Origin: Bacteroidales bacterium
GTDB lineage: Bacteria > Bacteroidota > Bacteroidia > Bacteroidales > UBA932
Assembly (NCBI GenBank): GCA_017443465.1
Contig: JAFRXO010000051.1
Coordinates: 1 to 64,000 of the forward strand
Length of the DNA: 64,000 bases
Direction: 5' to 3'
Part shown: positions 1 to 64,000 of the stretch, piece after piece
Numbering within the stretch: the first letter of the stretch is position 1
How the letters are laid out: each line of letters begins with the position of its first letter
Position numbers and translations under genes: made by a program
The notes under the pieces: model-generated
Databases searched by the model: none
Told to the model about the DNA's origin: nothing
What the model saw: only the letters and a program-made list of their open reading frames with translations

Positions 1-11
1 AGAATGCTTTC

Positions 12-257
12 ATGAAGAAACATCCTAATGAGCCATTCCGTATCGTTCGTATCTCATTGGCAGATCTTGAATTAACGGAGTCTTATGAACGCGTTCGTGA
101 CCACTATGGAGCCGAAGCCGATTATGAAGCAAATCCAAGACTTAAAAAGGATTGCCAGAAGATAGCTAAGGACTACTGGAGGAAAGCGAGGATAGAAGAG
201 TTTGACGCTGCATCCCCGGAATATGGAATTAAAATTGAACGACTACCTAGGCCATAG
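12..257 (+). CDS. Hypothetical protein, probably C-terminal part of a gene cut by the window edge
   Basis: An 81-codon charged, soluble reading frame ending in TAG at 255-257. The frame stays open back to the first base of the window, so the ATG at 12 may be internal and the true start may lie outside. Sequence is rich in Arg, Lys, Glu and Asp with no membrane segment or signal peptide, and I recognise no domain. It points towards the convergent effector gene of the retron island. Function is unknown. Confidence 0.45.
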   Translation: MKKHPNEPFRIVRISLADLELTESYERVRDHYGAEADYEANPRLKKDCQKIAKDYWRKARIEEFDAASPEYGIKIERLPRP

Positions 258-263
258 TCATAA

Positions 264-657
264 ATATACTTAACATCTTTTCAGGAGAAGTTAAATGCCT
301 GGGACATCAGCCTATTTGCTTTTAAGTCCCCTCTGAGCAAAACGCGATTCTTGCTGAAGTGGCAGGTCTCGGTAAAGGATAAAAGCTGGTACCATCTTGT
401 CCCAAAACTGGGCTTAGCACAAAAGGATAATAATTATTTTCCCTCCTGTATCTTTGAGGAATCAGTGGAACATATAGCTTCAAGAAAAGTTATATCTACC
501 TTCTTCAGACATCGTCCGCTTTGCATATAATGAACTTATTTCCTTGAAAAAAGACTCGTTCCAACAGGATGGTTATCCCTATCATTCTGCGGTTCTCGAA
601 CAACTCAAGGAAGAGAGCGGTTATTGCGTTGGACTATACGTTAGAAGGGAAAACATC
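264..657 (+). pseudogene. Possible frameshifted gene remnant
   Basis: No intact gene occupies this stretch. One frame is open from 264 to a TAA at 528-530 without any ATG, and reads like protein (for example FLLKWQVSVKDKSWYHLVPKL). Near 508-513 the protein-like reading passes into another frame (DIVRFAYNELISLKK) that continues to about 657, where the convergent effector gene ends. This fits a decayed coding sequence with one frameshift and a lost start. It could also be chance openness in a short spacer. I recognise no family. Confidence 0.3.
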
Positions 658-1689
658 TTACTGTCTGGGCTTCACTTTAGTAATAATACCTCCCTTACTT
701 GTCGCTATAACAACCATCCCTTTTTCAAAAGTGATAGATCTGCTATAAGCGTTCGCCGGGACAAGTTCAGGCTGATTTCCTTCTTTCTTGATATATAAAG
801 CGCTTGGCAATACTGAAGAGACGACATATTCCTCTTCAACCTCAACAAGCGATTGTGCATACTTTACCAGGGCATCAGTGAACTCTTTCCCATCTGTAAT
901 CTTGTTCACAAAGTAAGTCAATTCGGAGAAAAAGAGAGCATAATAGCGGTTCTTATGAGGCAGGATTATGCTCAGCCTCTTTTCTTGGTTCTCCGTTATT
1001 GCACCGCCACGATGATCGGCTTGACAACGGATTAGGTAAATGTCGTATATTAAGTTTGTATTATAAATCCACTCACCAAGATTAGGCGATTTCATACAGG
1101 CTCCGAAAGCGGCAAAATAGAGAGAGCATTTGACCTTATCGAACATACCCAGTTTAGAGAGAGCGAGGCTTTTTTTATCTACACCTTTTTCGTTTACCTC
1201 AAAGTCGCCAAAAATCAATTTATTGATGGTTGTGTGTTTGTTGTCTGAATAACGATTATGGACACCTCCATTATAACTGACATAGGCAGGAACGTCAGCA
1301 ACTATAAGCCTGGAATACACTTCCTGAAAACGATCATCACTGCAAATCGCATTACAGATATTCTCTATTTGCAGAAATAAGTGTGCCGAAAAATTTAGGA
1401 AATCTCCTTTCCTGCGAAACCTCTCCATAATGACATAATCCTCAATTAAAGAGTCCTTTATGGATTCAAATGGGAACTCGTCATATAGGCCCTCAGCTTG
1501 ATCTCTGGCATTCTTCTCCAGACAGTATTCGTAAATCTCCTCTATTTTTTCGGAGTCAACAGTGCTTTTTGATATTCCTGAGCCTATTAAACTCTGAATC
1601 CCGGCAGCAAATTCTTTGTTGTCGGGATCTTCATATAAGTCTTTAACGAACTTTAGCAGTTTTGTCAACTGCTTCTTATCTTGTCCCAT
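658..1689 (-). CDS. Retron-linked putative effector with HEPN-like Rx4H motif
   Basis: A 343-residue soluble protein whose ATG lies 25 nt inside the 3' end of the upstream reverse transcriptase gene in another frame, so the two are almost certainly translationally coupled. It is mostly helical by eye. Residues about 97-117 (FLNFSAHLFLQIENICNAI) resemble an early HEPN helix, and R221-x4-H226 in YLIRCQADHRGG matches the HEPN ribonuclease signature Rx4-6H. By analogy with other retrons, where a toxic accessory protein is held silent by the RT-msDNA complex, this is the likely effector. HEPN assignment is inferred from the motif and context only. I know of no characterised homologue. Confidence 0.65.
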   Translation of the reverse strand: MGQDKKQLTKLLKFVKDLYEDPDNKEFAAGIQSLIGSGISKSTVDSEKIEEIYEYCLEKNARDQAEGLYDEFPFESIKDSLIEDYVIMERFRRKGDFLNFSAHLFLQIENICNAICSDDRFQEVYSRLIVADVPAYVSYNGGVHNRYSDNKHTTINKLIFGDFEVNEKGVDKKSLALSKLGMFDKVKCSLYFAAFGACMKSPNLGEWIYNTNLIYDIYLIRCQADHRGGAITENQEKRLSIILPHKNRYYALFFSELTYFVNKITDGKEFTDALVKYAQSLVEVEEEYVVSSVLPSALYIKKEGNQPELVPANAYSRSITFEKGMVVIATSKGGIITKVKPRQ

Positions 1690-3212
1690 TCATCAAGTAT
1701 TTTTAAATCAAAATCAGAATCTACGAGGGCGGCCAGCACCTCATCGGTAGACTTCATAGGCGTGCTGGTCAGCTCGTCTCCCTTCTCAGAAATTGCAGAG
1801 GCAGATAATAGTGCTTCGGCCAGTGAACTTGTGTCAATCAAGTCGGCAAGGTTAGTCTTTACCCAGGTTCTCTTACGTTCAATTCTCCAAAAGTTGGTAT
1901 TATCCTGCTCATAGAAAACGAGCATGTATGATGTTTTGAACTTCTCGAGTGCCGCAGTATCGCTCTTAGCCAGTATGTTAGATATTCTGGTCCGGACATA
2001 ATGGCTGAGTGCTACAGATGTCTTCTTACCGTTAAGGCTAAAGGTACAGTAGATGACGCCATCTTTGTTGAGCTCAAAGTCAAGAGCCTGGCCAATCTTC
2101 TTTTCAAAGTCGGCAATGGTGTACTTATATTTGAGCGTGGCTTCTACAGTGGACGGCTTTGCTCCTGAAAGCTTGTTGAACCGTCGCTGGAGTCGTCTCC
2201 ACACTTCATTATCGGCTCCTTTGACCATCTTTATATAAAGGAGCTTTCCCTGAATCACAGCCTGCATATTCGGCTTGTAAGAGTGGAAATTCTGCTTGGG
2301 TGTATAGTGTAACAAAAACTTTGCGTATGCATCTGCTTCGCCGTACTTCTCCCATATGAAAAGAAGGTTATCCAATTCACGGACAAATTCACGCGTCACA
2401 TTGACGCGATCGCTTACAATCAGACCAGTGACCTCTTGACGTTGACACTTCGTCTGAAGGCGAGTCTTTTTCTCATTGAAAATGAAATGCTGTTCTGTAA
2501 TGATTCCCTCAAGCTTGTTGCGGAATTCACTCCCCTTTTGAAAAACATTTCGGTTGCTGCTGAATGTAATGTCATCAGCATACCTGGAAAAGCGCAGATT
2601 GTACTCCTTTGCAAGCCGATGAAGTCTTCGATCCAAGTTTCGGCAAACAATATTTGTCAAAATAGGAGAACAAGGTGAACCTTGGGGTAATGCGCGACGA
2701 GTCTCTCCATTCACATAGATCTCCGTACAACAGAGCCCGGAGATGGCGTCAGCAACTGTGTCATTGAAGTTGAAGGGGGGAAACTTCAATGTGGCCCAAA
2801 CCCTTGACTTAGAGATACTGGGGAAGAAGTCCTGCAAATCAGTATTGAAGACATAATTCATACCGATATGCTTTTCTGCATTGTCAACCACAGATTTCTC
2901 CGGGACAAACCCCGTGACATAATCTGGAGCATCGTAAAAAGCCTGGAGCAGCTTGTTGGTATAAGTCAGAAAAGACTTCAACAAAGCCTTTGGAGCAGAG
3001 ATTACCCGAAATCCTCCGGTTTTTTTGGGAATTCGAAATTCCTTGTAACTTTTTTTGTTACGAGCCGGGTGGATGAAGTAATTCAGATGCGGCATAATAA
3101 AGGGATGTCCCTTGTCTCCTAAATCATCCATCTTGATTTTGTTCAAGAGGTTTAGAAAATCACGGGTAGTCTGCACCTTTGAGGCTGCCGTAACGATTGC
3201 TTCTTTGGTCAT
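1665..3212 (-). CDS. Retron reverse transcriptase 1 (with C-terminal extension)
   Basis: Retron-clade reverse transcriptase. From the chosen start it is 515 residues: catalytic Asp in TDLQDFF (about D125), ALPQGSPCSPILTN, YADD at about 211-214, and the retron VTG motif (QEVTGLIVSDRVNVTRE) at about 261. After residue about 340 comes an extension shared with the upstream paralogue, ending in a low-complexity acidic tail. An ATG at 3254 is in frame, but it and the following codons lie inside the retron RNA a2 arm. The ATG at 3212 aligns with the start of the paralogue, so I use that. The protein should reverse-transcribe the RNA encoded at 3240-3450 into msDNA. It is followed by the overlapping putative effector gene. 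Confidence 0.9.
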   Translation of the reverse strand: MTKEAIVTAASKVQTTRDFLNLLNKIKMDDLGDKGHPFIMPHLNYFIHPARNKKSYKEFRIPKKTGGFRVISAPKALLKSFLTYTNKLLQAFYDAPDYVTGFVPEKSVVDNAEKHIGMNYVFNTDLQDFFPSISKSRVWATLKFPPFNFNDTVADAISGLCCTEIYVNGETRRALPQGSPCSPILTNIVCRNLDRRLHRLAKEYNLRFSRYADDITFSSNRNVFQKGSEFRNKLEGIITEQHFIFNEKKTRLQTKCQRQEVTGLIVSDRVNVTREFVRELDNLLFIWEKYGEADAYAKFLLHYTPKQNFHSYKPNMQAVIQGKLLYIKMVKGADNEVWRRLQRRFNKLSGAKPSTVEATLKYKYTIADFEKKIGQALDFELNKDGVIYCTFSLNGKKTSVALSHYVRTRISNILAKSDTAALEKFKTSYMLVFYEQDNTNFWRIERKRTWVKTNLADLIDTSSLAEALLSASAISEKGDELTSTPMKSTDEVLAALVDSDFDLKILDEWDKIRSS

Positions 3213-3239
3213 TGGGTTCTGCTCATAAACATAGGCCAT

Positions 3240-3450
3240 GACATACCGGAGCATATTTTCTTTGTCTACGAACTCAAGAGTTCGGAATATAGATCCTTCT
3301 ATATTCTCAAAATCTCATCACTCATATGTGCATCGCACATTTGTGAAAAGTGAAACTTTTCGAGTAACGAGCAAACCTTTGGAAGTATCCGATTTTACGG
3401 ACATCTGTCAAACATGACAGACGAAAGTCAAAAGTCTGTTCCGGTATGTC
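3240..3450 (-). ncRNA. Retron 1 non-coding RNA (msr-msd)
   Basis: About 211 nt bounded by a perfect 11-bp inverted repeat: a1 GACATACCGGA (3440-3450) and a2 TCCGGTATGTC (3240-3250). After a1 come two small hairpins, CTGTCA/TGACAG and TCCG/CGGA, and a linker GTTTGCTCGTTACT. The msd part has several strong stems: ATGTGC/GCACAT, GAATATAGA/TCTATATTC and CGAACTC/GAGTTCG. A sequence ACAAAGAAAA stands just before a2. The same plan with compensatory base changes occurs at 5164-5407. The RT start codon lies 27 nt downstream. I do not see the canonical AGC priming triplet right after a1, so the branching G is not assigned. Confidence 0.88.
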
Positions 3451-3467
3451 AAGGACCTAAATTACTA

Positions 3468-3507
3468 CAAAGATAATGATTTGCTTTCAATTCACGATGC
3501 AAAAATA
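3468..3507 (-). promoter_or_regulatory. Candidate promoter(s) of retron 1
   Basis: Two boxes fit the Bacteroidetes -7 consensus TAnnTTTG on the minus strand: TATCTTTG (3468-3475), 17 nt before a1, and TATTTTTG followed by CATC (3500-3507). The paralogous retron has boxes in matching places. The -33 elements are weak, so which box is used is undecided. Confidence 0.5.
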
Positions 3508-3523
3508 TGATGCGCCCGCGAAT

Positions 3524-3637
3524 TCAACATTCTCCATCTACACTTTTCAACTTTTCCAGTCCTCCACTAAATTCCTGGATCATCCGCTCGCGGATTTTAG
3601 TCGGGGAGATTAAAACGATGATCTCTCCATTGCGATA
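3524..3637 (-). pseudogene. Remnant: 3' end of a second WYL-domain regulator gene
   Basis: Read on the minus strand this gives YRNGEIIVLISPTKIRERM, then IQEFSGGLEKLKSVDGEC and a TGA at 3524-3526. It matches the C-terminus of the intact WYL protein encoded at 6108-7244 (YRNGDNILLVSPKSIRDKM ... LKKLKSVKGE) through about 35 residues. Upstream, an in-frame TGA and the end of the RT2 gene cut it off. It is therefore the tail of a lost WYL gene lying directly before retron 1, as an intact WYL gene lies before retron 2. Confidence 0.85.
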
Positions 3638-3657
3638 AATTCAAATAGGTAGGAACC

Positions 3658-5133
3658 TTATCCATGGAAGAACAAATCACCTTCTTTTCTTCTTACAGTG
3701 GATGCATAAATGTTTCTCGGGCGAGACTTCATGACGAGCCAATATGGAAACTCTCCACGTTTACAGTATGCCACATAAAGCATCTTTTTGAGATCCGTCA
3801 CAGCCTTCTCGTCACCAATAGCTGAAGCAATCAGTTCCTTGCAGGAATCACTCACGGAGATGATGATGCCCTCATTCCCACTCTTGAAAGATGCCCCATA
3901 TGAGATGACAGGCCCCTTTTCCTTCTTCCCTGGAATCTCTTTGGCAAAGAAACTGATTTCGGTGGAAAACTGCTTCTCAAAAGCCGGCATCGTGTAGGCA
4001 GCGACATAGTTAATATCGCTCACCTTCACCGGTTTCTTAGAACAGACCTTATCAAACCTGTCCTGAAGCCTCTGCCAGACGAGGCTCTCCTCCCCTTTCA
4101 CCATCTTGAGGTACATGAGCTTCCCCTGAAGGACTCTTTCCATCGAAGGAGGCGAGACCCGGTTCACCTTCAGGGTGTAATGCTGAAAGAATCTGGCAAA
4201 CGCCGAATCATAGCCATATCTCTCCCAGATGTAAAGAAGACTCCCTATGCTACGGACATATTCGCGAGTAACATTGACGCGGTCGCTAACTATCAGTCCA
4301 GTCACCTCCTGCCGCGATCCCTTCTTCTGAAAGCGGGTCTTCTTCTCGTTGATGGTAAAGTTCTGTTCTGCGACGATTTTTCTAAGTTCTGTCATGAACT
4401 CCCCTTCCTCCTGGTAGACATTATGCATACTGCTGAAAGTGATATCATCAGCATAGCGAGTGTAATTCAGACCAAACCTAGCAGCAAGGTGCTTCAGCCG
4501 ACGGTCGAGATTCCGGGAAACGATGTTAGTGAGAATCGGAGAGGTCGGGGCCCCTTGCGGCAGCACATTCCGTTTCTCGGTTTTTGCGCCTTTCGGGAGA
4601 TCAACGGTCGTCAAGACCGGCTTGCCATCATAAAAATCAATCTCAGTGCAGCAGAGACCGGCGACTGCGCTTGCCACCTCCTGATTGAAACCTATAGCTT
4701 TCGACTTTAAAGCGCCCCATACGCGGGCTTGGGGGATGCTGGGGAAGAAGTCCTTCAAGTCCAGGTTCAGGACGTAGTTCATTCCAACATGATTCATAGC
4801 ATTATCCACGACGCTTCTTCCCGGGACAAAGCCCATTGCCGCGCTCGTTGGCTCATATAGAGCTTGAAGAAGCATATTGGTGTATGTCTGGAATGACTTG
4901 AGCATCTTCACCGGAGCGGAAATTTCCCGGACTCCCCCCGATTTCTTTGGTATTGTAAATACCTTATAGTGTTTGGCATTCCTGGTCGGATGACAGAAAT
5001 AATTAAGCTGCGCCATCGTAAAAGGGTGAGCCTTGTCACCAAGGTCATCCTTTTTCAATGAATTAAGCAGAGTCAACAGAGAATGCCTATTGGTCATTAG
5101 TGATGCGGCTTCCCTTATTTCTTGTCTTTCCAT
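3658..5133 (-). CDS. Retron reverse transcriptase 2
   Basis: Paralogue of the downstream RT, about 491 residues from the ATG at 5133. A TTG start 9 nt further up is possible. It has the catalytic Asp in LDLKDFF (about D125), VLPQGAPTSPILTN, YADD at about 227-230, and VTG at about 277. It carries about 15 extra residues just before the PQG motif. The C-terminal extension (about 350-491) is recognisably related to that of RT1. Sequence identity is moderate, so this is an old duplication and not a recent copy. No intact effector gene follows; the next sequence is the WYL remnant. It may act alone, share the effector at 658-1689, or have lost its own partner. Confidence 0.9.
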   Translation of the reverse strand: MERQEIREAASLMTNRHSLLTLLNSLKKDDLGDKAHPFTMAQLNYFCHPTRNAKHYKVFTIPKKSGGVREISAPVKMLKSFQTYTNMLLQALYEPTSAAMGFVPGRSVVDNAMNHVGMNYVLNLDLKDFFPSIPQARVWGALKSKAIGFNQEVASAVAGLCCTEIDFYDGKPVLTTVDLPKGAKTEKRNVLPQGAPTSPILTNIVSRNLDRRLKHLAARFGLNYTRYADDITFSSMHNVYQEEGEFMTELRKIVAEQNFTINEKKTRFQKKGSRQEVTGLIVSDRVNVTREYVRSIGSLLYIWERYGYDSAFARFFQHYTLKVNRVSPPSMERVLQGKLMYLKMVKGEESLVWQRLQDRFDKVCSKKPVKVSDINYVAAYTMPAFEKQFSTEISFFAKEIPGKKEKGPVISYGASFKSGNEGIIISVSDSCKELIASAIGDEKAVTDLKKMLYVAYCKRGEFPYWLVMKSRPRNIYASTVRRKEGDLFFHG

Positions 5134-5163
5134 TTTAAACAAGGAATAAATAAAAAGGCGCTA

Positions 5164-5407
5164 GACATACTGGAGATCGTTTTCTTTGTGTACACCCTTT
5201 GTCGGAATCGACAAAGGAGGGGAAGTAGGGCGACCGGTCATTTATGACCGGCTAAAATAGAATATATTGAGTTTACTCAATATGAAACAAAGACGATCTA
5301 GGGAGATCGGACTTTGTTGCAAGTAACGCACAAACATTCTCTTATCCCTTCTTTCGGGACATCCGTCAAATATGACGGACAAAGTCAAAAGTCTCCTCCA
5401 GTATGTC
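5164..5407 (-). ncRNA. Retron 2 non-coding RNA (msr-msd)
   Basis: About 244 nt between a1 GACATACTGGAG (5396-5407) and a2 CTCCAGTATGTC (5164-5175), a perfect 12-bp pair. Relative to retron 1, one C-G pair has become T-A on both arms. The msr hairpins are conserved in shape with changed pairs: CCGTCA/TGACGG and TCCC/GGGA, followed by GTTTGTGCGTTACT. The msd has stems AACAAAG/CTTTGTT enclosing GATCT/AGATC, then ATATTGAGT/ACTCAATAT, CCGGTCAT/ATGACCGG and CCTTTGTCG/CGACAAAGG. ACAAAGAAAA again precedes a2. The RT2 ATG is 30 nt downstream. Confidence 0.88.
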
Positions 5408-5429
5408 AAAGAGCGCCTGTCATTTCTAA

Positions 5430-5486
5430 CAAAGTTAATACTTTATTGTGAGAGTTCTCTTATTTTTCCTCTCTGATGCAAAGGTA
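5430..5486 (-). promoter_or_regulatory. Candidate promoter(s) of retron 2
   Basis: TAACTTTG (5430-5437) lies 22 nt before a1, and TACCTTTG followed by CATC lies at 5479-5486. Both fit the Bacteroidetes -7 box TAnnTTTG, and the pair mirrors that of retron 1. They separate the retron from the upstream WG-protein gene, suggesting independent transcription of the RNA. Confidence 0.5.
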
Positions 5487-5526
5487 AAACTGCACTTTGA
5501 AATCTATTTTCGCAGGCCAATCTTAT

Positions 5527-6060
5527 TTAGTCAATGTTCCAATAGGCATCAGGATCACCCTCAAAGGCATCATCAATGACATCATCACTGTACCCCTCTA
5601 CATCTTGGGCATAGGAGCCGGCATATGCGCCGTAATGAGTACCGTAATCATCTTCATGATAAGAAGAGGCTCTTCCAGATGAATAATTAGTATGATTATA
5701 ATCAGCAAGTTGCCGACTGTTTAAGTCAAATTGCTTCTCATAGCCGTTAATAACCACTCTTGTATTGCTCCGTCCTTTCTTAAAGAAATTCCATATTTCG
5801 TCATAGATGACCGGCAGAACTTCCTGTCCGGATTCGTCGATGATGCCCCACTTGGCTTTCTCAGTCTTTCCGGATTCAAGATCTATCGACTCGTTTCCGA
5901 AAATACTTTTCACTCTGGCAAGACCGTGGTCATAGCCACTAATCCAAGCGTACTTCCCAAAAGGAACAACTATCTCTCCGGTATTGTCAATGACACCGTG
6001 CTGGTACTTGTCGCTCTCGACCACACTTACACTCCCGTAATTGTCTTGCCTAATAATCAT
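5527..6060 (-). CDS. WG-repeat protein
   Basis: A 177-residue cytoplasmic protein with WG-type beta repeats (HGVIDNTGEIVVPFGKYAWIS and WGIIDESGQEVLPVIYDEI) in the first two-thirds. A Tyr/Ser/Gly-rich linker and a short acidic tail (AFEGDPDAYWNID) follow. WG repeats serve as protein-binding scaffolds of unclear role. The gene lies 47 nt after the WYL regulator on the same strand and 90 nt before the first retron 2 promoter box, so it probably forms a two-gene unit with the regulator. No catalytic motif is visible. Confidence 0.7.
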   Translation of the reverse strand: MIIRQDNYGSVSVVESDKYQHGVIDNTGEIVVPFGKYAWISGYDHGLARVKSIFGNESIDLESGKTEKAKWGIIDESGQEVLPVIYDEIWNFFKKGRSNTRVVINGYEKQFDLNSRQLADYNHTNYSSGRASSYHEDDYGTHYGAYAGSYAQDVEGYSDDVIDDAFEGDPDAYWNID

Positions 6061-6107
6061 ATCTTGTCGCTTTTCTGCCGCGAAGTAAATAAACGGTCGC
6101 GAACTCT

Positions 6108-7244
6108 TTATTCGCCTTTTACACTTTTAAGCTTTTTCAGCGAATCCTCCAGTTCTTCCACCATCTTATCCCGGATGGACTTGGGGCTTACCAGGAGGAT
6201 ATTGTCCCCATTACGGTAAACCATGTTAAAGAATTCTCGGTTGGGTTTCAGTTCAAGACCATAGAAGGTATAGCCGGTGAAGGAACGGTGCTTCTTGTGA
6301 AGCTGTTCCTGCTCTTCGGGAGAGAACTTCGTCTGAGAACCGTGGAGAGGTTTGGTGTCCACATAGCCTGTATAGCTATCCTTCACCGCCAGGGTGATGG
6401 GAGTAAGCGGTTCCGACTCAATATAGGTGATACCCACGATGTCTTCATACCTTTCCTCAAAGTACTCGTCGCAATCAATATAAGGCACACCTTCGACAGG
6501 ATGGATGGCTTCCATACGGTCTAGGGGCAGATTCACAAAAAAATCCTTCCTGTACGGGAACTTCTTATCACCCAGCGGCGTACCAATCAGGTACCAGCGA
6601 TCGTTGTACTGCTTCAGCAAGTACGGATAGAGGCGGATGGTGCGCACTTCCTCGCCAAAGGGAGCGTACTCCACATCTACTACCTTCTTGTTAGCAATTA
6701 AGGCGAATAGGGTACCTAGATAGTCCTTCCCTTCCAGGTAGTCGTTTGAACTAAAGGAAATAATCTTCCTGGTGTCAATACTCTCCTTGTCAAACTCATT
6801 CCGCCCGAAAGATCTCCGGTCATTGAGCTTTTCCTGCAGGTCGTGTAGCCACTCAAAACTATCCAGACCTGCGAACTGGCCCAGAGTATTCAGCACCTCT
6901 TGGAGCAGCCGCTTCTCATCATCAGACAGTGGTTTGCTGAAGAGTGAATGCGTCTGGTCTGCATACCGATACACGGGCGAACCATAGAGCCTCTCTGAAC
7001 TATCTATTTCCATATTAAACGGCGAATCCTGAAGCGCTTGAAGGTCCAACTGGATGACGCGCTTGCCACTCTTGATATAACGGTCATAATCGCTCTGGTC
7101 ACCGCCGATGGTAGGATACCCGGCCAGTTCCAGCCGCTCGTTGACCTTCTTTAGGAGATCCTCGCACGTGTATTTATTATAGCGGTCACTCAGCATCTGA
7201 TCAAGATACATATAGCGAATAACAGCGTTCTTATTGGATGGCAT
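6108..7244 (-). CDS. WYL-domain transcriptional regulator
   Basis: A 378-residue protein with an N-terminal helical region likely to bind DNA (residues about 1-60). A WYL core follows at about 185-260 (VVDVEYAPFGEEVRTIRLYPYLLKQYNDRWYLIG), then a C-terminal WCX-like region ending in VSPKSIRDKMVEELEDSLKKL. WYL proteins sense nucleic-acid-type ligands and often control phage-defence islands. The position directly upstream of the retron genes fits that role. A repeated TTCGCGAA palindrome 41-63 nt upstream of its ATG is a plausible operator. A broken copy of the same family lies at 3524-3637. Confidence 0.85.
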   Translation of the reverse strand: MPSNKNAVIRYMYLDQMLSDRYNKYTCEDLLKKVNERLELAGYPTIGGDQSDYDRYIKSGKRVIQLDLQALQDSPFNMEIDSSERLYGSPVYRYADQTHSLFSKPLSDDEKRLLQEVLNTLGQFAGLDSFEWLHDLQEKLNDRRSFGRNEFDKESIDTRKIISFSSNDYLEGKDYLGTLFALIANKKVVDVEYAPFGEEVRTIRLYPYLLKQYNDRWYLIGTPLGDKKFPYRKDFFVNLPLDRMEAIHPVEGVPYIDCDEYFEERYEDIVGITYIESEPLTPITLAVKDSYTGYVDTKPLHGSQTKFSPEEQEQLHKKHRSFTGYTFYGLELKPNREFFNMVYRNGDNILLVSPKSIRDKMVEELEDSLKKLKSVKGE

Positions 7245-7284
7245 ATCTCCTCGGTTTTTGATTCCGCATGCAAATTTAGTGCTT

Positions 7285-7307
7285 TTCGCGAATTCTTTAT
7301 TCGCGAA
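7285..7307 (-). promoter_or_regulatory. Candidate operator: double TTCGCGAA palindrome before the WYL gene
   Basis: TTCGCGAAT (7285-7293) and ATTCGCGAA (7299-7307) form a perfect 9-bp inverted repeat with a 5-nt spacer. Each arm contains the 8-bp palindrome TTCGCGAA. It lies between the WYL start codon and a promoter facing the other way. Autoregulation by the WYL protein is inferred. Confidence 0.45.
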
Positions 7308-7341
7308 TATAAAATTTCAACGCTCTATCGAGAATAAATAA

Positions 7342-7372
7342 TTTGTGATTTATGAATAAAGCTATATCTTTG
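7342..7372 (+). promoter_or_regulatory. Bacteroidetes-type promoter upstream of the structured RNA
   Basis: TTTG (7342-7345), a 19-nt spacer, then TATCTTTG (7365-7372): a full match to the -33/-7 consensus. It points rightwards to the structured RNA at 7407 and away from the WYL gene. Confidence 0.7.
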
Positions 7373-7406
7373 TCCCCGAATTGAAGAACTCATTATTTGA
7401 GCATTC

Positions 7407-7545
7407 GGAAATTTACATCAAGAACGCAGCAATGCGTGCCAACCGAGCTCCAACGAGAGAGCAATCAAGGAGCCACGGTGGCGAGCTGAAAAGCAGATGT
7501 GGGCTGACGCCAAAAACTCATATAGCTCAGAGACTGTAAATTTCC
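7407..7545 (+). ncRNA. Unidentified structured RNA
   Basis: No reading frame explains this stretch, which is packed with pairing. A 10-bp closing stem joins GGAAATTTAC (7407-7416) to GTAAATTTCC (7536-7545). Inside it are hairpin ACGCA-GCAA-TGCGT (7424-7437, GNRA loop), stem GCTCC/GGAGC (7447-7451 with 7469-7473), and stem TGGCG/CGCCA (7479-7483 with 7508-7512), which holds a small CTG/CAG hairpin. A good promoter lies about 35 nt upstream. I do not match it to tmRNA, RNase P, 6S, a known riboswitch or a ribozyme. It may be an independent small RNA or a leader of the gene at 7696. Confidence 0.6.
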
Positions 7546-7663
7546 TTATGTGCTGATTCATATGCATGTAAGGATTTTTTATGCTCTTCCTGCAAGTGTT
7601 GTTACCTGTCGTTAGCCCGATTTAGAAAGAATTATCGCGAACATATGCTTCGCAACACTAATA

Positions 7664-7671
7664 TATTTTTG
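7664..7671 (+). promoter_or_regulatory. Candidate -7 box before the 7696 gene
   Basis: TATTTTTG fits TAnnTTTG and lies 24 nt before the ATG. No convincing -33 TTTG is seen at the usual distance. Confidence 0.35.
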
Positions 7672-7695
7672 TAACATAAACAACACAAAATCGAC

Positions 7696-8184
7696 ATGGC
7701 AACATTTTTAGCAGGAATTGACCATTTGTTAACTGCCTGCCTGGACGGGAAAGAACACAAATGGAAGAGAACCGGCGAGCAGGTAATAGTTACTTGGCAA
7801 GAGTCAGATGAGATAATGATGGCTATCAAGTTTTGGGAAGATAAGTCTTTGATGGCCGTATTTGCCACTTTCTCACATGACATTCCAAAGGACTTGTTCC
7901 CCCTTTTTGTCCACATTGTTAACTCAGTCAACGCACGCCTTTCATCTTTGAAGGTTTCCTTCGAAGATAGAGCAAAAAAGTATTATGAAGAATTTGGTGA
8001 AACCGACATTTGGGTGATTACTTATATGAATATTGTTGATTATCACGAAATCTCCTTGTTATGCGAACTTGGCGAAGTATCCAGTACGTGCTTTAGTCTG
8101 AAACAAGATCTTGACAAGTGGATGTCAATCTCCGGGTTAGACTTTTCTCTTCCTGAGAAGTCCAAAATTAATAACTGTTCATAG
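7696..8184 (+). CDS. Hypothetical protein
   Basis: A 162-residue soluble protein starting MATFLAGIDHLLTACLDG and ending in an Asn-rich tail. It has alternating hydrophobic and charged segments with several Trp residues, no signal peptide and no membrane helix. I recognise no family or catalytic motif. It follows the structured RNA by 150 nt and precedes another unknown gene by 74 nt on the same strand. The context is an accessory region next to a retron island, but nothing in the sequence ties it to defence. Confidence 0.6.
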   Translation: MATFLAGIDHLLTACLDGKEHKWKRTGEQVIVTWQESDEIMMAIKFWEDKSLMAVFATFSHDIPKDLFPLFVHIVNSVNARLSSLKVSFEDRAKKYYEEFGETDIWVITYMNIVDYHEISLLCELGEVSSTCFSLKQDLDKWMSISGLDFSLPEKSKINNCS

Positions 8185-8258
8185 GTCTACATAATAGTGC
8201 CTCCAACGTCCTCACCGCTAGTATCCACCAAAATATCCATTACTAAACATAATCTAAC

Positions 8259-8657
8259 ATGACCTTACCTCCTGTTTATTTATTTTCAGAGCCATATGAA
8301 ATGGCACCTGAATTAACGCCAAAAGAAGTATTCCTTTATCGGATAATACATCGTGAATTCTCCAATTATATGAAAGAAGAAATCGAAGATGACTTCTTTA
8401 TTGATTGTATGGATGCGGCATTTAGAAGTCGTGCCGCCGGACCGGCCCCATGGTGTGCAATGTATATGTGGGTATCTTTTAATCATGTCATTTCAAAATA
8501 CAACAGGCAAAAGTCTATAGGGAATGGCCCATGCAACCAGGAATCAATCAAATTGAAGAGCTTCTTTCAAAAGCATGTCTGTGAGTATCCTTGTACAAGG
8601 GAAGAACGTGAAAAGCATCTTGAAAGATATAAAAACTTAGACACGGATGAAATATGA
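8259..8657 (+). CDS. Hypothetical protein
   Basis: A 132-residue acidic, soluble protein with ATG at 8259 and TGA at 8655. The middle part (AAGPAPWCAMYMWVSFNHVISKY) is hydrophobic and contains one of its three Cys residues. No signal peptide and no recognised domain. It lies in a run of small same-strand genes with gaps of 70-75 nt, possibly one transcript from the 7.7 kb promoter region. Confidence 0.55.
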   Translation: MTLPPVYLFSEPYEMAPELTPKEVFLYRIIHREFSNYMKEEIEDDFFIDCMDAAFRSRAAGPAPWCAMYMWVSFNHVISKYNRQKSIGNGPCNQESIKLKSFFQKHVCEYPCTREEREKHLERYKNLDTDEI

Positions 8658-8727
8658 TTCAAATTGCAGGCTATGTCCCTGAGATAGGAAAAAACAGATT
8701 TCAATAACAGACTGAAACAAACAAGAA

Positions 8728-9231
8728 ATGACTAAACGAATCAAGAAGAAGTTAACAATTACGTTCGAAAAAGACAGCAGGATGCTGCCTTTCATCAAGT
8801 TTCGGATCAATGGAGCCGACGGTGAGTATCTTGCCCTGGTGGATTCCGGTTCAGAGGCTACGCTTCTGGACAGTAAAGTGGCAAATGAACTGACTGACAA
8901 TCCCAACTATAAGGAATACGAAGCAGATTCAATGATCTTTGACGGCTTAGGCGGTTCAGTTCAAGAAGGACAAGGTCGGTTGTTTTCCACGCGGATTTCT
9001 CTTGCCGACAAGAAAGAAGAAACATGGAATATGGAAATATGGGGAGCTAAAATTAATATGGAACATATGCACGGCGCCCTGATGATGTGCTCATCAAATC
9101 ATCCGGTGTCGATGTTGATCGGCAGCGACACACTGCAAAGGATGAACGCAAAAATCGACTTCGTTAAAAAGCATCTTGAGATTTGCGGCTATGCTGTGGA
9201 GGAGGATGACAGAGCCACCAAGAATTCTTGA
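8728..9231 (+). CDS. Retropepsin-like aspartyl protease-fold protein
   Basis: A 167-residue protein. Residues about 31-48 (EYLALVDSGSEATLLDSK) contain the D-S-G signature of single-domain aspartyl proteases. A second half (VSMLIGSDTLQRMNAKIDFVKKHLEI) matches the LIG-D-L and final strand of retropepsin folds. There is no signal peptide, so it is probably cytoplasmic. Such single-lobe proteins dimerise to form the active site. Substrate unknown. Neighbouring genes on both sides are same-strand small genes of unknown role. Confidence 0.7.
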   Translation: MTKRIKKKLTITFEKDSRMLPFIKFRINGADGEYLALVDSGSEATLLDSKVANELTDNPNYKEYEADSMIFDGLGGSVQEGQGRLFSTRISLADKKEETWNMEIWGAKINMEHMHGALMMCSSNHPVSMLIGSDTLQRMNAKIDFVKKHLEICGYAVEEDDRATKNS

Positions 9232-9346
9232 AAGCATATGACGAAATCCCCTCTCCCAGGCCCCTGCAAGGCCGATTGAAACTTTTTTCGAAAAAAATCG
9301 TATATAATACCGCCACTCTTAATTCCACAACATCATCTAGGGACCT

Positions 9347-9859
9347 ATGGCCAAAGTTATTTTTCTCGATTTAGACGGGGTACTAAACACTGAGAAGTAT
9401 CAGGCTCAACTTCGTGGCAGGAGGAGAAGCACTGTTGACACATATGGGCCTTTGTTTGATCCGGAGGCCGTACAGAATCTTCAGAAGATCCTGGATACGG
9501 TCCCGGACGCCAAGATAGTTATAGAATCTTCATGGAAGTTTGAGGGCTTACAGTGGATAAAGGATATGTGGACTTCACGGGAACTTCCAGGAAGCATATA
9601 TGACATAACACCTGACTACCTGTACGAACCGGCCAACATCAATCTCGAGACTTTCGATGATTTCAGGATGCTGGTCGGTAAAGGCAATGAGATACGGCAA
9701 TGGCTTGCCGAAAATGAGCCTGACGCGTGCAACTATGTTATCCTCGATGATATGCCTGATTTCCTTCCAGAGCAGGATGAGCACGTTATCCTCACAAACC
9801 CTGTTATAGGGTTAACCGCAGAAAACGCTAACAAAGCAATCAGGATTCTTCAATCATAA
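9347..9859 (+). CDS. HAD-like phosphatase-fold protein (Swiss-Army-Knife RNA repair HAD type)
   Basis: A 170-residue cytoplasmic protein beginning with the HAD motif I IFLDLDGVLN (D8, D10). It continues with IVIESSWKFEG (motif II-like Ser/Thr region) and ends with CNYVILDDMPDFLPEQDEHVILTNP (motif IV Asp pair). The arrangement matches the small HAD domains seen in or near bacterial RNA-repair modules. It predicts Mg-dependent phosphotransfer or phosphatase activity, perhaps on nucleic-acid ends. The specific substrate is not shown by the sequence. It is preceded by a TTTTTTCGAAAAAA palindrome around 9282-9295. Confidence 0.65.
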   Translation: MAKVIFLDLDGVLNTEKYQAQLRGRRRSTVDTYGPLFDPEAVQNLQKILDTVPDAKIVIESSWKFEGLQWIKDMWTSRELPGSIYDITPDYLYEPANINLETFDDFRMLVGKGNEIRQWLAENEPDACNYVILDDMPDFLPEQDEHVILTNPVIGLTAENANKAIRILQS

Positions 9860-9941
9860 CCTCTTGACAATATGTCAGATGCGACATTTTGGCAGGATAA
9901 ATACAGACAAATTGTCGTTTGTGTGACATTTACGCAGAAAA

Positions 9942-9974
9942 TTTGGATATTTCAGATATTGGCATTATCTTTGC
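9942..9974 (+). promoter_or_regulatory. Promoter fitting both the -33/-7 and the sigma-54 consensus
   Basis: TTTG (9942-9945), 20 nt, TATCTTTG (9966-9973) fits the Bacteroidetes housekeeping promoter. The overlapping TTGGCATTATCTTTGC fits sigma-54 (GG and GC elements 12 nt apart). Upstream, two similar blocks GCGACATTTTGGCAG and GTGACATTTACGCAG plus a GACAAATTGTC palindrome look like activator sites, which favours the sigma-54 reading. It drives the two genes starting at 10011. Confidence 0.55.
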
Positions 9975-10010
9975 GTTGTTTTTACGCAAATAATTTAAAC
10001 CAAAAAGCAA

Positions 10011-10418
10011 ATGAAAAAATTTCATCTAACATTCAACCTAGAAGCTGACGGATGCTGGTACATCGAATTCCCTGGTTATCCCTTCGCACATCACAATCTC
10101 ATGATGGTCGCAGGAGCTGACATGCTATGTGCATATGTAGCAAAAATCCAGGGAAGGACTGACAAGGCGGTAGTCGATGTCACCCTCAATGAAAAGCATT
10201 TGGAAGACCGGGAGCCCGACCTGGTAATGGAGCGCTACAGGAAAGGATATGGAGCCAATTACCATAATTATACAAATGAAGGTGTCGCACCGATAATCTA
10301 TGAAAACGGCAGGGAGAGAGTGATCGACACATCCTGGCTCTGCCCCGTCACCCTGCTCGTCCTAGGGCGGTATCCAAAGAAGATCAACCTGTACATCCCT
10401 AATAAAGTAATCGCTTAA
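10011..10418 (+). CDS. Hypothetical protein, DUF6717-like
   Basis: A 135-residue soluble protein. Its core (CWYIEFPGYPFAHHNLMMVAGADMLCAYVA) resembles what I remember of DUF6717 proteins, which carry a W-x-I-D-x-P pattern followed by a V-x-GAD motif. The C-terminal half holds WLCPVTLLVLGRYPKKINLYI. Function unknown. It lies 12 nt before the VWA-domain gene and shares its promoter, so the two products may work together. Confidence 0.5.
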   Translation: MKKFHLTFNLEADGCWYIEFPGYPFAHHNLMMVAGADMLCAYVAKIQGRTDKAVVDVTLNEKHLEDREPDLVMERYRKGYGANYHNYTNEGVAPIIYENGRERVIDTSWLCPVTLLVLGRYPKKINLYIPNKVIA

Positions 10419-10430
10419 TAACCAAAAACT

Positions 10431-11531
10431 ATGAAAAATTCTAACTTCACCAACACTACTGACGCCATGAATACAAACAACGAATCCAAAATCTATAACC
10501 TCATCATCCTCGACGAAAGCGGATCGATGGACGCTATCCGGATGCAGGCGCTGTCCGGTGCGAACGAGACACTACAGACAATACGCATCGCCCAGAAAGA
10601 GAATCCAGCTGATAACCAGATGGTTTCTTTCGTGACATTCGACTCCGGCGCCGGCCGTCCTGCCGTCCGGCCAATCATCCTCTGTGAAAAGATCGAAGCC
10701 GTAAAGAACATTGAAATCAATCAGTACCGCCCGTACGGCGGAACTCCCCTCTACGACGCGATGGGCTTATCTATCACTAAACTCAAGGAAATCGTAAAAG
10801 AAGGTGACCACGTCCTCGTGACTGTTATCACTGACGGTTACGAGAACAGTTCACGGCATTTCAACGCCTCGATGATCAAAGAGCTCGTCGATTCGCTCAG
10901 CAGGCAGGGATGGGCATTTACATATATCGGAGCAAACCAGGACTCACATACGGCTGCTTCTGGGCTGGGTATCAAGAGCGCAATGGATTTTGAAGCCTCA
11001 GCAGAAGGCTCTGAAATGATGTGGCACAAAATGCATTCAGGCAACCGCGAATTCTATAAGAAGGTAAGACATAGCAAGATAATCGGAATGGAAGCCGACT
11101 ACAATGACGACTTCTTCGCAGAAAAACAGTCCATGTCAAGAATCACCCCGCAGTACATAACTGAACTGCAGCCAGGCGAAATCTTCGTCTTCGGAAGCAA
11201 TCTCGCCGGGCATCACGACGGCGGAGCTGCGAGACTCGCATATGAACGCTTTGGCGCCATCTACGGACAGGGAACCGGCCTTCAGGGTTCGAGCTATGCC
11301 CTGCCGACAATGAACCTCACCCTGAATGAGATAGCGAAATATGTCGACGAGTTCATATGGTTTGCGGACAGTCATCTTGAGATGACGTTCCTCGTGACCC
11401 GGGTCGGATGCGGCATCGCTGGATTCAACGACAGCCAGATCGCTCCCATGTTTGCCAGAGCATATGGCCTTCCGAATGTATTCCTGCCCGCCGAGTTCTG
11501 GAAAGTACTGTCCTATAAATACGGAAAATAA
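10431..11531 (+). CDS. VWA-domain protein fused to an A1S_2505-like domain
   Basis: A 366-residue cytoplasmic protein. Residues about 20-205 form a von Willebrand A domain with a complete metal-binding MIDAS: D28-x-S30-x-S32 (DESGS), the GTPL threonine, and ITDG aspartate. Residues about 240-366 (ELQPGEIFVFGSNLAGHHDGGAARLAYERFGA ... TRVGCGIAGF) match the A1S_2505-type domain, usually a separate phage or accessory protein. The joining of the two is unusual. An ATG 12 codons in (10467) could be the real start. Role unknown; a stress or phage-related function is inferred from the fusion and the promoter. Confidence 0.75.
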   Translation: MKNSNFTNTTDAMNTNNESKIYNLIILDESGSMDAIRMQALSGANETLQTIRIAQKENPADNQMVSFVTFDSGAGRPAVRPIILCEKIEAVKNIEINQYRPYGGTPLYDAMGLSITKLKEIVKEGDHVLVTVITDGYENSSRHFNASMIKELVDSLSRQGWAFTYIGANQDSHTAASGLGIKSAMDFEASAEGSEMMWHKMHSGNREFYKKVRHSKIIGMEADYNDDFFAEKQSMSRITPQYITELQPGEIFVFGSNLAGHHDGGAARLAYERFGAIYGQGTGLQGSSYALPTMNLTLNEIAKYVDEFIWFADSHLEMTFLVTRVGCGIAGFNDSQIAPMFARAYGLPNVFLPAEFWKVLSYKYGK

Positions 11532-11590
11532 TCAGACATATTAGTACGAGGCGGCCTTGCATCACATATCCTTGAACGATAGCTACTGCA

Positions 11591-12376
11591 ATGAGAAGAA
11601 TCATTTGTCTTATCCTACTCCCCTTTCTGGCCTTTTACGCATATGCCCAATCACCAAACAGGCCAATGGGTTACGGTAAGTCGTTCCCGGGAGTAATTCA
11701 GGCTTCACGCCAAGCAGTCAACCAGAACGGAAGCACTTTCCAAGCAACATTAGCAGTCCGGTGTCCCAATGAACCCGGACTGCTGAAATGGCTGGCAGGC
11801 CGGGTGCAGAAATATGTCACAGACTGGCCTGCAGGATATAACCGGCCTGGCACAGATCCCGTGGCAGAAAAGGAGTTCCGAAATACCCGGGAACTGGTTG
11901 ATTATTATATGGGCATACTTGAGGATGCTTTGAAAGACGCTGGTAACGAAGACTTTCCTGCAACAACTCACCAAACTGGGCTCCTGCTGGCGGATTGCTG
12001 GCAAAAAGGCGAACTATGCACATTCTATGAGTCCGTCTGGGACAACGAGAGCCACCTGAGCCGTGATGGCTATATAACAGTCAATGCCAAGACCGGGAAG
12101 GCAATGAGATTGGAAGACCTCGTCAGTCAGAAAGATTTCGATGCACTCTCCTCCCTGCTGATGCCCCGACTTGAAAACGCGCATGGAGTACGTCTGCTGG
12201 ACCAGAATTACGGATACACCACGGACAACAAGACCGTCCTTCGCCAGCTCAGCGGCTGCGCCATGATCCGCGAGGGTCTGATCATCTACTTCAATCCCTA
12301 CATCCTCGGCAGCGGCGCCGACGGCAGCTACAAGGCTGTCATTCCATATGAGTACGTTCCACTTGCGACAGAATGA
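11591..12376 (+). CDS. Secreted DUF3298 (RsiV-like C-terminal domain) protein
   Basis: A 261-residue protein with a signal peptide (hydrophobic core ICLILLPFLAFYAYA, cleavage near AYAQS). The C-terminal half holds the DUF3298/RsiV pattern: GYITVNAKTGKAMRLEDL, then LIIYFNPYILGSGADGSYKAVIPYEYV. This fold occurs in the anti-sigma factor RsiV and in peptidoglycan-related envelope proteins. No sigma factor gene is adjacent, so an envelope role is more likely. Its last codons fall inside the first of two palindromic repeats. Confidence 0.75.
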   Translation: MRRIICLILLPFLAFYAYAQSPNRPMGYGKSFPGVIQASRQAVNQNGSTFQATLAVRCPNEPGLLKWLAGRVQKYVTDWPAGYNRPGTDPVAEKEFRNTRELVDYYMGILEDALKDAGNEDFPATTHQTGLLLADCWQKGELCTFYESVWDNESHLSRDGYITVNAKTGKAMRLEDLVSQKDFDALSSLLMPRLENAHGVRLLDQNYGYTTDNKTVLRQLSGCAMIREGLIIYFNPYILGSGADGSYKAVIPYEYVPLATE

Positions 12377-12478
12377 GAATTTAGGGTGAAATAGCCATTC
12401 TGTCGCACGGAAATGCCCCTTCAACCCGGAAATACCGCAACAGAATGAGAATTTGCCCCTCCAGAGCCATTCTGTCGC
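12365..12478. repeat. Two tandem palindromic REP-like units
   Basis: Unit 1: GCGACAGAATG (12365-12375) pairs perfectly with CATTCTGTCGC (12396-12406). Unit 2: GCAACAGAATG (12437-12447) pairs with CATTCTGTCGC (12468-12478) with one mismatch. Both units share GAATGAGAATTT after the first arm and have the same 20-nt loop length. Unit 1 overlaps the stop codon of the upstream gene. They lie between convergent genes and could end transcription, though no T-run follows. Confidence 0.7.
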
Positions 12479-12522
12479 ATGCACGCCAGCGAAAGCAAGC
12501 CCGCAAGCCACCCCGCAGCCTC

Positions 12523-13248
12523 TTAGAACTCCAGCTGGAAACCGCTGCGCTTCAGGCGGTCGTAGTTCTCTTTGTCGAAGCGGTATTTGATCGGAGTACG
12601 GGTGCCATGGCGCGGAGTGCCGTCGTCCACCTCTGAGAGGATCTCGTAGTGCTTCATCTTGTTCGCAAAGTTGCGGCGGTCGAACTTGACTTCCAGGATG
12701 GATTCGTAGAGATTCTGCAATTGCGGGAGCGTAAACACCTCAGGCAGAAGTTCAAAGCCTACCGGCTCAAAGTGTATGTTCTGCTTCAGGCGCGAAAAAG
12801 CATCCCGAAGGATCTTGTCATGGTCGAACGCCAGTGACGGGACATCGCCGAACGCGAACCATTCCGCCTTTTCAGCATCAGTATCAGCCTGGACCTCCGA
12901 AAGCTTCACCAAAGCATAGTGCGCAACGGTTATGACACGCTCACGCGGATCCCGCTTGATGTCACTGTAGGTACCGACCTCCTTGAACTCCTTATATGAG
13001 AGTTTCAGGCCAGTCTCTTCTTTCAGCTCACGCGCGGCGGTATGGGCCACGGTCCTGTCCTTCTCCACATCCAGGAAGCCCCCCGGAAGCGCCCACTCCC
13101 CTACATATGCCGTCGTACTGGCTTCTTTTTCAAGCCCGCGCCTGATAAGAAGCACTTTCAGTTCTTTGCCATCATAGCCGAACACCACGCAGTCCGCAGT
13201 GACCGCAGGATGGGGATATTCATATGTGTACTGTCCTTTCTTTGCCAT
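12523..13248 (-). CDS. NUDIX-related transcriptional regulator (NrtR/AraR-like)
   Basis: A 241-residue protein with a NUDIX-type domain (residues about 10-140) containing GEWALPGGFLDVEKDRTVAHTAARELKEETGL. The NUDIX box has extra residues between its first Glu and the REL motif, so hydrolase activity is doubtful. A C-terminal winged-helix-like part (about 160-241, LPEVFTLPQLQNLYESILEVKFDRRNFANKM) is typical of NrtR-family regulators, which in Bacteroidetes control NAD or pentose genes. It diverges from the FAD oxidoreductase gene at 13354, a natural target. Confidence 0.8.
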   Translation of the reverse strand: MAKKGQYTYEYPHPAVTADCVVFGYDGKELKVLLIRRGLEKEASTTAYVGEWALPGGFLDVEKDRTVAHTAARELKEETGLKLSYKEFKEVGTYSDIKRDPRERVITVAHYALVKLSEVQADTDAEKAEWFAFGDVPSLAFDHDKILRDAFSRLKQNIHFEPVGFELLPEVFTLPQLQNLYESILEVKFDRRNFANKMKHYEILSEVDDGTPRHGTRTPIKYRFDKENYDRLKRSGFQLEF

Positions 13249-13303
13249 ATCTCTTTTGCATTTTTCACAAATTTACCTATTTTTCACTGAATAACCAGTT
13301 TTT

Positions 13304-13320
13304 TGTGTCATATTTACACA
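13304..13320 (+). promoter_or_regulatory. Candidate operator in the divergent NUDIX/FAD intergenic region
   Basis: TGTGT-CATATTT-ACACA is a perfect 5-bp-arm palindrome lying 34 nt before the FAD oxidoreductase ATG and 56 nt before the regulator ATG. Binding by the NUDIX-type regulator is inferred from position only. Confidence 0.3.
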
Positions 13321-13353
13321 CCTGCAATAACACACACCCGCAAAAGTAAAAAC

Positions 13354-15228
13354 ATGAAACCATATATAATCCTGTCCGCACTGCTGCTCTCAATGACCGT
13401 TTCTGCGCAGAACGTATTCCTTGAGGCAGAGGGCTTTGACAGCACCGGAGGCTGGACGAACGACAATCAGTCCATGGTCCAGATGGGGTCGCCGTACCTG
13501 ATCGCCCACGGGCTCGGGACACCGGTGGACGACGCGTCCACAACATTCAGTGTCAAATCCTCCGGGACATATCGCCTCTGGGTGAGGACCAGGGACTGGA
13601 CCAGGCCATGGGGAAGGACCGAAAGTCCGGGGAGATTCCAGGTCCTGGTCAACGGAAATGCTTCTGACACAGTGTTCGGGACAGAATCGGAAGGATGGGC
13701 CTGGCAGGACGGAGGCAAGGTAGAACTGAGGAAGGGCGCTAACCAGATATGCCTCCATGACCTGACCGGATTCGACGGACGATGCGATGCCATATACCTG
13801 ACACCGGACCTGGACGCACCAGCTCCGGAAGCGAACCCGTCATTCAGGCGCAAAGCCCTGGGCATCAGGCGCAACGCTAAAGCAGGGAAATATGACTTCG
13901 TCGTTGTCGGAGGCGGGATCGCAGGCATATGCGCTGCTGTTACGGCGGCACGTCTCGGATGCAAGGTCGCCCTGGTTCAGAACCGTCCGGTACTTGGAGG
14001 GAACAACTCCTCGGAGGTACGCGTCGGACTTTCCGGCCTCATCTACAAAGAACCCTACCCGGAACTCGGGCGCCTCATGGATGAAATAGGCGGCATAGGG
14101 CACTGGACGAATTATGAGGCCAGGAAAGACCCTGACTCCCCCAGGAGCCGGAAGATCCTGAAAATCATAGAAGAACATCCTGAAAAACTCATACACAACG
14201 CAGGTCCGGCATCCAACTATGAAGATGACAAGAAACTCAATGCCGTCCTTGCAGAACAGAATATAACCCTGTTCCTCAACAAACAGGTCATATCCGCCAG
14301 GACCCGCGGCGGAAAGATCCGGTCCGTCGTCGCCAAAGACATCTCCAACAGTGAAGAGATCATGCTGAAAGGGCGCTTGTTTGCCGACTGTACCGGAGAC
14401 GCCAATCTCGGATATATGGCCGGTGCCGACTTCCGGATGGGACGCGAAAGCAAGGCTGAAACCGGAGAGACCCAGGCGCCGGACGAGGCCGACATGCTTA
14501 CAATGGGGACATCCGTACAATGGTATGCCGGTGATTCCAAGGTAGAAGAATCATTCCCAGAGTGCTCTTGGGCCATTGCTTTCAGCGACAGTACCTGCAT
14601 CCCTATAGTCCACGGGGAATGGGACTGGGAGACAGGGCTGGGCAGGGACCAGGTCGAAGAATCAGAGCGGATCAGGGACCACGGTCTCAGGGCGGTCTAT
14701 GGCAACTGGGCACACCTCAAGAACAGCCCTGCCTACAAGGAACAATTCAAGTACAAAAAACTTGAATGGGTAGCATGCATAGGCGGAAAGAGGGAATCCC
14801 GCCGCCTGATGGGAGATGTGGTCCTCAAGGAACAGGACATCACTGAAAATGTCATATACGACGATGCGACCTTCACGGCTACCTGGGGAATGGACCTGCA
14901 TTATCCGAAGAATGAGCCCGGAATGGAGAACGAAGAACCTTTCAGGGCCAGAAGCGTCACCAAGGTGCACAAAGACTACGCAGTCCCATACAGATGCCTC
15001 TATTCCAGGAACATCGGCAACCTGATGATGGCCGGACGCGACATAAGCGTCACACATGCGGCCCTGGGCACTGTCAGGGTGATGCGCACAGGAGGGATGA
15101 TGGGAGAAGTCATCGGCATGGCGGCATCACTGTGCAAACTGCACAGATGCTCACCACGTGACATCTACAGATCCCACCTCGACGAACTGAAAACACTTAT
15201 GAACGAGGGAGTACCCTCACGACCTTGA
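13354..15228 (+). CDS. Secreted FAD-dependent oxidoreductase with N-terminal carbohydrate-binding-like domain
   Basis: A 624-residue protein. The ATG at 13354 begins a signal peptide (IILSALLLSMTVSA). An earlier in-frame ATG at 13303 is disfavoured. Residues about 20-150 form a beta-sandwich domain (FLEAEGFDSTGGW ... FDGRCDAIYLT) like those on secreted lyases. Then comes a Rossmann dinucleotide motif VVVGGGIAGICAAVTAARLG and the FAD_oxidored (PF12831-type) body with FADCTGDANLGYMAGADFRMGRE and MMAGRDISVTHAALGTVRVM. A paralogue lies at 58303-60189. The substrate is probably a glycoside or sugar. Its end overlaps the convergent DUF1460 gene by 32 nt. Confidence 0.85.
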   Translation: MKPYIILSALLLSMTVSAQNVFLEAEGFDSTGGWTNDNQSMVQMGSPYLIAHGLGTPVDDASTTFSVKSSGTYRLWVRTRDWTRPWGRTESPGRFQVLVNGNASDTVFGTESEGWAWQDGGKVELRKGANQICLHDLTGFDGRCDAIYLTPDLDAPAPEANPSFRRKALGIRRNAKAGKYDFVVVGGGIAGICAAVTAARLGCKVALVQNRPVLGGNNSSEVRVGLSGLIYKEPYPELGRLMDEIGGIGHWTNYEARKDPDSPRSRKILKIIEEHPEKLIHNAGPASNYEDDKKLNAVLAEQNITLFLNKQVISARTRGGKIRSVVAKDISNSEEIMLKGRLFADCTGDANLGYMAGADFRMGRESKAETGETQAPDEADMLTMGTSVQWYAGDSKVEESFPECSWAIAFSDSTCIPIVHGEWDWETGLGRDQVEESERIRDHGLRAVYGNWAHLKNSPAYKEQFKYKKLEWVACIGGKRESRRLMGDVVLKEQDITENVIYDDATFTATWGMDLHYPKNEPGMENEEPFRARSVTKVHKDYAVPYRCLYSRNIGNLMMAGRDISVTHAALGTVRVMRTGGMMGEVIGMAASLCKLHRCSPRDIYRSHLDELKTLMNEGVPSRP

Positions 15229-16111
15229 TTCCGGTACAGGATTTCCGGGACATGGCATAGTCTGAAATGGATCCCTTATCCACTATGACCTTGCCGGCAG
15301 CCGTGGATGCATGGATGAATCCGGTGATTCCATCATGACGGCAGGCTATAGCCATATGCGAGATATCGAGTCCGGCGATTGATGTGGTGAAGAAAATGAT
15401 ATCCCCGTCCTTGATTTTATCCTCGATGGAGCGGATCTGCGACTTAGGAATATATGTCATCGGCTCCTCGTTGAGTATGGCTTCCGTCCGGGCTATGGCT
15501 TTGAGGCGCGCTGCTGCCTCAGGATCGGTGTCAGCAGCCGCTATCTGTTTATAACTCTTGTAGTTCCGGCTCATGAAACTGAACTTGCCAGAAGACAGCA
15601 CTCCGCCCGCTTTCAGTGTCAGGTCATCTGCCAGGCCTTCTTCGACGAGGTTCCTGATCCATGCCGTCGCATAATGCAGCCTGGTCTCATAGAGTATCGG
15701 CGCAGGGCTCTCCCCTTCAGTCCCTCGGTAGCGGAGCAGCCTGACATTGTCCATATACTTTTCATATGCCGGCTCCGCTTCACGCGATGTCAGTACCGCA
15801 GCCAGACAGGTTTCCACGAAAATCATACAGTCTGTCGAAACAAACGGCATCTGTAGTTTTTCCGGTCCGTCCGGATCGAGGAGACCGGCGACATATGGGG
15901 TGCCGAGGCGCATCCGGGCTGCTTCAAGCAGCAACTTTCCGGCATCCTTCTCCGAAGATAAAGAGAGGGTTGTAATCAACTTTTCCGCCGCCTGCCTGTC
16001 AGGATCACCGGACTGAGATGCAGCATAAGCCGCAACCGGCACCACGGAAAAGGCCGCCACGGACACTGCTGCCAGCAAAGAGATTATCAGGGATTTGAAC
16101 CGCATGCCCAT
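15197..16111 (-). CDS. DUF1460 protein, NlpC/P60-like amidase fold, secreted
   Basis: About 304 residues from the ATG at 16111. An ATG at 16141 also gives an open frame, but the signal peptide (FKSLIISLLAAVSVAAFSV) starts better from the internal Met. The body has RLGTPYVAGLLDPDGPEKLQMPFVSTDCMIFVETCLAAV, where the Cys of TDC is the expected nucleophile. Later DGDIIFFTTSIAGLDISHMAIACRHDG supplies the His. This matches DUF1460, a cysteine amidase-like family of Bacteroidetes thought to act on peptidoglycan fragments or similar amides in the periplasm. Confidence 0.85.
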   Translation of the reverse strand: MGMRFKSLIISLLAAVSVAAFSVVPVAAYAASQSGDPDRQAAEKLITTLSLSSEKDAGKLLLEAARMRLGTPYVAGLLDPDGPEKLQMPFVSTDCMIFVETCLAAVLTSREAEPAYEKYMDNVRLLRYRGTEGESPAPILYETRLHYATAWIRNLVEEGLADDLTLKAGGVLSSGKFSFMSRNYKSYKQIAAADTDPEAAARLKAIARTEAILNEEPMTYIPKSQIRSIEDKIKDGDIIFFTTSIAGLDISHMAIACRHDGITGFIHASTAAGKVIVDKGSISDYAMSRKSCTGIKVVRVLPRS

Positions 16112-16235
16112 CCGGCTGCAATTTCCATTCCGCCGCGGCATATTTCAAACTAGCACACCCCGATAAAGTGCTCTCATCAGTACAAGTCGAGCCAAAAAGC
16201 ATTATCTTTGGGAACGCAAATAATCAATTACACAT

Positions 16236-17312
16236 ATGAAAAGAATCATCATCGCTGCCCTCGCATGCATCATCGCACTTTCCGGATGCACGGGCAAAAA
16301 GACTGCTGCAACTGCAACCGAGCAATGGACTCCCGAAAAGGCCACACAATGGTACGCCGGACAGCCCTGGCTCTCAGGATGCGATTACATCCCCTCCACC
16401 GCCATCAACCAGATCGAAATGTGGAGCGCTGACACCTACGACCCGAAGACTGCCGACAAGGAGCTCGGGTGGGCTGAAGAGCTGGGATTCAACACGATGC
16501 GAGTCTTCCTCAGCAGCGTTGTATATGCCAATGACCCTGATGGGTTCAAGAGCCGCGTGGATAATTTCCTGAGCATATGCTCGAATCACGGAATACGTCC
16601 GATGTTTGTCATATTCGACGACTGCTGGAACCCGGAATCAACATATGGCAAACAGCCGGAGCCCAAGTCGGGAATTCACAATTCAGGATGGCTGCAGGAT
16701 CCTTCCGTCTCGCTCCGCGCCGACACCACGGCCCTTTTCACCGCCCTTGAAGCATATGTAAAAGATGTAGTCGGAACTTTCAAGGACGACAGCCGCATAC
16801 TGATGTGGGACCTCTACAATGAGCCCGGCAACAGCAATCATGGAAACACATCCATCCCCTTGGTAAAGAATGTGTTCCGCTGGGCAAGGGAGGCCGGTGC
16901 CACCCAGCCTCTCAGCATTGGAGTGTGGAATGATTCACTGAAGGACCTCAACAAGCTTCAGCTCGCCCTTTCCGACGTCACTACATATCACAACTATTCC
17001 GGTGAGCCGGATGTGCAGCAGCATGCGATCGACACTCTAAGGAAATATGGAAGGCCCATCATCAACACGGAGTATATGGCTCGCACCCGTGGCTGTACAT
17101 TCCAGAAGATTATGCCTTTGCTGAGGCAGAACAATGTCGGAGCCCTCAACTGGGGTTTCGTCGCAGGCAAGACAAACACCATATTCGCATGGGACACTCC
17201 CCTTCCCGGCATCTCGGAGCCTGAGGTCTGGTTCCACGACATCTTCCGCCCAGACCACACTCCATTCAGCGAAGAGGAAATCGCCGTCATCAAGCAGTGT
17301 AACGGCAAATAA
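16236..17312 (+). CDS. GH5-like glycoside hydrolase, lipoprotein
   Basis: A 358-residue TIM-barrel protein with a lipobox (ACIIALSGC, lipidated Cys18). RMILMWDLYNEP-type acid/base is seen as WDLYNEP (E196), and the probable nucleophile is in IINTEYMAR (E279). The spacing fits clan GH-A, with GH5 the closest guess; the exact family is unsure. The barrel starts with WLSGCDYIPSTAINQIEMWS and GFNTMRVFLSS. It should hydrolyse a beta-linked plant or host glycan at the cell surface or in the periplasm. Monocistronic, ending at a palindromic element. Confidence 0.75.
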   Translation: MKRIIIAALACIIALSGCTGKKTAATATEQWTPEKATQWYAGQPWLSGCDYIPSTAINQIEMWSADTYDPKTADKELGWAEELGFNTMRVFLSSVVYANDPDGFKSRVDNFLSICSNHGIRPMFVIFDDCWNPESTYGKQPEPKSGIHNSGWLQDPSVSLRADTTALFTALEAYVKDVVGTFKDDSRILMWDLYNEPGNSNHGNTSIPLVKNVFRWAREAGATQPLSIGVWNDSLKDLNKLQLALSDVTTYHNYSGEPDVQQHAIDTLRKYGRPIINTEYMARTRGCTFQKIMPLLRQNNVGALNWGFVAGKTNTIFAWDTPLPGISEPEVWFHDIFRPDHTPFSEEEIAVIKQCNGK

Positions 17313-17319
17313 GAGAATC

Positions 17320-17478
17320 GGGTTGTGCGGAGGTGGCGGGGGAACTCCGTTCGCTTCGCTCACTCCGGCCCCTCCCAACGTCTCCTACGTCCCCGCGATG
17401 CGGGAACTTGTATCCGCCGGGCCCCGCCCCCTACCCTCGTGCGGGGGTGCACAAGCCCCGCGCCACCTCCGCCAACCC
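17320..17478. repeat. 159-bp GC-rich palindromic element
   Basis: Outer arms GGGTTG-T-GCGGAGGTGGCG (17320-17338) and CGCCACCTCCGCCAACCC (17461-17478) pair over 18 bp with a single bulged T. The inside holds further palindromes, such as CCCGC-GAT-GCGGG and a TTCGCTTCGCTCACTCC block, and is far richer in GC than its surroundings. It lies between convergent genes and shows no coding sense. It looks like a dispersed intergenic repeat or a non-autonomous element. Confidence 0.65.
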
Positions 17479-17533
17479 TGACCATATCCCTAGAGGCGTG
17501 TTATGTAAATAGTTGATTACCAACTATTAAAGC

Positions 17534-17568
17534 ATAGTCCCTACCCCATGAAACAGGGTAGGGACTAT
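17534..17568. terminator. Bidirectional hairpin between convergent genes
   Basis: ATAGTCCCTACCC (17534-17546) and GGGTAGGGACTAT (17556-17568) form a perfect 13-bp stem with a 9-nt loop between the convergent GH5-like and GH109 genes. A long T-run is lacking, so termination strength is uncertain. Confidence 0.6.
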
Positions 17569-17606
17569 AAGGATCTGACTGTCAGTCAGCTGGTTACATA
17601 CCACGC

Positions 17607-18962
17607 TTACAAAGCGTAGTGGAACCCGTCGATGACGTTCCAATCGCCCCTGGTGAAATCCGGGAAACGGACCGGCATGGAGCCGTTCTCAAGAGATATA
17701 CGGCTCAGTTCCTGCACGGCTGACCATTCGGCAGCGTCGTACACATCCTCATCAAGCGGAAGACCGTTGTGGAGGCAATAGATCAGCCTGTAGTCCATGA
17801 TAAAGTCCATACCGCCGTGTCCCCCGACAGTCTTGGCCTTCTCCTCGATCGCCTTGGCGAAATCAGGCCTGTAAGCAGTCAGCAGTGAGTCCATTACTTC
17901 CTCGGAAACATAGTTGTGCCCGTTGATACCCTTGACTGATATTCCCTGCTGAGGATACTTGTTGGCGAAGCCCTCAGTTCCGGTAAGCTGGTACATCCTC
18001 GAATAAGGACGGTAGGCGTAAACATTGTGCTGGACCTCTATGACCTTGTCTTTCTCGGTCTGGATCAGGCTGATAGTGTGGTCACCGTCTTTGCAATAAT
18101 CCTTGTTCCTGAACTTCTTCGCAGCAACCTTTCCGTTGTAGGACGGAGTGTCCATAGCCACCAGGTAGTCCATCTTGTCTCCCCTGTGGATGTTCAGGGC
18201 CTGGCAGATGGGGCCGAGGCCATGGGTAGGATAGTTGTCACCACGGTTGTCGATGTTGTAGTCAACCCTCCAGGTTTCGCTCCTGTCCCAATCCTCTGCA
18301 AGGAAATGGATATAGGCACCTTCAACATGATAGACTTCGCCGAACAGGCCGTGCTGCGCCATGTTCAGGGCTGACATCTCGAAGAAATCATAGCAGCAGT
18401 TTTCGAGCATCATGCAGTGACGGCGGGCCTTCTCGCTCGCATCAACCAGCTGCCAGCAATCTGCGATCGTCATTGCAGCAGGCACTTCCACTGCGACATG
18501 ATGCCCATGCTCCAGGGCATATACAGAGATGGGGACATGGTCTAGCCAGTCGGTAGCGATGTACACCAGGTCGATATCGTCCCTGTCGCAGAGTTCCTTA
18601 TAGGATTCTTCACCCAGATAGTTGTCCGCCGCAGGCAGCCCTGCCTTTTTGAGTACATCCTGGCATATGTCCAGACGCTCCTGTTTAAGGTCGCAGAAAG
18701 CCATGATCTTGACTCCGTCGAGATAGGTATAGCGCCTCACCGCGGCTGTTCCCCTGCCTCCGACTCCGACGAATGCGACACGTACGGTTTCAATGGGATC
18801 GCATTTCATTCCGAGGGCACTTTGCTGTCCCGGAGCACGTGTGGGAGCCTTGAGTTCAATTATCCCATTCTTGATCTGAGCGGGAACAGATGCCGGGACG
18901 GTCTTTGCGCATGAGACCAACACCAAAGAGCAGACAATCGCTGCAAATAAGACTTTCTTCAT
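17607..18962 (-). CDS. GH109 family glycosidase (alpha-N-acetylgalactosaminidase type), lipoprotein
   Basis: A 451-residue protein from the ATG at 18962. Upstream codons to 19067 are judged non-coding because a lipoprotein signal (LFAAIVCSLVLVSC) begins here. The Rossmann motif VAFVGVGGRGTAAVRRYTYLDG binds NAD. The blocks DIDLVYIATDWLDHVPISVYALEHGHHVAVEVPAAM, MMLENCCYDFFEMSALNMAQHGLFGEV and DNYPTHGLGPICQALNIHRGD are typical of GH109. These enzymes remove alpha-GalNAc by an NAD-dependent oxidation-elimination mechanism. It diverges from the Ser/Thr transporter gene, a suggestive pairing for mucin-type O-glycans. Confidence 0.88.
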   Translation of the reverse strand: MKKVLFAAIVCSLVLVSCAKTVPASVPAQIKNGIIELKAPTRAPGQQSALGMKCDPIETVRVAFVGVGGRGTAAVRRYTYLDGVKIMAFCDLKQERLDICQDVLKKAGLPAADNYLGEESYKELCDRDDIDLVYIATDWLDHVPISVYALEHGHHVAVEVPAAMTIADCWQLVDASEKARRHCMMLENCCYDFFEMSALNMAQHGLFGEVYHVEGAYIHFLAEDWDRSETWRVDYNIDNRGDNYPTHGLGPICQALNIHRGDKMDYLVAMDTPSYNGKVAAKKFRNKDYCKDGDHTISLIQTEKDKVIEVQHNVYAYRPYSRMYQLTGTEGFANKYPQQGISVKGINGHNYVSEEVMDSLLTAYRPDFAKAIEEKAKTVGGHGGMDFIMDYRLIYCLHNGLPLDEDVYDAAEWSAVQELSRISLENGSMPVRFPDFTRGDWNVIDGFHYAL

Positions 18963-19033
18963 ATGATAGATTATTAGTTGTGCATATGTTTGCACAAATT
19001 TAAAAAATATTACGATTATCCGCTTGTTCTCCC

Positions 19034-19041
19034 TAACTTTG
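19034..19041 (+). promoter_or_regulatory. -7 promoter box for the sstT gene
   Basis: TAACTTTG fits TAnnTTTG and lies 26 nt before the ATG at 19068. A clear -33 TTTG is not seen at 19-21 nt. Confidence 0.45.
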
Positions 19042-19067
19042 TAATAAGACATATATTTTTCATCCAT

Positions 19068-20297
19068 ATGGTGACATTATCCTCCATTCTGAAAAAATGG
19101 TCAGGCACAAGCCTCGTGGTAAGAATCCTATGCGGGCTTGTCATCGGTGCGGTCCTCGGACTGGTTTGCCCGAAGTGGACCGGAATCGGGATCCTCGGGC
19201 AAGTGTTCGTAGGCGCCCTCAAAGCCATTGCCCCAATCCTGGTGGCGCTCTTGGTAACATCTTCACTTTCAAGGGCCAAGGGTGGAATGGGGCCGCGATT
19301 CCGCACCGTTATTTCCCTTTACTTAGCTACTACCTTCATGGCCGCCATGGTCGCCGTAGCGGGCAGTTTCCTGTTCCCGGTCACCATCAAACTCAGCGGA
19401 GAAGCGGCTGCCGGGAATGCTGCTCCTGGAGGATTAGCGGACGTCTTTTCAACACTGCTGTCCAATATGGTAATGAATCCGGTCCAGGCCCTGGCTTCAG
19501 CCAATTACATAGGAATACTTTTCTGGTCGATAATACTCGGACTCGCACTCAAGATGCTCGGCTCCGTCCAGACAATCAAAGTCGTTGGAGACCTCGCGGA
19601 AATCGTCTCGACCGCAGTGAAATGGATTATCCAGTTCGCCCCGTTCGGAATACTGGGCCTCGTGTTCACTTCAGTTTCAGAGAGCGGCCTGGAGATATTC
19701 TCGGACTACGGCCGGCTTCTTCTTCTGCTGGTTGGCTGCATGCTGTTCACTGCTTTCCTCGTCAATCCTGCCATAGCCTCGGGACTCCTCCGCAAAAATC
19801 CGTATCCACTTTACTGGAAATGCTTGAAGGAAAGCGGATTGAACGCGTTCTTCACCAGATCTTCCGCAGCCAATATTCCGGTCAATATGGACCTCTGCGA
19901 GAGCCTGGGGCTGGATGAAGAGTTCTACTCAGTCAGCATTCCTCTCGGATCCACGATCAACATGAACGGAGCGGCTGTAACCATCACGGTCCTGTCCCTG
20001 GCAGTAGCCCACACTGTCGGGATTGAAGTCGGATTCGTGTCAGCCCTCATGCTCAGCCTGATTGCCACCTTGGGCGCGTGCGGAGCTTCCGGAGTGGCCG
20101 GCGGATCCCTTCTGCTGGTCCCGATGGCCTGCTCATTTTTCGGAATCGGGAACGACACCGCAATGCAGGCGGTTGCTGTCGGATTCATCATAGGCGTAGT
20201 ACAGGACTCCGTAGAAACTGCCCTCAACTCATCCAGCGACGCCTTCTTCACTGCTGTCGCTGAATTCCATGACCGCCGCAAGAAAAAGGATCAATAA
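19068..20297 (+). CDS. sstT: Serine/threonine:sodium symporter
   Basis: A 409-residue inner-membrane protein from the ATG at 19068; an upstream in-frame ATG adds 30 unlikely residues. About nine hydrophobic segments and re-entrant loops are visible. Family signatures include FFTRSSAANIPVNMDLCESLGL, FYSVSIPLGSTINMNGAAVTITVL and GACGASGVAGGSLLLVPMACSFFGI, close to SstT of the dicarboxylate/amino acid:cation symporter family. It imports Ser and Thr with Na+. Divergent from the GH109 gene. The next gene starts 1 nt after its stop, so the two form an operon. Confidence 0.88.
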   Translation: MVTLSSILKKWSGTSLVVRILCGLVIGAVLGLVCPKWTGIGILGQVFVGALKAIAPILVALLVTSSLSRAKGGMGPRFRTVISLYLATTFMAAMVAVAGSFLFPVTIKLSGEAAAGNAAPGGLADVFSTLLSNMVMNPVQALASANYIGILFWSIILGLALKMLGSVQTIKVVGDLAEIVSTAVKWIIQFAPFGILGLVFTSVSESGLEIFSDYGRLLLLLVGCMLFTAFLVNPAIASGLLRKNPYPLYWKCLKESGLNAFFTRSSAANIPVNMDLCESLGLDEEFYSVSIPLGSTINMNGAAVTITVLSLAVAHTVGIEVGFVSALMLSLIATLGACGASGVAGGSLLLVPMACSFFGIGNDTAMQAVAVGFIIGVVQDSVETALNSSSDAFFTAVAEFHDRRKKKDQ

Positions 20298-20298
20298 T

Positions 20299-21234
20299 AT
20301 GAAAATCAAGTCTTTCTTCCTTTCATTGGCTCTTCTGCCAATACTGATTTCCTGCTCCGAAGCACCGAAACCGGTCATATTCGACACAGACTGGTGGACT
20401 GATGTTGATGATGCCTGTGCATTAAGGCTCTTGCTTCAGGAAGAAAGTGAAGGTACCGTAGATTTACTGGGAGTCTGCATCTCCGCAGTGTGCGAGACAA
20501 GTGTCCCTTCCCTATCGTCTTTCCTTGACTATGAAGGGGCCGGTTCCATGCGCATTGGGGCCGACAAACAGGCAACCGACTATCCCGGCAAATCCAAATG
20601 GCACCAGACTATAATAGACAATCACCCCAAAAGGGCAGTCTCATCTATTGACGATGTCCAGGACTGCGTGGAGTTCTACAGGGACCTTCTTTCAAAGTCC
20701 AGGAAGAAAGTAGATATCATAGCCGTGGGTTTCCCAAATGCCATCTCCAGGCTTCTGGAAAGCGATCCGGAACTGGTCGCAAAGAAAGTCGGTCACCTGT
20801 GGCTGATGGCCGGAAAATACCCCGAAGGGGAGGAGCATAACTTCATCCTTACTGAAAGAAGCCGCCTTTCCGGCGAAAACATATGCTTACACTGGCCTAC
20901 GCCCGTAACACTCCTCGGTTGGGAGGTAGGAATAAAGGTCCGAGTGGGCGGTTCGCTTCCCGAAGATGACCTGCTTCACAAGGTACTTGTCGCGCACGGA
21001 AGCGCAGACGGAAGATATGCCTGGGATCCGATGACTGCATGGATGGCATGCCTCGGAAGCCCTGAGATGGCCGGTTTCAAGACCGTAACGGGGACTGTCA
21101 CTCTTGATCCTGTCACCGGAAAGAACAGCTTCATCCCGAAGGAGGACGGGCTTCACCGATATGTCATAATGGCCCATGAGCCCGGATGGTATTCCTCCGC
21201 GATTGAAGGGATCCTCCTTAAAAAACATATGTAA
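20299..21234 (+). CDS. Nucleoside hydrolase-like lipoprotein
   Basis: A 311-residue protein with a lipobox (FFLSLALLPILISC). The N-terminal DTDWWTDVDDACALRLLL is a good match to the DxDxxxDDA calcium-binding motif of the IUNH fold. VDIIAVGFPNAISRLLES, VGHLWLMAGKY and YAWDPMTAWMACLG follow at family-like spacing. IUNH enzymes cleave N-ribosides, but Bacteroidetes secreted versions near glycan genes may act on other glycosides. Here the export signal and neighbours favour a sugar-processing role. It follows sstT directly. Confidence 0.75.
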   Translation: MKIKSFFLSLALLPILISCSEAPKPVIFDTDWWTDVDDACALRLLLQEESEGTVDLLGVCISAVCETSVPSLSSFLDYEGAGSMRIGADKQATDYPGKSKWHQTIIDNHPKRAVSSIDDVQDCVEFYRDLLSKSRKKVDIIAVGFPNAISRLLESDPELVAKKVGHLWLMAGKYPEGEEHNFILTERSRLSGENICLHWPTPVTLLGWEVGIKVRVGGSLPEDDLLHKVLVAHGSADGRYAWDPMTAWMACLGSPEMAGFKTVTGTVTLDPVTGKNSFIPKEDGLHRYVIMAHEPGWYSSAIEGILLKKHM

Positions 21235-21255
21235 ACTACTGAAACTTCGACCCAT

Positions 21256-24231
21256 ATGAAACGTCTACTGTTCCTTGCACTGAGCATGATGCTTACATGC
21301 TCTGCCTGGGGAGCCGCTTACCGCCCCCAATCGGTTATCACCAGCCGTCCGGATGACCCTGCAGCCGTCTATTTCACTCCGGAAAACTTCGGATTCCAGG
21401 GTGATGGCAAGTCAGATGTCTCTGACGCCCTTCAGGCGGCCCTGAATGAAGCTAAAGGCAAGCCTAACAGCTGCGGGATACTCTTCGTCCCCGAAGGAGT
21501 CTACAGGTTGAGCAAGACCATTTACATCCCGGCACGTGTCCGCCTGATTGGATATGGCAAGAACCGGCCGCTTTTCGTACTGTCAAAAAACAGCCCAGGC
21601 TTCCAGGAAAGCACCGGGCCAAGGGATAAGGGCAAATTCCTGTTCTGGTTTATAGGAGGAGGGGCCTACCGTGGCGGAGACAGGGTCTCCGATGCGAACT
21701 CCGGCACGTTCTACAGTTCCCTTATAAACGCCGACATCAAGATTGAAGACGGGAACCCCAATGCATCCGCGATCCGGGCCCATTACGCCCAGCACTGCTC
21801 CATTTCAAATGCAGTGATCAATGTAGGGAGCGGCCGCGCCGGCCTGGTAGACATCAGCAACCATCTGGAAAACGTAGCAATATTTGGCGGGGCATATGGG
21901 CTTGACACCGATAAATCCGCTCCAGGATGGCCTATAATGCTTTTGAACACCTATTTCGAAGGACAGCGCAACAGTGCGATCCTTACTAACGAAGGCGGGC
22001 TTACGATAGTCAACACACATATAAAGAACGTTCCCGTAGGGGTAGAAATAAAGAACGGCTCTACGGACCGCCTGTTCATGGAAGACTGCCTCCTGGAGAA
22101 CGTCAGCCAGACTGGAGTAATCCTGTCAGATGCAGCCAATGCCGCCACCCAGATCAACCTCAGGTCAATCCTATGCAAGAATGTCCCACTGTTCGCACAG
22201 GAACGCAATGCGGATTACCGCATCGAAGGCAGCGGCAAATGCTACAGGGTGAACCGGGTGGTCTTCGGATCCGACCAGGCAAGCCTGGAAGACGAAGTGA
22301 GCATCGTACGTGAAGCATCAGTAGAGAAAATCGCCTCGATCCCGGTCATGACTGCTGATTCCACTCCCTTGCTTCCGGACACAGGAGAATGGGTAAACAT
22401 CAGGGATCTCGGAGCGAAAGGCGACGGCGTCACCGATGACACGGAGGTCTTCAAAAAAGCCATAGAAAACCACAAGGTCATATACATCCCACAGGGGTGG
22501 TACGTAGTCAAAGATCCGCTGTACCTGAAAAAGAACACATGCCTGATCGGACTCCATCCCGCGACTACAGTCCTTCTCGCAATGGGCGGAAATCCACAGT
22601 TCAGCGGATTCGGAGCGCCTCAGCCCCAATTGGTTACGCCACAGGGAGGAGAGAACATAGTCTGCGGCATATTCCTTAATGCCGATGCCTACAACTACCG
22701 GGCGGTAAACTGCAAGTGGATGGCCGGAGAAAAGTCCTACATGTTCGACGTAAAATTCAGCGGACACGATAAGGCTTCATTCTCATTCAACGGCCAGAGC
22801 GCGGCGAATCCGCTCGAAGAGCCTGTGGCGCCGAATGCGCAGACCCAGGACCTGATGAAGAGGGCATGGGACAACCAGCACTGGAGCCTGTGGATCACAA
22901 ACGGCGGCGGAGGTCTTTTCCGAGACATATGGACAGCTAACGAGTACAGTTCTACCGGATTGTACGTCAGCCACACATCCACTCCGGGGCGGATCTTCGG
23001 AATGTCCCTGGAGCATCATCTCCGTAACGAAGCCACCTTCCGGGATGTCTCGAACTGGAAGATCTACGATTTCCAGACAGAGGAGGAGGCCGAAGGCATC
23101 GATGTCCAGCAGATGGACCTGGTGGACTGCCATGACCTGGTATTCGCCAATTTCTTCTCCTACAGGGTGTCAAGGATGGAAAAGAGCTATCCTTCCGCCA
23201 TACGCACCTGGGACTGCAGCAACATCGAATTCCTTAACGTACACAACTACGCACATCAACGGATCAAGTTCACTTCAAATGCCAGCCTGATGGACGTGAA
23301 TTCCTCACGTGAGGCCCGCCGGTGGGAGCTCGCACGCCTTTATCTGAAGGGCGACGAGACGAGGCTGTATCCCCTGGAAAACCGCAGGGATGCAGTCGAG
23401 AAAGTGGTGTCGGGATTCGAGTTCATCGACGGACTTGCCAAGGACAGCAAGGGAAACGTCTATTTCTGCGAACAGAGGATGAGACGGATCTACAGGCTGG
23501 ATGCCAACAGCAAGAAAGTGACCTCGATAGCTGATTTCCCCTGGAATCCGGTCGCGCTGGCATGTGACACCGATGACAATCTGCTGGTAGTGGTCAAGTA
23601 TATTTCCCAGCCGGGTTACAACAACGACGACACGCGCAACGCACAGCGCCCGCTCTTCGGATGGAAAAGAAGCGGAGGACTTTGGGGATTCACATATGTT
23701 CCCAAGATATATTCGATCCGGCCGGACAACCCTGAGGACAGTTTCTCCGCACTTCCTCTCAAACCGATGGATGACCTGAAGCCCGAACGGCTTCTCTATC
23801 TTGGGAACCGTTCCATCTCATATGGGGAATTCCAGGGGAGAAACCCCGCTTCAGACTGTTTCGTAGCGCAGGACGGGCGTACTGTTATCCCCTACTATGA
23901 GGACCTTTTCCGCTGCTCATCCCTTGTCCCGGTCACTCCAGGCCAGAAACTCTGCACTATCGACGAGTATCATCAGCTGGTGTATCAGTCCGGGACAGAC
24001 GGCCATGGGCACATCCAGGACAGCAAGGTCTTCGCCTCAGGCGGAGACAGGGGCATAGCCACCGACAAAGCAGGGAGAGTCTATGTAACCGACGGAAATG
24101 TACGGGTTTACTCCGCTGATGGGAAGCTTCTTCGCACAATCGCGGTTCCGGAGCGTCCGACTTCCCTCCTCGTCGCGGATGACACCCTGTACATCACCGC
24201 AGTGACATCACTGTACCAGATAAAAATCTAG
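21256..24231 (+). CDS. Secreted double pectate-lyase-fold (GH55-like) protein with C-terminal propeller-like part
   Basis: A 991-residue protein with a signal peptide (LLFLALSMMLTCSAWG). Two pectate-lyase-3 type beta-helix starts occur: VYFTPENFGFQGDGKSDVSDALQAALNEA (about 35-65) and WVNIRDLGAKGDGVTDDTEVFKKAIENH (about 378-405). This is the tandem helix plan of GH55 beta-1,3-glucanases and related lyases. From about residue 715 the sequence changes to NHL/SMP-30-like repeats (GFEFIDGLAKDSKGNVYFCEQ), likely a beta-propeller. Substrate unproven. It sits 21 nt after the nucleoside-hydrolase-like gene. Confidence 0.75.
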   Translation: MKRLLFLALSMMLTCSAWGAAYRPQSVITSRPDDPAAVYFTPENFGFQGDGKSDVSDALQAALNEAKGKPNSCGILFVPEGVYRLSKTIYIPARVRLIGYGKNRPLFVLSKNSPGFQESTGPRDKGKFLFWFIGGGAYRGGDRVSDANSGTFYSSLINADIKIEDGNPNASAIRAHYAQHCSISNAVINVGSGRAGLVDISNHLENVAIFGGAYGLDTDKSAPGWPIMLLNTYFEGQRNSAILTNEGGLTIVNTHIKNVPVGVEIKNGSTDRLFMEDCLLENVSQTGVILSDAANAATQINLRSILCKNVPLFAQERNADYRIEGSGKCYRVNRVVFGSDQASLEDEVSIVREASVEKIASIPVMTADSTPLLPDTGEWVNIRDLGAKGDGVTDDTEVFKKAIENHKVIYIPQGWYVVKDPLYLKKNTCLIGLHPATTVLLAMGGNPQFSGFGAPQPQLVTPQGGENIVCGIFLNADAYNYRAVNCKWMAGEKSYMFDVKFSGHDKASFSFNGQSAANPLEEPVAPNAQTQDLMKRAWDNQHWSLWITNGGGGLFRDIWTANEYSSTGLYVSHTSTPGRIFGMSLEHHLRNEATFRDVSNWKIYDFQTEEEAEGIDVQQMDLVDCHDLVFANFFSYRVSRMEKSYPSAIRTWDCSNIEFLNVHNYAHQRIKFTSNASLMDVNSSREARRWELARLYLKGDETRLYPLENRRDAVEKVVSGFEFIDGLAKDSKGNVYFCEQRMRRIYRLDANSKKVTSIADFPWNPVALACDTDDNLLVVVKYISQPGYNNDDTRNAQRPLFGWKRSGGLWGFTYVPKIYSIRPDNPEDSFSALPLKPMDDLKPERLLYLGNRSISYGEFQGRNPASDCFVAQDGRTVIPYYEDLFRCSSLVPVTPGQKLCTIDEYHQLVYQSGTDGHGHIQDSKVFASGGDRGIATDKAGRVYVTDGNVRVYSADGKLLRTIAVPERPTSLLVADDTLYITAVTSLYQIKI

Positions 24232-24242
24232 GCAGGGAACGT

Positions 24243-24983
24243 TTACATCCCCTTCATCCACTCGCTGAACAACGGCACCCAACTGTGGTCACCGGATTGG
24301 ATCATTTTTTCCGGATGGAACTGGACTCCCCAGACATTCCCGGATTCAAATGCTTCCACAAAGCCATCCGCCGACCTCGCGACTATCTTTATGGACGGAG
24401 CTGGGTCCTTGACTCCCTGGTGGTGGAAAGAATTGACCATCAAGCTATCCGAACCATAGATCCGGTACAGGAATCCGCTGTGGTCCAAGCCGATCATATG
24501 CGAGGCTCCCCTACTGTGCCTTACCGCGTCGGGGAGTTGGGTCGGGATATCCTGGTACAGGGTTCCGCCCATAGCCACGTTCATAAGCTGGGATCCGCGG
24601 CATATGCCCAGGATAGGCTTTTTCTGAGCCAAGGCGGCCCGTGCGAGCGCGATGTCGCTTACATCGCGGATAATGTTCCACTTCACAGTCTCATTCAGGA
24701 CAGCTTCGCTGTAATACGACGGTTGCACATCCTCTCCTCCGGAGAATATTATCCCGTCGAAAGCGGCGACCACCCTGGCGGCCTCTTCATCGTTACGGAC
24801 GGTAGGAATAATGACCGGAACGCCTCCGGCAAGGGTTACAGCTTCGATATATGAGTCGCCCAACTGAGAAGTAACGCCATTGGTAACACCGCAGCTGATG
24901 CCGATCAACGGCTTGTCCATATGTCCTCCCGAACATGCGGAGAGGATCACTGACAGAAGGAGAAAAAGATATTTTTTAATCAT
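24243..24983 (-). CDS. Peptidase C26 / gamma-glutamyl hydrolase-type lipoprotein
   Basis: A 246-residue protein from the ATG at 24983, with a lipobox (KYLFLLLSVILSAC); 78 codons further upstream are excluded. The class I glutamine-amidotransferase-like fold shows GIIFSGGEDVQPSYY, nucleophile Cys in GICRGSQLMNVAMGG, and the His-Glu pair in WGVQFHPEKM. C26 members such as PuuD cleave gamma-glutamyl amides. Export makes a periplasmic role likely. It converges with the beta-helix gene (11-nt gap) and diverges from the TonB-domain gene. Confidence 0.85.
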   Translation of the reverse strand: MIKKYLFLLLSVILSACSGGHMDKPLIGISCGVTNGVTSQLGDSYIEAVTLAGGVPVIIPTVRNDEEAARVVAAFDGIIFSGGEDVQPSYYSEAVLNETVKWNIIRDVSDIALARAALAQKKPILGICRGSQLMNVAMGGTLYQDIPTQLPDAVRHSRGASHMIGLDHSGFLYRIYGSDSLMVNSFHHQGVKDPAPSIKIVARSADGFVEAFESGNVWGVQFHPEKMIQSGDHSWVPLFSEWMKGM

Positions 24984-25050
24984 GATTGACAAGGTAATCA
25001 ATTTCATCCGCATTAAAAAATGTATATTTGTGAAATTGATTTTCAGACAT

Positions 25051-25764
25051 ATGCGAATCTTCAACCATATCCTCCTTTTCACCCTCCTGACTGCGTCCTT
25101 CTGCCCAGCAGCGACAGCCCAGGGAGTCCGCAAAACCGCACAGGAATTCAACAGGATGTCCCGAAGCGACACATCGCTTGTCATCCTCCATGGTGTTGTA
25201 ACCAAGATCCGCAACACCCAGCGCGGGACTTTCTACCTGAAAGACGAAACCGGTGAGGCATATGTTTACGGCCTCGTTGACGGCCGCGAAGGGATGAACC
25301 AGAGTTTCAGGCAGATGCAGATCGCCCCCGGCGACACACTTACAGTCACCGGCCGCCGTACCGTCTATGACGGGAGGATAATCGAGATGGCCGGAGGGCA
25401 TCTTCTCCGCAAAGCGGAAGGACCGGACCACGATGCCAAGATGCAAGAATTCCTGGCTCCGGATGTCTATCCTACATTCAAGGGAGAAGGGCCGAACGGC
25501 TTCAGCAAGTGGGTCACAGCCAGGCTGAAATATCCTAAAGAGGCCAAAGATGCCATGATAAGCGGCACGGTCACGGTCAAATTCGTAGTCGGTACAAACG
25601 GAGGCGTGCAGGAAGTCGAGGTAATTAAAGGACTGCTCCCGGCCCTGGACCAGGAAGCAGTCCGCGTAATCAAGAGCTCCCCGAAATGGAAACCGGCCAT
25701 GAAAGACGGCCATCCGGTGCGGATGACCTACACGATTCCGGTGGCCTTTATCTTGCCGGAATGA
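25051..25764 (+). CDS. Secreted OB-fold plus TonB C-terminal domain protein
   Basis: A 237-residue protein from the ATG at 25051 with a signal peptide (HILLFTLLTASFCPAATAQ). The middle (LVILHGVVTKIRNTQRGTFYLKDETGEAYVYGLVDG) resembles a small OB-fold nucleic-acid- or ligand-binding domain. The end (ARLKYPKEAKDAMISGTVTVKFVVGTNGGVQEVEVIKGLLPALDQEAVRVIKSSPKWKP) is a TonB C-terminal domain as often found in Bacteroidetes periplasmic proteins. No membrane anchor beyond the signal is seen, so it is not a classical TonB. It overlaps the convergent transglycosylase gene by 17 nt. Confidence 0.75.
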   Translation: MRIFNHILLFTLLTASFCPAATAQGVRKTAQEFNRMSRSDTSLVILHGVVTKIRNTQRGTFYLKDETGEAYVYGLVDGREGMNQSFRQMQIAPGDTLTVTGRRTVYDGRIIEMAGGHLLRKAEGPDHDAKMQEFLAPDVYPTFKGEGPNGFSKWVTARLKYPKEAKDAMISGTVTVKFVVGTNGGVQEVEVIKGLLPALDQEAVRVIKSSPKWKPAMKDGHPVRMTYTIPVAFILPE

Positions 25765-26722
25765 TGATCTTGTAGGTCTTCTTCGACGGATTGGAGAGTC
25801 TCGTACCGACAAGCCAGAGATTTGCTTTGCGCAGGTCGCGGTATGTCACCCCGTTCTCTATGGCGAAATCAACCAGCGAAGGGATCTCATAGTCAACGGT
25901 GAGTGTCTTTTCGGGCTGCCGGTAAGGATAATAATCCTCTTCTGTCAGCTGGTACCCGAACTCCGCTGGATTCTCAAAGAAAACCTTGGCGGCAAGGATG
26001 CGGAACATGTACCTTGATGTCTCCTCCGGCAGGTAAAGGGTCATGGAAGTAGTCTGTTTCTGGCTTTCCAGCCTCCTTCCGACACCGCCCGGCCCGGCAT
26101 TGTAACAGGCCGCGACAGTCATCCAGTCGGGATACTTCCGATAAATATCCTTCAGGTATTTGCAGGCAGCCTCTGTCTCTTTCACAATATTGTACCTCTC
26201 ATCGACATCGGTTGATATTTCCAGCCCGTACTGAATAGCCGAAGCCTTCATGAACTGCCAGAGTCCGGCAGCACCGGCCGAGGAAAGAGCCTTGGGATCC
26301 AGATTGCTTTCAATGGCCATCAGGTACTTCAGGTCCTCGGGAATCTCGTTGGCCTTCAGGATCGGAACCACTTGAGCGAAAATCCTTTCAGACCTCTTCA
26401 GCATCAATGTGGAATTGGAATGCATATAGGTAAAAGCGATGAGTTCCCTGTCCATCCTCTCGTAGAGGTCGTCAGTATCGAACCTTACCGGTTTGCCGGC
26501 AAAAGTCACTGACTCAGGGACCCTTGGAGCTTCCGGATGGTCCATCCGGATCTGGTCAAGGACCTCATCCACAATCTCCTGGCGGATTTCGGCCTTAATG
26601 GCCTCCTTCAGGGAGTCAGGGAATTCCTGCATCCGGACCGAATCCTGCGCCTGGTCCACGGAACGGGCGGGAGAACACAGGTTCACCATGAAAAGGGCAA
26701 TTGTCAGAAGGATCTTATCCAT
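25748..26722 (-). CDS. Lytic murein transglycosylase (SLT/MltD-like)
   Basis: A 324-residue protein with an N-terminal hydrophobic signal. The SLT domain (about 125-245) has the catalytic Glu in LMAIESNLDPKALSSAGAAGLWQFM and the motifs YNIVKETEAACKYLKDIYRKY and VAACYNAGPGG. It cleaves the MurNAc-GlcNAc bond of peptidoglycan to form 1,6-anhydro ends. The C-terminus resembles a degenerate LysM-like anchor (FAIENGVTYRDLRKANLW). Its ATG lies 8 nt after hisIE, so it may be read through from the his operon. Confidence 0.88.
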   Translation of the reverse strand: MDKILLTIALFMVNLCSPARSVDQAQDSVRMQEFPDSLKEAIKAEIRQEIVDEVLDQIRMDHPEAPRVPESVTFAGKPVRFDTDDLYERMDRELIAFTYMHSNSTLMLKRSERIFAQVVPILKANEIPEDLKYLMAIESNLDPKALSSAGAAGLWQFMKASAIQYGLEISTDVDERYNIVKETEAACKYLKDIYRKYPDWMTVAACYNAGPGGVGRRLESQKQTTSMTLYLPEETSRYMFRILAAKVFFENPAEFGYQLTEEDYYPYRQPEKTLTVDYEIPSLVDFAIENGVTYRDLRKANLWLVGTRLSNPSKKTYKIIIPAR

Positions 26723-26730
26723 AGTACATT

Positions 26731-27330
26731 CTATTTGTGACGGGATTCCAGTTCTTTCTCTATGTCCTGAAGACTCACACCCATCTGTTCGTTCAGAACG
26801 GTCAGGTGGTATATGAGATCCGAAACCTCATAGATGTAATTATCCCTGTTTCCGTCCACGGCTTCTATGACGGTTTCAGCAGTTTCCTCCCCAACCTTCT
26901 GGGCTATTTTCTTTACTCCTTTCGTAAACAGGTGGGTAGTGTAGCTCCCGACAGGCATCTCACAGTGACGCTGCTGCACAAGGGCCTGAAGGCTGCGGAT
27001 GAATCCTTCTTCTTCCGGAGTGTCAAAGCAGGCTGTCGTCCCCCTGTGGCAAGTCGGGCCGTCAGGAGCTGCCATAATCAGGAGCGTATCCGCATCGCAG
27101 TCAGGATACATCGCCTTGACATGCAGATAGTTCCCGCTGGTCTCACCTTTTATCCAAAGGCTTTGGCGGCTGCGGCTGAAAAAGGTTACCAGCCCCGTCT
27201 CGACAGTCTTGTCATATGCTTCCTTATCCATGTACCCCAGCATCAGGACTTTCAGGGTCACGGAATCCTGTACGATTACAGGAAGGAGGGAATCGCTGTT
27301 CTTGGAAAGGTTGAACTCTTCGTATTTCAT
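26731..27330 (-). CDS. hisIE: Bifunctional phosphoribosyl-AMP cyclohydrolase / phosphoribosyl-ATP pyrophosphatase
   Basis: A 199-residue fused enzyme for steps 2 and 3 of histidine synthesis. The N-terminal PRA-CH domain shows [37 protein letters not shown] and the metal site DCDADTLLI with CHRGTTACF. The C-terminal PRA-PH domain (about 110-199) shows [25 protein letters not shown] and VSDLIYHL. The start overlaps the hisF stop by 4 nt. Last his gene of the operon. Confidence 0.95.
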
Positions 27331-28082
27331 ATTCTGACATTTATGTTCATCCGGCGCAGCTCGCGCTTAAGCACCGGAACAGGGATTTCATTGTAATGGA
27401 ATATACTTGCAGCAAGCGCCGCATCCGCCCTGCCCTCGACCAGGACACGGGCGATGTCGTCCACGCTCCCGGCTCCTCCGGAGGCGATTACCGGAATACT
27501 CAGGATGTCCGCAAGTGCGGCATATGTCTCGCACGGGTACCCGTTCCTGGTCCCGTCATGGTCCATGGAAGTGAACAGAATCTCCCCTGCCCCCCTTTCC
27601 TGCGCCTCATGAGCCCACTCGAACAGCTCGCGTTCAGTCATTTTCCGTCCACCGTGAGTCGTCACAACCCATTTTCCTTCTACCACCCTGGCATCTATCG
27701 CCACTGTTACGAACTGGCTGCCGAAGTGACTGGCAATCCCGTCGATAAGGTCCGGATTACGTACCGCCGCACTGTTGACGCTTACCTTGTCAGCCCCGGC
27801 CTCCAGCAAATTCCCGGCCTGCTCCAGGGTTGAAATGCCTCCGCCGACAGTGAACGGTATGTCGATTTCCCTGGCTATCCTTTCCACCAGGGCAAAGAAG
27901 GTAGCACGTTCCTCAACTGTCGCACTGATGTCCAGGAAAACCAGTTCATCGGCTCCTTCGAGTGCATATTTCCGGCCCAGGTCGACCGGATCACCGGCAT
28001 CCCTGAGGCTGACGAAATTCACCCCTTTCACAGTACGTCCGCCGGTCACGTCCAGACAGGGTATTATCCTTTTTGCAACCAT
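27327..28082 (-). CDS. hisF: Imidazole glycerol phosphate synthase cyclase subunit
   Basis: A 251-residue (beta/alpha)8 barrel that forms imidazole glycerol phosphate and AICAR using ammonia from HisH. The start [19 protein letters not shown] holds the catalytic Asp (IPCLDV). Phosphate-binding motifs [28 protein letters not shown] and [13 protein letters not shown] are intact, as is the second catalytic Asp in [11 protein letters not shown]. Length is typical. It overlaps hisA by 19 nt and hisIE by 4 nt. Confidence 0.96.
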
Positions 28083-28792
28083 GATGAGATTTCTTCAAGG
28101 GTAATGAGATTCCTGTACAAAGCCTTCCCGACAATAACCCTCGGAAGCCCGAGAGAATCCAGGGAAATAATATCCTCCATCGAGGATATGCCTCCGCTTA
28201 CCGTAAATGTAAGTCCGGGATAAGCGGCCATGAGCGAAGTGTAGAGAGGCACTGAAGGTCCCTCGAGCATCCCGTCCTTTGAGATGTCCGTAACTATCAC
28301 TTCCTGAAGTCCTTCCGGGACCATCCTGTCCAGAATGTCCGCGATCTTCAGGGATGAAGACTCCTGCCATCCGTGGACCGCCACCAGGCCATCCCTGACA
28401 TCGGCGCCAAGGACGATCTTCGAGCCTCCGTATTTCCGGAGCCACTTTATGAATTTCAGGGGTTCCTTAACCGCAGTACTGCCTATGACGACATGGTCAG
28501 CCCCGCACTCCAGGGCCATTTCCACATGGTCTTCCTTGTTGATACCACCTCCCCATTCTATCTCCAGCGGAACGGCCGAGCGGATTTCGGAGAGCACCTT
28601 CAGGTTGCAGGGACGCCCTTCCTTCGCCCCCTCCAGATCCACCAGATGGATCCGCCTGAGGCCGGCAGCGGCAAAACGACCAGCCATTTCAACCGGAGAC
28701 ACATCATATGTCTCCTTCCTCTCAAAATCACCCTGCGAAAGCCTCACGCAGGCTCCGCCGATTATGTCTATGGCAGGAATTATCTGAATCAT
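28064..28792 (-). CDS. hisA: ProFAR isomerase (phosphoribosyl isomerase A)
   Basis: A 242-residue barrel enzyme that isomerises ProFAR to PRFAR. It has the catalytic Asp8 in [20 protein letters not shown], the glycine-rich phosphate loop [30 protein letters not shown], and the second Asp in [27 protein letters not shown] gives the second phosphate site. It overlaps hisH by 4 nt and hisF by 19 nt, consistent with tight translational coupling. Confidence 0.96.
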
Positions 28793-29376
28793 ATGGCAAG
28801 GAAATTCTTTAATACCTTCTCACCCGCCGCACCGCTTTTCTCGGGATGGAACTGCACTCCGTAAAAATTTCCGCGGCATATGGCTGCGCTGAAATTGCCT
28901 CCGTGATCGCACACCGCAGCGGTGTCTTCGCATATGTCCGCCCTGTACGAGTGCACGAAATAGAAATATGTACCCTCGTCAATCCCCTTGAACAGAGGAC
29001 CTTCCAGCTGAGAGAGCGAGTTCCAGCCCATATGCGGGACCTTGATCCCTTCTCCCGGGACGAATCTCCTCACATGGGCCGGAAAAACTCCCATTCCGCG
29101 GACGTTCCCCTCCTCGCTGGCCTGACAAAGCAACTGCAAGCCTATGCAGATACCCAGGACAGGATTAGTAAGGGTCGGTATCAAAGTGTCCAACCCTTCC
29201 TTCCTCAAACTTTCAAGGGCAGTCGATGCCTCTCCGACTCCTGGAAGGATGACCTTTGAAGCCGAGCGGAGAAGTTCAGGGTCGGATGTCAGGACCACAT
29301 CGCGTGCTCCCGCCCTGTCGAGGGCGTTAAGCACGGAACGGACATTGCCGGCATCGTATTTAACCACTGCAATCAT
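28789..29376 (-). CDS. hisH: Imidazole glycerol phosphate synthase glutaminase subunit
   Basis: A 195-residue class I glutamine amidotransferase that supplies ammonia to HisF. The nucleophile elbow is GICIGLQLLCQ and the His-Glu pair is in YGVQFHPEKSG. KVILPGVGEASTALESL contains the typical oxyanion-region PGVG motif. Coupled by 4-nt overlaps to hisB upstream and hisA downstream. Confidence 0.96.
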   Translation of the reverse strand: MIAVVKYDAGNVRSVLNALDRAGARDVVLTSDPELLRSASKVILPGVGEASTALESLRKEGLDTLIPTLTNPVLGICIGLQLLCQASEEGNVRGMGVFPAHVRRFVPGEGIKVPHMGWNSLSQLEGPLFKGIDEGTYFYFVHSYRADICEDTAAVCDHGGNFSAAICRGNFYGVQFHPEKSGAAGEKVLKNFLAI

Positions 29377-30491
29377 ATGACTCCCTTGCTGCTTGGAAGT
29401 TCATTGCTTTGAGGGTCACGGCGCACTGCCATCCGGAGCGCCCTTGCAAAGGCCTTGAATATGGCTTCGCAGAGATGATGGTTGTTCTCTCCCCTGGCCT
29501 TGATGTGGAGGTTGCATTGGAGAGCGGCCCCCAGAGACTGGAAGAAATGACGGAACATCTCTGTCGGAGTGTCTCCGATGTACTCTCTTGTAAACTGCGC
29601 ATCCCACTGGAAATCAATCCTTCCCCCAAGGTCCATGAGCACAGCGGCGTCACAGTCGTCCATAGGCAGGGCGAATCCGTAACGGCCGATTCCGCGCTTG
29701 TCTCCCAGGGCGGAAGTCAGTGCCTGCCCAAGCGTAATGGCTACATCCTCCATGGTGTGATGTTCATCCACCTGAAGGTCGCCTTCCGCCGCAATCTGGA
29801 GGGAAATGCCTCCATGATGGACCAGCTGGTCGAGCATATGGTCGAAGAATTTCAAACCGGTGTCGATCGAGGAAGGAAGGCGGCCGTCGAGGTCAACTGT
29901 GACACATATGTCCGTCTCCCTGGTTTTCCTCTCAACGGTTGCCGTGCGGACAGTCCTGCGGAGGAATTCGGCTATCTTCTCCCAGGAAGTGGTCGCGAGG
30001 ACACACACGTCATCGTATCCTTCGGGGACTTCGTCAGAGAGGAGTATGGCCTTCGTCCCAAGATTCCGTGCCAGCTGTACATCAGTTACCCTGTCCCCTA
30101 TCACATAGCTCCCGGCCAGGTCATAAGCCCCTCCAAGATACTCCCCGAACATTCCTGTGCGAGGTTTACGTGTCGGGGCGTTCTCCCAATCGCAGGTCTT
30201 GTCTATCAGTTCGTTATCGAAGCATATGCCTTCTCCCGCGAGGAGACGCTGCATTTTTCCGTGAACCAGGTTGAAGGCTTCCTGAGGATATGCCGGAGTG
30301 CCCAGGCCGTCCTGGTTGGAGGCCAGGACAAGCTCGTAACCGAGTCCCCTGAGGCTGCGCAGGGCTCCGATAACGCCGGGGACCCATTCCATCTTCTCAA
30401 GGGAATCCACCTGCTCGTCTTCAGGTTCAACGAGGATGGTCCCGTCCCTGTCTATGAACAGGACTTTCTTAAGATTCTCTTCCATATGCAC
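29373..30491 (-). CDS. hisB: Bifunctional histidinol-phosphatase / imidazoleglycerol-phosphate dehydratase
   Basis: A 372-residue fusion. The N-terminal HAD phosphatase (about 8-165) has FIDRDGTILVEPEDEQVDSLEKMEW and the Zn-binding Cys/His loop region CDWENAPTRKP. The C-terminal IGP dehydratase (about 180-372) has STGLKFFDHML-type motif (DTGLKFFDHMLDQLVHHGG), DEHHTMEDVAITLGQAL and GENNHHLCEAIFKAFARAL. The fused form is also known from enterobacteria. It overlaps hisC by 23 nt and hisH by 4 nt. Confidence 0.95.
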   Translation of the reverse strand: MHMEENLKKVLFIDRDGTILVEPEDEQVDSLEKMEWVPGVIGALRSLRGLGYELVLASNQDGLGTPAYPQEAFNLVHGKMQRLLAGEGICFDNELIDKTCDWENAPTRKPRTGMFGEYLGGAYDLAGSYVIGDRVTDVQLARNLGTKAILLSDEVPEGYDDVCVLATTSWEKIAEFLRRTVRTATVERKTRETDICVTVDLDGRLPSSIDTGLKFFDHMLDQLVHHGGISLQIAAEGDLQVDEHHTMEDVAITLGQALTSALGDKRGIGRYGFALPMDDCDAAVLMDLGGRIDFQWDAQFTREYIGDTPTEMFRHFFQSLGAALQCNLHIKARGENNHHLCEAIFKAFARALRMAVRRDPQSNELPSSKGVI

Positions 30492-31515
30492 GGATTACTT
30501 CAATCAGTTTCTGGTTTTCTTCATATGTCCCTACGGTTATGCGCAGGCATCCGCCGCAAAGAGGCACACGGCTCCTGTCCCTCACTATCACTCCGGCCCC
30601 GATAAGGCTTCTGTAGAGCCCCGATGTATCAGTCACTTTCACCAGCAGGAAATTCGCATCGCTCGGGTAAACTTCCAGGACGCAGGGTTCTTCCCTCAGG
30701 ATTCCTTCGAGGCGTTTCCTTTCGGCAACAAGGGTCTTGATCTCAGAAGGAGCATCGCTGGCCTCAAGGCAGCGGAGCGCCAGTTCTATGGTGTCAGTAC
30801 CTATGTTGTAGGGATATTTCACCTGCCGGAATATCTTTATAACATCCTCACATGCAAATGCCAGACCTACTCTGAGGCCTGCCAGCCCATATGCCTTGGA
30901 CAGCGTCTGGAGGATAATCAGGTTGCGGTGCTGTGAAAGTACGGGAAGAAGGGACCCCTTCGGCGAGAAGTCCACATATGCCTCGTCAACCACTACCACG
31001 GCCTCTACAGCCTCAACTACCTTGAGGATGCTTTCCAGAGGGAAGGCGTTCGCAGTAGGATTGTTAGGAGAGCATATGAAGACCAGTTTGGTGTTATTGT
31101 CGCATGCGGCGATAATCTCATCGACGGGAAGCGAGAAGTCATCCCTGAGGAGGACCGGACGGTAAGCCACGTCATTGACTTCCGCACAGACTCCGTACAT
31201 CCCGTAGCTCGGGGAAATCGCAACGGCATTGTCCATTCCCGGACGGCAGAAAATCCTGTAGCACAAGTCTATAGCCTCATCGCTGCCATTCCCGAGGAAG
31301 ATGTTGCCGCACGGAATGCCTTTCATCCGGGAAATCTTGCTTCTAAGGGCATCCTTCGCAGAAGTCGAAGGATAGCGGTTGATTCCCTTTCCGGCAAAAG
31401 GATTCTCGTTGGCATCCATCAGGACACCGATCTCCCCTTTGTATTCGTCCCTGGCGGTAGAATAAGGTTCCAACGAAGCAATGTTCGGGCGGACCAATGA
31501 AATCACATCCTTCAT
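30469..31515 (-). CDS. hisC: Histidinol-phosphate aminotransferase
   Basis: A 348-residue fold type I PLP enzyme that aminates imidazole acetol phosphate. FLGNGSDEAIDLCYRIFC binds the cofactor phosphate, LVFICSPNNPTAN and VVVDEAYVDFSP give the Asn and Asp/Tyr cofactor contacts, and LSKAYGLAGLRVGLAFA holds the Schiff-base Lys. Length is normal. The ATG overlaps the hisD stop by 4 nt. Confidence 0.96.
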   Translation of the reverse strand: MKDVISLVRPNIASLEPYSTARDEYKGEIGVLMDANENPFAGKGINRYPSTSAKDALRSKISRMKGIPCGNIFLGNGSDEAIDLCYRIFCRPGMDNAVAISPSYGMYGVCAEVNDVAYRPVLLRDDFSLPVDEIIAACDNNTKLVFICSPNNPTANAFPLESILKVVEAVEAVVVVDEAYVDFSPKGSLLPVLSQHRNLIILQTLSKAYGLAGLRVGLAFACEDVIKIFRQVKYPYNIGTDTIELALRCLEASDAPSEIKTLVAERKRLEGILREEPCVLEVYPSDANFLLVKVTDTSGLYRSLIGAGVIVRDRSRVPLCGGCLRITVGTYEENQKLIEVIRAYGRES

Positions 31516-32783
31516 GACAATCTGGTTCTGACCGCTTCAGCGTGAGCCTGAAGGCCCTCTGCCTCAGCCATTTCTATAATAGCATCCGATATTGAGCGCA
31601 GTCCGCTCCGGCTGAGCTCCTGATAGGTTATCCCGTGCATGAAACTCTCAGTCCCTATTCCGCTGAAGGCCCTGGCACAGCCCATAGTAGGCAGGGTGTG
31701 GTTCGTCCCGGACGCATAGTCTCCGGCACTCTCAGGAGAGTAATTCCCGATGAAGATGCTTCCTGCAGCCCTGATCCTGTCCGCCACACCCCAAGGGTCT
31801 TCCATGCTGATAATCAGATGTTCCGCAGCATAGCAATTGGCGAAGTCCACTATCTCTTCCCGGCTGTCCAGGATGACAGCCCGGCTGTTCTCCAGGGCGG
31901 AATCCGCAATGGATCTGCGCGGCAGCAAGGCGAGCTGTCTGTCTACTTCGCGGGAAACGGCCTCCGAAAGGGACTCGCTGCAAGTAACCAGCATCACCTG
32001 GCTGTCCGGACCGTGTTCCGCCTGGGAAAGAAGGTCTGAAGCAACGAATGAAGGATCAGCGCTCTCATCTGCCAGTACCATCACTTCCGATGGCCCCGCA
32101 GGCATGTCTATAGCGACTCCTTCTGCACACAGAAGCTGTTTTGCTTTCATTACATAGCGGTTCCCCGGGCCGAATATCTTGTCGACCGGACGGATGCTTC
32201 CGGTCCCGTATGCCATGGCGGCGATAGCCTGTGCACCTCCGAGACGGTAGATTTCCCGGATCCCGCACAGGGAAGCGGTGAAGAGGATTTCAGGGGCGAT
32301 GCTTCCGTCACGGCGCTGAGGAGTGCAGAGCACTGTTTCCCTGCATCCGGCAAGGGATGCCGGCACGGCGAGCATAAGGATAGTGGAAAACAAGGGAGCG
32401 CTGCCACCGGGGATGTAAAGTCCTACCCTTTCGATAGGCACGAAACGCCTCCTGCATATGATTCCGTTTTCCTCGAGGCTGATGTCCTCCGGCTTCTGGA
32501 GACGATGAAAGGCTTCAATGCGTTTTTTAGCCTCTCTGACGGCTTCTTTCACCCCCTGCGGTACAACTTCCCCCGCGGCGAGAATTTCGGCCTCAGAGAC
32601 CCTGAAATCGGCCGGAACGGCACCTTCTATCTCTTTCACAATCTCTCTCATGGACGGCTCCCCTCCCAATTTGATCCGGGAGAGGATTTCCCGGACACGG
32701 CCGGAGATTACAGCATCATCCTGTTCCGCCCTGCGGCACAGTGACGGCCAGTCTTCCCTGGATGGTCTGAATACCGTTTTCAT
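31512..32783 (-). CDS. hisD: Histidinol dehydrogenase
   Basis: A 423-residue NAD- and Zn-dependent enzyme for the last two oxidations to histidine. Family motifs: LYIPGGSAPLFSTILMLAVPA, IFGPGNRYVMKAKQLLCAEGVAIDMPAGPSEVMVLAD, SQAEHGPDSQVMLVT and YAAEHLIISMEDP, which supply the zinc and catalytic His/Glu residues. NHTLPTMGCARAFSG near the end is also typical. It overlaps hisG and hisC by 4 nt each. Confidence 0.96.
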   Translation of the reverse strand: MKTVFRPSREDWPSLCRRAEQDDAVISGRVREILSRIKLGGEPSMREIVKEIEGAVPADFRVSEAEILAAGEVVPQGVKEAVREAKKRIEAFHRLQKPEDISLEENGIICRRRFVPIERVGLYIPGGSAPLFSTILMLAVPASLAGCRETVLCTPQRRDGSIAPEILFTASLCGIREIYRLGGAQAIAAMAYGTGSIRPVDKIFGPGNRYVMKAKQLLCAEGVAIDMPAGPSEVMVLADESADPSFVASDLLSQAEHGPDSQVMLVTCSESLSEAVSREVDRQLALLPRRSIADSALENSRAVILDSREEIVDFANCYAAEHLIISMEDPWGVADRIRAAGSIFIGNYSPESAGDYASGTNHTLPTMGCARAFSGIGTESFMHGITYQELSRSGLRSISDAIIEMAEAEGLQAHAEAVRTRLS

Positions 32784-33631
32784 GCTATTACTTTGTCAAG
32801 ATTGAGTACCAGGATTCCTTCAGCCCCGATCTTCTTGAGCGCTTCCACCTTGTCCCAAAGCTCGCTTTCCTTCACTACAGAGTGAAGAGAGCACCATCCG
32901 TCCATGGCAAGAGGCATCACGGTCGGACTCCTCATTGCTGGGAGTATCTTCACGGCATCCTCGACGGAGGAGGTCGGAAGGTTCATCAGGATGTACTTCT
33001 TTCCACGGCTGTCGCTTACCGAATCGAAGCGGAAAAGCAGGTTGTCAACTATGGGCTTCTTATCTTCAGAGAGTGATGGTCCGGCGATGAGCACTGCCTC
33101 GGATTCCAGGACCCTTTCAACTTCCTTAAGGCCGTTGGAAACAAGTGTCCCTCCGGAAGATACGATGTCGAAGATAGCGTCTGCAATGCCTGCCGCCGGA
33201 GCTATCTCCACAGATCCCCTGATCTCACGTATCGAGGCGTCGATCCCGTTCTTGTCCAGGAATGAGCGGAGCACCCTGGGATAGGATGTGGCTATGGCTT
33301 TCCCATTGAAATACGACAGTCCATCGTACTTGTCAGTCTTCGGCACGGCAAGTGAAAGCCGGCAGGTACCGAAGCCCAGGCGCCGTAGGATGGTCACTTC
33401 CGCCCCGCTTTCGGCCACTTCATTGTAACCCACTATTCCCAGGTCGGCAGAACCGTCGGCCACTACTTCCGGAATGTCGTCATCCCGGAGGTAGAGTATC
33501 TCCAGGGGGAAGTCTGACGCTTTCCCCAGGAACTTCCGCTTGAGTTCATCCACCGAAATCCCGGCGTCTTTAAGAAGGAGGCAGCTGTCTTCGTTGAGCC
33601 TGCCTTTGGACTGTATTGCAATTCTGATCAT
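32780..33631 (-). CDS. hisG: ATP phosphoribosyltransferase (long form)
   Basis: A 283-residue first enzyme of histidine synthesis, joining ATP and PRPP. Its length and the C-terminal ACT-like part (about 205-283, KYILMNLPTSSVEDAVKILPAMRSPTVMPL) mark the long, histidine-feedback form that needs no HisZ. The PRPP loop region is EIAPAAGIADAIFDIVSSGGTLVSNGL. First gene of the operon, behind an attenuator whose terminator lies 26 nt upstream of the ATG. Confidence 0.95.
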   Translation of the reverse strand: MIRIAIQSKGRLNEDSCLLLKDAGISVDELKRKFLGKASDFPLEILYLRDDDIPEVVADGSADLGIVGYNEVAESGAEVTILRRLGFGTCRLSLAVPKTDKYDGLSYFNGKAIATSYPRVLRSFLDKNGIDASIREIRGSVEIAPAAGIADAIFDIVSSGGTLVSNGLKEVERVLESEAVLIAGPSLSEDKKPIVDNLLFRFDSVSDSRGKKYILMNLPTSSVEDAVKILPAMRSPTVMPLAMDGWCSLHSVVKESELWDKVEALKKIGAEGILVLNLDKVIA

Positions 33632-33656
33632 TTCCGGCTGTTTTGTTAAAAATAAA

Positions 33657-33682
33657 GGCCTGCACTTATGATAAGGCAGGCC
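33657..33682 (-). terminator. his attenuator: terminator hairpin and competing antiterminator
   Basis: On the minus strand GGCCTGC (33676-33682) pairs with GCAGGCC (33657-33663), followed by TTTATTTTT: an intrinsic terminator before hisG. CCTTATC (33670-33676) in its arm and loop can instead pair with GATAAGG (33718-33724) at the leader stop codon, which would break the terminator. GATAAGG overlaps AGGTAAG (33714-33720), which pairs with CTTACCT (33755-33761) inside the leader peptide codons. The three pairings are mutually exclusive in the way a ribosome-controlled attenuator needs. Confidence 0.85.
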
Positions 33683-33723
33683 CGCGAGTATCTCTTAGCA
33701 TATACCACAATTCCTTACCTTAT

Positions 33724-33768
33724 CTAAAGACAGGTATGAGAATGGTGATGATGCAGGTAAGTTTTCAT
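33724..33768 (-). CDS. hisL: His-operon leader peptide
   Basis: A 14-codon frame reading MKTYLHHHHSHTCL, then TAG. Five of 14 codons are His, four of them in a row. It lies 93 nt before hisG and directly ahead of the terminator/antiterminator pair. Shortage of charged tRNA-His would stall the ribosome on the His run, covering CTTACCT and freeing the antiterminator strand. This matches the logic of the enterobacterial his leader; that it works so here is inferred. Confidence 0.88.
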   Translation of the reverse strand: MKTYLHHHHSHTCL

Positions 33769-33789
33769 GTTCTGATTGCTTTCTTGGGC

Positions 33790-33821
33790 CTAATGTAGGA
33801 ATAAATTTCATCAAAACCAAA
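33790..33821 (-). promoter_or_regulatory. his operon promoter
   Basis: TTTG (33818-33821), a 20-nt spacer and TACATTAG (33790-33797, one mismatch to TAnnTTTG) lie just before the leader peptide. The -33 box overlaps the last codons of argH, so his genes could also receive read-through from the arg operon. Confidence 0.6.
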
Positions 33822-35106
33822 TATTTATCAGGTTTTCCATCCTGGCCTTGATCCTGTCGTTGCACAGGTTCCCTATCGAACCCTGGTGTGTATGCTCCAG
33901 TGTCCCCTTGTAAATGAAGGTCCCGTCCATGATCTCACGGCCCACCTGACGGTAGGCGTCACGAAACGGAACTCCCTCTTCCCGGACACGGCGGTTGACT
34001 TCTTCCACGCTGAATGCCGGACGGTACAACGGATTATCCATCAGGTTCTCCGTCACGTCCATGTTCTTCACCGCATATGCCGCTATGGCAAGGCAGTCCT
34101 TCATTTCAGCGAACATAGGGATGAATATCTCCTTAACCAGCTGCATGTCACGAAAATAGCCGGATGGCAGGTTAGATGTGACCATCCTTATCTGCTCCGG
34201 AATGGAGTTGATCCTGTTGCAATGCGCACGGAGCAGTTCGAAAACATCCGGATTCTTCTTGTGAGGCATGATGCTGGATCCCGTAGTAAGGGAATCCGGG
34301 AGATGGACGAATCCGAAATTCTGGCTGTTGAAAAGGCAGCAGTCCATAGCCATACGGCCCACTGTCTCAGCCACGGAAGCCATTGCAAACGAGATGATTC
34401 TCTCTGTCTTTCCACGGCTCATCTGGGCATATACCGAGTTTACGTCGAGTCCGGCAAAACCCAGGGTGGAAGTAGTCATATCCCTGTCGATCGGAGCCGA
34501 AGAGCCATATCCGGCAGCAGAACCGAGAGGATTGCGGTTAGCCACATTATAAGCCGCATGGAGCAACTCCATGTCATTGCAAAGGCTCTCTGCATATGCT
34601 CCGAACCAGAGGCCGAAAGAGGATGGCATGGCCACCTGCAGATGGGTGTAGCCAGGCATGAGGATGTCCTTGCACTGTTCGCTGCGCTCAATCAGGATGT
34701 CGAAGAGCTCCTTAACGGCATCCCTTACCTTGACCAGTTCGGCACGCGCGAAGAGTTTCAGGTCCACAAGCACCTGGTCATTGCGGGAGCGTCCTGTGTG
34801 CACCTTCTTTCCCACGTCTCCAAGCTTGCTGGTCAGCATGAATTCCACCTGGGAATGGACGTCCTCCACTCCCTCATCGATGGAGAATTCTCCCCGGAGC
34901 GCTTGTGAGTGAAGGGCTTCAAGCTCAGGCAGAAGCACTTCAAGTTCGCTTTCAGCCAGCAGGCCGACTTTTGCGAGCATCTTCACGTGAGCTATGGTCC
35001 CTTCTATGTCATATGGAGCCAGGAACAGGTCCAGTTCCCTGTCTTTTCCGACGGTGAATTTCTCTATCATCCCGTCAAGTTCATAGCCTTTGTCCCAGAG
35101 TTTCAT
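33811..35106 (-). CDS. argH: Argininosuccinate lyase
   Basis: A 431-residue enzyme of the fumarase/aspartase superfamily that splits argininosuccinate into arginine and fumarate. VHTGRSRNDQVLVDLKLF and GYTHLQVAMPSSFGLWF are present. The catalytic signature loop is GSSIMPHKKNPDVFELLRAHCNRI. The length is a little short for the family (about 450-460), as is common in Bacteroidetes. Last arg gene of the operon. Its ATG overlaps argE by 4 nt, and its 3' end contains the his promoter. Confidence 0.95.
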   Translation of the reverse strand: MKLWDKGYELDGMIEKFTVGKDRELDLFLAPYDIEGTIAHVKMLAKVGLLAESELEVLLPELEALHSQALRGEFSIDEGVEDVHSQVEFMLTSKLGDVGKKVHTGRSRNDQVLVDLKLFARAELVKVRDAVKELFDILIERSEQCKDILMPGYTHLQVAMPSSFGLWFGAYAESLCNDMELLHAAYNVANRNPLGSAAGYGSSAPIDRDMTTSTLGFAGLDVNSVYAQMSRGKTERIISFAMASVAETVGRMAMDCCLFNSQNFGFVHLPDSLTTGSSIMPHKKNPDVFELLRAHCNRINSIPEQIRMVTSNLPSGYFRDMQLVKEIFIPMFAEMKDCLAIAAYAVKNMDVTENLMDNPLYRPAFSVEEVNRRVREEGVPFRDAYRQVGREIMDGTFIYKGTLEHTHQGSIGNLCNDRIKARMENLINIWF

Positions 35107-36155
35107 ATCTGCAGATTGTCCAGAAGTTTTACATATGTGTCCGCTCCCTCTTCTATTTCGCTGATTTTGATGAACTCATCAGCCCTGTGAGAGCGTGAGG
35201 ACTCACCGGGTCCTATCTTGAGGCTCGGGAAATCCACCAGGGTCTGGCTGCTGGTAGTGGGTGAGCCGTAACTCTCCAGGCCCAGGGAGCGCCCGCGCAC
35301 CACGACGGGATTGTCCTCGGCGATGTGGGAACTCTTATGCCTCATCGAGCGTGGTTCAACGCTGCATTTTACATTGGCGCGGACGGTGTCCAATATTTCC
35401 TGGTTAGTGTATAGCCCGTTGGGCCTAACATCCACCACGAATTTGCATCCGTCCGGAACGACGTTATGCTGAGTCCCGGCCGAAATCATCGTAACGGTCA
35501 TTTTTACGGGGCCAAGGTATGGGGAAACCTTCGGGAAAGAATAATCCTTGAACCACTGAATGTCTTCGATAGCCCGGTATATCGCATTCACCCCTTCTTC
35601 CCGCGCAGCATGCCCGGAAACGCCTGAGGATAAGCAGTCAAAGACAAGCAGGCCTTTCTCAGCCACAGCCATCTGCATTCCTGTTGGCTCGCCGAAAATG
35701 CCCAATGTCACCTGAGGGAATTCATCCAGGATTATCTCAAGTCCGCCGGGACCGCATATCTCTTCTTCAGCCGTAGCAGTCCATATGAGCCGGTAAGGCT
35801 GTTCGTGTGAGACCAGTTTCTCCCAAGCGGCCAGGAGAGCCACTACACAGCCTCCGTCATCATTGCTTCCAAGTCCATAAATCTTACCGTCTTCGACAGT
35901 CGGGGCGAAAGGATCGCGGGTATAGCTTGCAGCCGGCCGGACAGTATCGATATGTGCATTGAGCATCAGCACTTTCTTTCCGGCATCCTGCGGATTCACA
36001 TCGGCAGAGTCTAGCCACAGGTTGTTTCCCTTACACCTGACAGGGAGGTTACGGGCCTTCAGGCACCCGGCTATCATGGAGGCTACATCCGTCTCTTCCT
36101 TACTGAAGGACGGAATTGCAATCATATTACACAGAAGCTCCAGATAATCGTTCAT
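35103..36155 (-). CDS. argE: Acetylornithine/succinylornithine deacylase (M20 family)
   Basis: A 350-residue metallo-hydrolase with LMLNAHIDTVRPA (first metal His-x-Asp), YGLGSNDDGGCVVALLAAW (bridging Asp), TATAEEEICGPGGLE (catalytic Glu pair) and FGEPTGMQMAVAEKG. It removes the N-acyl group from the ornithine or citrulline intermediate. With the Bacteroidetes-type carbamoyltransferase nearby, the true substrate is likely an N-acyl-citrulline, possibly N-succinyl. 13 nt after argB, 4-nt overlap with argH. Confidence 0.9.
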   Translation of the reverse strand: MNDYLELLCNMIAIPSFSKEETDVASMIAGCLKARNLPVRCKGNNLWLDSADVNPQDAGKKVLMLNAHIDTVRPAASYTRDPFAPTVEDGKIYGLGSNDDGGCVVALLAAWEKLVSHEQPYRLIWTATAEEEICGPGGLEIILDEFPQVTLGIFGEPTGMQMAVAEKGLLVFDCLSSGVSGHAAREEGVNAIYRAIEDIQWFKDYSFPKVSPYLGPVKMTVTMISAGTQHNVVPDGCKFVVDVRPNGLYTNQEILDTVRANVKCSVEPRSMRHKSSHIAEDNPVVVRGRSLGLESYGSPTTSSQTLVDFPSLKIGPGESSRSHRADEFIKISEIEEGADTYVKLLDNLQI

Positions 36156-36168
36156 ATGCGCCTGTATA

Positions 36169-36903
36169 TTAATGAATCAGCGTCTTGCCTATATACACTT
36201 CTCCAACACCTCGGCCCAAGGCTTCAAGGGCATTGTGGATCTTTGGGACCATGCCTCCCGAAACGGCTCCGGATGCCTTCAGGGAAATAAAGGAATCCGA
36301 GTCTATTTCGGGAATCAGGTTTCCGTTGGAGTCGAGGACTCCCTCTTTCTCAAACCGGTATTCAAGGCTTACCCTGTAATATGCTCCGAGCGCCTGGGCG
36401 ACCTCGGCCGCAATGGTGTCGGCGTTGACGTTAAGGAGACAGCCTTTCCCGTCATGGCTCAAGGGGGCTATCACAGGAACCGCGCCTTTGTCCAGGAGAA
36501 GTGACAGCAGGGAGACATCCACTTTGCGGACATCCCCTACATAACCATAATCCACTTCCCCAACCGGACGGCGGTCGCACAGGATGAGATTCAGGTCAGC
36601 CCCGGCAAGCCCTACGGCATTCACCCCGAGTGCCTGAAGCGAGGCTACCAGATTCTTGTTCACCAGCCCTCCGTAAACCATCGTAACTACTTCAAGCATA
36701 GCCGAATCCGTAATCCTGCGCCCTTCGACCATCTTTACCGGAATGCCCATACGCGCGGCAAGGGCGCTTGCAGAACGCCCTCCTCCATGGACAAGCACCT
36801 TGGGTCCCTGAATCGCCGCGAAGTCCTTCAGAAGGGCTGCGCAGGCTTCGGGATCCTCGATAATGGCACCTCCTGCCTTTATGAGCTTCAGGGATTCCAT
36901 CAC
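36169..36903 (-). CDS. argB: N-acyl-glutamate kinase
   Basis: A 244-residue amino-acid kinase fold enzyme that phosphorylates N-acetyl- or N-succinyl-glutamate. It has LKLIKAGGAIIEDPEA (phosphate-binding Lys/Gly), VLVHGGGRSASALAARMG, and the substrate region VNKNLVASLQALGVNAVGLAGADLNLILC. LLNVNADTIAAEVAQALGA matches the conserved ATP/Mg region. No arginine-sensing N-terminal helix is present, so it is probably the arginine-insensitive type. 4-nt overlap with the carbamoyltransferase gene. Confidence 0.93.
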   Translation of the reverse strand: MMESLKLIKAGGAIIEDPEACAALLKDFAAIQGPKVLVHGGGRSASALAARMGIPVKMVEGRRITDSAMLEVVTMVYGGLVNKNLVASLQALGVNAVGLAGADLNLILCDRRPVGEVDYGYVGDVRKVDVSLLSLLLDKGAVPVIAPLSHDGKGCLLNVNADTIAAEVAQALGAYYRVSLEYRFEKEGVLDSNGNLIPEIDSDSFISLKASGAVSGGMVPKIHNALEALGRGVGEVYIGKTLIH

Positions 36904-37850
36904 TGCATATCTTCAAGCATATGTTTCATAACCACCTGGGCCGATACGACGCGGTTCGCAGCTTCAGGAATCACAAGGCTCCGCGGCGAATCGATCACCT
37001 CATCTGTGACAATCACGTTCCGGCGGACCGGGAGGCAATGCATGAAGAAAGCATTGTCAGTGACGTCCATATGCGCCTTGTCAATGGTCCATGAGGAGTC
37101 CCTGCATATGTTCCGGCCGTATGGTTTGGTGCTCGACCAGTTCTTGGCATAGACGAAGTCCGCCCCTTCAAGGGCCTTCATCTGGTCGTATTCTATATTG
37201 GCATTCCCGGCGAAACGGGGATCCAGTTCATATCCCTCAGGATGGGTTATCACCAGGTCCACATCGGCGGCATTCATCCATTCCGCGAAAGAATTCGGGA
37301 CTGCCTGGGGAAGGCACTTTGGATGGGGAGCCCAGCTGAGGACCACTTTCGGGCGTTTATTAGTCCGGTGCTCTTCGATAGTGATAAGGTCGGCGAAAGC
37401 CTGGCAGGGATGAACCGTGGCAGATTCCAGGCTGATAACCGGCTTGCCGCTGTACTCTATGAATTGCTTAAGAATAGTCTCGTTGTAGTCGAATTCCATG
37501 TCCTTGAGGCCGGCGAAGGAACGCACCCCTATGATGTCGCAATAGCTTCCGATAACCGGGATAGCTTCGCGGAGGTGTTCGCTCTTGTCTGAGTCCATCA
37601 CTACCCCCATTCCGGTCTCCAGCTTCCAGCTGTCCCCGTTCACATTGAGGACGATCGGATTCATCCCCAGGTTCAGGGCGGCTTTCTGGCTGCTCAGGCG
37701 GGTACGGAGACTGTTGTTGAAGAATACAAGGACTATGGTGCGGTTGGCGCCCAGATGCTTCCATCCGAACGGATTGGCCTTAACTTCAAGCGCCTCTTTG
37801 AGTGCGGCACCGAGATCGCCGATGTCCTGCACATGGAAAAATGATTTCAT
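36900..37850 (-). CDS. argF': N-succinylornithine/N-acetylornithine carbamoyltransferase
   Basis: A 316-residue transcarbamylase. The carbamoyl-phosphate loop FFNNSLRTRLSSQKAALNLG replaces the S-x-R-T-R of ordinary OTCases. PVISLESATVHPCQAFADLITIEEH and FMHCLPVRRNVIVTDEVIDSP are as in the Bacteroides enzyme shown to use N-succinylornithine. The pathway therefore carbamoylates an acylated ornithine, and deacylation (argE) comes later. 4-nt overlaps with argD and argB. Confidence 0.9.
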   Translation of the reverse strand: MKSFFHVQDIGDLGAALKEALEVKANPFGWKHLGANRTIVLVFFNNSLRTRLSSQKAALNLGMNPIVLNVNGDSWKLETGMGVVMDSDKSEHLREAIPVIGSYCDIIGVRSFAGLKDMEFDYNETILKQFIEYSGKPVISLESATVHPCQAFADLITIEEHRTNKRPKVVLSWAPHPKCLPQAVPNSFAEWMNAADVDLVITHPEGYELDPRFAGNANIEYDQMKALEGADFVYAKNWSSTKPYGRNICRDSSWTIDKAHMDVTDNAFFMHCLPVRRNVIVTDEVIDSPRSLVIPEAANRVVSAQVVMKHMLEDMQ

Positions 37851-38968
37851 ATTACCTCGTCCAATGCGTTTATGAATGCCCCTGCCTGCTCTTTGGTAAG
37901 AGTAAGAGGAGCCAGAAGCCGTATCATGTTGTTCCCGGCAACTCCGGTGAAAATATGCTTATCGTAAAGGAGGGCTTTGCGGATTGGGGCAACGCTGCAG
38001 TTGAATTCGATTCCGAGCATTAATCCCCTGCCCCTGATGTCACTTACACAGCTCTTCACAGGGATGTTTTCCTTGAGGTAATTACCCACATTCAAAGCAT
38101 TGTCAATCAGCGACTCCTTCTCTATTATCTCCAGAACGGCTATAGCGCAGGCCATAGCCAGGTAATTACCTCCGAACGTAGTTCCCAAACGGCCCTTGAC
38201 GGCCTCGAATTCTGGGGAAAGGAGGATTCCTCCGCAAGGGAAACCATTTGCAATTCCCTTACCCATGGTGATGATATCCGGCTTGATTCCGTTCCACTGG
38301 TGCGCGAAGAATTTCCCGGTGCGCCCGTATCCGCTCTGGACTTCATCCAGGACCAGGACAGCCCCGTACTTTGTACAGAGGGAACGAAGTTCCTTCATGA
38401 ATCCGTCATCGGGAACATTGATTCCCCCGCATCCTTGGATTCCCTCGATTATCACTCCGGCTACATCTCCTTTAGCGAGTTCAGATTCAACCGCTTCCGC
38501 ATCGTTAAGGTTGCAGAAGGTAACCTTATGGACGGCATTGAAAGGAGAAACTATGGAGGGATTGTCAGTAGCTGCTACCGCTCCGGAGGTACGTCCGTGG
38601 AAGCTCTTCCGGAAGGCGATGATGCGGTCCTTCCCCGTATGGAAGGATGCCATCTTCAATGCATTCTCATTTGACTCCGCTCCGGAATTGTCCAGGAAAA
38701 GGCTGTAATCCGGATAGCCGCAGGCCTCGCCGAGCATATGCGCGAGCTTTTCCTGAAGCGGGTTGCGGACGCTGTTGGAATAGAATCCAATTCGCTCAGC
38801 CTGCTCCTTCAGTGCAGCAGTATAATGCGGATGGCAGTGGCCGACCGAGATCACGGCATGTCCCCCGTAAAGGTCGAGGTACTCCTTACCCTTGTCATCC
38901 CATATGGTGCAGCCGCTGGCTTTTACCGGGGTGACATCGAAAAGTGAATATACGTCAAACAGTTCCAT
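37847..38968 (-). CDS. argD: Acyl-ornithine aminotransferase
   Basis: A 373-residue class III PLP aminotransferase. DLYGGHAVISVGHCHPHYTAALKEQ begins the fold. VLVLDEVQSGYGRTGKFFAHQWNGIKPDIITMGKGIANGFPCGG holds the cofactor Asp and the Schiff-base Lys in TMGKGI. GAESNENALKMASFHTGKDRIIAFRKSFHGRT binds the phosphate. It converts N-acyl-glutamate semialdehyde to N-acyl-ornithine. 3 nt after argC, 4-nt overlap with the carbamoyltransferase. Confidence 0.94.
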   Translation of the reverse strand: MELFDVYSLFDVTPVKASGCTIWDDKGKEYLDLYGGHAVISVGHCHPHYTAALKEQAERIGFYSNSVRNPLQEKLAHMLGEACGYPDYSLFLDNSGAESNENALKMASFHTGKDRIIAFRKSFHGRTSGAVAATDNPSIVSPFNAVHKVTFCNLNDAEAVESELAKGDVAGVIIEGIQGCGGINVPDDGFMKELRSLCTKYGAVLVLDEVQSGYGRTGKFFAHQWNGIKPDIITMGKGIANGFPCGGILLSPEFEAVKGRLGTTFGGNYLAMACAIAVLEIIEKESLIDNALNVGNYLKENIPVKSCVSDIRGRGLMLGIEFNCSVAPIRKALLYDKHIFTGVAGNNMIRLLAPLTLTKEQAGAFINALDEVI

Positions 38969-38971
38969 AGG

Positions 38972-39937
38972 TTACCATCTGTTGGCTTTCAGGCGGAGGC
39001 CTGCATCCTCGGCCAAGCCGAAGATAATGTTCATATTCTGCACAGCCTGCCCGGAGGCCCCCTTGCAGAGATTGTCTATCATGCTTATAACGTGGAGTTT
39101 CCGTCCGTATTTCCGGACATAGAGCACGGCTTTGTTAGTTCCCACAACCATCTTCATGTCAGGATTGGAATCCACGACAAGGGTAAACGGTTCTCCGGAG
39201 TAATAGTCCTTGTACAATGCAACCGCCTCCTCTTCGTCGAGGGGACAGTCGAAATATGCAGACACTGTGATGCCGCGGGGAAAATCACCCCGCACCGGCA
39301 CGAAATTGATGTCGCCGCACCAAGAAGGCGAAAGGGTTTTCAATGTCTCGCAGACCTCTCCGAGATGCTGATGGGTAAATGCCTTGTAGATTGAAAGGTT
39401 TCCGCTGCGCCAGCTGAAGTGGGTGGTCTCCTGAGGCTTCTGGCCTGCCCCGGTGGAGCCGGTAATTCCTGTCACATGCACCTCAGGAAGGATTCCAGCC
39501 TTCGCTGCAGGCAGAAGGGCAAGCTGGATCGCTGTGGCGAAACAGCCGGGATTGGCTATATGGGAGGCTTTGCGGATCTTGTCCCGGAACGCCTCCGGGA
39601 GACCGTACACAAAGTCCTCAGCATCTGCATGAAGACGGTAATCGTTGCTCAGGTCGATGATCTTTCCTTTGAATTCCGGGGGGAAAGAGGCAACTGCCGC
39701 CTTGGATTTTCCGTGTCCCGAGCAGAGGAAAACCACATCCACGTCACACACCGGAGCATCGTCACAGAAATGAAGGTCCGTCTCCCCTACCAGATCGGCA
39801 TGGGCTGTCCAGACCGGTTCTCCGGCATGGGAAGAACTCTGTGCAAAGGAAACCTCAGCCTCCGGATGATTCAGGAGGATGCGGATCAGTTCTCCGGCAG
39901 TATAGCCGGCCGCTCCTATTATCCCTACGCGGATCAT
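38972..39937 (-). CDS. argC: N-acyl-gamma-glutamyl-phosphate reductase
   Basis: A 321-residue NADP-dependent reductase. The Rossmann start is VGIIGAAGYTAGELIRILLNHPEAEV, and the catalytic Cys is in SHIANPGCFATAIQLALLPAAKAGI. HQHLGEVCETL and VPVRGDFPRGITVSAYF give the conserved His and substrate contacts. It reduces the acyl-glutamyl phosphate made by ArgB. The ATG overlaps the argG stop by 4 nt. Confidence 0.95.
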   Translation of the reverse strand: MIRVGIIGAAGYTAGELIRILLNHPEAEVSFAQSSSHAGEPVWTAHADLVGETDLHFCDDAPVCDVDVVFLCSGHGKSKAAVASFPPEFKGKIIDLSNDYRLHADAEDFVYGLPEAFRDKIRKASHIANPGCFATAIQLALLPAAKAGILPEVHVTGITGSTGAGQKPQETTHFSWRSGNLSIYKAFTHQHLGEVCETLKTLSPSWCGDINFVPVRGDFPRGITVSAYFDCPLDEEEAVALYKDYYSGEPFTLVVDSNPDMKMVVGTNKAVLYVRKYGRKLHVISMIDNLCKGASGQAVQNMNIIFGLAEDAGLRLKANRW

Positions 39938-41694
39938 ATCTTACCGGCTTCTTCAGGGTGGGCGGCGTAATAGACCCTCAGAGGAGTCGAGGAGACTTTG
40001 ATGAAGCCCTTGGCGTCATCTGCAGTCCAGCCTTTCTGCATCTCTCCGTATTCACCTAACTTACTCTTAACCAGGTCATCCGGGCTGTCCACACCGACTG
40101 TTTCGAAGCCATATGGGCGCATCAGCATGGTGACAGTTCCGTTGACGTTGCGCTGGCTGCTTTCCAGCATGGCCTCGATGTCACGCATCACCGGCTCCAT
40201 GTACTGGCTCTCATGGAGGAACATTCCGTACCAGTTCCCGACCTGGTCTTTCCAATACTGCTGCCACTTGCTTAGAGTGAATTTCTCAAGGAACTTGTGG
40301 GCAGCGATTATGAGCATCGGGGCGGCGGCCTCAAAGCCGACACGTCCTTTGATGCCGATGATAGTATCTCCTACGTGCATATCACGGCCTATCCCGTATG
40401 GGGCAGCCAGCGATTCTACTTTCTGGATGGCTTTCACCTTGTCGTCGAAAGTCTCTCCGTTCACTCCGGTGAGTTCTCCCTTTGTGAACTGCAGGGATAT
40501 GGTTTCGGTTCCTTCCTTCTTAACCTGCTTTAAATAAGCACTTTCCGGAAGCCCCTGCTTGGAATCCAGGATCTCGCCTCCGCATATGGACGTACCCCAG
40601 AGCCCGACATTGTAGGAGTATTTGAGCTTCTTGAAGTCGGCGGGGAAACCGTGACGGTTGAGATACTCGGTCTCGAACTCGCGGCTCAGGGCCATGTCAC
40701 GGGTAAGGGTGATGATCTCAACTCCTGGAGCCGCTACGAGGAAGGTCATGTCGAAACGGACCTGGTCGTTGCCGGCACCGGTAGAACCGTGGGCAATGGC
40801 ATCCGCACCTATTTCCTTGGCATAGCGAGCTATCGCCATGGCCTGGAAGATACGCTCAGAGGAAACCGAGATGGGATAGGTCCCGCCGCGGAGGACATTT
40901 CCGTAAACCATGAAGCGGATACTCTTGTCATAGTACTCCTGCTGGACGTCGAGGGTGACGTATTTCACCGCACCTAGCTTGTAGGCGTTCTCCTCATTGG
41001 TCTTGAGCTGTTCCGCGCTGAAACCTCCTGTGTTTACGCAGGCAGCATAGACCTCGTACCCGTGCTTTGTAAGGTACATCACATTGAATGATGTGTCCAG
41101 CCCGCCGCTGTAGGCCACTACTACCTTCTTTTTCTTGCTCTGGGAAGTTCCGAGGGCCTGCCACGAAGGATCGAACAGCATTCCGGTACAGAGGCAGCGG
41201 GTGTAGTTGTTACGGCAGAGGATGTCGTAATTGACGCAACTCTCGCAGCCCTTCCAGAAAATTGGATCGGTAGTCAGATCTGTAAACGTCACCGGATGGT
41301 AACCCAGCTCGGTGTTGATCTTCATTACGGCCGCACCGGTAGTGAGACCGAAAATCTTTGCACCCGGGAACTTCTTCTGGGACAGTTCGAAAGCGGCCTT
41401 CTTGATCCGTTTCGCGATTCCCATTCCACGGTATTCCGACTTTACGATCAAGCCGGAATTGGCCACGAATTTCTCATGCTCCCAGCTCTCGATGTAGCAA
41501 AAGCCGACGAATTTGTCACCGTCCATGGCGATGATCGCCTTCCCCTCCCTGATTTTCTTCGTGACATATGCAGGGTCACGTTTTGCGATACCGGTTCCGC
41601 GCACTTTCGCGGCTTCTTCGATGGTATGCAGGATTTCATCTACATAGGCGACGTGCTTCTCCGAAGCAACCTCAACGATAATATTGTCACTCAT
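39934..41694 (-). CDS. argG: GNAT acyltransferase fused to argininosuccinate synthase
   Basis: A 586-residue two-domain protein. Residues about 1-180 are a GNAT domain with the acyl-CoA loop VKSEYRGMGIAKRIKKAAF and a Cys-rich end (GCESCVNYDILC ... RCLCTGMLFDP). Residues about 188-586 are argininosuccinate synthase with the PP-loop VVVAYSGGLDTSFNVMYL, HGSTGAGNDQVRFDM and the GRDMHVGDTIIGIKGRVGFEAAAP region. In other Bacteroidetes the GNAT is usually a separate neighbouring gene and is the candidate first enzyme (N-acyl-glutamate synthase). Here the first and penultimate steps would be in one chain. 19 nt after argR. Confidence 0.92.
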   Translation of the reverse strand: MSDNIIVEVASEKHVAYVDEILHTIEEAAKVRGTGIAKRDPAYVTKKIREGKAIIAMDGDKFVGFCYIESWEHEKFVANSGLIVKSEYRGMGIAKRIKKAAFELSQKKFPGAKIFGLTTGAAVMKINTELGYHPVTFTDLTTDPIFWKGCESCVNYDILCRNNYTRCLCTGMLFDPSWQALGTSQSKKKKVVVAYSGGLDTSFNVMYLTKHGYEVYAACVNTGGFSAEQLKTNEENAYKLGAVKYVTLDVQQEYYDKSIRFMVYGNVLRGGTYPISVSSERIFQAMAIARYAKEIGADAIAHGSTGAGNDQVRFDMTFLVAAPGVEIITLTRDMALSREFETEYLNRHGFPADFKKLKYSYNVGLWGTSICGGEILDSKQGLPESAYLKQVKKEGTETISLQFTKGELTGVNGETFDDKVKAIQKVESLAAPYGIGRDMHVGDTIIGIKGRVGFEAAAPMLIIAAHKFLEKFTLSKWQQYWKDQVGNWYGMFLHESQYMEPVMRDIEAMLESSQRNVNGTVTMLMRPYGFETVGVDSPDDLVKSKLGEYGEMQKGWTADDAKGFIKVSSTPLRVYYAAHPEEAGKI

Positions 41695-41713
41695 ATGCTA
41701 AGTTTGGTTTATT

Positions 41714-42184
41714 CTATGCTATTATTTTCTCTTCTATTCCCGGGATGACCGACCCAAGGCTGTCCAGGACCTGGGTATTCTTGTAAAGCGGACGCGAAAT
41801 CAGCAGGAGGGTATCATCTCCCGCAATGGTCCCTGCGACCTCTCTCAGGCTCGCGGCGTCGATCAGAGATGCTATGAAATTGGCATAGCCGGGCCTTGTC
41901 CTGATGACACAGAAAGTTCCGAGGAACTCGATGCTGTCTATGCCTCCGGCGCCGGATGTGGCCGCCATCCTCCCCGGATCATCGTTTGCCACAACATAGC
42001 TGTAGCCCTTTCCGGGGACATGACGCTTGACAATCCCAAGCTCCCTGAGGTCACGGGACAGGGTGGCCTGTGTCGCCTTGATTCCGAGTTCTCCGACCTT
42101 TGCCTGGAGTTCTTCCTGGCTCTGGACGTTCTCCCTCGAAATCAGCGAGCGGATTATCCTTTGTCTCTCAGTCTTGTCGATCAT
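41714..42184 (-). CDS. argR: Arginine repressor
   Basis: A 156-residue regulator. The N-terminal winged helix has VGELGIKATQATLSRDLRELGIVKRH (the SRDLREL motif of ArgR/AhrC). The C-terminal oligomerisation and arginine-binding domain has FLGTFCVIRTRPGYANFIASLIDAA and GTIAGDDTLLLISR (Asp pair contacting arginine). First gene of the arg operon, with ARG-box-like sites over its promoter, so autoregulation is likely. It should also control carAB. Confidence 0.94.
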   Translation of the reverse strand: MIDKTERQRIIRSLISRENVQSQEELQAKVGELGIKATQATLSRDLRELGIVKRHVPGKGYSYVVANDDPGRMAATSGAGGIDSIEFLGTFCVIRTRPGYANFIASLIDAASLREVAGTIAGDDTLLLISRPLYKNTQVLDSLGSVIPGIEEKIIA

Positions 42185-42213
42185 ATACCTTGATTAATTA
42201 TATTAAGCCGAGA

Positions 42214-42266
42214 CAAAACTACGCATAAATATTCACATATGCAAATAATTTATGAATATTTATTCA
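42214..42266 (-). promoter_or_regulatory. argR-argG operon promoter covered by ARG boxes
   Basis: On the minus strand TTTG (42242-42245), 20 nt, TAGTTTTG (42214-42221) is a perfect promoter. CGCATAAATATTCA (42222-42235) fills the spacer, and TGAATATTTATTCA (42253-42266), a perfect 14-bp palindrome equal to the ARG-box core, lies just upstream at the 3' end of carB. ArgR binding would block the promoter. Confidence 0.78.
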
Positions 42267-45200
42267 ATAGTATAGTCTTCCCAAGCCTTTATTTCGAGGT
42301 CAGAGGCGGAAATGTTGCAGAATGCATTGATGAACTCGGAGGCAAGGCGGGTGTCTGTGAACAAAGGCACGTTGGAGTCTATTGCCGCGCGACGGATCAG
42401 ATAGCCCTCCGACAACTCAGTGTCGCTGAAGTTCTTAGGAATGTTGATAACCATCTCAGCCTCATGGGAATGGATGAGGTCGAGCACCTGCGGAAACGTT
42501 CCCAGCATCACTTTGTTGACCTTCTCGGAAGGCCAGAGGGTACGCTTCACCCTGATCCCGTTCTCATAGAGATAGCGCCATGTTCCCTCGGTTGCGAAGA
42601 TTTCAAAACCGGCATTGTAGAGGAGGCGGCAGGCAGGCAGCAGATCAGCCTTCTGACGGGAATTACCCGAGGAGATGATTATCTTCTTACGTGGCACAGG
42701 ATTGCCCACGGACTCCACTGACTTGACCAACGCCTCGGCGAAGCTGTCCCCAAGGCAGGCCGCCTCTCCAGTGGAAGCCATATCCACCCCATGAAGCGGA
42801 TCCGCCCCCTGGAGGCGTGCATATGAGAACTGCGGGCTCTTCACTCCGACGTACGGTATGTCGAACCTGGACTTGTCGGGGGCCGCGGGCCTCAAGCCGA
42901 GCATTGCCTGGGTGGCGAGACGGATGAAATTGATTTTCAAGACCTTTGAAACGAAGGGGAAACTTCTGGAGGCCCTCAGGTTGCACTCTATTACCTTGAC
43001 CGAATTCTCTTTAGCCAGGAACTGGATATTGAAGGGTCCGGTTATATGCAATTCCGCCGCTATCTTCACCGCAGCCTTGCGGAGCCTTCGGACTGTTTCC
43101 GTATAGAGTTTCTGGGCCGGGAAAACAATCGTAGCATCTCCGGAATGGACTCCGGCGTATTCTACATGCTCAGAGATGGCATATGCCAGAATACGGCCTC
43201 CGTCAGCCACAGCGTCGAATTCGATCTCTTTGCACCGCGGGATGAACTGGCTTACTACCACAGGATGTTCCCGGCTCACTTCCGCAGCCTGCGAAAGGAA
43301 TTTCTGAAGCTTAGATGAATCCCAGCATACGTTCATCGCGGCCCCTGACAATACATATGAGGGGCGCACCAGAACCGGATAACCCGTCTGGGCGATGAAA
43401 TGCTCCACTTCTTCCATGGTGCTTAGCTCGCTCCAGCGGGGCTGGTCGATTCCGAGCGCATCCACAATGCTGGAGAACTTGTGGCGGTCTTCCGCCCTGT
43501 CGATGTCTTCGGCTCCCGTCCCGAGGATGGGTACACCGTGCTGATGAAGGGAAAGGGCCAGGTTGTTCGGTATCTGCCCACCGACCGAAACTATCACACC
43601 GGAAGGTGATTCCATCTCGATAATGTCCATCACCCTCTCGAAACTGAGTTCATCAAAATACAACCTGTCACAAGTGTCGTAATCGGTGGAAACAGTTTCG
43701 GGATTGTAATTGATCATCACTCCCCTGTAGCCCTGACGGCGCACTTCCTGGAGGCTGGTAACCGAGCACCAGTCGAACTCAACTGAACTTCCTATCCTGT
43801 AAGCGCCTGACCCGAGGACGATTATAGTCTTCCCATCCTTCTCACAGACCACATCGTCACAGGAGCCGTTGTAAGTCAGGTAAAGGTAATTTGTATCAGC
43901 CGGAAATTCCCCGGCAAGGGTGTCGATCTGCTTCAGGCAAGGCACGATGCCCATGCCCTTGCGAAGAGTCCTGACAGACTCGGCCAGGCTGTCTCCGGAA
44001 AGACTCCCCTGCACGGCGAGAAGGATCTGGACGTCCGAAAATCCCTGCCCTTTTGCCTTGAGCATCAATTCTTTCCCTACGTCGCCCAGAGATGTACAGG
44101 CTTTCAGTTCCCCATATGTAGAGACAATCCCTTGTAGCTTGTCGAGGAACCAGCGGTCGATACGTGTAAGCTTATGTATCTTCTCTACGCTCCAGCCTTC
44201 CTGAAGGGCCTGGGAAAGGACGAAGATGCGCCTGTCGGTAGGATCCTTCAAGGCTTCCTCCATGTCCGGAACCTCGATCTTCTTGTTGCAGACAAAGCCC
44301 TCAGAGCCCTGTCCTATCATCCTGAGGCCCTTTTGTAGCGCTTCTTCGAAACTGCGCCCTATGGCCATCACTTCTCCGACCGACTTCATGCTGGACCCTA
44401 TCTTCCTGGAAACTCCGTGGAATTTGGCCAGGTCCCAGCGCGGAATCTTGCACACGACGTAGTCCAGTGCAGGTTCGAAGAAAGCCGGAGTGGTTCCGGT
44501 AACGGCATTGTTCAGCTCGAAAAGGCCGTATCCAAGACTGAGCTTGGCCGCCACGGCGGCCAGTGGGTAACCGGTCGCCTTCGATGCCAGGGCAGAGGAA
44601 CGGCTCAGACGGGCGTTCACTTCAATTACCCTGTACTCACTCGAATCCGGATCATATGCATACTGAACGTTGCACTCTCCTACGATCCCCAGATGGCGGA
44701 TTATCTTGAGGGAGAGTTCGCGGAGGAAATGATAGTCCCGGTTGGACAGGGTCTGCGACGGAGCCACCACGATGCTCTCTCCGGTGTGGATCCCGAGAGG
44801 ATCCAGATTCTCCATATTGCAGACAGTTATGCAATTGTCAAAACAGTCGCGGACCACTTCATATTCAATCTCTTTCCAGCCCTTCAAACTTTTCTCCACA
44901 AGCACCTGCGGCGAGAAGGCGAAGGCCTTGGCGCATATGCCGTCCAGTTCGTCCTCACTCTCCGCGAAACCGGAGCCAAGCCCTCCTAAGGCATATGCAG
45001 CCCTGACGATGACAGGATATCCCAGGTTCGCTGCCGCGGCACGCGCTTCTTCCATGCTCCCTGCAGGATGTGATTTGATAGTATGCACCCCGATTTCATC
45101 GAGGCGTTTGACGAACAGGTCCCTGTCTTCAGTGTCTATGATAGTGGACACTGGAGTCCCAAGCACCCGGACTCCGTATTTTTCAAGCACTCCGCTGCGA

Positions 45201-45505
45201 TACAGTTCAACTCCGCAATTGAGTGCGGTTTGTCCTCCGAAAGAAAGGAGTATCCCGTCAGGGCGTTCTTTTTCAATTACTTTCTCGGCATATTCAGGGG
45301 TGACCGGCAGGAAATAAATCCTGTCGGCCGTCCCCTCAGTTGTCTGTACAGTTGCGATATTGGGATTCAGGAGGACGGTCTCGATGCCCTCTTCCTTCAT
45401 GGCCTTTAGCGCCTGTGACCCGGAATAGTCAAACTCTCCGGCCTGACCGATCTTGAGTGCCCCGGAACCGAGAAGGAGCACTTTGTGGATGTCATTGTTT
45501 TTCAT
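42260..45505 (-). CDS. carB: Carbamoyl-phosphate synthase large subunit
   Basis: A 1081-residue enzyme with the two homologous halves expected. Each has an ATP-grasp core: KVLLLGSGALKIGQAGEFDYSGSQALKAM at the start and TIIVLGSGAYRIGSSVEFDWCSVTSLQEV midway, with VIEVNARLSRSSALASKATGYPLA and VIECNLRASRSFPFVSKVLKINF. An MGS-like allosteric domain ends the protein. It makes carbamoyl phosphate for arginine and pyrimidines. 4-nt overlap with carA. Confidence 0.95.
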   Translation of the reverse strand: MKNNDIHKVLLLGSGALKIGQAGEFDYSGSQALKAMKEEGIETVLLNPNIATVQTTEGTADRIYFLPVTPEYAEKVIEKERPDGILLSFGGQTALNCGVELYRSGVLEKYGVRVLGTPVSTIIDTEDRDLFVKRLDEIGVHTIKSHPAGSMEEARAAAANLGYPVIVRAAYALGGLGSGFAESEDELDGICAKAFAFSPQVLVEKSLKGWKEIEYEVVRDCFDNCITVCNMENLDPLGIHTGESIVVAPSQTLSNRDYHFLRELSLKIIRHLGIVGECNVQYAYDPDSSEYRVIEVNARLSRSSALASKATGYPLAAVAAKLSLGYGLFELNNAVTGTTPAFFEPALDYVVCKIPRWDLAKFHGVSRKIGSSMKSVGEVMAIGRSFEEALQKGLRMIGQGSEGFVCNKKIEVPDMEEALKDPTDRRIFVLSQALQEGWSVEKIHKLTRIDRWFLDKLQGIVSTYGELKACTSLGDVGKELMLKAKGQGFSDVQILLAVQGSLSGDSLAESVRTLRKGMGIVPCLKQIDTLAGEFPADTNYLYLTYNGSCDDVVCEKDGKTIIVLGSGAYRIGSSVEFDWCSVTSLQEVRRQGYRGVMINYNPETVSTDYDTCDRLYFDELSFERVMDIIEMESPSGVIVSVGGQIPNNLALSLHQHGVPILGTGAEDIDRAEDRHKFSSIVDALGIDQPRWSELSTMEEVEHFIAQTGYPVLVRPSYVLSGAAMNVCWDSSKLQKFLSQAAEVSREHPVVVSQFIPRCKEIEFDAVADGGRILAYAISEHVEYAGVHSGDATIVFPAQKLYTETVRRLRKAAVKIAAELHITGPFNIQFLAKENSVKVIECNLRASRSFPFVSKVLKINFIRLATQAMLGLRPAAPDKSRFDIPYVGVKSPQFSYARLQGADPLHGVDMASTGEAACLGDSFAEALVKSVESVGNPVPRKKIIISSGNSRQKADLLPACRLLYNAGFEIFATEGTWRYLYENGIRVKRTLWPSEKVNKVMLGTFPQVLDLIHSHEAEMVINIPKNFSDTELSEGYLIRRAAIDSNVPLFTDTRLASEFINAFCNISASDLEIKAWEDYTIE

Positions 45506-46575
45506 AGGAGAGAGATGAATTCGTCAAACAGGAAACCGGTATCTGTAGGCCCGCTGGAGGCCTCGGGATGGAACTGGACCGAACGGAAGGGTTTGGATTT
45601 GTGACGTATGCCCTCGTTGGTCCCGTCATTCATATTCACGAACCAGGGCTCCCAGTCAGCCCCAAGGGAGGAATCATCAACTGCGAAACCATGGTTCTGG
45701 GAGGTGATGTAGCACCTGTCAGTCCCAACCATCCTCACCGGCTGGTTATGGCTGCGGTGACCGTATTTCAGCTTATAGGTTCCGGCCCCGGCCGCACGGG
45801 CGAGCAACTGATTGCCCATGCATATGCCGAAGATGGGACGGTCCGATCCCATGGCCGTGCGCAGGTGAGACACAGTAGTTTCGCAGAGTTCCGGGTTGCC
45901 GGGGCCGTTGGATATGAAGAGCCCGTCATACTCCAGGGTGTTGAAATCATAGTCCCATGGTACCCGTACCAGATGTATTCCCCTCTCGACGAAGCAGCGG
46001 AGGATGTTGTGTTTCACCCCGCAGTCCACTAGTACTACGGTCTTTTCACCACTTCCATAATGGATTATATCCCGACAGCTGACCACAGCGACCTGGTTAT
46101 CGGCATTAGGGTCCGGAACCGGGAAATCCCTTTGGGATCCCTCCGGCTCGATGATCCCGGGCATTGAACCTTCTTCCCTGAGCATTATAGTCAGGGCCCT
46201 GGTATCGATCCCGCAGATTCCCGGGATATGCTGTTCTTTCAGCCAGGCATCCAGGCTCTTCACTGCATCGAAATGGCTGAAGTTTTCGGAATAGTCGCTG
46301 ATCACCAGGCCTCGGGTCCATATGCGCTCTGATTCGTAATTGACACATATGCCCATGGGATCCACATCGGCTGAAGGGACTCCATAATTCCCGACAAGAG
46401 GATAGCTCACACAGAGGATCTGCCCGCTGTACGATGGATCGGTAAGGCTTTCCGGATAACCCACCATTGCCGTGGAGAAGACCAGTTCTCCATCGGCAGG
46501 AGCCGCATATCCGAAGCTGTAACCCTCGAAAATACGTCCGTTTGCCAGTTTAAGTTTAGCTTTAGGCCTGCGCAT
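45502..46575 (-). CDS. carA: Carbamoyl-phosphate synthase small (glutaminase) subunit
   Basis: A 357-residue protein from the ATG at 46575. An in-frame ATG at 46605 lies inside the operator region and is disfavoured. The N-terminal CPSase domain shows AMVGYPESLTDPSYSGQILCVSYPLVGNYGV. The C-terminal glutaminase has nucleophile Cys in IFGICMGNQLLARAAGA and HNQPV ... VQFHPEASSGPTDT. It feeds ammonia to CarB. Behind three ARG-box-like sites. Confidence 0.95.
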   Translation of the reverse strand: MRRPKAKLKLANGRIFEGYSFGYAAPADGELVFSTAMVGYPESLTDPSYSGQILCVSYPLVGNYGVPSADVDPMGICVNYESERIWTRGLVISDYSENFSHFDAVKSLDAWLKEQHIPGICGIDTRALTIMLREEGSMPGIIEPEGSQRDFPVPDPNADNQVAVVSCRDIIHYGSGEKTVVLVDCGVKHNILRCFVERGIHLVRVPWDYDFNTLEYDGLFISNGPGNPELCETTVSHLRTAMGSDRPIFGICMGNQLLARAAGAGTYKLKYGHRSHNQPVRMVGTDRCYITSQNHGFAVDDSSLGADWEPWFVNMNDGTNEGIRHKSKPFRSVQFHPEASSGPTDTGFLFDEFISLL

Positions 46576-46590
46576 AATTCCGCGAAAAAT

Positions 46591-46644
46591 TGAATAACTA
46601 TGCAAATATATGCAAAATTATTCAAACATATGCGTATTTATGCA
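46591..46644 (-). promoter_or_regulatory. carAB control region: three ARG-box-like sites at 20-bp spacing
   Basis: Three 14-bp sites, TGAATAACTATGCA (46591-46604), TGCAAAATTATTCA (46611-46624) and TGCGTATTTATGCA (46631-46644), have centres exactly 20 bp apart. Promoter boxes TATATTTG (46603-46610) and TAATTTTG (46613-46620), both fitting TAnnTTTG on the minus strand, lie within them. Cooperative ArgR repression is inferred. Confidence 0.8.
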
Positions 46645-46720
46645 AAAAATATTTAAGTATCCCTACGCAGGAATCCAGAAGCAAGACATTCTCCGTAATG
46701 AACGGAATCGGTTCAGCTTT

Positions 46721-48727
46721 CTACTTCTCAATCAGCAGACCTTGATAACCGCAAGGAACAAGAAGCCGCCCTTTCCAAAAAGTAGCTATCTCCGGGAAAC
46801 CTTCACAGGACTCGTTCCACAGGACTTTCGGAGCGTTATCATTTGAAATATCAGCCATACTGACACACCTCGAAATCCTGGCGGTAAGACCAAGCCGCCC
46901 TCCTCGATCCCATGCCGGGGCGCCATAAAGATTATCGCCTACGCCGATTTTAGACTCTCCGACATTGTTGTGAGAATAAACATACATCTTACCTTTAGTA
47001 CAGGTAATAAAACTATCGTCTTTGTATGCACAGATGCCGTCATACAGTGTCGGTATGAATCCCGCGTCCTTCTTTTCTCCAGCGGCCACATCATTGATAT
47101 TCGTCCAAAAAACTCCCGCCTTGTGTTGTATGCGTGGATACCATCCTTGCGAATCAGCCGCATCAGGGACATATTTGTCCCATCCGGGGCCTCTGCCTGC
47201 TTGCCCAAGATACTTTAGGTTTTTGGTAAAATAGTAGTATCCATGATAACGGGTTGCTGCCACGATATGCTCGGCGTCAGGGGCAAAGACCCAGAAACAG
47301 ACACCATGCGAGCCATCGAAATTGAACTTGTTGAACCTGGCCACCTCTTCCAGTCCAACACCGATTTTATACACAGCTACACCTCCAAATCCTTCAGCCA
47401 CCACTAACAGTTCACCACATATCGCGACATCTGAGGCATATTCCATAGGTCCCCGGCCGATTTGAACCGGGCTGCCGTTATCATCCATCTTTAAAATCGC
47501 CAACCCGTCGTAAGTACAGGCAGCAAATATAAGCGAATCCTTTGCCGCGACTCCACGGACAGGGACACGCCCGGAAGGTTTCCAACTGACAAAGTGACTT
47601 GTTTCAGAAGTCTTGTATGGATACCTGTACGAGGTATTTACAGGCAATCTTCCTCGATCTCTCACAACCGGCTTTATCTTTTGGCATTTGATTGCAACCA
47701 GGCCAACTTCCTGATGAACAGTAGCATATATGACCCCATTGCCGACAGCAACGGAAGTGATCGGCAAAGCCTTTCCCTCATTATCTGTCGCAGTGAATCG
47801 GGAAGCGATGATCGGCTTTGCAGGATGGCTGGCATCAACGACATATAATCCATTGAAAGTGTCAGCACAAACAATATACTTTCCATTGTTGGCAGGCCTC
47901 ACGGTCCAGTAATCCATAGAAGAACTGTACACCTTGGCAAAGTCCACCCTTGAGATATGCTTGGGCGCAGTCTTGTCGCGTACGTCGAATATCTCAAGAC
48001 CGTGTCCGTCACCTGCATTGGATGCCTTTCCGGAAGGTGAGTTGTGCCCGGTAGCTGCATAAAGATAATGGCCGTATGTCCAAACGCCATCCCCATAGCC
48101 CTGCAGAGGAGACGTACTAAGAATCTTTACGTCTGACATATCTCTGGCATCGATGGACGTTACCCAGGAATCGGCCCATTCGCCGGAATATAAGATTCCG
48201 TCACAGTAGAAAACACTCTGGGATTCGGCGGTCTTGATATGACGTATATGAGTGGGCTTTGAAGGATTACTCACGTCTACCATTTCCACCCCATTCTGCC
48301 TGCAAGCCAGGAACATAACATCTCCTGCCACATCAATGCCCGTTGCTAATTCCACCGGATCATAACGGGAGACCAGTTTCATGTTGCCAGGATCCGAAAT
48401 ATCCAGAATCCATACACCGGACTCCCGGCAGGCAGCATACAGGTAATTATCCTGTACTGCAATTTGCCTTACATAGCCGTAAATCTCAAATGACGACAGG
48501 AATTTCGGAGATATGGCCTCCGTTGCATCCAGTGCGTATATACTGTGCTCTGCTCCGCAATAAAGCGTATTCCCGTCAAGGCAGACAGACATCACGTACT
48601 TCTTTGCAACTCCCTCAACCTCACGCATTTCTCCTAACAACTGACTGCGGTAGTTCTCCACCTTTGTCTCAGCTGCGAGTGCAGAAATGCCGGATAATGC
48701 CAAAATAAATAATAAGAGTCTCTTCAT
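46721..48727 (-). CDS. LVIVD-repeat beta-propeller protein, secreted
   Basis: A 668-residue protein with a signal peptide (LLLFILALSGISALA). It carries many short repeats of the type GNTLYCGAEHSIYALDATEA, DNYLYAACRESGVWILDISDPGNMKLVSRYD and GDVMFLACRQNGVEMVDVSNPSKPTHIRHI. These are LVIVD repeats that form a beta-propeller in secreted bacterial proteins, with no established enzyme activity. It follows the Gfo/Idh/MocA gene by 38 nt on the same strand. Base use looks more AT-rich than its neighbours, and the CATATG word common elsewhere is missing from it. Confidence 0.75.
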   Translation of the reverse strand: MKRLLLFILALSGISALAAETKVENYRSQLLGEMREVEGVAKKYVMSVCLDGNTLYCGAEHSIYALDATEAISPKFLSSFEIYGYVRQIAVQDNYLYAACRESGVWILDISDPGNMKLVSRYDPVELATGIDVAGDVMFLACRQNGVEMVDVSNPSKPTHIRHIKTAESQSVFYCDGILYSGEWADSWVTSIDARDMSDVKILSTSPLQGYGDGVWTYGHYLYAATGHNSPSGKASNAGDGHGLEIFDVRDKTAPKHISRVDFAKVYSSSMDYWTVRPANNGKYIVCADTFNGLYVVDASHPAKPIIASRFTATDNEGKALPITSVAVGNGVIYATVHQEVGLVAIKCQKIKPVVRDRGRLPVNTSYRYPYKTSETSHFVSWKPSGRVPVRGVAAKDSLIFAACTYDGLAILKMDDNGSPVQIGRGPMEYASDVAICGELLVVAEGFGGVAVYKIGVGLEEVARFNKFNFDGSHGVCFWVFAPDAEHIVAATRYHGYYYFTKNLKYLGQAGRGPGWDKYVPDAADSQGWYPRIQHKAGVFWTNINDVAAGEKKDAGFIPTLYDGICAYKDDSFITCTKGKMYVYSHNNVGESKIGVGDNLYGAPAWDRGGRLGLTARISRCVSMADISNDNAPKVLWNESCEGFPEIATFWKGRLLVPCGYQGLLIEK

Positions 48728-48765
48728 GGGTTAGACCAAAATTATCAACTGAAGTATAGGTCTTG

Positions 48766-49812
48766 CTAAAGGTTATTCTCCGGGATAACGATGCGTCGGC
48801 CTTCTTCAGAAGACTTGATACTGGCAAAAACGGCCCTCATCGCAGCCAGGACGCCTTTTGCGGGGATAAGAGGTTCTACGTCCCTGACCAGGCAATCCAC
48901 AAAAGCGTCGATTATTCCGGACTTAGTCTGATTGTCATTAGTCTGGATAGCCTCAAGATCCATCATGGTCTTTCCACCCTCTGCATGGTTGATCACTATG
49001 GAATGTCCTGCGACATCATAGATCCTCATTATGCCTTCTGTACCGTAAATCACCGTGGAGTTGTCCTCCTCTCCGTAGTATGTCCAACTCGCAGTCATGG
49101 TCCCGGTGGCTCCCCCGCTCATTTCATATATGCAGAAGGAATTGTCGTCCAAGGAAATAGGATTGCCGTTCGCGTCAGTCTTGTCCAGGGTGAGAAGCCT
49201 GGAGGTACTGGCGATGACATTCTGGCCGATAAGGTACTGGATCAGGTCGGTCTTGTGGATCCCGAGGTCTGCCATAACCCCGAAAGCAGCCTTGGACCTG
49301 TCAAAAAACCAGGTGTTCCTGCCAGGATCCACGCTCCAGTTTTCCGGACCGCTGTGCCCGAATGTGGTACGGAACGTAATAACCTTTCCTATCGCTCCCC
49401 CGGCAATAAGTTCCCTTGCCTTGACATGGGCCCTGGCCAGACGCTGGTTCTGTCCGATCATCAATATCCGTCCACAACGTTCAGCGCACTTGACCATGGT
49501 CTCACATTCTTCGATAGTAGTAGCCATCGGTTTCTCGCACAGGACATGCTTTCCGGCTTCAAGCGCCTTCACTGTCACCTCGCAATGTGCATTGTTGGCC
49601 ACGCATACGCTCACCGCATCGATCCCTGGATCCGCCAGCAGCTCGTCCAGGGTCGCGTATGCCTTCGCATGAAGTGCCCCGGCAAGGCCGGCAGCCCTCG
49701 CGGCGTTGGTATCATACAGGGCAACGATTTGAGCATCAGGATTATCTACGTATTCAGGGATATGACGTACCTGGGCAATTTTTCCACAGCCTATAATTCC
49801 GACTCTGACCAT
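48766..49812 (-). CDS. Gfo/Idh/MocA family NAD(P)-dependent oxidoreductase
   Basis: A 348-residue cytoplasmic enzyme from the ATG at 49812. The Rossmann start VGIIGCGKIAQVRHIPEYV binds NAD(P). The EKP motif (HVLCEKPMATTIEECETMVKCAE) carries the catalytic Lys. The GFAD-like half shows AFGVMADLGIHKTDLIQYLIGQ, with the conserved Asp-x3-His pair. Typical substrates are sugars or inositols. It diverges from the GH106 gene and probably oxidises a sugar released by this locus. Confidence 0.85.
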   Translation of the reverse strand: MVRVGIIGCGKIAQVRHIPEYVDNPDAQIVALYDTNAARAAGLAGALHAKAYATLDELLADPGIDAVSVCVANNAHCEVTVKALEAGKHVLCEKPMATTIEECETMVKCAERCGRILMIGQNQRLARAHVKARELIAGGAIGKVITFRTTFGHSGPENWSVDPGRNTWFFDRSKAAFGVMADLGIHKTDLIQYLIGQNVIASTSRLLTLDKTDANGNPISLDDNSFCIYEMSGGATGTMTASWTYYGEEDNSTVIYGTEGIMRIYDVAGHSIVINHAEGGKTMMDLEAIQTNDNQTKSGIIDAFVDCLVRDVEPLIPAKGVLAAMRAVFASIKSSEEGRRIVIPENNL

Positions 49813-49900
49813 ATAGCAATTGATGTATTGGTTTATATACAAAAATAAAGATTATTCGTTTAAATATCCATAATTGAAGATAAATCCTTTATCATCCGGT

Positions 49901-49908
49901 TACTTTTG
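49901..49908 (+). promoter_or_regulatory. -7 box before the GH106 gene
   Basis: TACTTTTG fits TAnnTTTG and lies 55 nt before the ATG. No strong -33 box is seen. It would start the long rightward operon running to the window end. Confidence 0.4.
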
Positions 49909-49963
49909 TCTATATTAGCAAGACAAGCCATATTTTTCAATTCACGTCATACTCCTGAGAAAA

Positions 49964-52675
49964 ATGAAACGAGCACTTCTCGCCTTCGCAGCAGCAATTT
50001 TGTTAGTCTCCTGTACACCATCCTCCAAAGAAAAGATTTCCCTTTCCGATGGATTCGAAGCCCCAGGGCGGGAATACCGGCCATGGTGCTACTGGTGGTG
50101 GCTGAACGGGCATGTAGACAAAAAGACCATGTCAGCAGATCTCGAATCCATGAAGGAACTGGGTTTCGGAGGACTGCTGATGTTCGACGCGAGAGGATAC
50201 TGGGATGATGATGACCATGTGAAGATGCCGCCTCCGGAAATTGAGTTCATGAGCGAAAAATGGCTCGATAATGTCTGCTTCGCCATCCGGAAAGCAGATT
50301 CCCTGGGGCTTGAATTCTCAATGAACCTGTCCAACTGCGGAGGATCGTTCAAAGGCCCCTGGAAGTTGGGAGAAGATTCCCCGAAACAACTTATCTATCA
50401 GGCGATTCCCCTTAAAGGCGGAAAGAAATGCGTCCTCCCGGATTCCCGCCCGGGACTCCCATGCTATGAGGATGTCGCACTGTTTGCCGTAAGATATGAC
50501 GGCGAACCGCTTCCCGGGAATGAAAACTGGCTGGTGGCCGGTGACGGGACTTATACTATGTCTGCGTCCAGCGGAGTCCGAACAGACGGAGCGGAAGGGA
50601 TGAAGGTTGTCAAGGCTGATGAAGTCATCGAACTAACTGGAAAGGATGGAGACAAGACCTGGGACGTCCCCCAGGGTCAGTGGATGCTGCTTCGTTTCGG
50701 ATGGTCAACCATACCCGGATTTGAATATGACGTGGATGTCCTGGATCCGGCGGCGGTTAAAAGGCACATTGAAAGGATCGTCGGCCCGCTTAAAGAAAGG
50801 GTCGGGGATCTCTTCGGCAAGACACTCACCCATTTCTACAGCGTGAGTTGGGAAGGCTCAGTACCTACATGGTCACCCGATTTTGAAGAAGACTTCAAAA
50901 AATTCAAAGGATACGACCTGAGACCGGTTATGCCAATGCTGGCCGGTTTTGAAATCGGTGAGGACGGAGCGCTCGACCATTTCATGCAGGATTACCGTAA
51001 AGCCCGCAACGATATGTTCCGCGTCAATTTCTACGGGACGATGAGGGAGATGACACACTCCTACGGACTGGAGATGGTTTCAGAGTGCGGAGGTCCGTGG
51101 AAACGCAATCCAGCCATCTTCCAGGAAGCTGACCAGCAGGAATTCCTGTCAGTGAACGACATGCCGCAGGGAGAATTCTGGCTTGACGGACGCTTTCACA
51201 CCAGAGGAGCCGCCTCGACCGCCCATATGTATGGACTTCCCAGGGCTTCCGCCGAGGCATTTACACATATGACCTATCATTGGAGCGTCTATCCTTTCCT
51301 TCTGAAAAAACTGGGAGACCAGGCCTATGTCGATGGAATCAACCACTTCGCATGGCATACTTTCACATGTTCCCCGGAACGTTTCGGAGTCCCCGGAGGA
51401 GAATATTTCGCCGGGACACACATCAACCGGAACGTCACCTGGCAGAAGGAGGCCGGTCCTTTCGTCCGTTACCTTGCCAGATGCCAATACCTTCTCCAGC
51501 AAGGACTTCCAGTAGTTGATATCGCAGTTTGGTGCGGAGACCGCGTCTATCAGCATTGGGGTAATTACCGTGAGAAACCATATGATTCCTCATCCGTCAG
51601 GCTTCCTGAGGGCTATAACTCAGACATAATGAACACGGATGTACTGCTCAACCGCGCGAAAGCCGAAAAAGGGAGGATCGTCCTGCCGGACGGCATGTCC
51701 TACAGAGCCCTTGTTATCGATCCGGAATTCCCGGACGCCTGCACTGAAGAAGTCATGTCCAAGATCGAAGAACTGCGCAGTGCAGGAATCCCCGTTTTCA
51801 ATGCTTCCGAGAAAATCGACATGCCATTCCCGGCGGATTTCAGAGGGAGCGACGGATGCGCACACAGGAAAGTGGGAAACACTGACATCTTTTTTGTTAC
51901 GGGGGAAGGCGAAATGACCCTGACTCTGCGTGCTAAAGGGAAAGTACAGGTCTGGGATCCTGTCACAGGAGCACGTGAAGACATATCAGGAGAGAGGACT
52001 GCTGAAGGATGCACCAGGATCCGTCTCCATATGCCGGAACACGGATCGGCTTTCATCCTGTTCAATGTCGCTGACAGGACTGTCCCTGGAATGCACTCCG
52101 CCCTTTTGCCGGAAACTCAGTCTGAGGCAGGCATTTCCACCGTCATTCCGGGACCATGGAATGTATCATTCCGCTATCATGGGCTTGATGCTGCACCTCC
52201 TGAGGACAGAGTCTGGGAACAGCTTGAAGACCTCTCGACTGACCAGGATGATGAAATCCGTTTCTTCTCAGGCACAGTTACCCTGCGGACTTCGGTTGAA
52301 CTTTCTGCAGCACAAGCACAATCAGTGAAATATCTTTCCCTGGGGAAAGTATCTGAAGGAGTCGCCCATCTCTACATCAACGGAGATGATTGCGGAACCA
52401 TATGGACAGCGCCATGGGAAGCTCCTGTGGAGGGGAAGATAAAAGAAGGGACCAATGAGATTACAGTCGAATTCACCAACACCTGGAGAAACCGCCTGAT
52501 CGGAGACTGCAGCCTTCCCGAAAGTGAGAGGATAACGAAAAGCGGGCTGCATTATTACCAGTCTCCGCGCCAAAACATCCGGGGCCTGGGATTCCGCCCG
52601 ACAATCTATTCGGGATACACTGCTTTCGACCAGCTTTCCCCGAATGGAGTATTGGGTCCGATTATTCTAAAGTAA
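49964..52675 (+). CDS. GH106 alpha-L-rhamnosidase, lipoprotein
   Basis: A 903-residue protein with a lipobox (FAAAILLVSC). The N-terminal part has the GH106 hallmark YRPWCYWWWLNGHVDKKTMSADLESMKELGFGGLLMFDARG and LEFSMNLSNCGGSFKGPW. The middle contains FYSVSWEGSVPTWSPDFEEDF and GLEMVSECGGPWKR with likely calcium and catalytic Glu residues. A C-terminal beta-sandwich (LYINGDDCGTIWTAPWEAPV) is as in the family. It would remove alpha-L-rhamnose from plant pectins or rhamnosylated glycosides. First gene of the rightward cluster. Confidence 0.88.
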   Translation: MKRALLAFAAAILLVSCTPSSKEKISLSDGFEAPGREYRPWCYWWWLNGHVDKKTMSADLESMKELGFGGLLMFDARGYWDDDDHVKMPPPEIEFMSEKWLDNVCFAIRKADSLGLEFSMNLSNCGGSFKGPWKLGEDSPKQLIYQAIPLKGGKKCVLPDSRPGLPCYEDVALFAVRYDGEPLPGNENWLVAGDGTYTMSASSGVRTDGAEGMKVVKADEVIELTGKDGDKTWDVPQGQWMLLRFGWSTIPGFEYDVDVLDPAAVKRHIERIVGPLKERVGDLFGKTLTHFYSVSWEGSVPTWSPDFEEDFKKFKGYDLRPVMPMLAGFEIGEDGALDHFMQDYRKARNDMFRVNFYGTMREMTHSYGLEMVSECGGPWKRNPAIFQEADQQEFLSVNDMPQGEFWLDGRFHTRGAASTAHMYGLPRASAEAFTHMTYHWSVYPFLLKKLGDQAYVDGINHFAWHTFTCSPERFGVPGGEYFAGTHINRNVTWQKEAGPFVRYLARCQYLLQQGLPVVDIAVWCGDRVYQHWGNYREKPYDSSSVRLPEGYNSDIMNTDVLLNRAKAEKGRIVLPDGMSYRALVIDPEFPDACTEEVMSKIEELRSAGIPVFNASEKIDMPFPADFRGSDGCAHRKVGNTDIFFVTGEGEMTLTLRAKGKVQVWDPVTGAREDISGERTAEGCTRIRLHMPEHGSAFILFNVADRTVPGMHSALLPETQSEAGISTVIPGPWNVSFRYHGLDAAPPEDRVWEQLEDLSTDQDDEIRFFSGTVTLRTSVELSAAQAQSVKYLSLGKVSEGVAHLYINGDDCGTIWTAPWEAPVEGKIKEGTNEITVEFTNTWRNRLIGDCSLPESERITKSGLHYYQSPRQNIRGLGFRPTIYSGYTAFDQLSPNGVLGPIILK

Positions 52676-52722
52676 TTAGTTTTTAGTATATTTACACAAT
52701 TAACACATCATCTCTCAATCAT

Positions 52723-54600
52723 ATGAAAAAGCTGGCTATCTTTATCTTCTCATTGCTGGCTATCTCATGCTCTTCCGGCAACGGATGGGTCAGGGTAGAA
52801 GGCAACAAGTTCATCGATCCCAAAGGCAAGGAAATCATTTTCCGGGGCCTGTGCTTCTCAGATCCCGTGAAACTTGTCCGGGAAGGCCACTGGAATGAAG
52901 AATATTTCGCCCAGGCGGCCGAATGGGGTGCTAACATTGTACGCTTCGCCGTCCATCCTGGTCACATCAACAGTTTAGGCTGGGATGAGACTTTCGCCGA
53001 GATGGACAAAGGTGTAGAATATGCCAAGAAATACGGCCTCTACATCATCATGGACTGGCATTCAATCGGGAACCTGGGGGATGAGAAATTCACGGCCAAG
53101 TATTATGAGACCACAAAAGAGGAGACATTCAAGTTCTGGCGCACGGTAGCGGAGCGCTACAAGAATGAGCCACAGGTCGCGATGTACGAACTTTTCAACG
53201 AGCCTACTGTCAATGGACAATGCGCAGGAATGACCTGGACTCAATGGAAGGAACTGCAGGAGCAGATCATCGACGAGATCAGGGCCATAAACCCGCACGC
53301 CCTCTGCCTTTGCGCCTGCTTCGACTGGGCATATGATCTCAAGCCAATTGCCACAGAGCCTGTAAGGCGCGAAAACATAGCATATGTCTCCCACCCCTAC
53401 CCGATGAAACGGCAGCAGCCCTGGGAGGAGAAATGGGAGAAGGACTTCGGCTACGTCGCCGACACCTATCCCGTCATATGCACAGAGATTGGATTCTGCC
53501 TCGAGAACGAGAAGGGCGCCCATGTCCCCGTCAAATCGACCGTGGACTATGGCAACAGGATCACCAAATACTTCGAAGAAAAGGGCATCTCGTTCACAGT
53601 CTGGTGCTTTGACCCAAGCTGGGCTCCTATGCTGTTCAGCGACTGGAATTTCACTCCCACCACCCAGGGAAGGTTCTTCAAGACCTACCTCCAGTCAAAA
53701 CGGGCCGGACTGAAGGAACCGGCACGCCCGCCCATCATCGGGCTGGCCCACGCCGCATTCTTTACCAACGACATGGAAAGCACCAGGTCATTCTTCAAGG
53801 ATTATTTCGGATATGACGAGCCTATCGTAATGAAGAATGATGACGGTTCCTTAGCCTTTACGGTAATCAAGATCAATGACCGCCAGCTCGTGGAACTCTT
53901 CCCTGAGAGGGAGGAGAAGACTCCCCGCCTGTACCATTTCGCCCTCGAGACCACTGACGCGGAAGCCATGAGGCTGTACCTCAAGTCCAAAGGATGCGAA
54001 GTTCCCGACGAGACACCGACAGGGAGGACCGGAAATCTCAACTACTTTGTCAAAGATCCTAACGGAAACATTTGTGAGATAGTAGAATACGGCAAAGATG
54101 GGATGAACGCGAAGGACATCGGCCAGCATCTTCCCCAGACCAGGATCGCTCCCAGGATGAGCCATGTAGGAGTCCCGACGCCTGACCTGGACAAGGCCCT
54201 TTCATTCTATGTGGACATCCTCGGATTCAAGGAAGTCTGGCGCGGAGGCCCGGACCCCGCAAAGGTCAACTGGGTCCATGTCCAGACTCCTGAAGGAGAA
54301 GAGACACTTGAGCTCATGCTTTACGAGAAGAAGCCCAGTTGGGGAAGCCTGGGGTCCATGAACCACATATGCCTGGAGGTTTCGGACATCGAAGCCGCAA
54401 AAGCTGAACTTGATTCCAGGACACTGCCCGAGGGACTCAGACAGCCTTCAGACATCAGGACGGGAATCAACCGCAAACGCCAGGTCAACTGCTATAACAT
54501 CGAGGGCACCCGCGTTGAATTGATGGAAGACCACACTGTCGACGGTGTTCCGGCCCCCTCATCGACCGGAGTCCCGATGAAATATGTACCAGAAGAATAA
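52723..54600 (+). CDS. GH5-like glycosidase fused to two VOC (glyoxalase-fold) domains, lipoprotein
   Basis: A 625-residue lipoprotein (FIFSLLAISC). Residues about 20-325 form a GH5 barrel with acid/base E160 (ELFNEP) and nucleophile E255 (CTEIGF). Two VOC-type domains follow: about 341-465 (GLAHAAFFTNDMESTRSFFKDYFGYDEP ... FVKDPNGNICEIVEY) and about 488-610 (MSHVGVPTPDLDKALSFYVDILGFKEVW ... INCYNIEG-like end). The His and Glu positions suited to metal binding are present. A secreted glycosidase joined to paired VOC domains is very unusual. The VOC pair may act on the sugar or aglycone released. Confidence 0.85.
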   Translation: MKKLAIFIFSLLAISCSSGNGWVRVEGNKFIDPKGKEIIFRGLCFSDPVKLVREGHWNEEYFAQAAEWGANIVRFAVHPGHINSLGWDETFAEMDKGVEYAKKYGLYIIMDWHSIGNLGDEKFTAKYYETTKEETFKFWRTVAERYKNEPQVAMYELFNEPTVNGQCAGMTWTQWKELQEQIIDEIRAINPHALCLCACFDWAYDLKPIATEPVRRENIAYVSHPYPMKRQQPWEEKWEKDFGYVADTYPVICTEIGFCLENEKGAHVPVKSTVDYGNRITKYFEEKGISFTVWCFDPSWAPMLFSDWNFTPTTQGRFFKTYLQSKRAGLKEPARPPIIGLAHAAFFTNDMESTRSFFKDYFGYDEPIVMKNDDGSLAFTVIKINDRQLVELFPEREEKTPRLYHFALETTDAEAMRLYLKSKGCEVPDETPTGRTGNLNYFVKDPNGNICEIVEYGKDGMNAKDIGQHLPQTRIAPRMSHVGVPTPDLDKALSFYVDILGFKEVWRGGPDPAKVNWVHVQTPEGEETLELMLYEKKPSWGSLGSMNHICLEVSDIEAAKAELDSRTLPEGLRQPSDIRTGINRKRQVNCYNIEGTRVELMEDHTVDGVPAPSSTGVPMKYVPEE

Positions 54601-54622
54601 TTGCCAGAAGAATAATTGAAGG

Positions 54623-55801
54623 ATGGGAAAGAAACTGAAAGCTGGTTTCGTGGGGGCAGGTTTCGCTTCCAGGTTCCACTATGATGCTCTCTGCCGGGTC
54701 TTCAGCGCCGAAGTAGAGGCTGCTGGAGTGTACTCCAGGGGAAGGGAGAAAGCGGAAGCATTTGCTGCTGAGCGCTCCATGAAAGTATTCGGTTCACTTG
54801 AAGAGCTGATAGATGCATGCGATGTAGTGCATGCCTGCGTCCCTCCGGCTTTCCATGAACAGGTTGTTGTGGAAGCCCTCCGAAGGGACAGGGACGTTAT
54901 AGTGGAGAAACCTTTCACCGGATACTTCGGACAGGGCGTCGAAGATTTCAACGGAGACACTTTCGACCGCAGGAAAGGCCTTGAAGAGGCTCTCGGAAGC
55001 GTCAGGAGGATGCTGGAAGCCGAGGCCGCCAGCAAGGGAAGGATAATGTACGCCGAGAACTGGGTCTATGCGCCTCCCGTACAGAAGGAAAAGGAAGTCA
55101 TAGAAAAAAGCGGCTGCCAGATCCTCTGGATGCACGGAGAACAGTCACACTCAGGCTCTCACTCCCCTTCCTATGGCATATGGCATCTATCCGGAGGAGG
55201 CTCCCTGATTGGTAAAGGCTGCCATCCCCTCACAGCCATGCTCTACCTCAAGCAGGCTGAGGGAATCGCCAGGAATGGCTCCCCTATCCGTCCGGTGTCA
55301 GTTTCTGCCCGGGTTCATGCGATAACCAGGATGCCCTCGTTCCAGAACAAAGGATTCATAAGGGCCACATATGAAGACATCGAGGACTTCGCGATAGTAC
55401 ATATAGTGTTTGAAGACGGGACGATTGCCGATGTCTTCGCTAACGAGCTCAGCTTAGGAGGCACCAACAACACCCTCACCGTCAACGCCGACAACCACAG
55501 GACCATATGCAACATGAGCCATAACGACACGATGGAAACCTACACTCCGTCGGCCGCTTTCTTCAAGGACATATATGTCGTGGAAAAGACTGAGACAAAG
55601 GAGGGATGGAGCAAGATGGCTCCAGAAGAAGGCTGGTTCCTGGGATACCAGCATGAGCTCAACGCTTTCTACAAGGCTGCAGTGACCGGCGGCCCTGTCG
55701 ACAGCAACAGCACACTCGCCGCAGACACCATATCCGCAATCTACACTGCATATGTCTCCGCCGCCGAGGGAGGACGCGAAATAGAATTGAAAAGACTCTA
55801 G
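54623..55801 (+). CDS. Gfo/Idh/MocA family oxidoreductase
   Basis: A 392-residue cytoplasmic protein. The NAD(P) site is KAGFVGAGFASRFHYDALCRVF and the EKP motif is RDVIVEKPFTGYFGQG. The following segment (SHSPSYGIWHLSGGGSLIGKGCHPLTAMLYLKQ) has the GGSL-x2-KG-x-HPLT pattern of the substrate domain. Family members oxidise or epimerise sugars, including glycosides at C3. It follows the GH5-VOC-VOC gene by 22 nt and abuts the next gene by 3 nt. Confidence 0.85.
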   Translation: MGKKLKAGFVGAGFASRFHYDALCRVFSAEVEAAGVYSRGREKAEAFAAERSMKVFGSLEELIDACDVVHACVPPAFHEQVVVEALRRDRDVIVEKPFTGYFGQGVEDFNGDTFDRRKGLEEALGSVRRMLEAEAASKGRIMYAENWVYAPPVQKEKEVIEKSGCQILWMHGEQSHSGSHSPSYGIWHLSGGGSLIGKGCHPLTAMLYLKQAEGIARNGSPIRPVSVSARVHAITRMPSFQNKGFIRATYEDIEDFAIVHIVFEDGTIADVFANELSLGGTNNTLTVNADNHRTICNMSHNDTMETYTPSAAFFKDIYVVEKTETKEGWSKMAPEEGWFLGYQHELNAFYKAAVTGGPVDSNSTLAADTISAIYTAYVSAAEGGREIELKRL

Positions 55802-55804
55802 CAT

Positions 55805-58276
55805 ATGCGCATACACATTTCCGCACTTCTGATCACATCAATCCTGGCCATGGTTTCATGCGGCCAGAAAGTTCCATCCGCCGTTGATGAGACAGGTTAC
55901 AAGTGCTACAGCGGCATCTATCCCCACCTGGCATATTACAATTCCCAGGGCGAATGCGGAACCGGAGCCGTAGTGCCGTGGCAGGGAGACCTCTGGGTAG
56001 TCACCTATTCTCCTCACGAGCCGTACGGATCTGATGACAAGCTGTACCAGATTACTCCCGGCCTCGAGGAAATAATCAGGCCGGAGAGCATCGGAGGGAC
56101 CCATGCCGACAGGATGATCCATCGCGAAACCGACCAGCTTTTCATTGGGCCATATGCAATCGACTCCGAAAAGAATGTACGGGTCATCCCGCTTGACAAG
56201 TACCCCGGGAGGTACACTGGCGTAGCCCGTCACTTGACCGATCCCTCTGGCAGGGTCCTTATAGCCACTATGGAATCCGGCTTCTATGATGTGGACGCCC
56301 GCACCCTGGAAGCAACTGAACTGTACGAGGATGGCAACAAAAGGCGTAAGGAGGGCTTCACCGGAGACCTCGTCACCATGTTCCCCGGCTACCATGGCAA
56401 GGGCTTCTATTCCGGCCAGGGCGTCGCCGTCTTTTCCAACAACGGAGAAGAGGGAGAACTGGCCCAGATCCAGTTCGACATTCCCTCCGGATCACTCGTA
56501 GAATGGGACTGGAAGGACTGGAAGCTAGTCCGCAGGAACCAGTTCACCGAAGTGACAGGTCCGGGAGGCATATACGGCAATGACAATCCAGCCACTGACC
56601 CGATCTGGTCGCTGGGCTGGGACCACCGTTCGGTCATCCTTGCCGTCCGCGAGCCCGACAAGGGATGGAGCTATTACCGCCTGCCCAAGGCCAGCCACGC
56701 ATATGACGGGGCACACGGATGGAACACGGAATGGCCGCGTATCCGGAATGTAGCGCCACAGGGGGCTGAACCGGAGTACCTTATGACAATGCATGGGATG
56801 TTCTGGCATTTCCCCGGCACCTTCTCGACCGCCAATTCAGCCGGCATAAAGCCGCGCGGTGCCTACCTGAAGGTCATCGCAGACTTCGCCGAGTGGAACG
56901 GACGCCTGGTTTTCGGCTGCGACGATTCTGCGAAGAGCGAGTTCCTCAACAAGCGCAAGCAGAAAGGCCGCATCGGCGGTCCTGGCCAGTCCAACTCTAA
57001 CATATGGTTCACTTCATATGACAAGCCCGACCACGTAGGCCCCACTACTGCAGGAGGTTCCCTGTGGCTCAAGGACGACGTGAAGGCCGGCGTCCCTTCA
57101 GACCCGTTCCTTTTCAATGGGTGGGACAACAGATGCGCCTGGATAGCCAACCGAAGTTCAGTTCCGGCTGTTATCACCTTCGAAGCAGATAAAAACGGGA
57201 ACGGAGAATGGACTGAGCTCAAGAAGGTGGAAGTTGGCGCTTCCTCTTCCCTATTCGTGCCTTTCGAATCCACTGATGATGCCATTTGGGTTAGGGCCGT
57301 CAGCAACTCGGACATTAATGCTGACCTGACTTTCGTACTGGCCCAGAAAGAAACCAGGACAAATGTTCCTGACCCGATCTTCGCCGGGCTGACTTCAATC
57401 AAGCGGGATGCTGATTCCGAAGGATATCTTTACGGCCTTCCGGACCAGCGCAGGGCGCTCGGGGTGCTGGCTGAAACCGATGACGGGGAAAAATACTACG
57501 AGCTTGACGCCAACATGGATTTCATGGCAAAGGATGATCCTCAGACAGCTGAATACATCAAGGACAAATTCGAGATTCCGACGGAAGTAGTTGACATAGA
57601 CGATGGATCAATCCTGATAGTCGACGCGAAGAAACGCCACTGGAGACTGCCCCTGGGCAATGACCGCTACAATGAAAAGACAGAGAACGGAGAGCTCAGG
57701 ATCTGCCGCGAAGTTGCTACTGAGCGCGACCTGCTTTCCCTTGCCGGTACTTTCTACGAGCTTCCTGCAGAGAATGCAGACGGATATGCCAAGGTCCGCC
57801 CTGTGGCTTCCCATAAGTTTGCAGTACATGATTACGCTTCCTACCGGGGAATGCTCATGATGACCGGAATCGACCATGAGGAGGCGAAAGGGAATCCGCA
57901 CGTAATCTTCTCAGATGACAATAAAGCCGCAGTCTGGGCCGGAGTCATAGACGACCTCTGGAAGCTTGGAAAACCGACAGGTCATGGCGGCCCGTGGGTA
58001 GAGAAAAAAGTCAAGGCCGGTGAATTGTCCGACCCGTTCCTTATCGGATTTTACGACAAGCGGGAGATGTACCTTTCACACCGCTCGTCCGGTGAAGTCA
58101 CCTTCACTGTCGAGGTAGATCCTACCGGTGACGGACAATGGTTCCATTATGACGATTTCACAGTCAAGCCCGGGGATACTGTAGAGCATCGCTTCCCTGA
58201 CGCTTTCCAGGCCCTCTGGATCAGGTTCAAGACAGACTTCGACACCAAGGCCACCGCATTGTTCGAGTACAGGTAA
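55805..58276 (+). CDS. Large lipoprotein of unknown function, propeller-like
   Basis: An 823-residue protein with a lipobox (LLITSILAMVSC). The first about 400 residues read as repeated beta blades (GDLWVVTYSPHEPYGSDDKLYQITPGL, GRVLIATMESGFYDVDARTLEATELYE). Two related beta-sandwich segments occur near 425-525 and 715-823 (SLWLKDDVKAGVPSDPFLFNGWDNRCAWIANRSSVPAVITFEADKNGNGEWTELKKV and VEKKVKAGELSDPFLIGFYDKREMYLSHRSSGEVTFTVEVDPTGDGQWFHYDDF), so the C-terminal part contains an internal duplication. I know no function. Its place next to the FAD oxidoreductase suggests shared substrate handling. Confidence 0.75.
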   Translation: MRIHISALLITSILAMVSCGQKVPSAVDETGYKCYSGIYPHLAYYNSQGECGTGAVVPWQGDLWVVTYSPHEPYGSDDKLYQITPGLEEIIRPESIGGTHADRMIHRETDQLFIGPYAIDSEKNVRVIPLDKYPGRYTGVARHLTDPSGRVLIATMESGFYDVDARTLEATELYEDGNKRRKEGFTGDLVTMFPGYHGKGFYSGQGVAVFSNNGEEGELAQIQFDIPSGSLVEWDWKDWKLVRRNQFTEVTGPGGIYGNDNPATDPIWSLGWDHRSVILAVREPDKGWSYYRLPKASHAYDGAHGWNTEWPRIRNVAPQGAEPEYLMTMHGMFWHFPGTFSTANSAGIKPRGAYLKVIADFAEWNGRLVFGCDDSAKSEFLNKRKQKGRIGGPGQSNSNIWFTSYDKPDHVGPTTAGGSLWLKDDVKAGVPSDPFLFNGWDNRCAWIANRSSVPAVITFEADKNGNGEWTELKKVEVGASSSLFVPFESTDDAIWVRAVSNSDINADLTFVLAQKETRTNVPDPIFAGLTSIKRDADSEGYLYGLPDQRRALGVLAETDDGEKYYELDANMDFMAKDDPQTAEYIKDKFEIPTEVVDIDDGSILIVDAKKRHWRLPLGNDRYNEKTENGELRICREVATERDLLSLAGTFYELPAENADGYAKVRPVASHKFAVHDYASYRGMLMMTGIDHEEAKGNPHVIFSDDNKAAVWAGVIDDLWKLGKPTGHGGPWVEKKVKAGELSDPFLIGFYDKREMYLSHRSSGEVTFTVEVDPTGDGQWFHYDDFTVKPGDTVEHRFPDAFQALWIRFKTDFDTKATALFEYR

Positions 58277-58302
58277 ACACTGAATAACAATTATTTCCAA
58301 AT

Positions 58303-60189
58303 ATGAAGAAAATCATTTTCTCGCTTATATCCATCTTGCTTGCACTGCCAACGTTCGCAGGCGGGATATTCATTGAGGCAGAGAGTTTCAGCCAGAAGGG
58401 AGGCTGGTGCGTGGACCAGCAGTTCATGGACCTGATGGGGTCCCCCTACCTGATTGCCCACGGGATGGGAGTGCCGGTGGAGGATGCCGTGACAAGCATC
58501 GACATCCCTTCAGATGGAGTCTATCATATCTATGTCAGGACATTCAACTGGACCTCCCCGTGGACATCGGCCGAAGGCCCGGGGGCATTCAAGGTTAAGG
58601 TCCAGGGCAAAGCTCTAAAGCCCGTTCTCGGAACGACAGGAGACAGATGGATGTGGCAATATGCCGGAAACGTCAAGCTGAAAGCAGGAAAGGCGACTTT
58701 AGCGCTGTCCGACCTGAAAGGATTCGACGGACGCTGCGATGCCATATGGCTGACTACCGACCAGGGCAGCGTGCCACCGGAAGAGATTTCCGCACTGGAG
58801 GCTTTCCGCCGCAGCACCGGAGCACTTCCCGCCGAACCGTCTGACGGAGGGACATATGACCTTGTGGTGGTCGGCGGAGGCATCGCCGGAATGTGCGCAG
58901 CAGTTTCAGCCGCACGCCTTGGATGCAAGGTCGCCCTGGTGAATGACAGGCCCATCCCTGGAGGGAACAACTCCAGCGAGATACGCGTCCACCTGGGTGG
59001 ACATATCGAGATGGAACCCTACCCGCAACTGGGCAAGATGATCAGGGAATTCGGACATTCAACCTTTGGGAATGCGCAGCCTGCAGACAAATACGAAGAT
59101 GAGAAGAAGATAGCATTCATCGAGGGACAGGAAGGTCTGACCTACTTCCCTTCATATCGTGCGATGAAGGTGGAAATGTCTGACAACAAAACAATTGAAG
59201 CTGTAATCATAAGGAACATCGAATCCGGGAAGGAACTCCGCCTGAAAGCCCCTCTTTGGAGTGACTGCACCGGAGACGGCAACCTGGGATTCATGGCCGG
59301 AGCAGACTGGCGGATGGGCCGCGAAGGCAGGGATGAATTCGGAGAGCCCCTCGCTCCCGAGAAAGGAGACAAGTTGACCATGGGCGCATCGGTCCAGTGG
59401 TATTCAGTGGAGGCTGAAGGAAAGAATCCATTCCCGGAATTCTCATACGGAGTGGAATTCAATGAGGAGAACTGCCAGAAGGTCAAGATGGGCGAATGGA
59501 CATGGGAGACCGGAATGAACTTCGACCAGATAAAGGATTTCGAACGGATCCGTGACTATGGCCTCCTCGTGGTCTATTCCAACTGGAGTTTCCTCAAGAA
59601 CCATTTCTCCGGAAAGGCTGACTACGCCGGGCGCAAACTCGGCTGGGTAGCATATGTCTCCGGAAAGAGGGAGTCGCGCAGGCTCATGGGAGACTACATC
59701 CTCAAGCAGGACGACGTGGACAAGCAGGTTTTCCATGAAGATGCGTCATTCACCACATCGTGGCATTTCGACCTCCATTTCCCGGACCCGCAGAACTCGA
59801 AATACTTCCCCGGAAACGAGTTCAAGGCCGAGACGAAGACCAACCTGATCTATCCATATGCGGTGCCGTACAGGTGCCTATACTCACGTAACATCGACAA
59901 CCTGTTCATGGCGGGAAGGAACATCAGCGTAACCCATGTAACCCTTGGTTCGACCCGCCTGATGCGCACCACCGGAATGATGGGAGAAGTCGTGGGCATG
60001 GCCGCTAGCATATGCACTGAAAACGGAGTCAAGCCGCGTGACGTGTACCAGCATTACCTTCCGCAGCTGCGTGAACTCATGAAAAAAGGTACTGCCCGCA
60101 CCGACATCGAACTCCCTGACAACCAGCATTTCAATGAAGGCGGCTACCTGGACAAGCCAAAAGACATCATCTTCGACAAGACCAAATAA
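58303..60189 (+). CDS. Secreted FAD-dependent oxidoreductase with N-terminal carbohydrate-binding-like domain (paralogue 2)
   Basis: A 628-residue protein with a signal peptide (FSLISILLALPTFAGG). It is laid out like the protein encoded at 13354-15228: a beta-sandwich (FIEAESFSQKGGWCVDQQFMDLMGSPYLIAHGMGVPV), then the FAD site LVVVGGGIAGMCAAVSAARLGCKVAL and SDCTGDGNLGFMAGADWRMGREG. The end is FMAGRNISVTHVTLGSTRLMRTTGMMGEVVGMAAS. The two clearly share an ancestor. It lies between an unknown lipoprotein (26 nt) and the DUF1080 fusion (12 nt), so it probably oxidises a glycoside in the periplasm as part of this operon. Confidence 0.85.
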   Translation: MKKIIFSLISILLALPTFAGGIFIEAESFSQKGGWCVDQQFMDLMGSPYLIAHGMGVPVEDAVTSIDIPSDGVYHIYVRTFNWTSPWTSAEGPGAFKVKVQGKALKPVLGTTGDRWMWQYAGNVKLKAGKATLALSDLKGFDGRCDAIWLTTDQGSVPPEEISALEAFRRSTGALPAEPSDGGTYDLVVVGGGIAGMCAAVSAARLGCKVALVNDRPIPGGNNSSEIRVHLGGHIEMEPYPQLGKMIREFGHSTFGNAQPADKYEDEKKIAFIEGQEGLTYFPSYRAMKVEMSDNKTIEAVIIRNIESGKELRLKAPLWSDCTGDGNLGFMAGADWRMGREGRDEFGEPLAPEKGDKLTMGASVQWYSVEAEGKNPFPEFSYGVEFNEENCQKVKMGEWTWETGMNFDQIKDFERIRDYGLLVVYSNWSFLKNHFSGKADYAGRKLGWVAYVSGKRESRRLMGDYILKQDDVDKQVFHEDASFTTSWHFDLHFPDPQNSKYFPGNEFKAETKTNLIYPYAVPYRCLYSRNIDNLFMAGRNISVTHVTLGSTRLMRTTGMMGEVVGMAASICTENGVKPRDVYQHYLPQLRELMKKGTARTDIELPDNQHFNEGGYLDKPKDIIFDKTK

Positions 60190-60201
60190 CACATTAACCA
60201 T

Positions 60202-62118
60202 ATGAAACATTTCTTCACAATTGCAGTTGTCGCTGCTGCAGGGCTCCTGTCACTGTCCTGCGCGAAGTCTGACTTTACCGTAAGCGAGAACCAGCCATAT
60301 GCGTTCAGGGGCGATTACCGGAACTTCATGCTTACCGGTGAGTTCTGCGCCGATTCCGGAGCCGTAGCTACGATTGCTTTCCACGACGACGGGACCGGAA
60401 GCGGCTACAAAGTCCTCCTCCACGGAGGTCCCATCGACGGCACGATAAAGAGCGGCTCCCTGCTTCACGTAAGGAACCTCTACCGCGCCCTCGAAAACGA
60501 GGCCGAGTGGGCACCTCTGGAGATAGCCGTAAGGGGAAAGAACATCTCCGTGAAAGTCAATGGGCAGGATGTGGTCTGCTACACGGAACCGGACCAGCCC
60601 TGGAGACTTCCCCAGTATGCCAAGATGCTTCTCGGACACGGTTCAGTGAGCATTTCCGCAGAGAAAGGGAATGTCAGTTTCCGAGGCATGAAGCTCACGA
60701 AACTCGCTCCGGATGCAGTCAATCCTTGCGACACGCTTCCTCCGCTCGACGAGAATGCCGACAAAGCCATACGCCTGCAGCAGAATGACTTCCCTGTCAT
60801 TGACTGGCATGTACACCTCAAGGGCGGCCTCACTGCCGAGATGGCCCATGCGATGTCGATGAACTATGGCATCAACTATGGAGTGGCACCCAATGCCGGT
60901 GCAGGCGGAGTCGGAAGGATGCTGGCAAACGACGAAGAAGTCTATGCATATTACAATGAAGTCAAGGACCTTCCATTCCTCCGCGGTGTGCAGGGCGAAG
61001 GCCGCAAATGGACAGCCGACTTCTCCCCCGAAGCGCTCGGGACCTTCGATTACCTGTTCACGGATGCGATGACCATCGTAGACAACAAAGGAAGGCTCAG
61101 CCGCATCTACCGTCCTGAAGAGGTCCATATGGAAGGCATGACAGACCAGAAATACATGGATATGCTGGTGGACCAGACAGTCAAGATCCTCACCAACGAG
61201 CCTGCCGACATATTCGCCAACGCTTTCTTCCTCCCCGCATCCCTTCAGCCGAAATTTGACGAGATGTGGACACCGGCGAGGGTTGGGAAGGTACTGGATG
61301 TGCTTCAGGATAAAGGCATAGCCCTGGAGATCAGCGCACGCTACGACATTCCGAACGAGCAGATCGTCAGGGAAGCCAAGAGCCGCGGCATCAAGTTCAC
61401 ATTCGGCACCAACAACGCTGATGCTGATTTCGGAAGACTTGAATACAGCATCGACATGGCCCAGAAATGCGGTCTGACTGTTGCAGACATGTGGTTCCCG
61501 ACTATGAGCACACGAGCCTCCCGGCCTACTGTCATATATAACAGCTTCGGGGATTCCGGGAAAACAGTTCTCTTCAACGGGAAAGACCTGACGGGCTGGG
61601 TCGCAGTAACGGCCTCAGAGAGCGAGGAGCCGGTGTTCAAGGTCGAAGACGGATGCATTATGGTGTCCGGCAAGCCTAACGGTTATCTCAGGACAGTACG
61701 CCAGTACGGAGACTACACCCTCCATGTGGAATGGCGCTGGGTCGGCAAAGGTACGAACAGCGGTATCTTCCAGAGGGTACAGGCTGAAGACAAGGTCTGG
61801 CCTTGCGCATATGAATGCCAGCTCCATGCCGGTGACGCCGGTGACGTGGTGTCCCTGGGCGGAGCCCGCATCGCGGAAATCCCTTATGATCCGACGGTCA
61901 AGTTCCCGAAGAAGGTCAGGAACCACCACGGCGCAGCAATCGAGCTTCCCGAAGGAGAGTGGAACAGGGCTGAAATCATATGCAAGGGCAACAAGATGAT
62001 GATCTACATCAACGGAAGCTATGAGAACCTGGTAACCACCGAGGCCACCTCCGGCTACATCGCCCTCCAGAGCGAAGGCGGTCCGCTCGCTTTCCGCAAC
62101 GTGTACATAGAGCAGTAG
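60202..62118 (+). CDS. DUF1080 - PHP-like barrel - DUF1080 fusion, lipoprotein
   Basis: A 638-residue lipoprotein (AAAGLLSLSC). Residues about 22-165 form a DUF1080-like concanavalin-type sandwich. Residues about 195-445 are a metal-dependent barrel starting with FPVIDWHVHLKGG (D-x-H-x-H) and containing ALEISARYDIPNEQIVREAKSRGIKFTFGTNNADAD, like PHP/amidohydrolase domains. Residues about 455-638 are a full DUF1080 (VLFNGKDLTGWVAV ... WRWVGKGTNSGIFQRV). DUF1080 is annotated as a 3-keto-disaccharide hydrolase family and takes part in oxidative glycoside breakdown. Having two copies around a barrel is unusual. Confidence 0.85.
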   Translation: MKHFFTIAVVAAAGLLSLSCAKSDFTVSENQPYAFRGDYRNFMLTGEFCADSGAVATIAFHDDGTGSGYKVLLHGGPIDGTIKSGSLLHVRNLYRALENEAEWAPLEIAVRGKNISVKVNGQDVVCYTEPDQPWRLPQYAKMLLGHGSVSISAEKGNVSFRGMKLTKLAPDAVNPCDTLPPLDENADKAIRLQQNDFPVIDWHVHLKGGLTAEMAHAMSMNYGINYGVAPNAGAGGVGRMLANDEEVYAYYNEVKDLPFLRGVQGEGRKWTADFSPEALGTFDYLFTDAMTIVDNKGRLSRIYRPEEVHMEGMTDQKYMDMLVDQTVKILTNEPADIFANAFFLPASLQPKFDEMWTPARVGKVLDVLQDKGIALEISARYDIPNEQIVREAKSRGIKFTFGTNNADADFGRLEYSIDMAQKCGLTVADMWFPTMSTRASRPTVIYNSFGDSGKTVLFNGKDLTGWVAVTASESEEPVFKVEDGCIMVSGKPNGYLRTVRQYGDYTLHVEWRWVGKGTNSGIFQRVQAEDKVWPCAYECQLHAGDAGDVVSLGGARIAEIPYDPTVKFPKKVRNHHGAAIELPEGEWNRAEIICKGNKMMIYINGSYENLVTTEATSGYIALQSEGGPLAFRNVYIEQ

Positions 62119-62124
62119 AACTTC

Positions 62125-62952
62125 ATGATTTTCAAGCGCTTAATCAGCACGACACTTTCCGGCGTCTGCGCAGTATTGCTTTGCGGTACGGTCTCCGGCC
62201 AGGCCATCGTCCATGACAATGGCAGCTACAGGGCAGTGCAGACATTCCCCTGCCCGTATGCCAACCAGGGTGTTGCAGTGGATGATGAATGCTTCTACGG
62301 AATCAGCAATGCCCGGATAACGAAGTACTCCAAAAACGGAGATTCCCTTGCGACCTGGAAAGAAACCGACCCGGAACTGATCAAGCATTTCGACGGAGGC
62401 ATAATAGTGGACGGCCTGCTGTACTGCTCACATTCCAATTATCCTGAGGTCCCTATGGCCAGTTCCATAGAGGTCTTCGACCCGGTCAGGATGGAACACG
62501 TAAAGACAATCAGTCTCGGGATTGAATACGGATCCTGCACCTGGGTGGTTCCGGGTGACGGATGCTGGTACGTATGTTTCGCCCATTATGACAAGAACGG
62601 CGAAAAGGCCGGAGGTGAAGTGATCCGCGACGCGTCATGGACCCAGATCGTTCAGTATGACGAACAATGGCACAGGCTCCAGGGATGGATACTTCCTAAA
62701 AAACTCATTGAAGAAATGCGGCCTATGAGTCTTTCAGGTGGCCTTTTCATTAATGGAAAGTTCTACTGTACAGGCCATGACGCTCAGAAACTGTACATCC
62801 TCGAATTCCCGCCTTACGGAATGCATCTACGCTGGACCGGGACCATTGACATCCCCTTCAATGGCCAGGGTATTGCACTGGACAGTGAGGGGTACCTCTG
62901 GGGAATCGACCGCAAGGAAAAACTGGTAATAAAAGCCGCATGCACAAAATAA
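62125..62952 (+). CDS. Secreted propeller-like protein of unknown function
   Basis: A 275-residue protein with a signal peptide (LISTTLSGVCAVLLCGTVSGQA). Short blade-like repeats are visible (NQGVAVDDECFYGISNARITKYSKNGDSLATWKE; GGIIVDGLLYCSHSNYP; NGQGIALDSEGYLWGIDRKEKLVIKAA), suggesting a small NHL- or glutaminyl-cyclase-like beta-propeller. No catalytic residues can be named. It starts 6 nt after the DUF1080 fusion and is likely cotranscribed with it. Confidence 0.7.
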   Translation: MIFKRLISTTLSGVCAVLLCGTVSGQAIVHDNGSYRAVQTFPCPYANQGVAVDDECFYGISNARITKYSKNGDSLATWKETDPELIKHFDGGIIVDGLLYCSHSNYPEVPMASSIEVFDPVRMEHVKTISLGIEYGSCTWVVPGDGCWYVCFAHYDKNGEKAGGEVIRDASWTQIVQYDEQWHRLQGWILPKKLIEEMRPMSLSGGLFINGKFYCTGHDAQKLYILEFPPYGMHLRWTGTIDIPFNGQGIALDSEGYLWGIDRKEKLVIKAACTK

Positions 62953-62998
62953 TTTATTTACTGATGAATCATATATTTACGACAACATAACAACACAT

Positions 62999-64000
62999 AT
63001 GAAAACAAACAGACTGATTATTGCGACCCTGCTTACAGTCCTGGTTACGGCCGGCCTCAATGCAGGAGCTGCAGTAAAGAAGGCGGCAAAAAAGCCGAAC
63101 ATCTATCACAAGGACTGGATAGATTTCAACAAGAATGGAGTCAAGGACATCTTCGAAGATCCGGCCCAGCCTATCGATGCCAGGGTTGAGAACCTGCTCG
63201 GGCAGATGAATATCGAAGAGAAATCCTGCCAACTTACTACCCTTTACGGCTCCGGACGTGTCCTGCGCGATTCCCTGCCAACTCCCCAGTGGAAAAACCG
63301 CATATGGAAAGACGGTATCGCGAACATAGACGAGCAGCTCAACGGTGTCGGCCGTGGAGCCCGTAATTATCCCCACCTGATCTATCCTTTCAGCAACCAC
63401 GTCGAGGCTCTAAACACGATCCAGCGCTGGTTCATAGAAGAGACCCGTCTGGGAATCCCGGTGGAATTCACGAATGAAGGAATCCACGGTCTCAACCACA
63501 CCAAGGCCACTCCCCTTCCGGCTCCTATCGGTATCGGAAGCACGTGGGACAGGGAAATCGTCCATAAAGCCGGTGAAATCGCCGGAGAAGAAGCCCTCCT
63601 GCTTGGCTACCAGAGCGTTTACGCTCCTATCCTCGACCCGGCCAGAGATCCCAGGTGGGGACGCACCGTAGAGACCTACGGTGAAGATCCTTACCTTATT
63701 GCAGAGCTCGGCATCCAGATGGCTGATGGCATCCAGCGCCATGGCGTTACGGCAGGCCTGAAGCATTTCGCAGCCTACAGCGTGCCGAAGGGAGGACGTG
63801 ACGGAAGCGCCCGTACCGACCCGCACATCAACCCCAGGGAACTGCACGAGATCTTCCTCTATCCTTTCGAGAAGGTCATCAAGGCCACACATCCTCTGGA
63901 AGTGATGAGCAGTTACAATGACTGGAACGGAGATGCAGTGAGCGCGTCCCCATATTTCCTGACCGAGCTTCTCCGCAAGACATATGGTTTCAACGGATAT
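62999..64000 (+). CDS. GH3 beta-glycosidase, N-terminal part (cut by the window end)
   Basis: Open from the ATG at 62999 to the last base (334 codons, no stop), with a signal peptide (LIIATLLTVLVTAGLNAGA). GH3 motifs appear in order: NIEEKSCQLTTLYGSG, IPVEFTNEGIHGLNHTKATPLPAPIGIGSTWD, YAPILDPARDPRWGRTVETYGEDPYLIAELG, GLKHFAAYSVPKGGRDGSARTDPHINPRELHEIFLYPFEKVI. The last visible part (VMSSYNDWNGDAVSASPYFL) comes just after where the catalytic nucleophile would be expected in SDW-type motifs further on, so the nucleophile itself may lie beyond the window. Probable beta-glucosidase or beta-xylosidase in the periplasm. Confidence 0.9.
   Translation, partial: MKTNRLIIATLLTVLVTAGLNAGAAVKKAAKKPNIYHKDWIDFNKNGVKDIFEDPAQPIDARVENLLGQMNIEEKSCQLTTLYGSGRVLRDSLPTPQWKNRIWKDGIANIDEQLNGVGRGARNYPHLIYPFSNHVEALNTIQRWFIEETRLGIPVEFTNEGIHGLNHTKATPLPAPIGIGSTWDREIVHKAGEIAGEEALLLGYQSVYAPILDPARDPRWGRTVETYGEDPYLIAELGIQMADGIQRHGVTAGLKHFAAYSVPKGGRDGSARTDPHINPRELHEIFLYPFEKVIKATHPLEVMSSYNDWNGDAVSASPYFLTELLRKTYGFNGY

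Follow-up and report, generated by a model that had tools for sequence, protein, structure and literature searches.

Two related phage-defence retrons lie head to tail in the genome of a gut-type bacterium, one (unit B) with a predicted RNA-cutting toxin and the other (unit A) without. How does such a pair arise, and what is left for the retron that has no toxin of its own? We examined the 64,000-nucleotide stretch of DNA that holds the pair (the window), which comes from a draft genome of 2.65 Mb in 81 contigs.

Anatomy of the tandem and its two RNAs

The segment 3240-5407, on which an initial annotation had focused, covers only part of the system. The reverse transcriptase (RT) gene of unit B and a HEPN-like gene continue downstream (658-3239), with the contig edge 657 nt past the end of the latter, and the genes on the upstream side, for a WG protein and a WYL regulator (5527-7244), are either part of the system or its neighbours. 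All parts of the tandem lie on the minus strand, in the sense order WYL, WG, ncRNA A, RT_A, WYL remnant, ncRNA B, RT_B, HEPN:

6108-7244, minus strand: intact WYL-domain regulator gene, 378 aa (Pfam WYL, 33.0 bits against a cut-off of 21.8)
5527-6060, minus strand: WG-repeat protein, 177 aa, with the tail ...DAFEGDPDAYWNID; accessory or bystander (Pfam WG_beta_rep)
5430-5437, minus strand: possible -7 box TAACTTTG before ncRNA A (TAnnTTTG-type)
5164-5407, minus strand: ncRNA A (msr-msd), a1 at 5396-5407 and a2 at 5164-5175 (repeats, fold, covariation, covariance model R1)
3658-5142, minus strand: RT_A, 494 aa from a TTG (ATG at 5133), with NAMNH, YADD and VTG motifs and no effector-type C-terminal tail
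3524-3640, minus strand: remnant of a second WYL gene, 38 codons and a stop (similarity to the intact WYL C-terminus; reading frame)
3468-3475, minus strand: possible -7 box TATCTTTG before ncRNA B (TAnnTTTG-type)
3240-3450, minus strand: ncRNA B (msr-msd), a1 at 3440-3450 and a2 at 3240-3250 (repeats, fold, covariation, model R1)
1665-3254, minus strand: RT_B, at most 529 aa, likelier starts at 3239 or 3212, with NAEKH, YADD and VTG motifs
1668-1751, minus strand: C-terminal tail of RT_B, STDEVLAALVDSDFDLKIL..., proposed effector-docking peptide (tail comparison)
658-1689, minus strand: HEPN-like effector, 343 aa, overlapping the end of RT_B (homologues beside family RTs, Arg/His motif)
1555-1689, minus strand: first 45 residues of the effector, a candidate binding partner for the RT tail (identity to the homologue at locus L017)
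1012-1029, minus strand: R221-C-Q-A-D-H226, HEPN-type catalytic motif (R and H invariant in 34 of 34)

The HEPN-like gene at 658-1689, the WYL remnant between the units and the non-sister relation of the two RTs had escaped the initial annotation.

Both RTs carry the YADD, NAxxH and VTG motifs, which we take to be the named motifs of retron RTs. The closest PADLOC RT models are those of type XI/XII, which match residues 42-377 of RT_A at 2e-105 and residues 56-411 of RT_B at 8e-102. Pfam finds RVT_1 only in RT_A and RT_B, with no protease or TIR domain, and none of the NCBIfam retron models reached its cut-off for the two RTs.

Each RT gene is preceded, as had been annotated, by an RNA bounded by a perfect inverted repeat (3240-3250/3440-3450 in unit B, 5164-5175/5396-5407 in unit A, both on the minus strand). 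Perfect repeats of 11 bp or more with a spacing of 100-260 nt arose in 20 of 5000 (B) and 30 of 5000 (A) mononucleotide shuffles of the 300-330 nt around each repeat. The two ncRNAs fold at z -8.68 and -8.75 against dinucleotide shuffles, none of 200 being as good. The paired changes previously quoted for the fold (C-G to T-A in the repeat, and those in the msr hairpins) are indeed present between A and B, and an alignment of ten homologous RNAs strengthens the case: 93.9% of 230 cells are paired, a level reached by none of 500 shuffles, and of the 23 pairs counted, drawn from the a1/a2 stem and two msr hairpins, 11 change on both sides. Slid versions of the structure pair at most 43% in this alignment; the structure used is the fold of ncRNA B itself, which somewhat favours the unslid version. 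In ncRNA A 21 of these 23 pairs are intact, and one of its two misses is an alignment offset in hairpin 2. The split into a shared msr part and unlike msd parts also holds. From a1 to the end of hairpin 2, A and B are 75% identical (mean of the ten, 68%), against 41% in the msd part (mean of the ten, 36%). The sequence TTTGA between a1 and hairpin 1 is invariant and may be the site of the branching G of the msDNA.

Boxes of the form TAnnTTTG, which we take to be the Bacteroidota -7 box consensus, lie within 70 nt of the ncRNA in 7 of the 10 loci with aligned RNAs. Since such boxes precede both RNAs here, units A and B may have separate transcription.

A covariance model of the a1-msr part (R1), built from 11 sequences and run over 88 sources, scores 87.2 bits on ncRNA A (E 9.5e-15) and 96.2 bits on ncRNA B (E 1.3e-16), both of which are themselves in the model. 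Such a search of relatives had been proposed in the initial annotation, and its matches fall directly upstream of related RT genes: at loci L016-L097 R1 gave 33 matches at E<=1 (5 of these loci in the model and 28 outside it), 32 of them directly upstream of an RT and on its strand. The remaining one, at L095, is overlapped by the ORF start as listed and fails the position rule for that reason alone. Many of the 28 matches outside the model are weak (E 0.01 to 1), their position being the telling feature. The expectation that homologous RTs would be preceded by this RNA came out mostly favourably: of the 81 family loci with room upstream, 32 have it directly before the RT (plus L095), and 48 gave no match at E<=1, so that R1 does not reach distant family members. 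Across the whole source genome, R1 at E<=1 matches ncRNA A and ncRNA B only; within the window ncRNA B also draws one weak match on the opposite strand (E 0.35). Rfam at gathering scores finds no retron family in the window.

An ORF matching the WYL model is found in the fetched flanks, on either strand, at 60 of the 82 family loci (rows counted by eye). The ...DAFEGDPDAYWNID tail of the WG protein is likewise present at other family loci and is not specific to retrons. As the mark of a retron-specific accessory protein it was rejected: three of its four matches other than its own (L213, L214 and L215, the last a 3.2-kb contig) have no RT nearby.

Both units are retrons by their RT motifs and covarying a1/a2 ncRNAs, and unit B also has an effector gene. 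The RNAs, the RT genes and an RT identity of 55% bear out the earlier description of two tandem, diverged retrons of one family.

Origin and rarity of the tandem

The identity between the tandem RTs and the similarity of their RNAs would fit a single retron that was duplicated in place and then diverged. The RT tree speaks against such a history. RT_A lies outside a group formed by RT_B and five other RTs (support 97/95 in a tree of 22 rows), in which the nearest relative of RT_B comes from genome G602. A larger tree gives the same grouping at 99/94, with L014 and L038 also inside the RT_B group, so that these two are placed only tentatively relative to it. Sisterhood of RT_A and RT_B is rejected outright (p-AU 0.000156, 22 rows). 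Because the two RTs are not sisters, we regard duplication in place as very improbable.

The sequence between the units points to a different origin. Its 38 codons read IYRNGEIIVLISPTKIRERMIQEFSGGLEKLKSVDGEC-stop and match the C-terminus of the intact WYL protein (54% identity over 37 aa, E 8e-10; E 1.35e-8 with the whole intact WYL as query). The remnant starts 17 nt past the RT_A stop and ends about 74 nt before ncRNA B, a position comparable to that at locus L016, where a WYL gene stops 298 nt short of the RT. RT_A has no effector gene after it, stops shortly beyond the last homology that can be recognised, and lacks the tail present in L016 and L017. The end of a WYL gene left between the units, with the RT_A stop just before it, suggests that two operons were joined with a deletion. 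Each ancestral operon would have consisted of a WYL regulator, an ncRNA, an RT and an effector. In the simplest account, two such complete operons were apparently joined, and we infer that the cause was a deletion which would have cost unit A its effector and the end of its RT, and unit B most of its WYL gene. We therefore consider it probable, though well short of certain, that the tandem arose by fusion of two operons, both from one Bacteroidota retron family, with unit B complete and unit A effector-less.

A junction of this kind might also be made by the assembly, if two separate loci of the draft genome had been joined. Genomes G017 and G602 do hold two separate family members each, on single contigs and about 25 kb and 14 kb apart (one G602 member is in two frames), and the 81 contigs leave room for such errors. 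However, no long near-identical repeat at the junction appears among 20 of the 23 direct-repeat families listed, both units lie on one strand, and the spacing from the remnant to ncRNA B resembles that from WYL to ncRNA in L016. An artefact is thus scarcely to be expected here. In the direct-repeat comparison at the junction, the WYL remnant itself appears as a 43-nt match at 77%.

The fusion has no counterpart in the material searched. RT_A was run against overlapping sets of 200, 393, 398 and 395 genomes at cut-offs of 1e-30, 1e-40, 1e-40 and 1e-50, with matches in 10, 14, 10 and 5 genomes, respectively, the window's own included. Two RT genes less than 5 kb apart were found in the window's genome only, and there was no other tandem RT pair within 5 kb in these genomes or in the 82 loci. 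Two candidates were discarded: the two RT places of genome G145 form one open frame, and L097 is one RT in two frames. At L194 (genome G521) two ncRNAs stand in tandem before one RT, which is perhaps another form of the same trend. R1 matches both, but both are in the R1 model, so that R1 is no independent test there; their a1/a2 arms were assigned by eye.

The HEPN-like effector and the RT tails

Homologues of the gene after RT_B adjoin an RT at 47 of the 82 family loci (L016-L097). The gap between effector and RT ranges from -55 to +63 nt, except at L044, where the effector start overlaps the RT, and at L097 with its RT in two frames. An R-X-X-X-X-H motif of the HEPN-superfamily type, written R-phi-XXX-H in PMC13405049, is present. 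Its Arg221 and His226 are invariant in all 34 aligned effectors, mostly with Asn after the Arg, in an R-N-x(2,3)-H spacing that is one residue shorter in one subclass; where most homologues have this Asn, the window effector has Cys (RCQADH). No family in Pfam, PADLOC or NCBIfam matches the window effector. Among the 34, the effector of L004 (the same gene as L016) alone exceeds the Pfam cut-off for DUF4145 (24.7 bits, cut-off 23.1), a domain that is called predicted HEPN in PMC10799925. Weak matches to DUF4145, Apea and Swt1, all HEPN-type Pfam families, run across the motif in some homologues.

These sequence features make it probable that the product is a HEPN protein, and as such it is probably a toxic RNase. 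Some other helical effector would account for the weakness of the profile support: the effector profile aligned with five DUF4145 sequences on the motif at a probability of 8.5% (E 0.0039), and against one Apea-like HEPN example it gave no signal. The best PDB sequence matches were designed helical repeats (E 9.6e-8, in the N-terminal part), with a phosphatase subunit also matched, and both were rejected as composition matches. An invariant Arg and His in this spacing in 34 of 34 effectors, and weak matches to three HEPN-type families that span the motif, argue against a non-HEPN effector, which we think rather improbable. At E<=0.01 no second copy of the effector was found elsewhere in the genome, the window copy being the sole one found.

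We compared the effectors with the C-termini of the RTs beside them. At the ten loci with aligned RNAs, the six HEPN-linked RTs (W_B, that is RT_B, and L016, L017, L018, L193 and L194) end in an FDL-type tail, SxFDLxxL, with the variants NFRDLSIL (L018) and FDFNTL (L194). The four RTs with no HEPN gene seen (W_A, that is RT_A, and L014, L019 and L038) all lack this tail; L014 is interrupted in its C-terminal extension, and the L019 contig ends 292 nt after the RT. Elsewhere in the family, 17 RTs are followed in trans by a protein matching a HisKin model (made from seven proteins, all Pfam HisKin-conflict, L009 among them), and nine RTs carry that domain fused. Among the 65 RTs with an effector in trans, the Trp tail xDIWExxGIxxA is found in 14 of 17 HisKin-linked RTs, the other three being without it, versus 0 of 48 HEPN-linked ones. 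Of nine independent pairs on the RT-domain tree, 8-9 agree with the match of tail and effector and none opposes it (sign test, p 0.004-0.008), the motifs having been defined after the tails were seen. In a later set of 70 RTs, 60 had no classed effector and three had a fused one; the seven classed in trans (6 HEPN, 1 HisKin) all agree with the tail rule, as do five of five once L185 and L186, whose tails had been seen earlier, are set aside.

Likewise, the N-terminus of the HEPN effectors goes with the tail. Among 47 effectors, N-terminal class II occurs with DELN tails in 18 of 18 and class I with FDL or GL tails in 24 of 26, all these classes being patterns written after seeing the data; the two exceptions are an RT without a tail and L096, a likely pattern error, and three effectors are unclassed. 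The tree offers three independent pairs, all in agreement, which is too small a number for a test. The catalytic subclass, defined by motif spacing, changes eight times on a tree of 46 rows (nine if an unclassed fragment is counted) and does not track the tail. The window effector is 62.2% identical to that of L017 over its N-terminal 45 aa and 23.5% over the rest. L092 and L094 have RTs 94.7% identical, effector residues 1-45 97.8% identical and the rest 41.7%; for L086 and L092 the values are 94.1%, 72.1% and 27.2%. Together the data show that RT tails go with the kind of effector, and that the HEPN proteins keep a conserved N-terminal segment while the catalytic domain behind it is exchanged.

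If unit B works like the retrons characterised so far, RT_B would make msDNA from ncRNA B, and the RT-msDNA complex would keep the putative HEPN RNase inactive, probably through the C-terminal tail of RT_B and roughly the first 45 effector residues. Disturbance of the msDNA by a phage, or the family's own trigger, would then free the HEPN protein, which would cut RNA and stop growth. Unit A retains an open RT frame and a foldable ncRNA and may still make its own msDNA, with neither an effector nor a docking tail of its own. Most likely unit A is a relic, possibly still making msDNA; that it shares control of the one effector is possible but unsupported.

Were such sharing real, both retrons would actively guard one HEPN effector, with two msDNAs, mixed RT_A/RT_B complexes and a toxin freed by either trigger. 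The open RT_A frame, the 21 of 23 pairs kept in ncRNA A, the differing msd parts, the common strand and the single effector copy found in the genome are all compatible with this, and mixed complexes are conceivable given that the retron Kva2 assembles four RTs with two HEPN proteins (PMC13405049). However, RT_A lacks the C-terminal tail of its HEPN-linked relatives, the WYL remnant implies loss through deletion, and no other tandem occurs in the loci and genomes searched. We therefore judge a double guard unlikely, and keep to a fusion with an effector-less unit A. The same evidence bears on the proposal in the initial annotation that the tandem reflects diversification against phage counter-defence. 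With no effector after RT_A, a tail-less RT_A, a WYL remnant and RTs that are not sisters, unit A is effector-less and the proposal is not supported as stated.

A broader reading, which we offer as a speculation with little prospect of being right, is that in this family RT and effector connect through an exchangeable plug. The plug would be a short peptide at the RT C-terminus that recognises the N-terminal segment, or the kind, of the effector, while the toxic domain is swapped (HEPN subclasses, histidine-kinase-like ATPases). In this genome a plug-less retron fused to a complete one would bring in a second msDNA that helps to control the single toxin.

Comparison with known retrons

The closest RT models in PADLOC-DB, type XI (RT-protease) and type XII (RT-TIR), are alike to the window's RTs in the RT part only. 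In those types a protease or TIR domain is fused to the C-terminus of the RT, whereas here the effector is in trans and Pfam finds neither domain. The type IX retron Kva2 has a HEPN RNase effector, as unit B probably does, and is reported to degrade tRNA when triggered, with a HEPN dimer at the core of the RT-msDNA complex whose release leads to tRNA cleavage (PMC13405049). The Kva2 operon is ordered HEPN, WH, ncRNA, RT and its HEPN is without the canonical motif (PMC13405049), whereas here the order is ncRNA-RT-HEPN and the motif is of the canonical type, R-N/C-x-x-x-H, with Arg and His invariant in 34 of 34. No separate winged-helix gene was seen on inspection of the ORFs of at least 90 aa. 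Furthermore, the RT_IX model matches RT_B more weakly (4.5e-50 versus 8e-102). Membership in type XI/XII and in type IX each fails on a defining feature, as the types are understood here.

Precedents for parts of the arrangement exist. Retron-Sda1, with effector replacement beside a retron RT and a shared C-terminal segment, is one for the exchange of effectors, and Retron-Bth1, which has no apparent effector and still makes RT-DNA, is one for unit A (PMC12548924). Both differ from the present case in their effectors and in having no two-retron tandem, the second RT of Bth1 being a group II intron. PMC9122601 deals with WYL regulators of defence islands, where, as here, a WYL gene stands beside a defence operon; the two passages concerned do not describe this retron family. 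No model in PADLOC, NCBIfam or Pfam names this HEPN-like effector set or the WYL-linked retron family as a system, and the literature searched showed neither tandem retrons nor a retron-HEPN family of this kind.

Our analysis adds a HEPN-like effector set and a WYL-linked family to the retrons. To our knowledge, the way in which an RT identifies its own toxin and keeps it in check has been worked out for few retron types. RT tails that change with the effector, and toxin domains that change behind a constant N-terminus, make effector recognition testable by tail swaps, and the tandem provides a naturally occurring example of apparent effector loss in a retron.

Retron RNAs at loci of other genomes

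At locus L194, a single RT gene is preceded by two retron ncRNAs in tandem, which were matched at 3582-3674 and 3875-3970 by R1, our covariance model of the a1-msr part. Locus L193 carries, at 430-2676, a retron ncRNA that was not among the sequences used to build the model (R1 E 7e-8) and, after it, an RT spread over two open frames; a complete unit is located ~14 kb away.

Effectors and genes downstream of the RT

Immediately 3' of the homologue of the HEPN-like putative effector gene, both L197 (6843-9686) and L194 (6540-9501, extending past the end of the sequence) encode proteins of ~950-990 aa with similar N-termini, possibly a third member of the operon. At L023, L041, L057, L072, L074, L080 and other loci, RTs of the same family are paired with HisKin-conflict (PF22561) effectors, which are encoded in trans or, as at L047, form a fusion with the RT. 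The L047 fusion is followed by a gene of 211 aa.

Neighboring features of the window

5527-6060, minus strand: WG-repeat protein with the conserved tail ...SYAQDVEGYSDDVIDDAFEGDPDAYWNID

This tail is present again at ~12 loci of the retron family, and is also found on unrelated proteins distant from retrons. Adjoining the WYL-domain regulator gene, a SAM-I/IV riboswitch was matched at 7410-7527 on the plus strand (47.2 bits versus a cut-off of 41.1), with small unnamed ORFs downstream.
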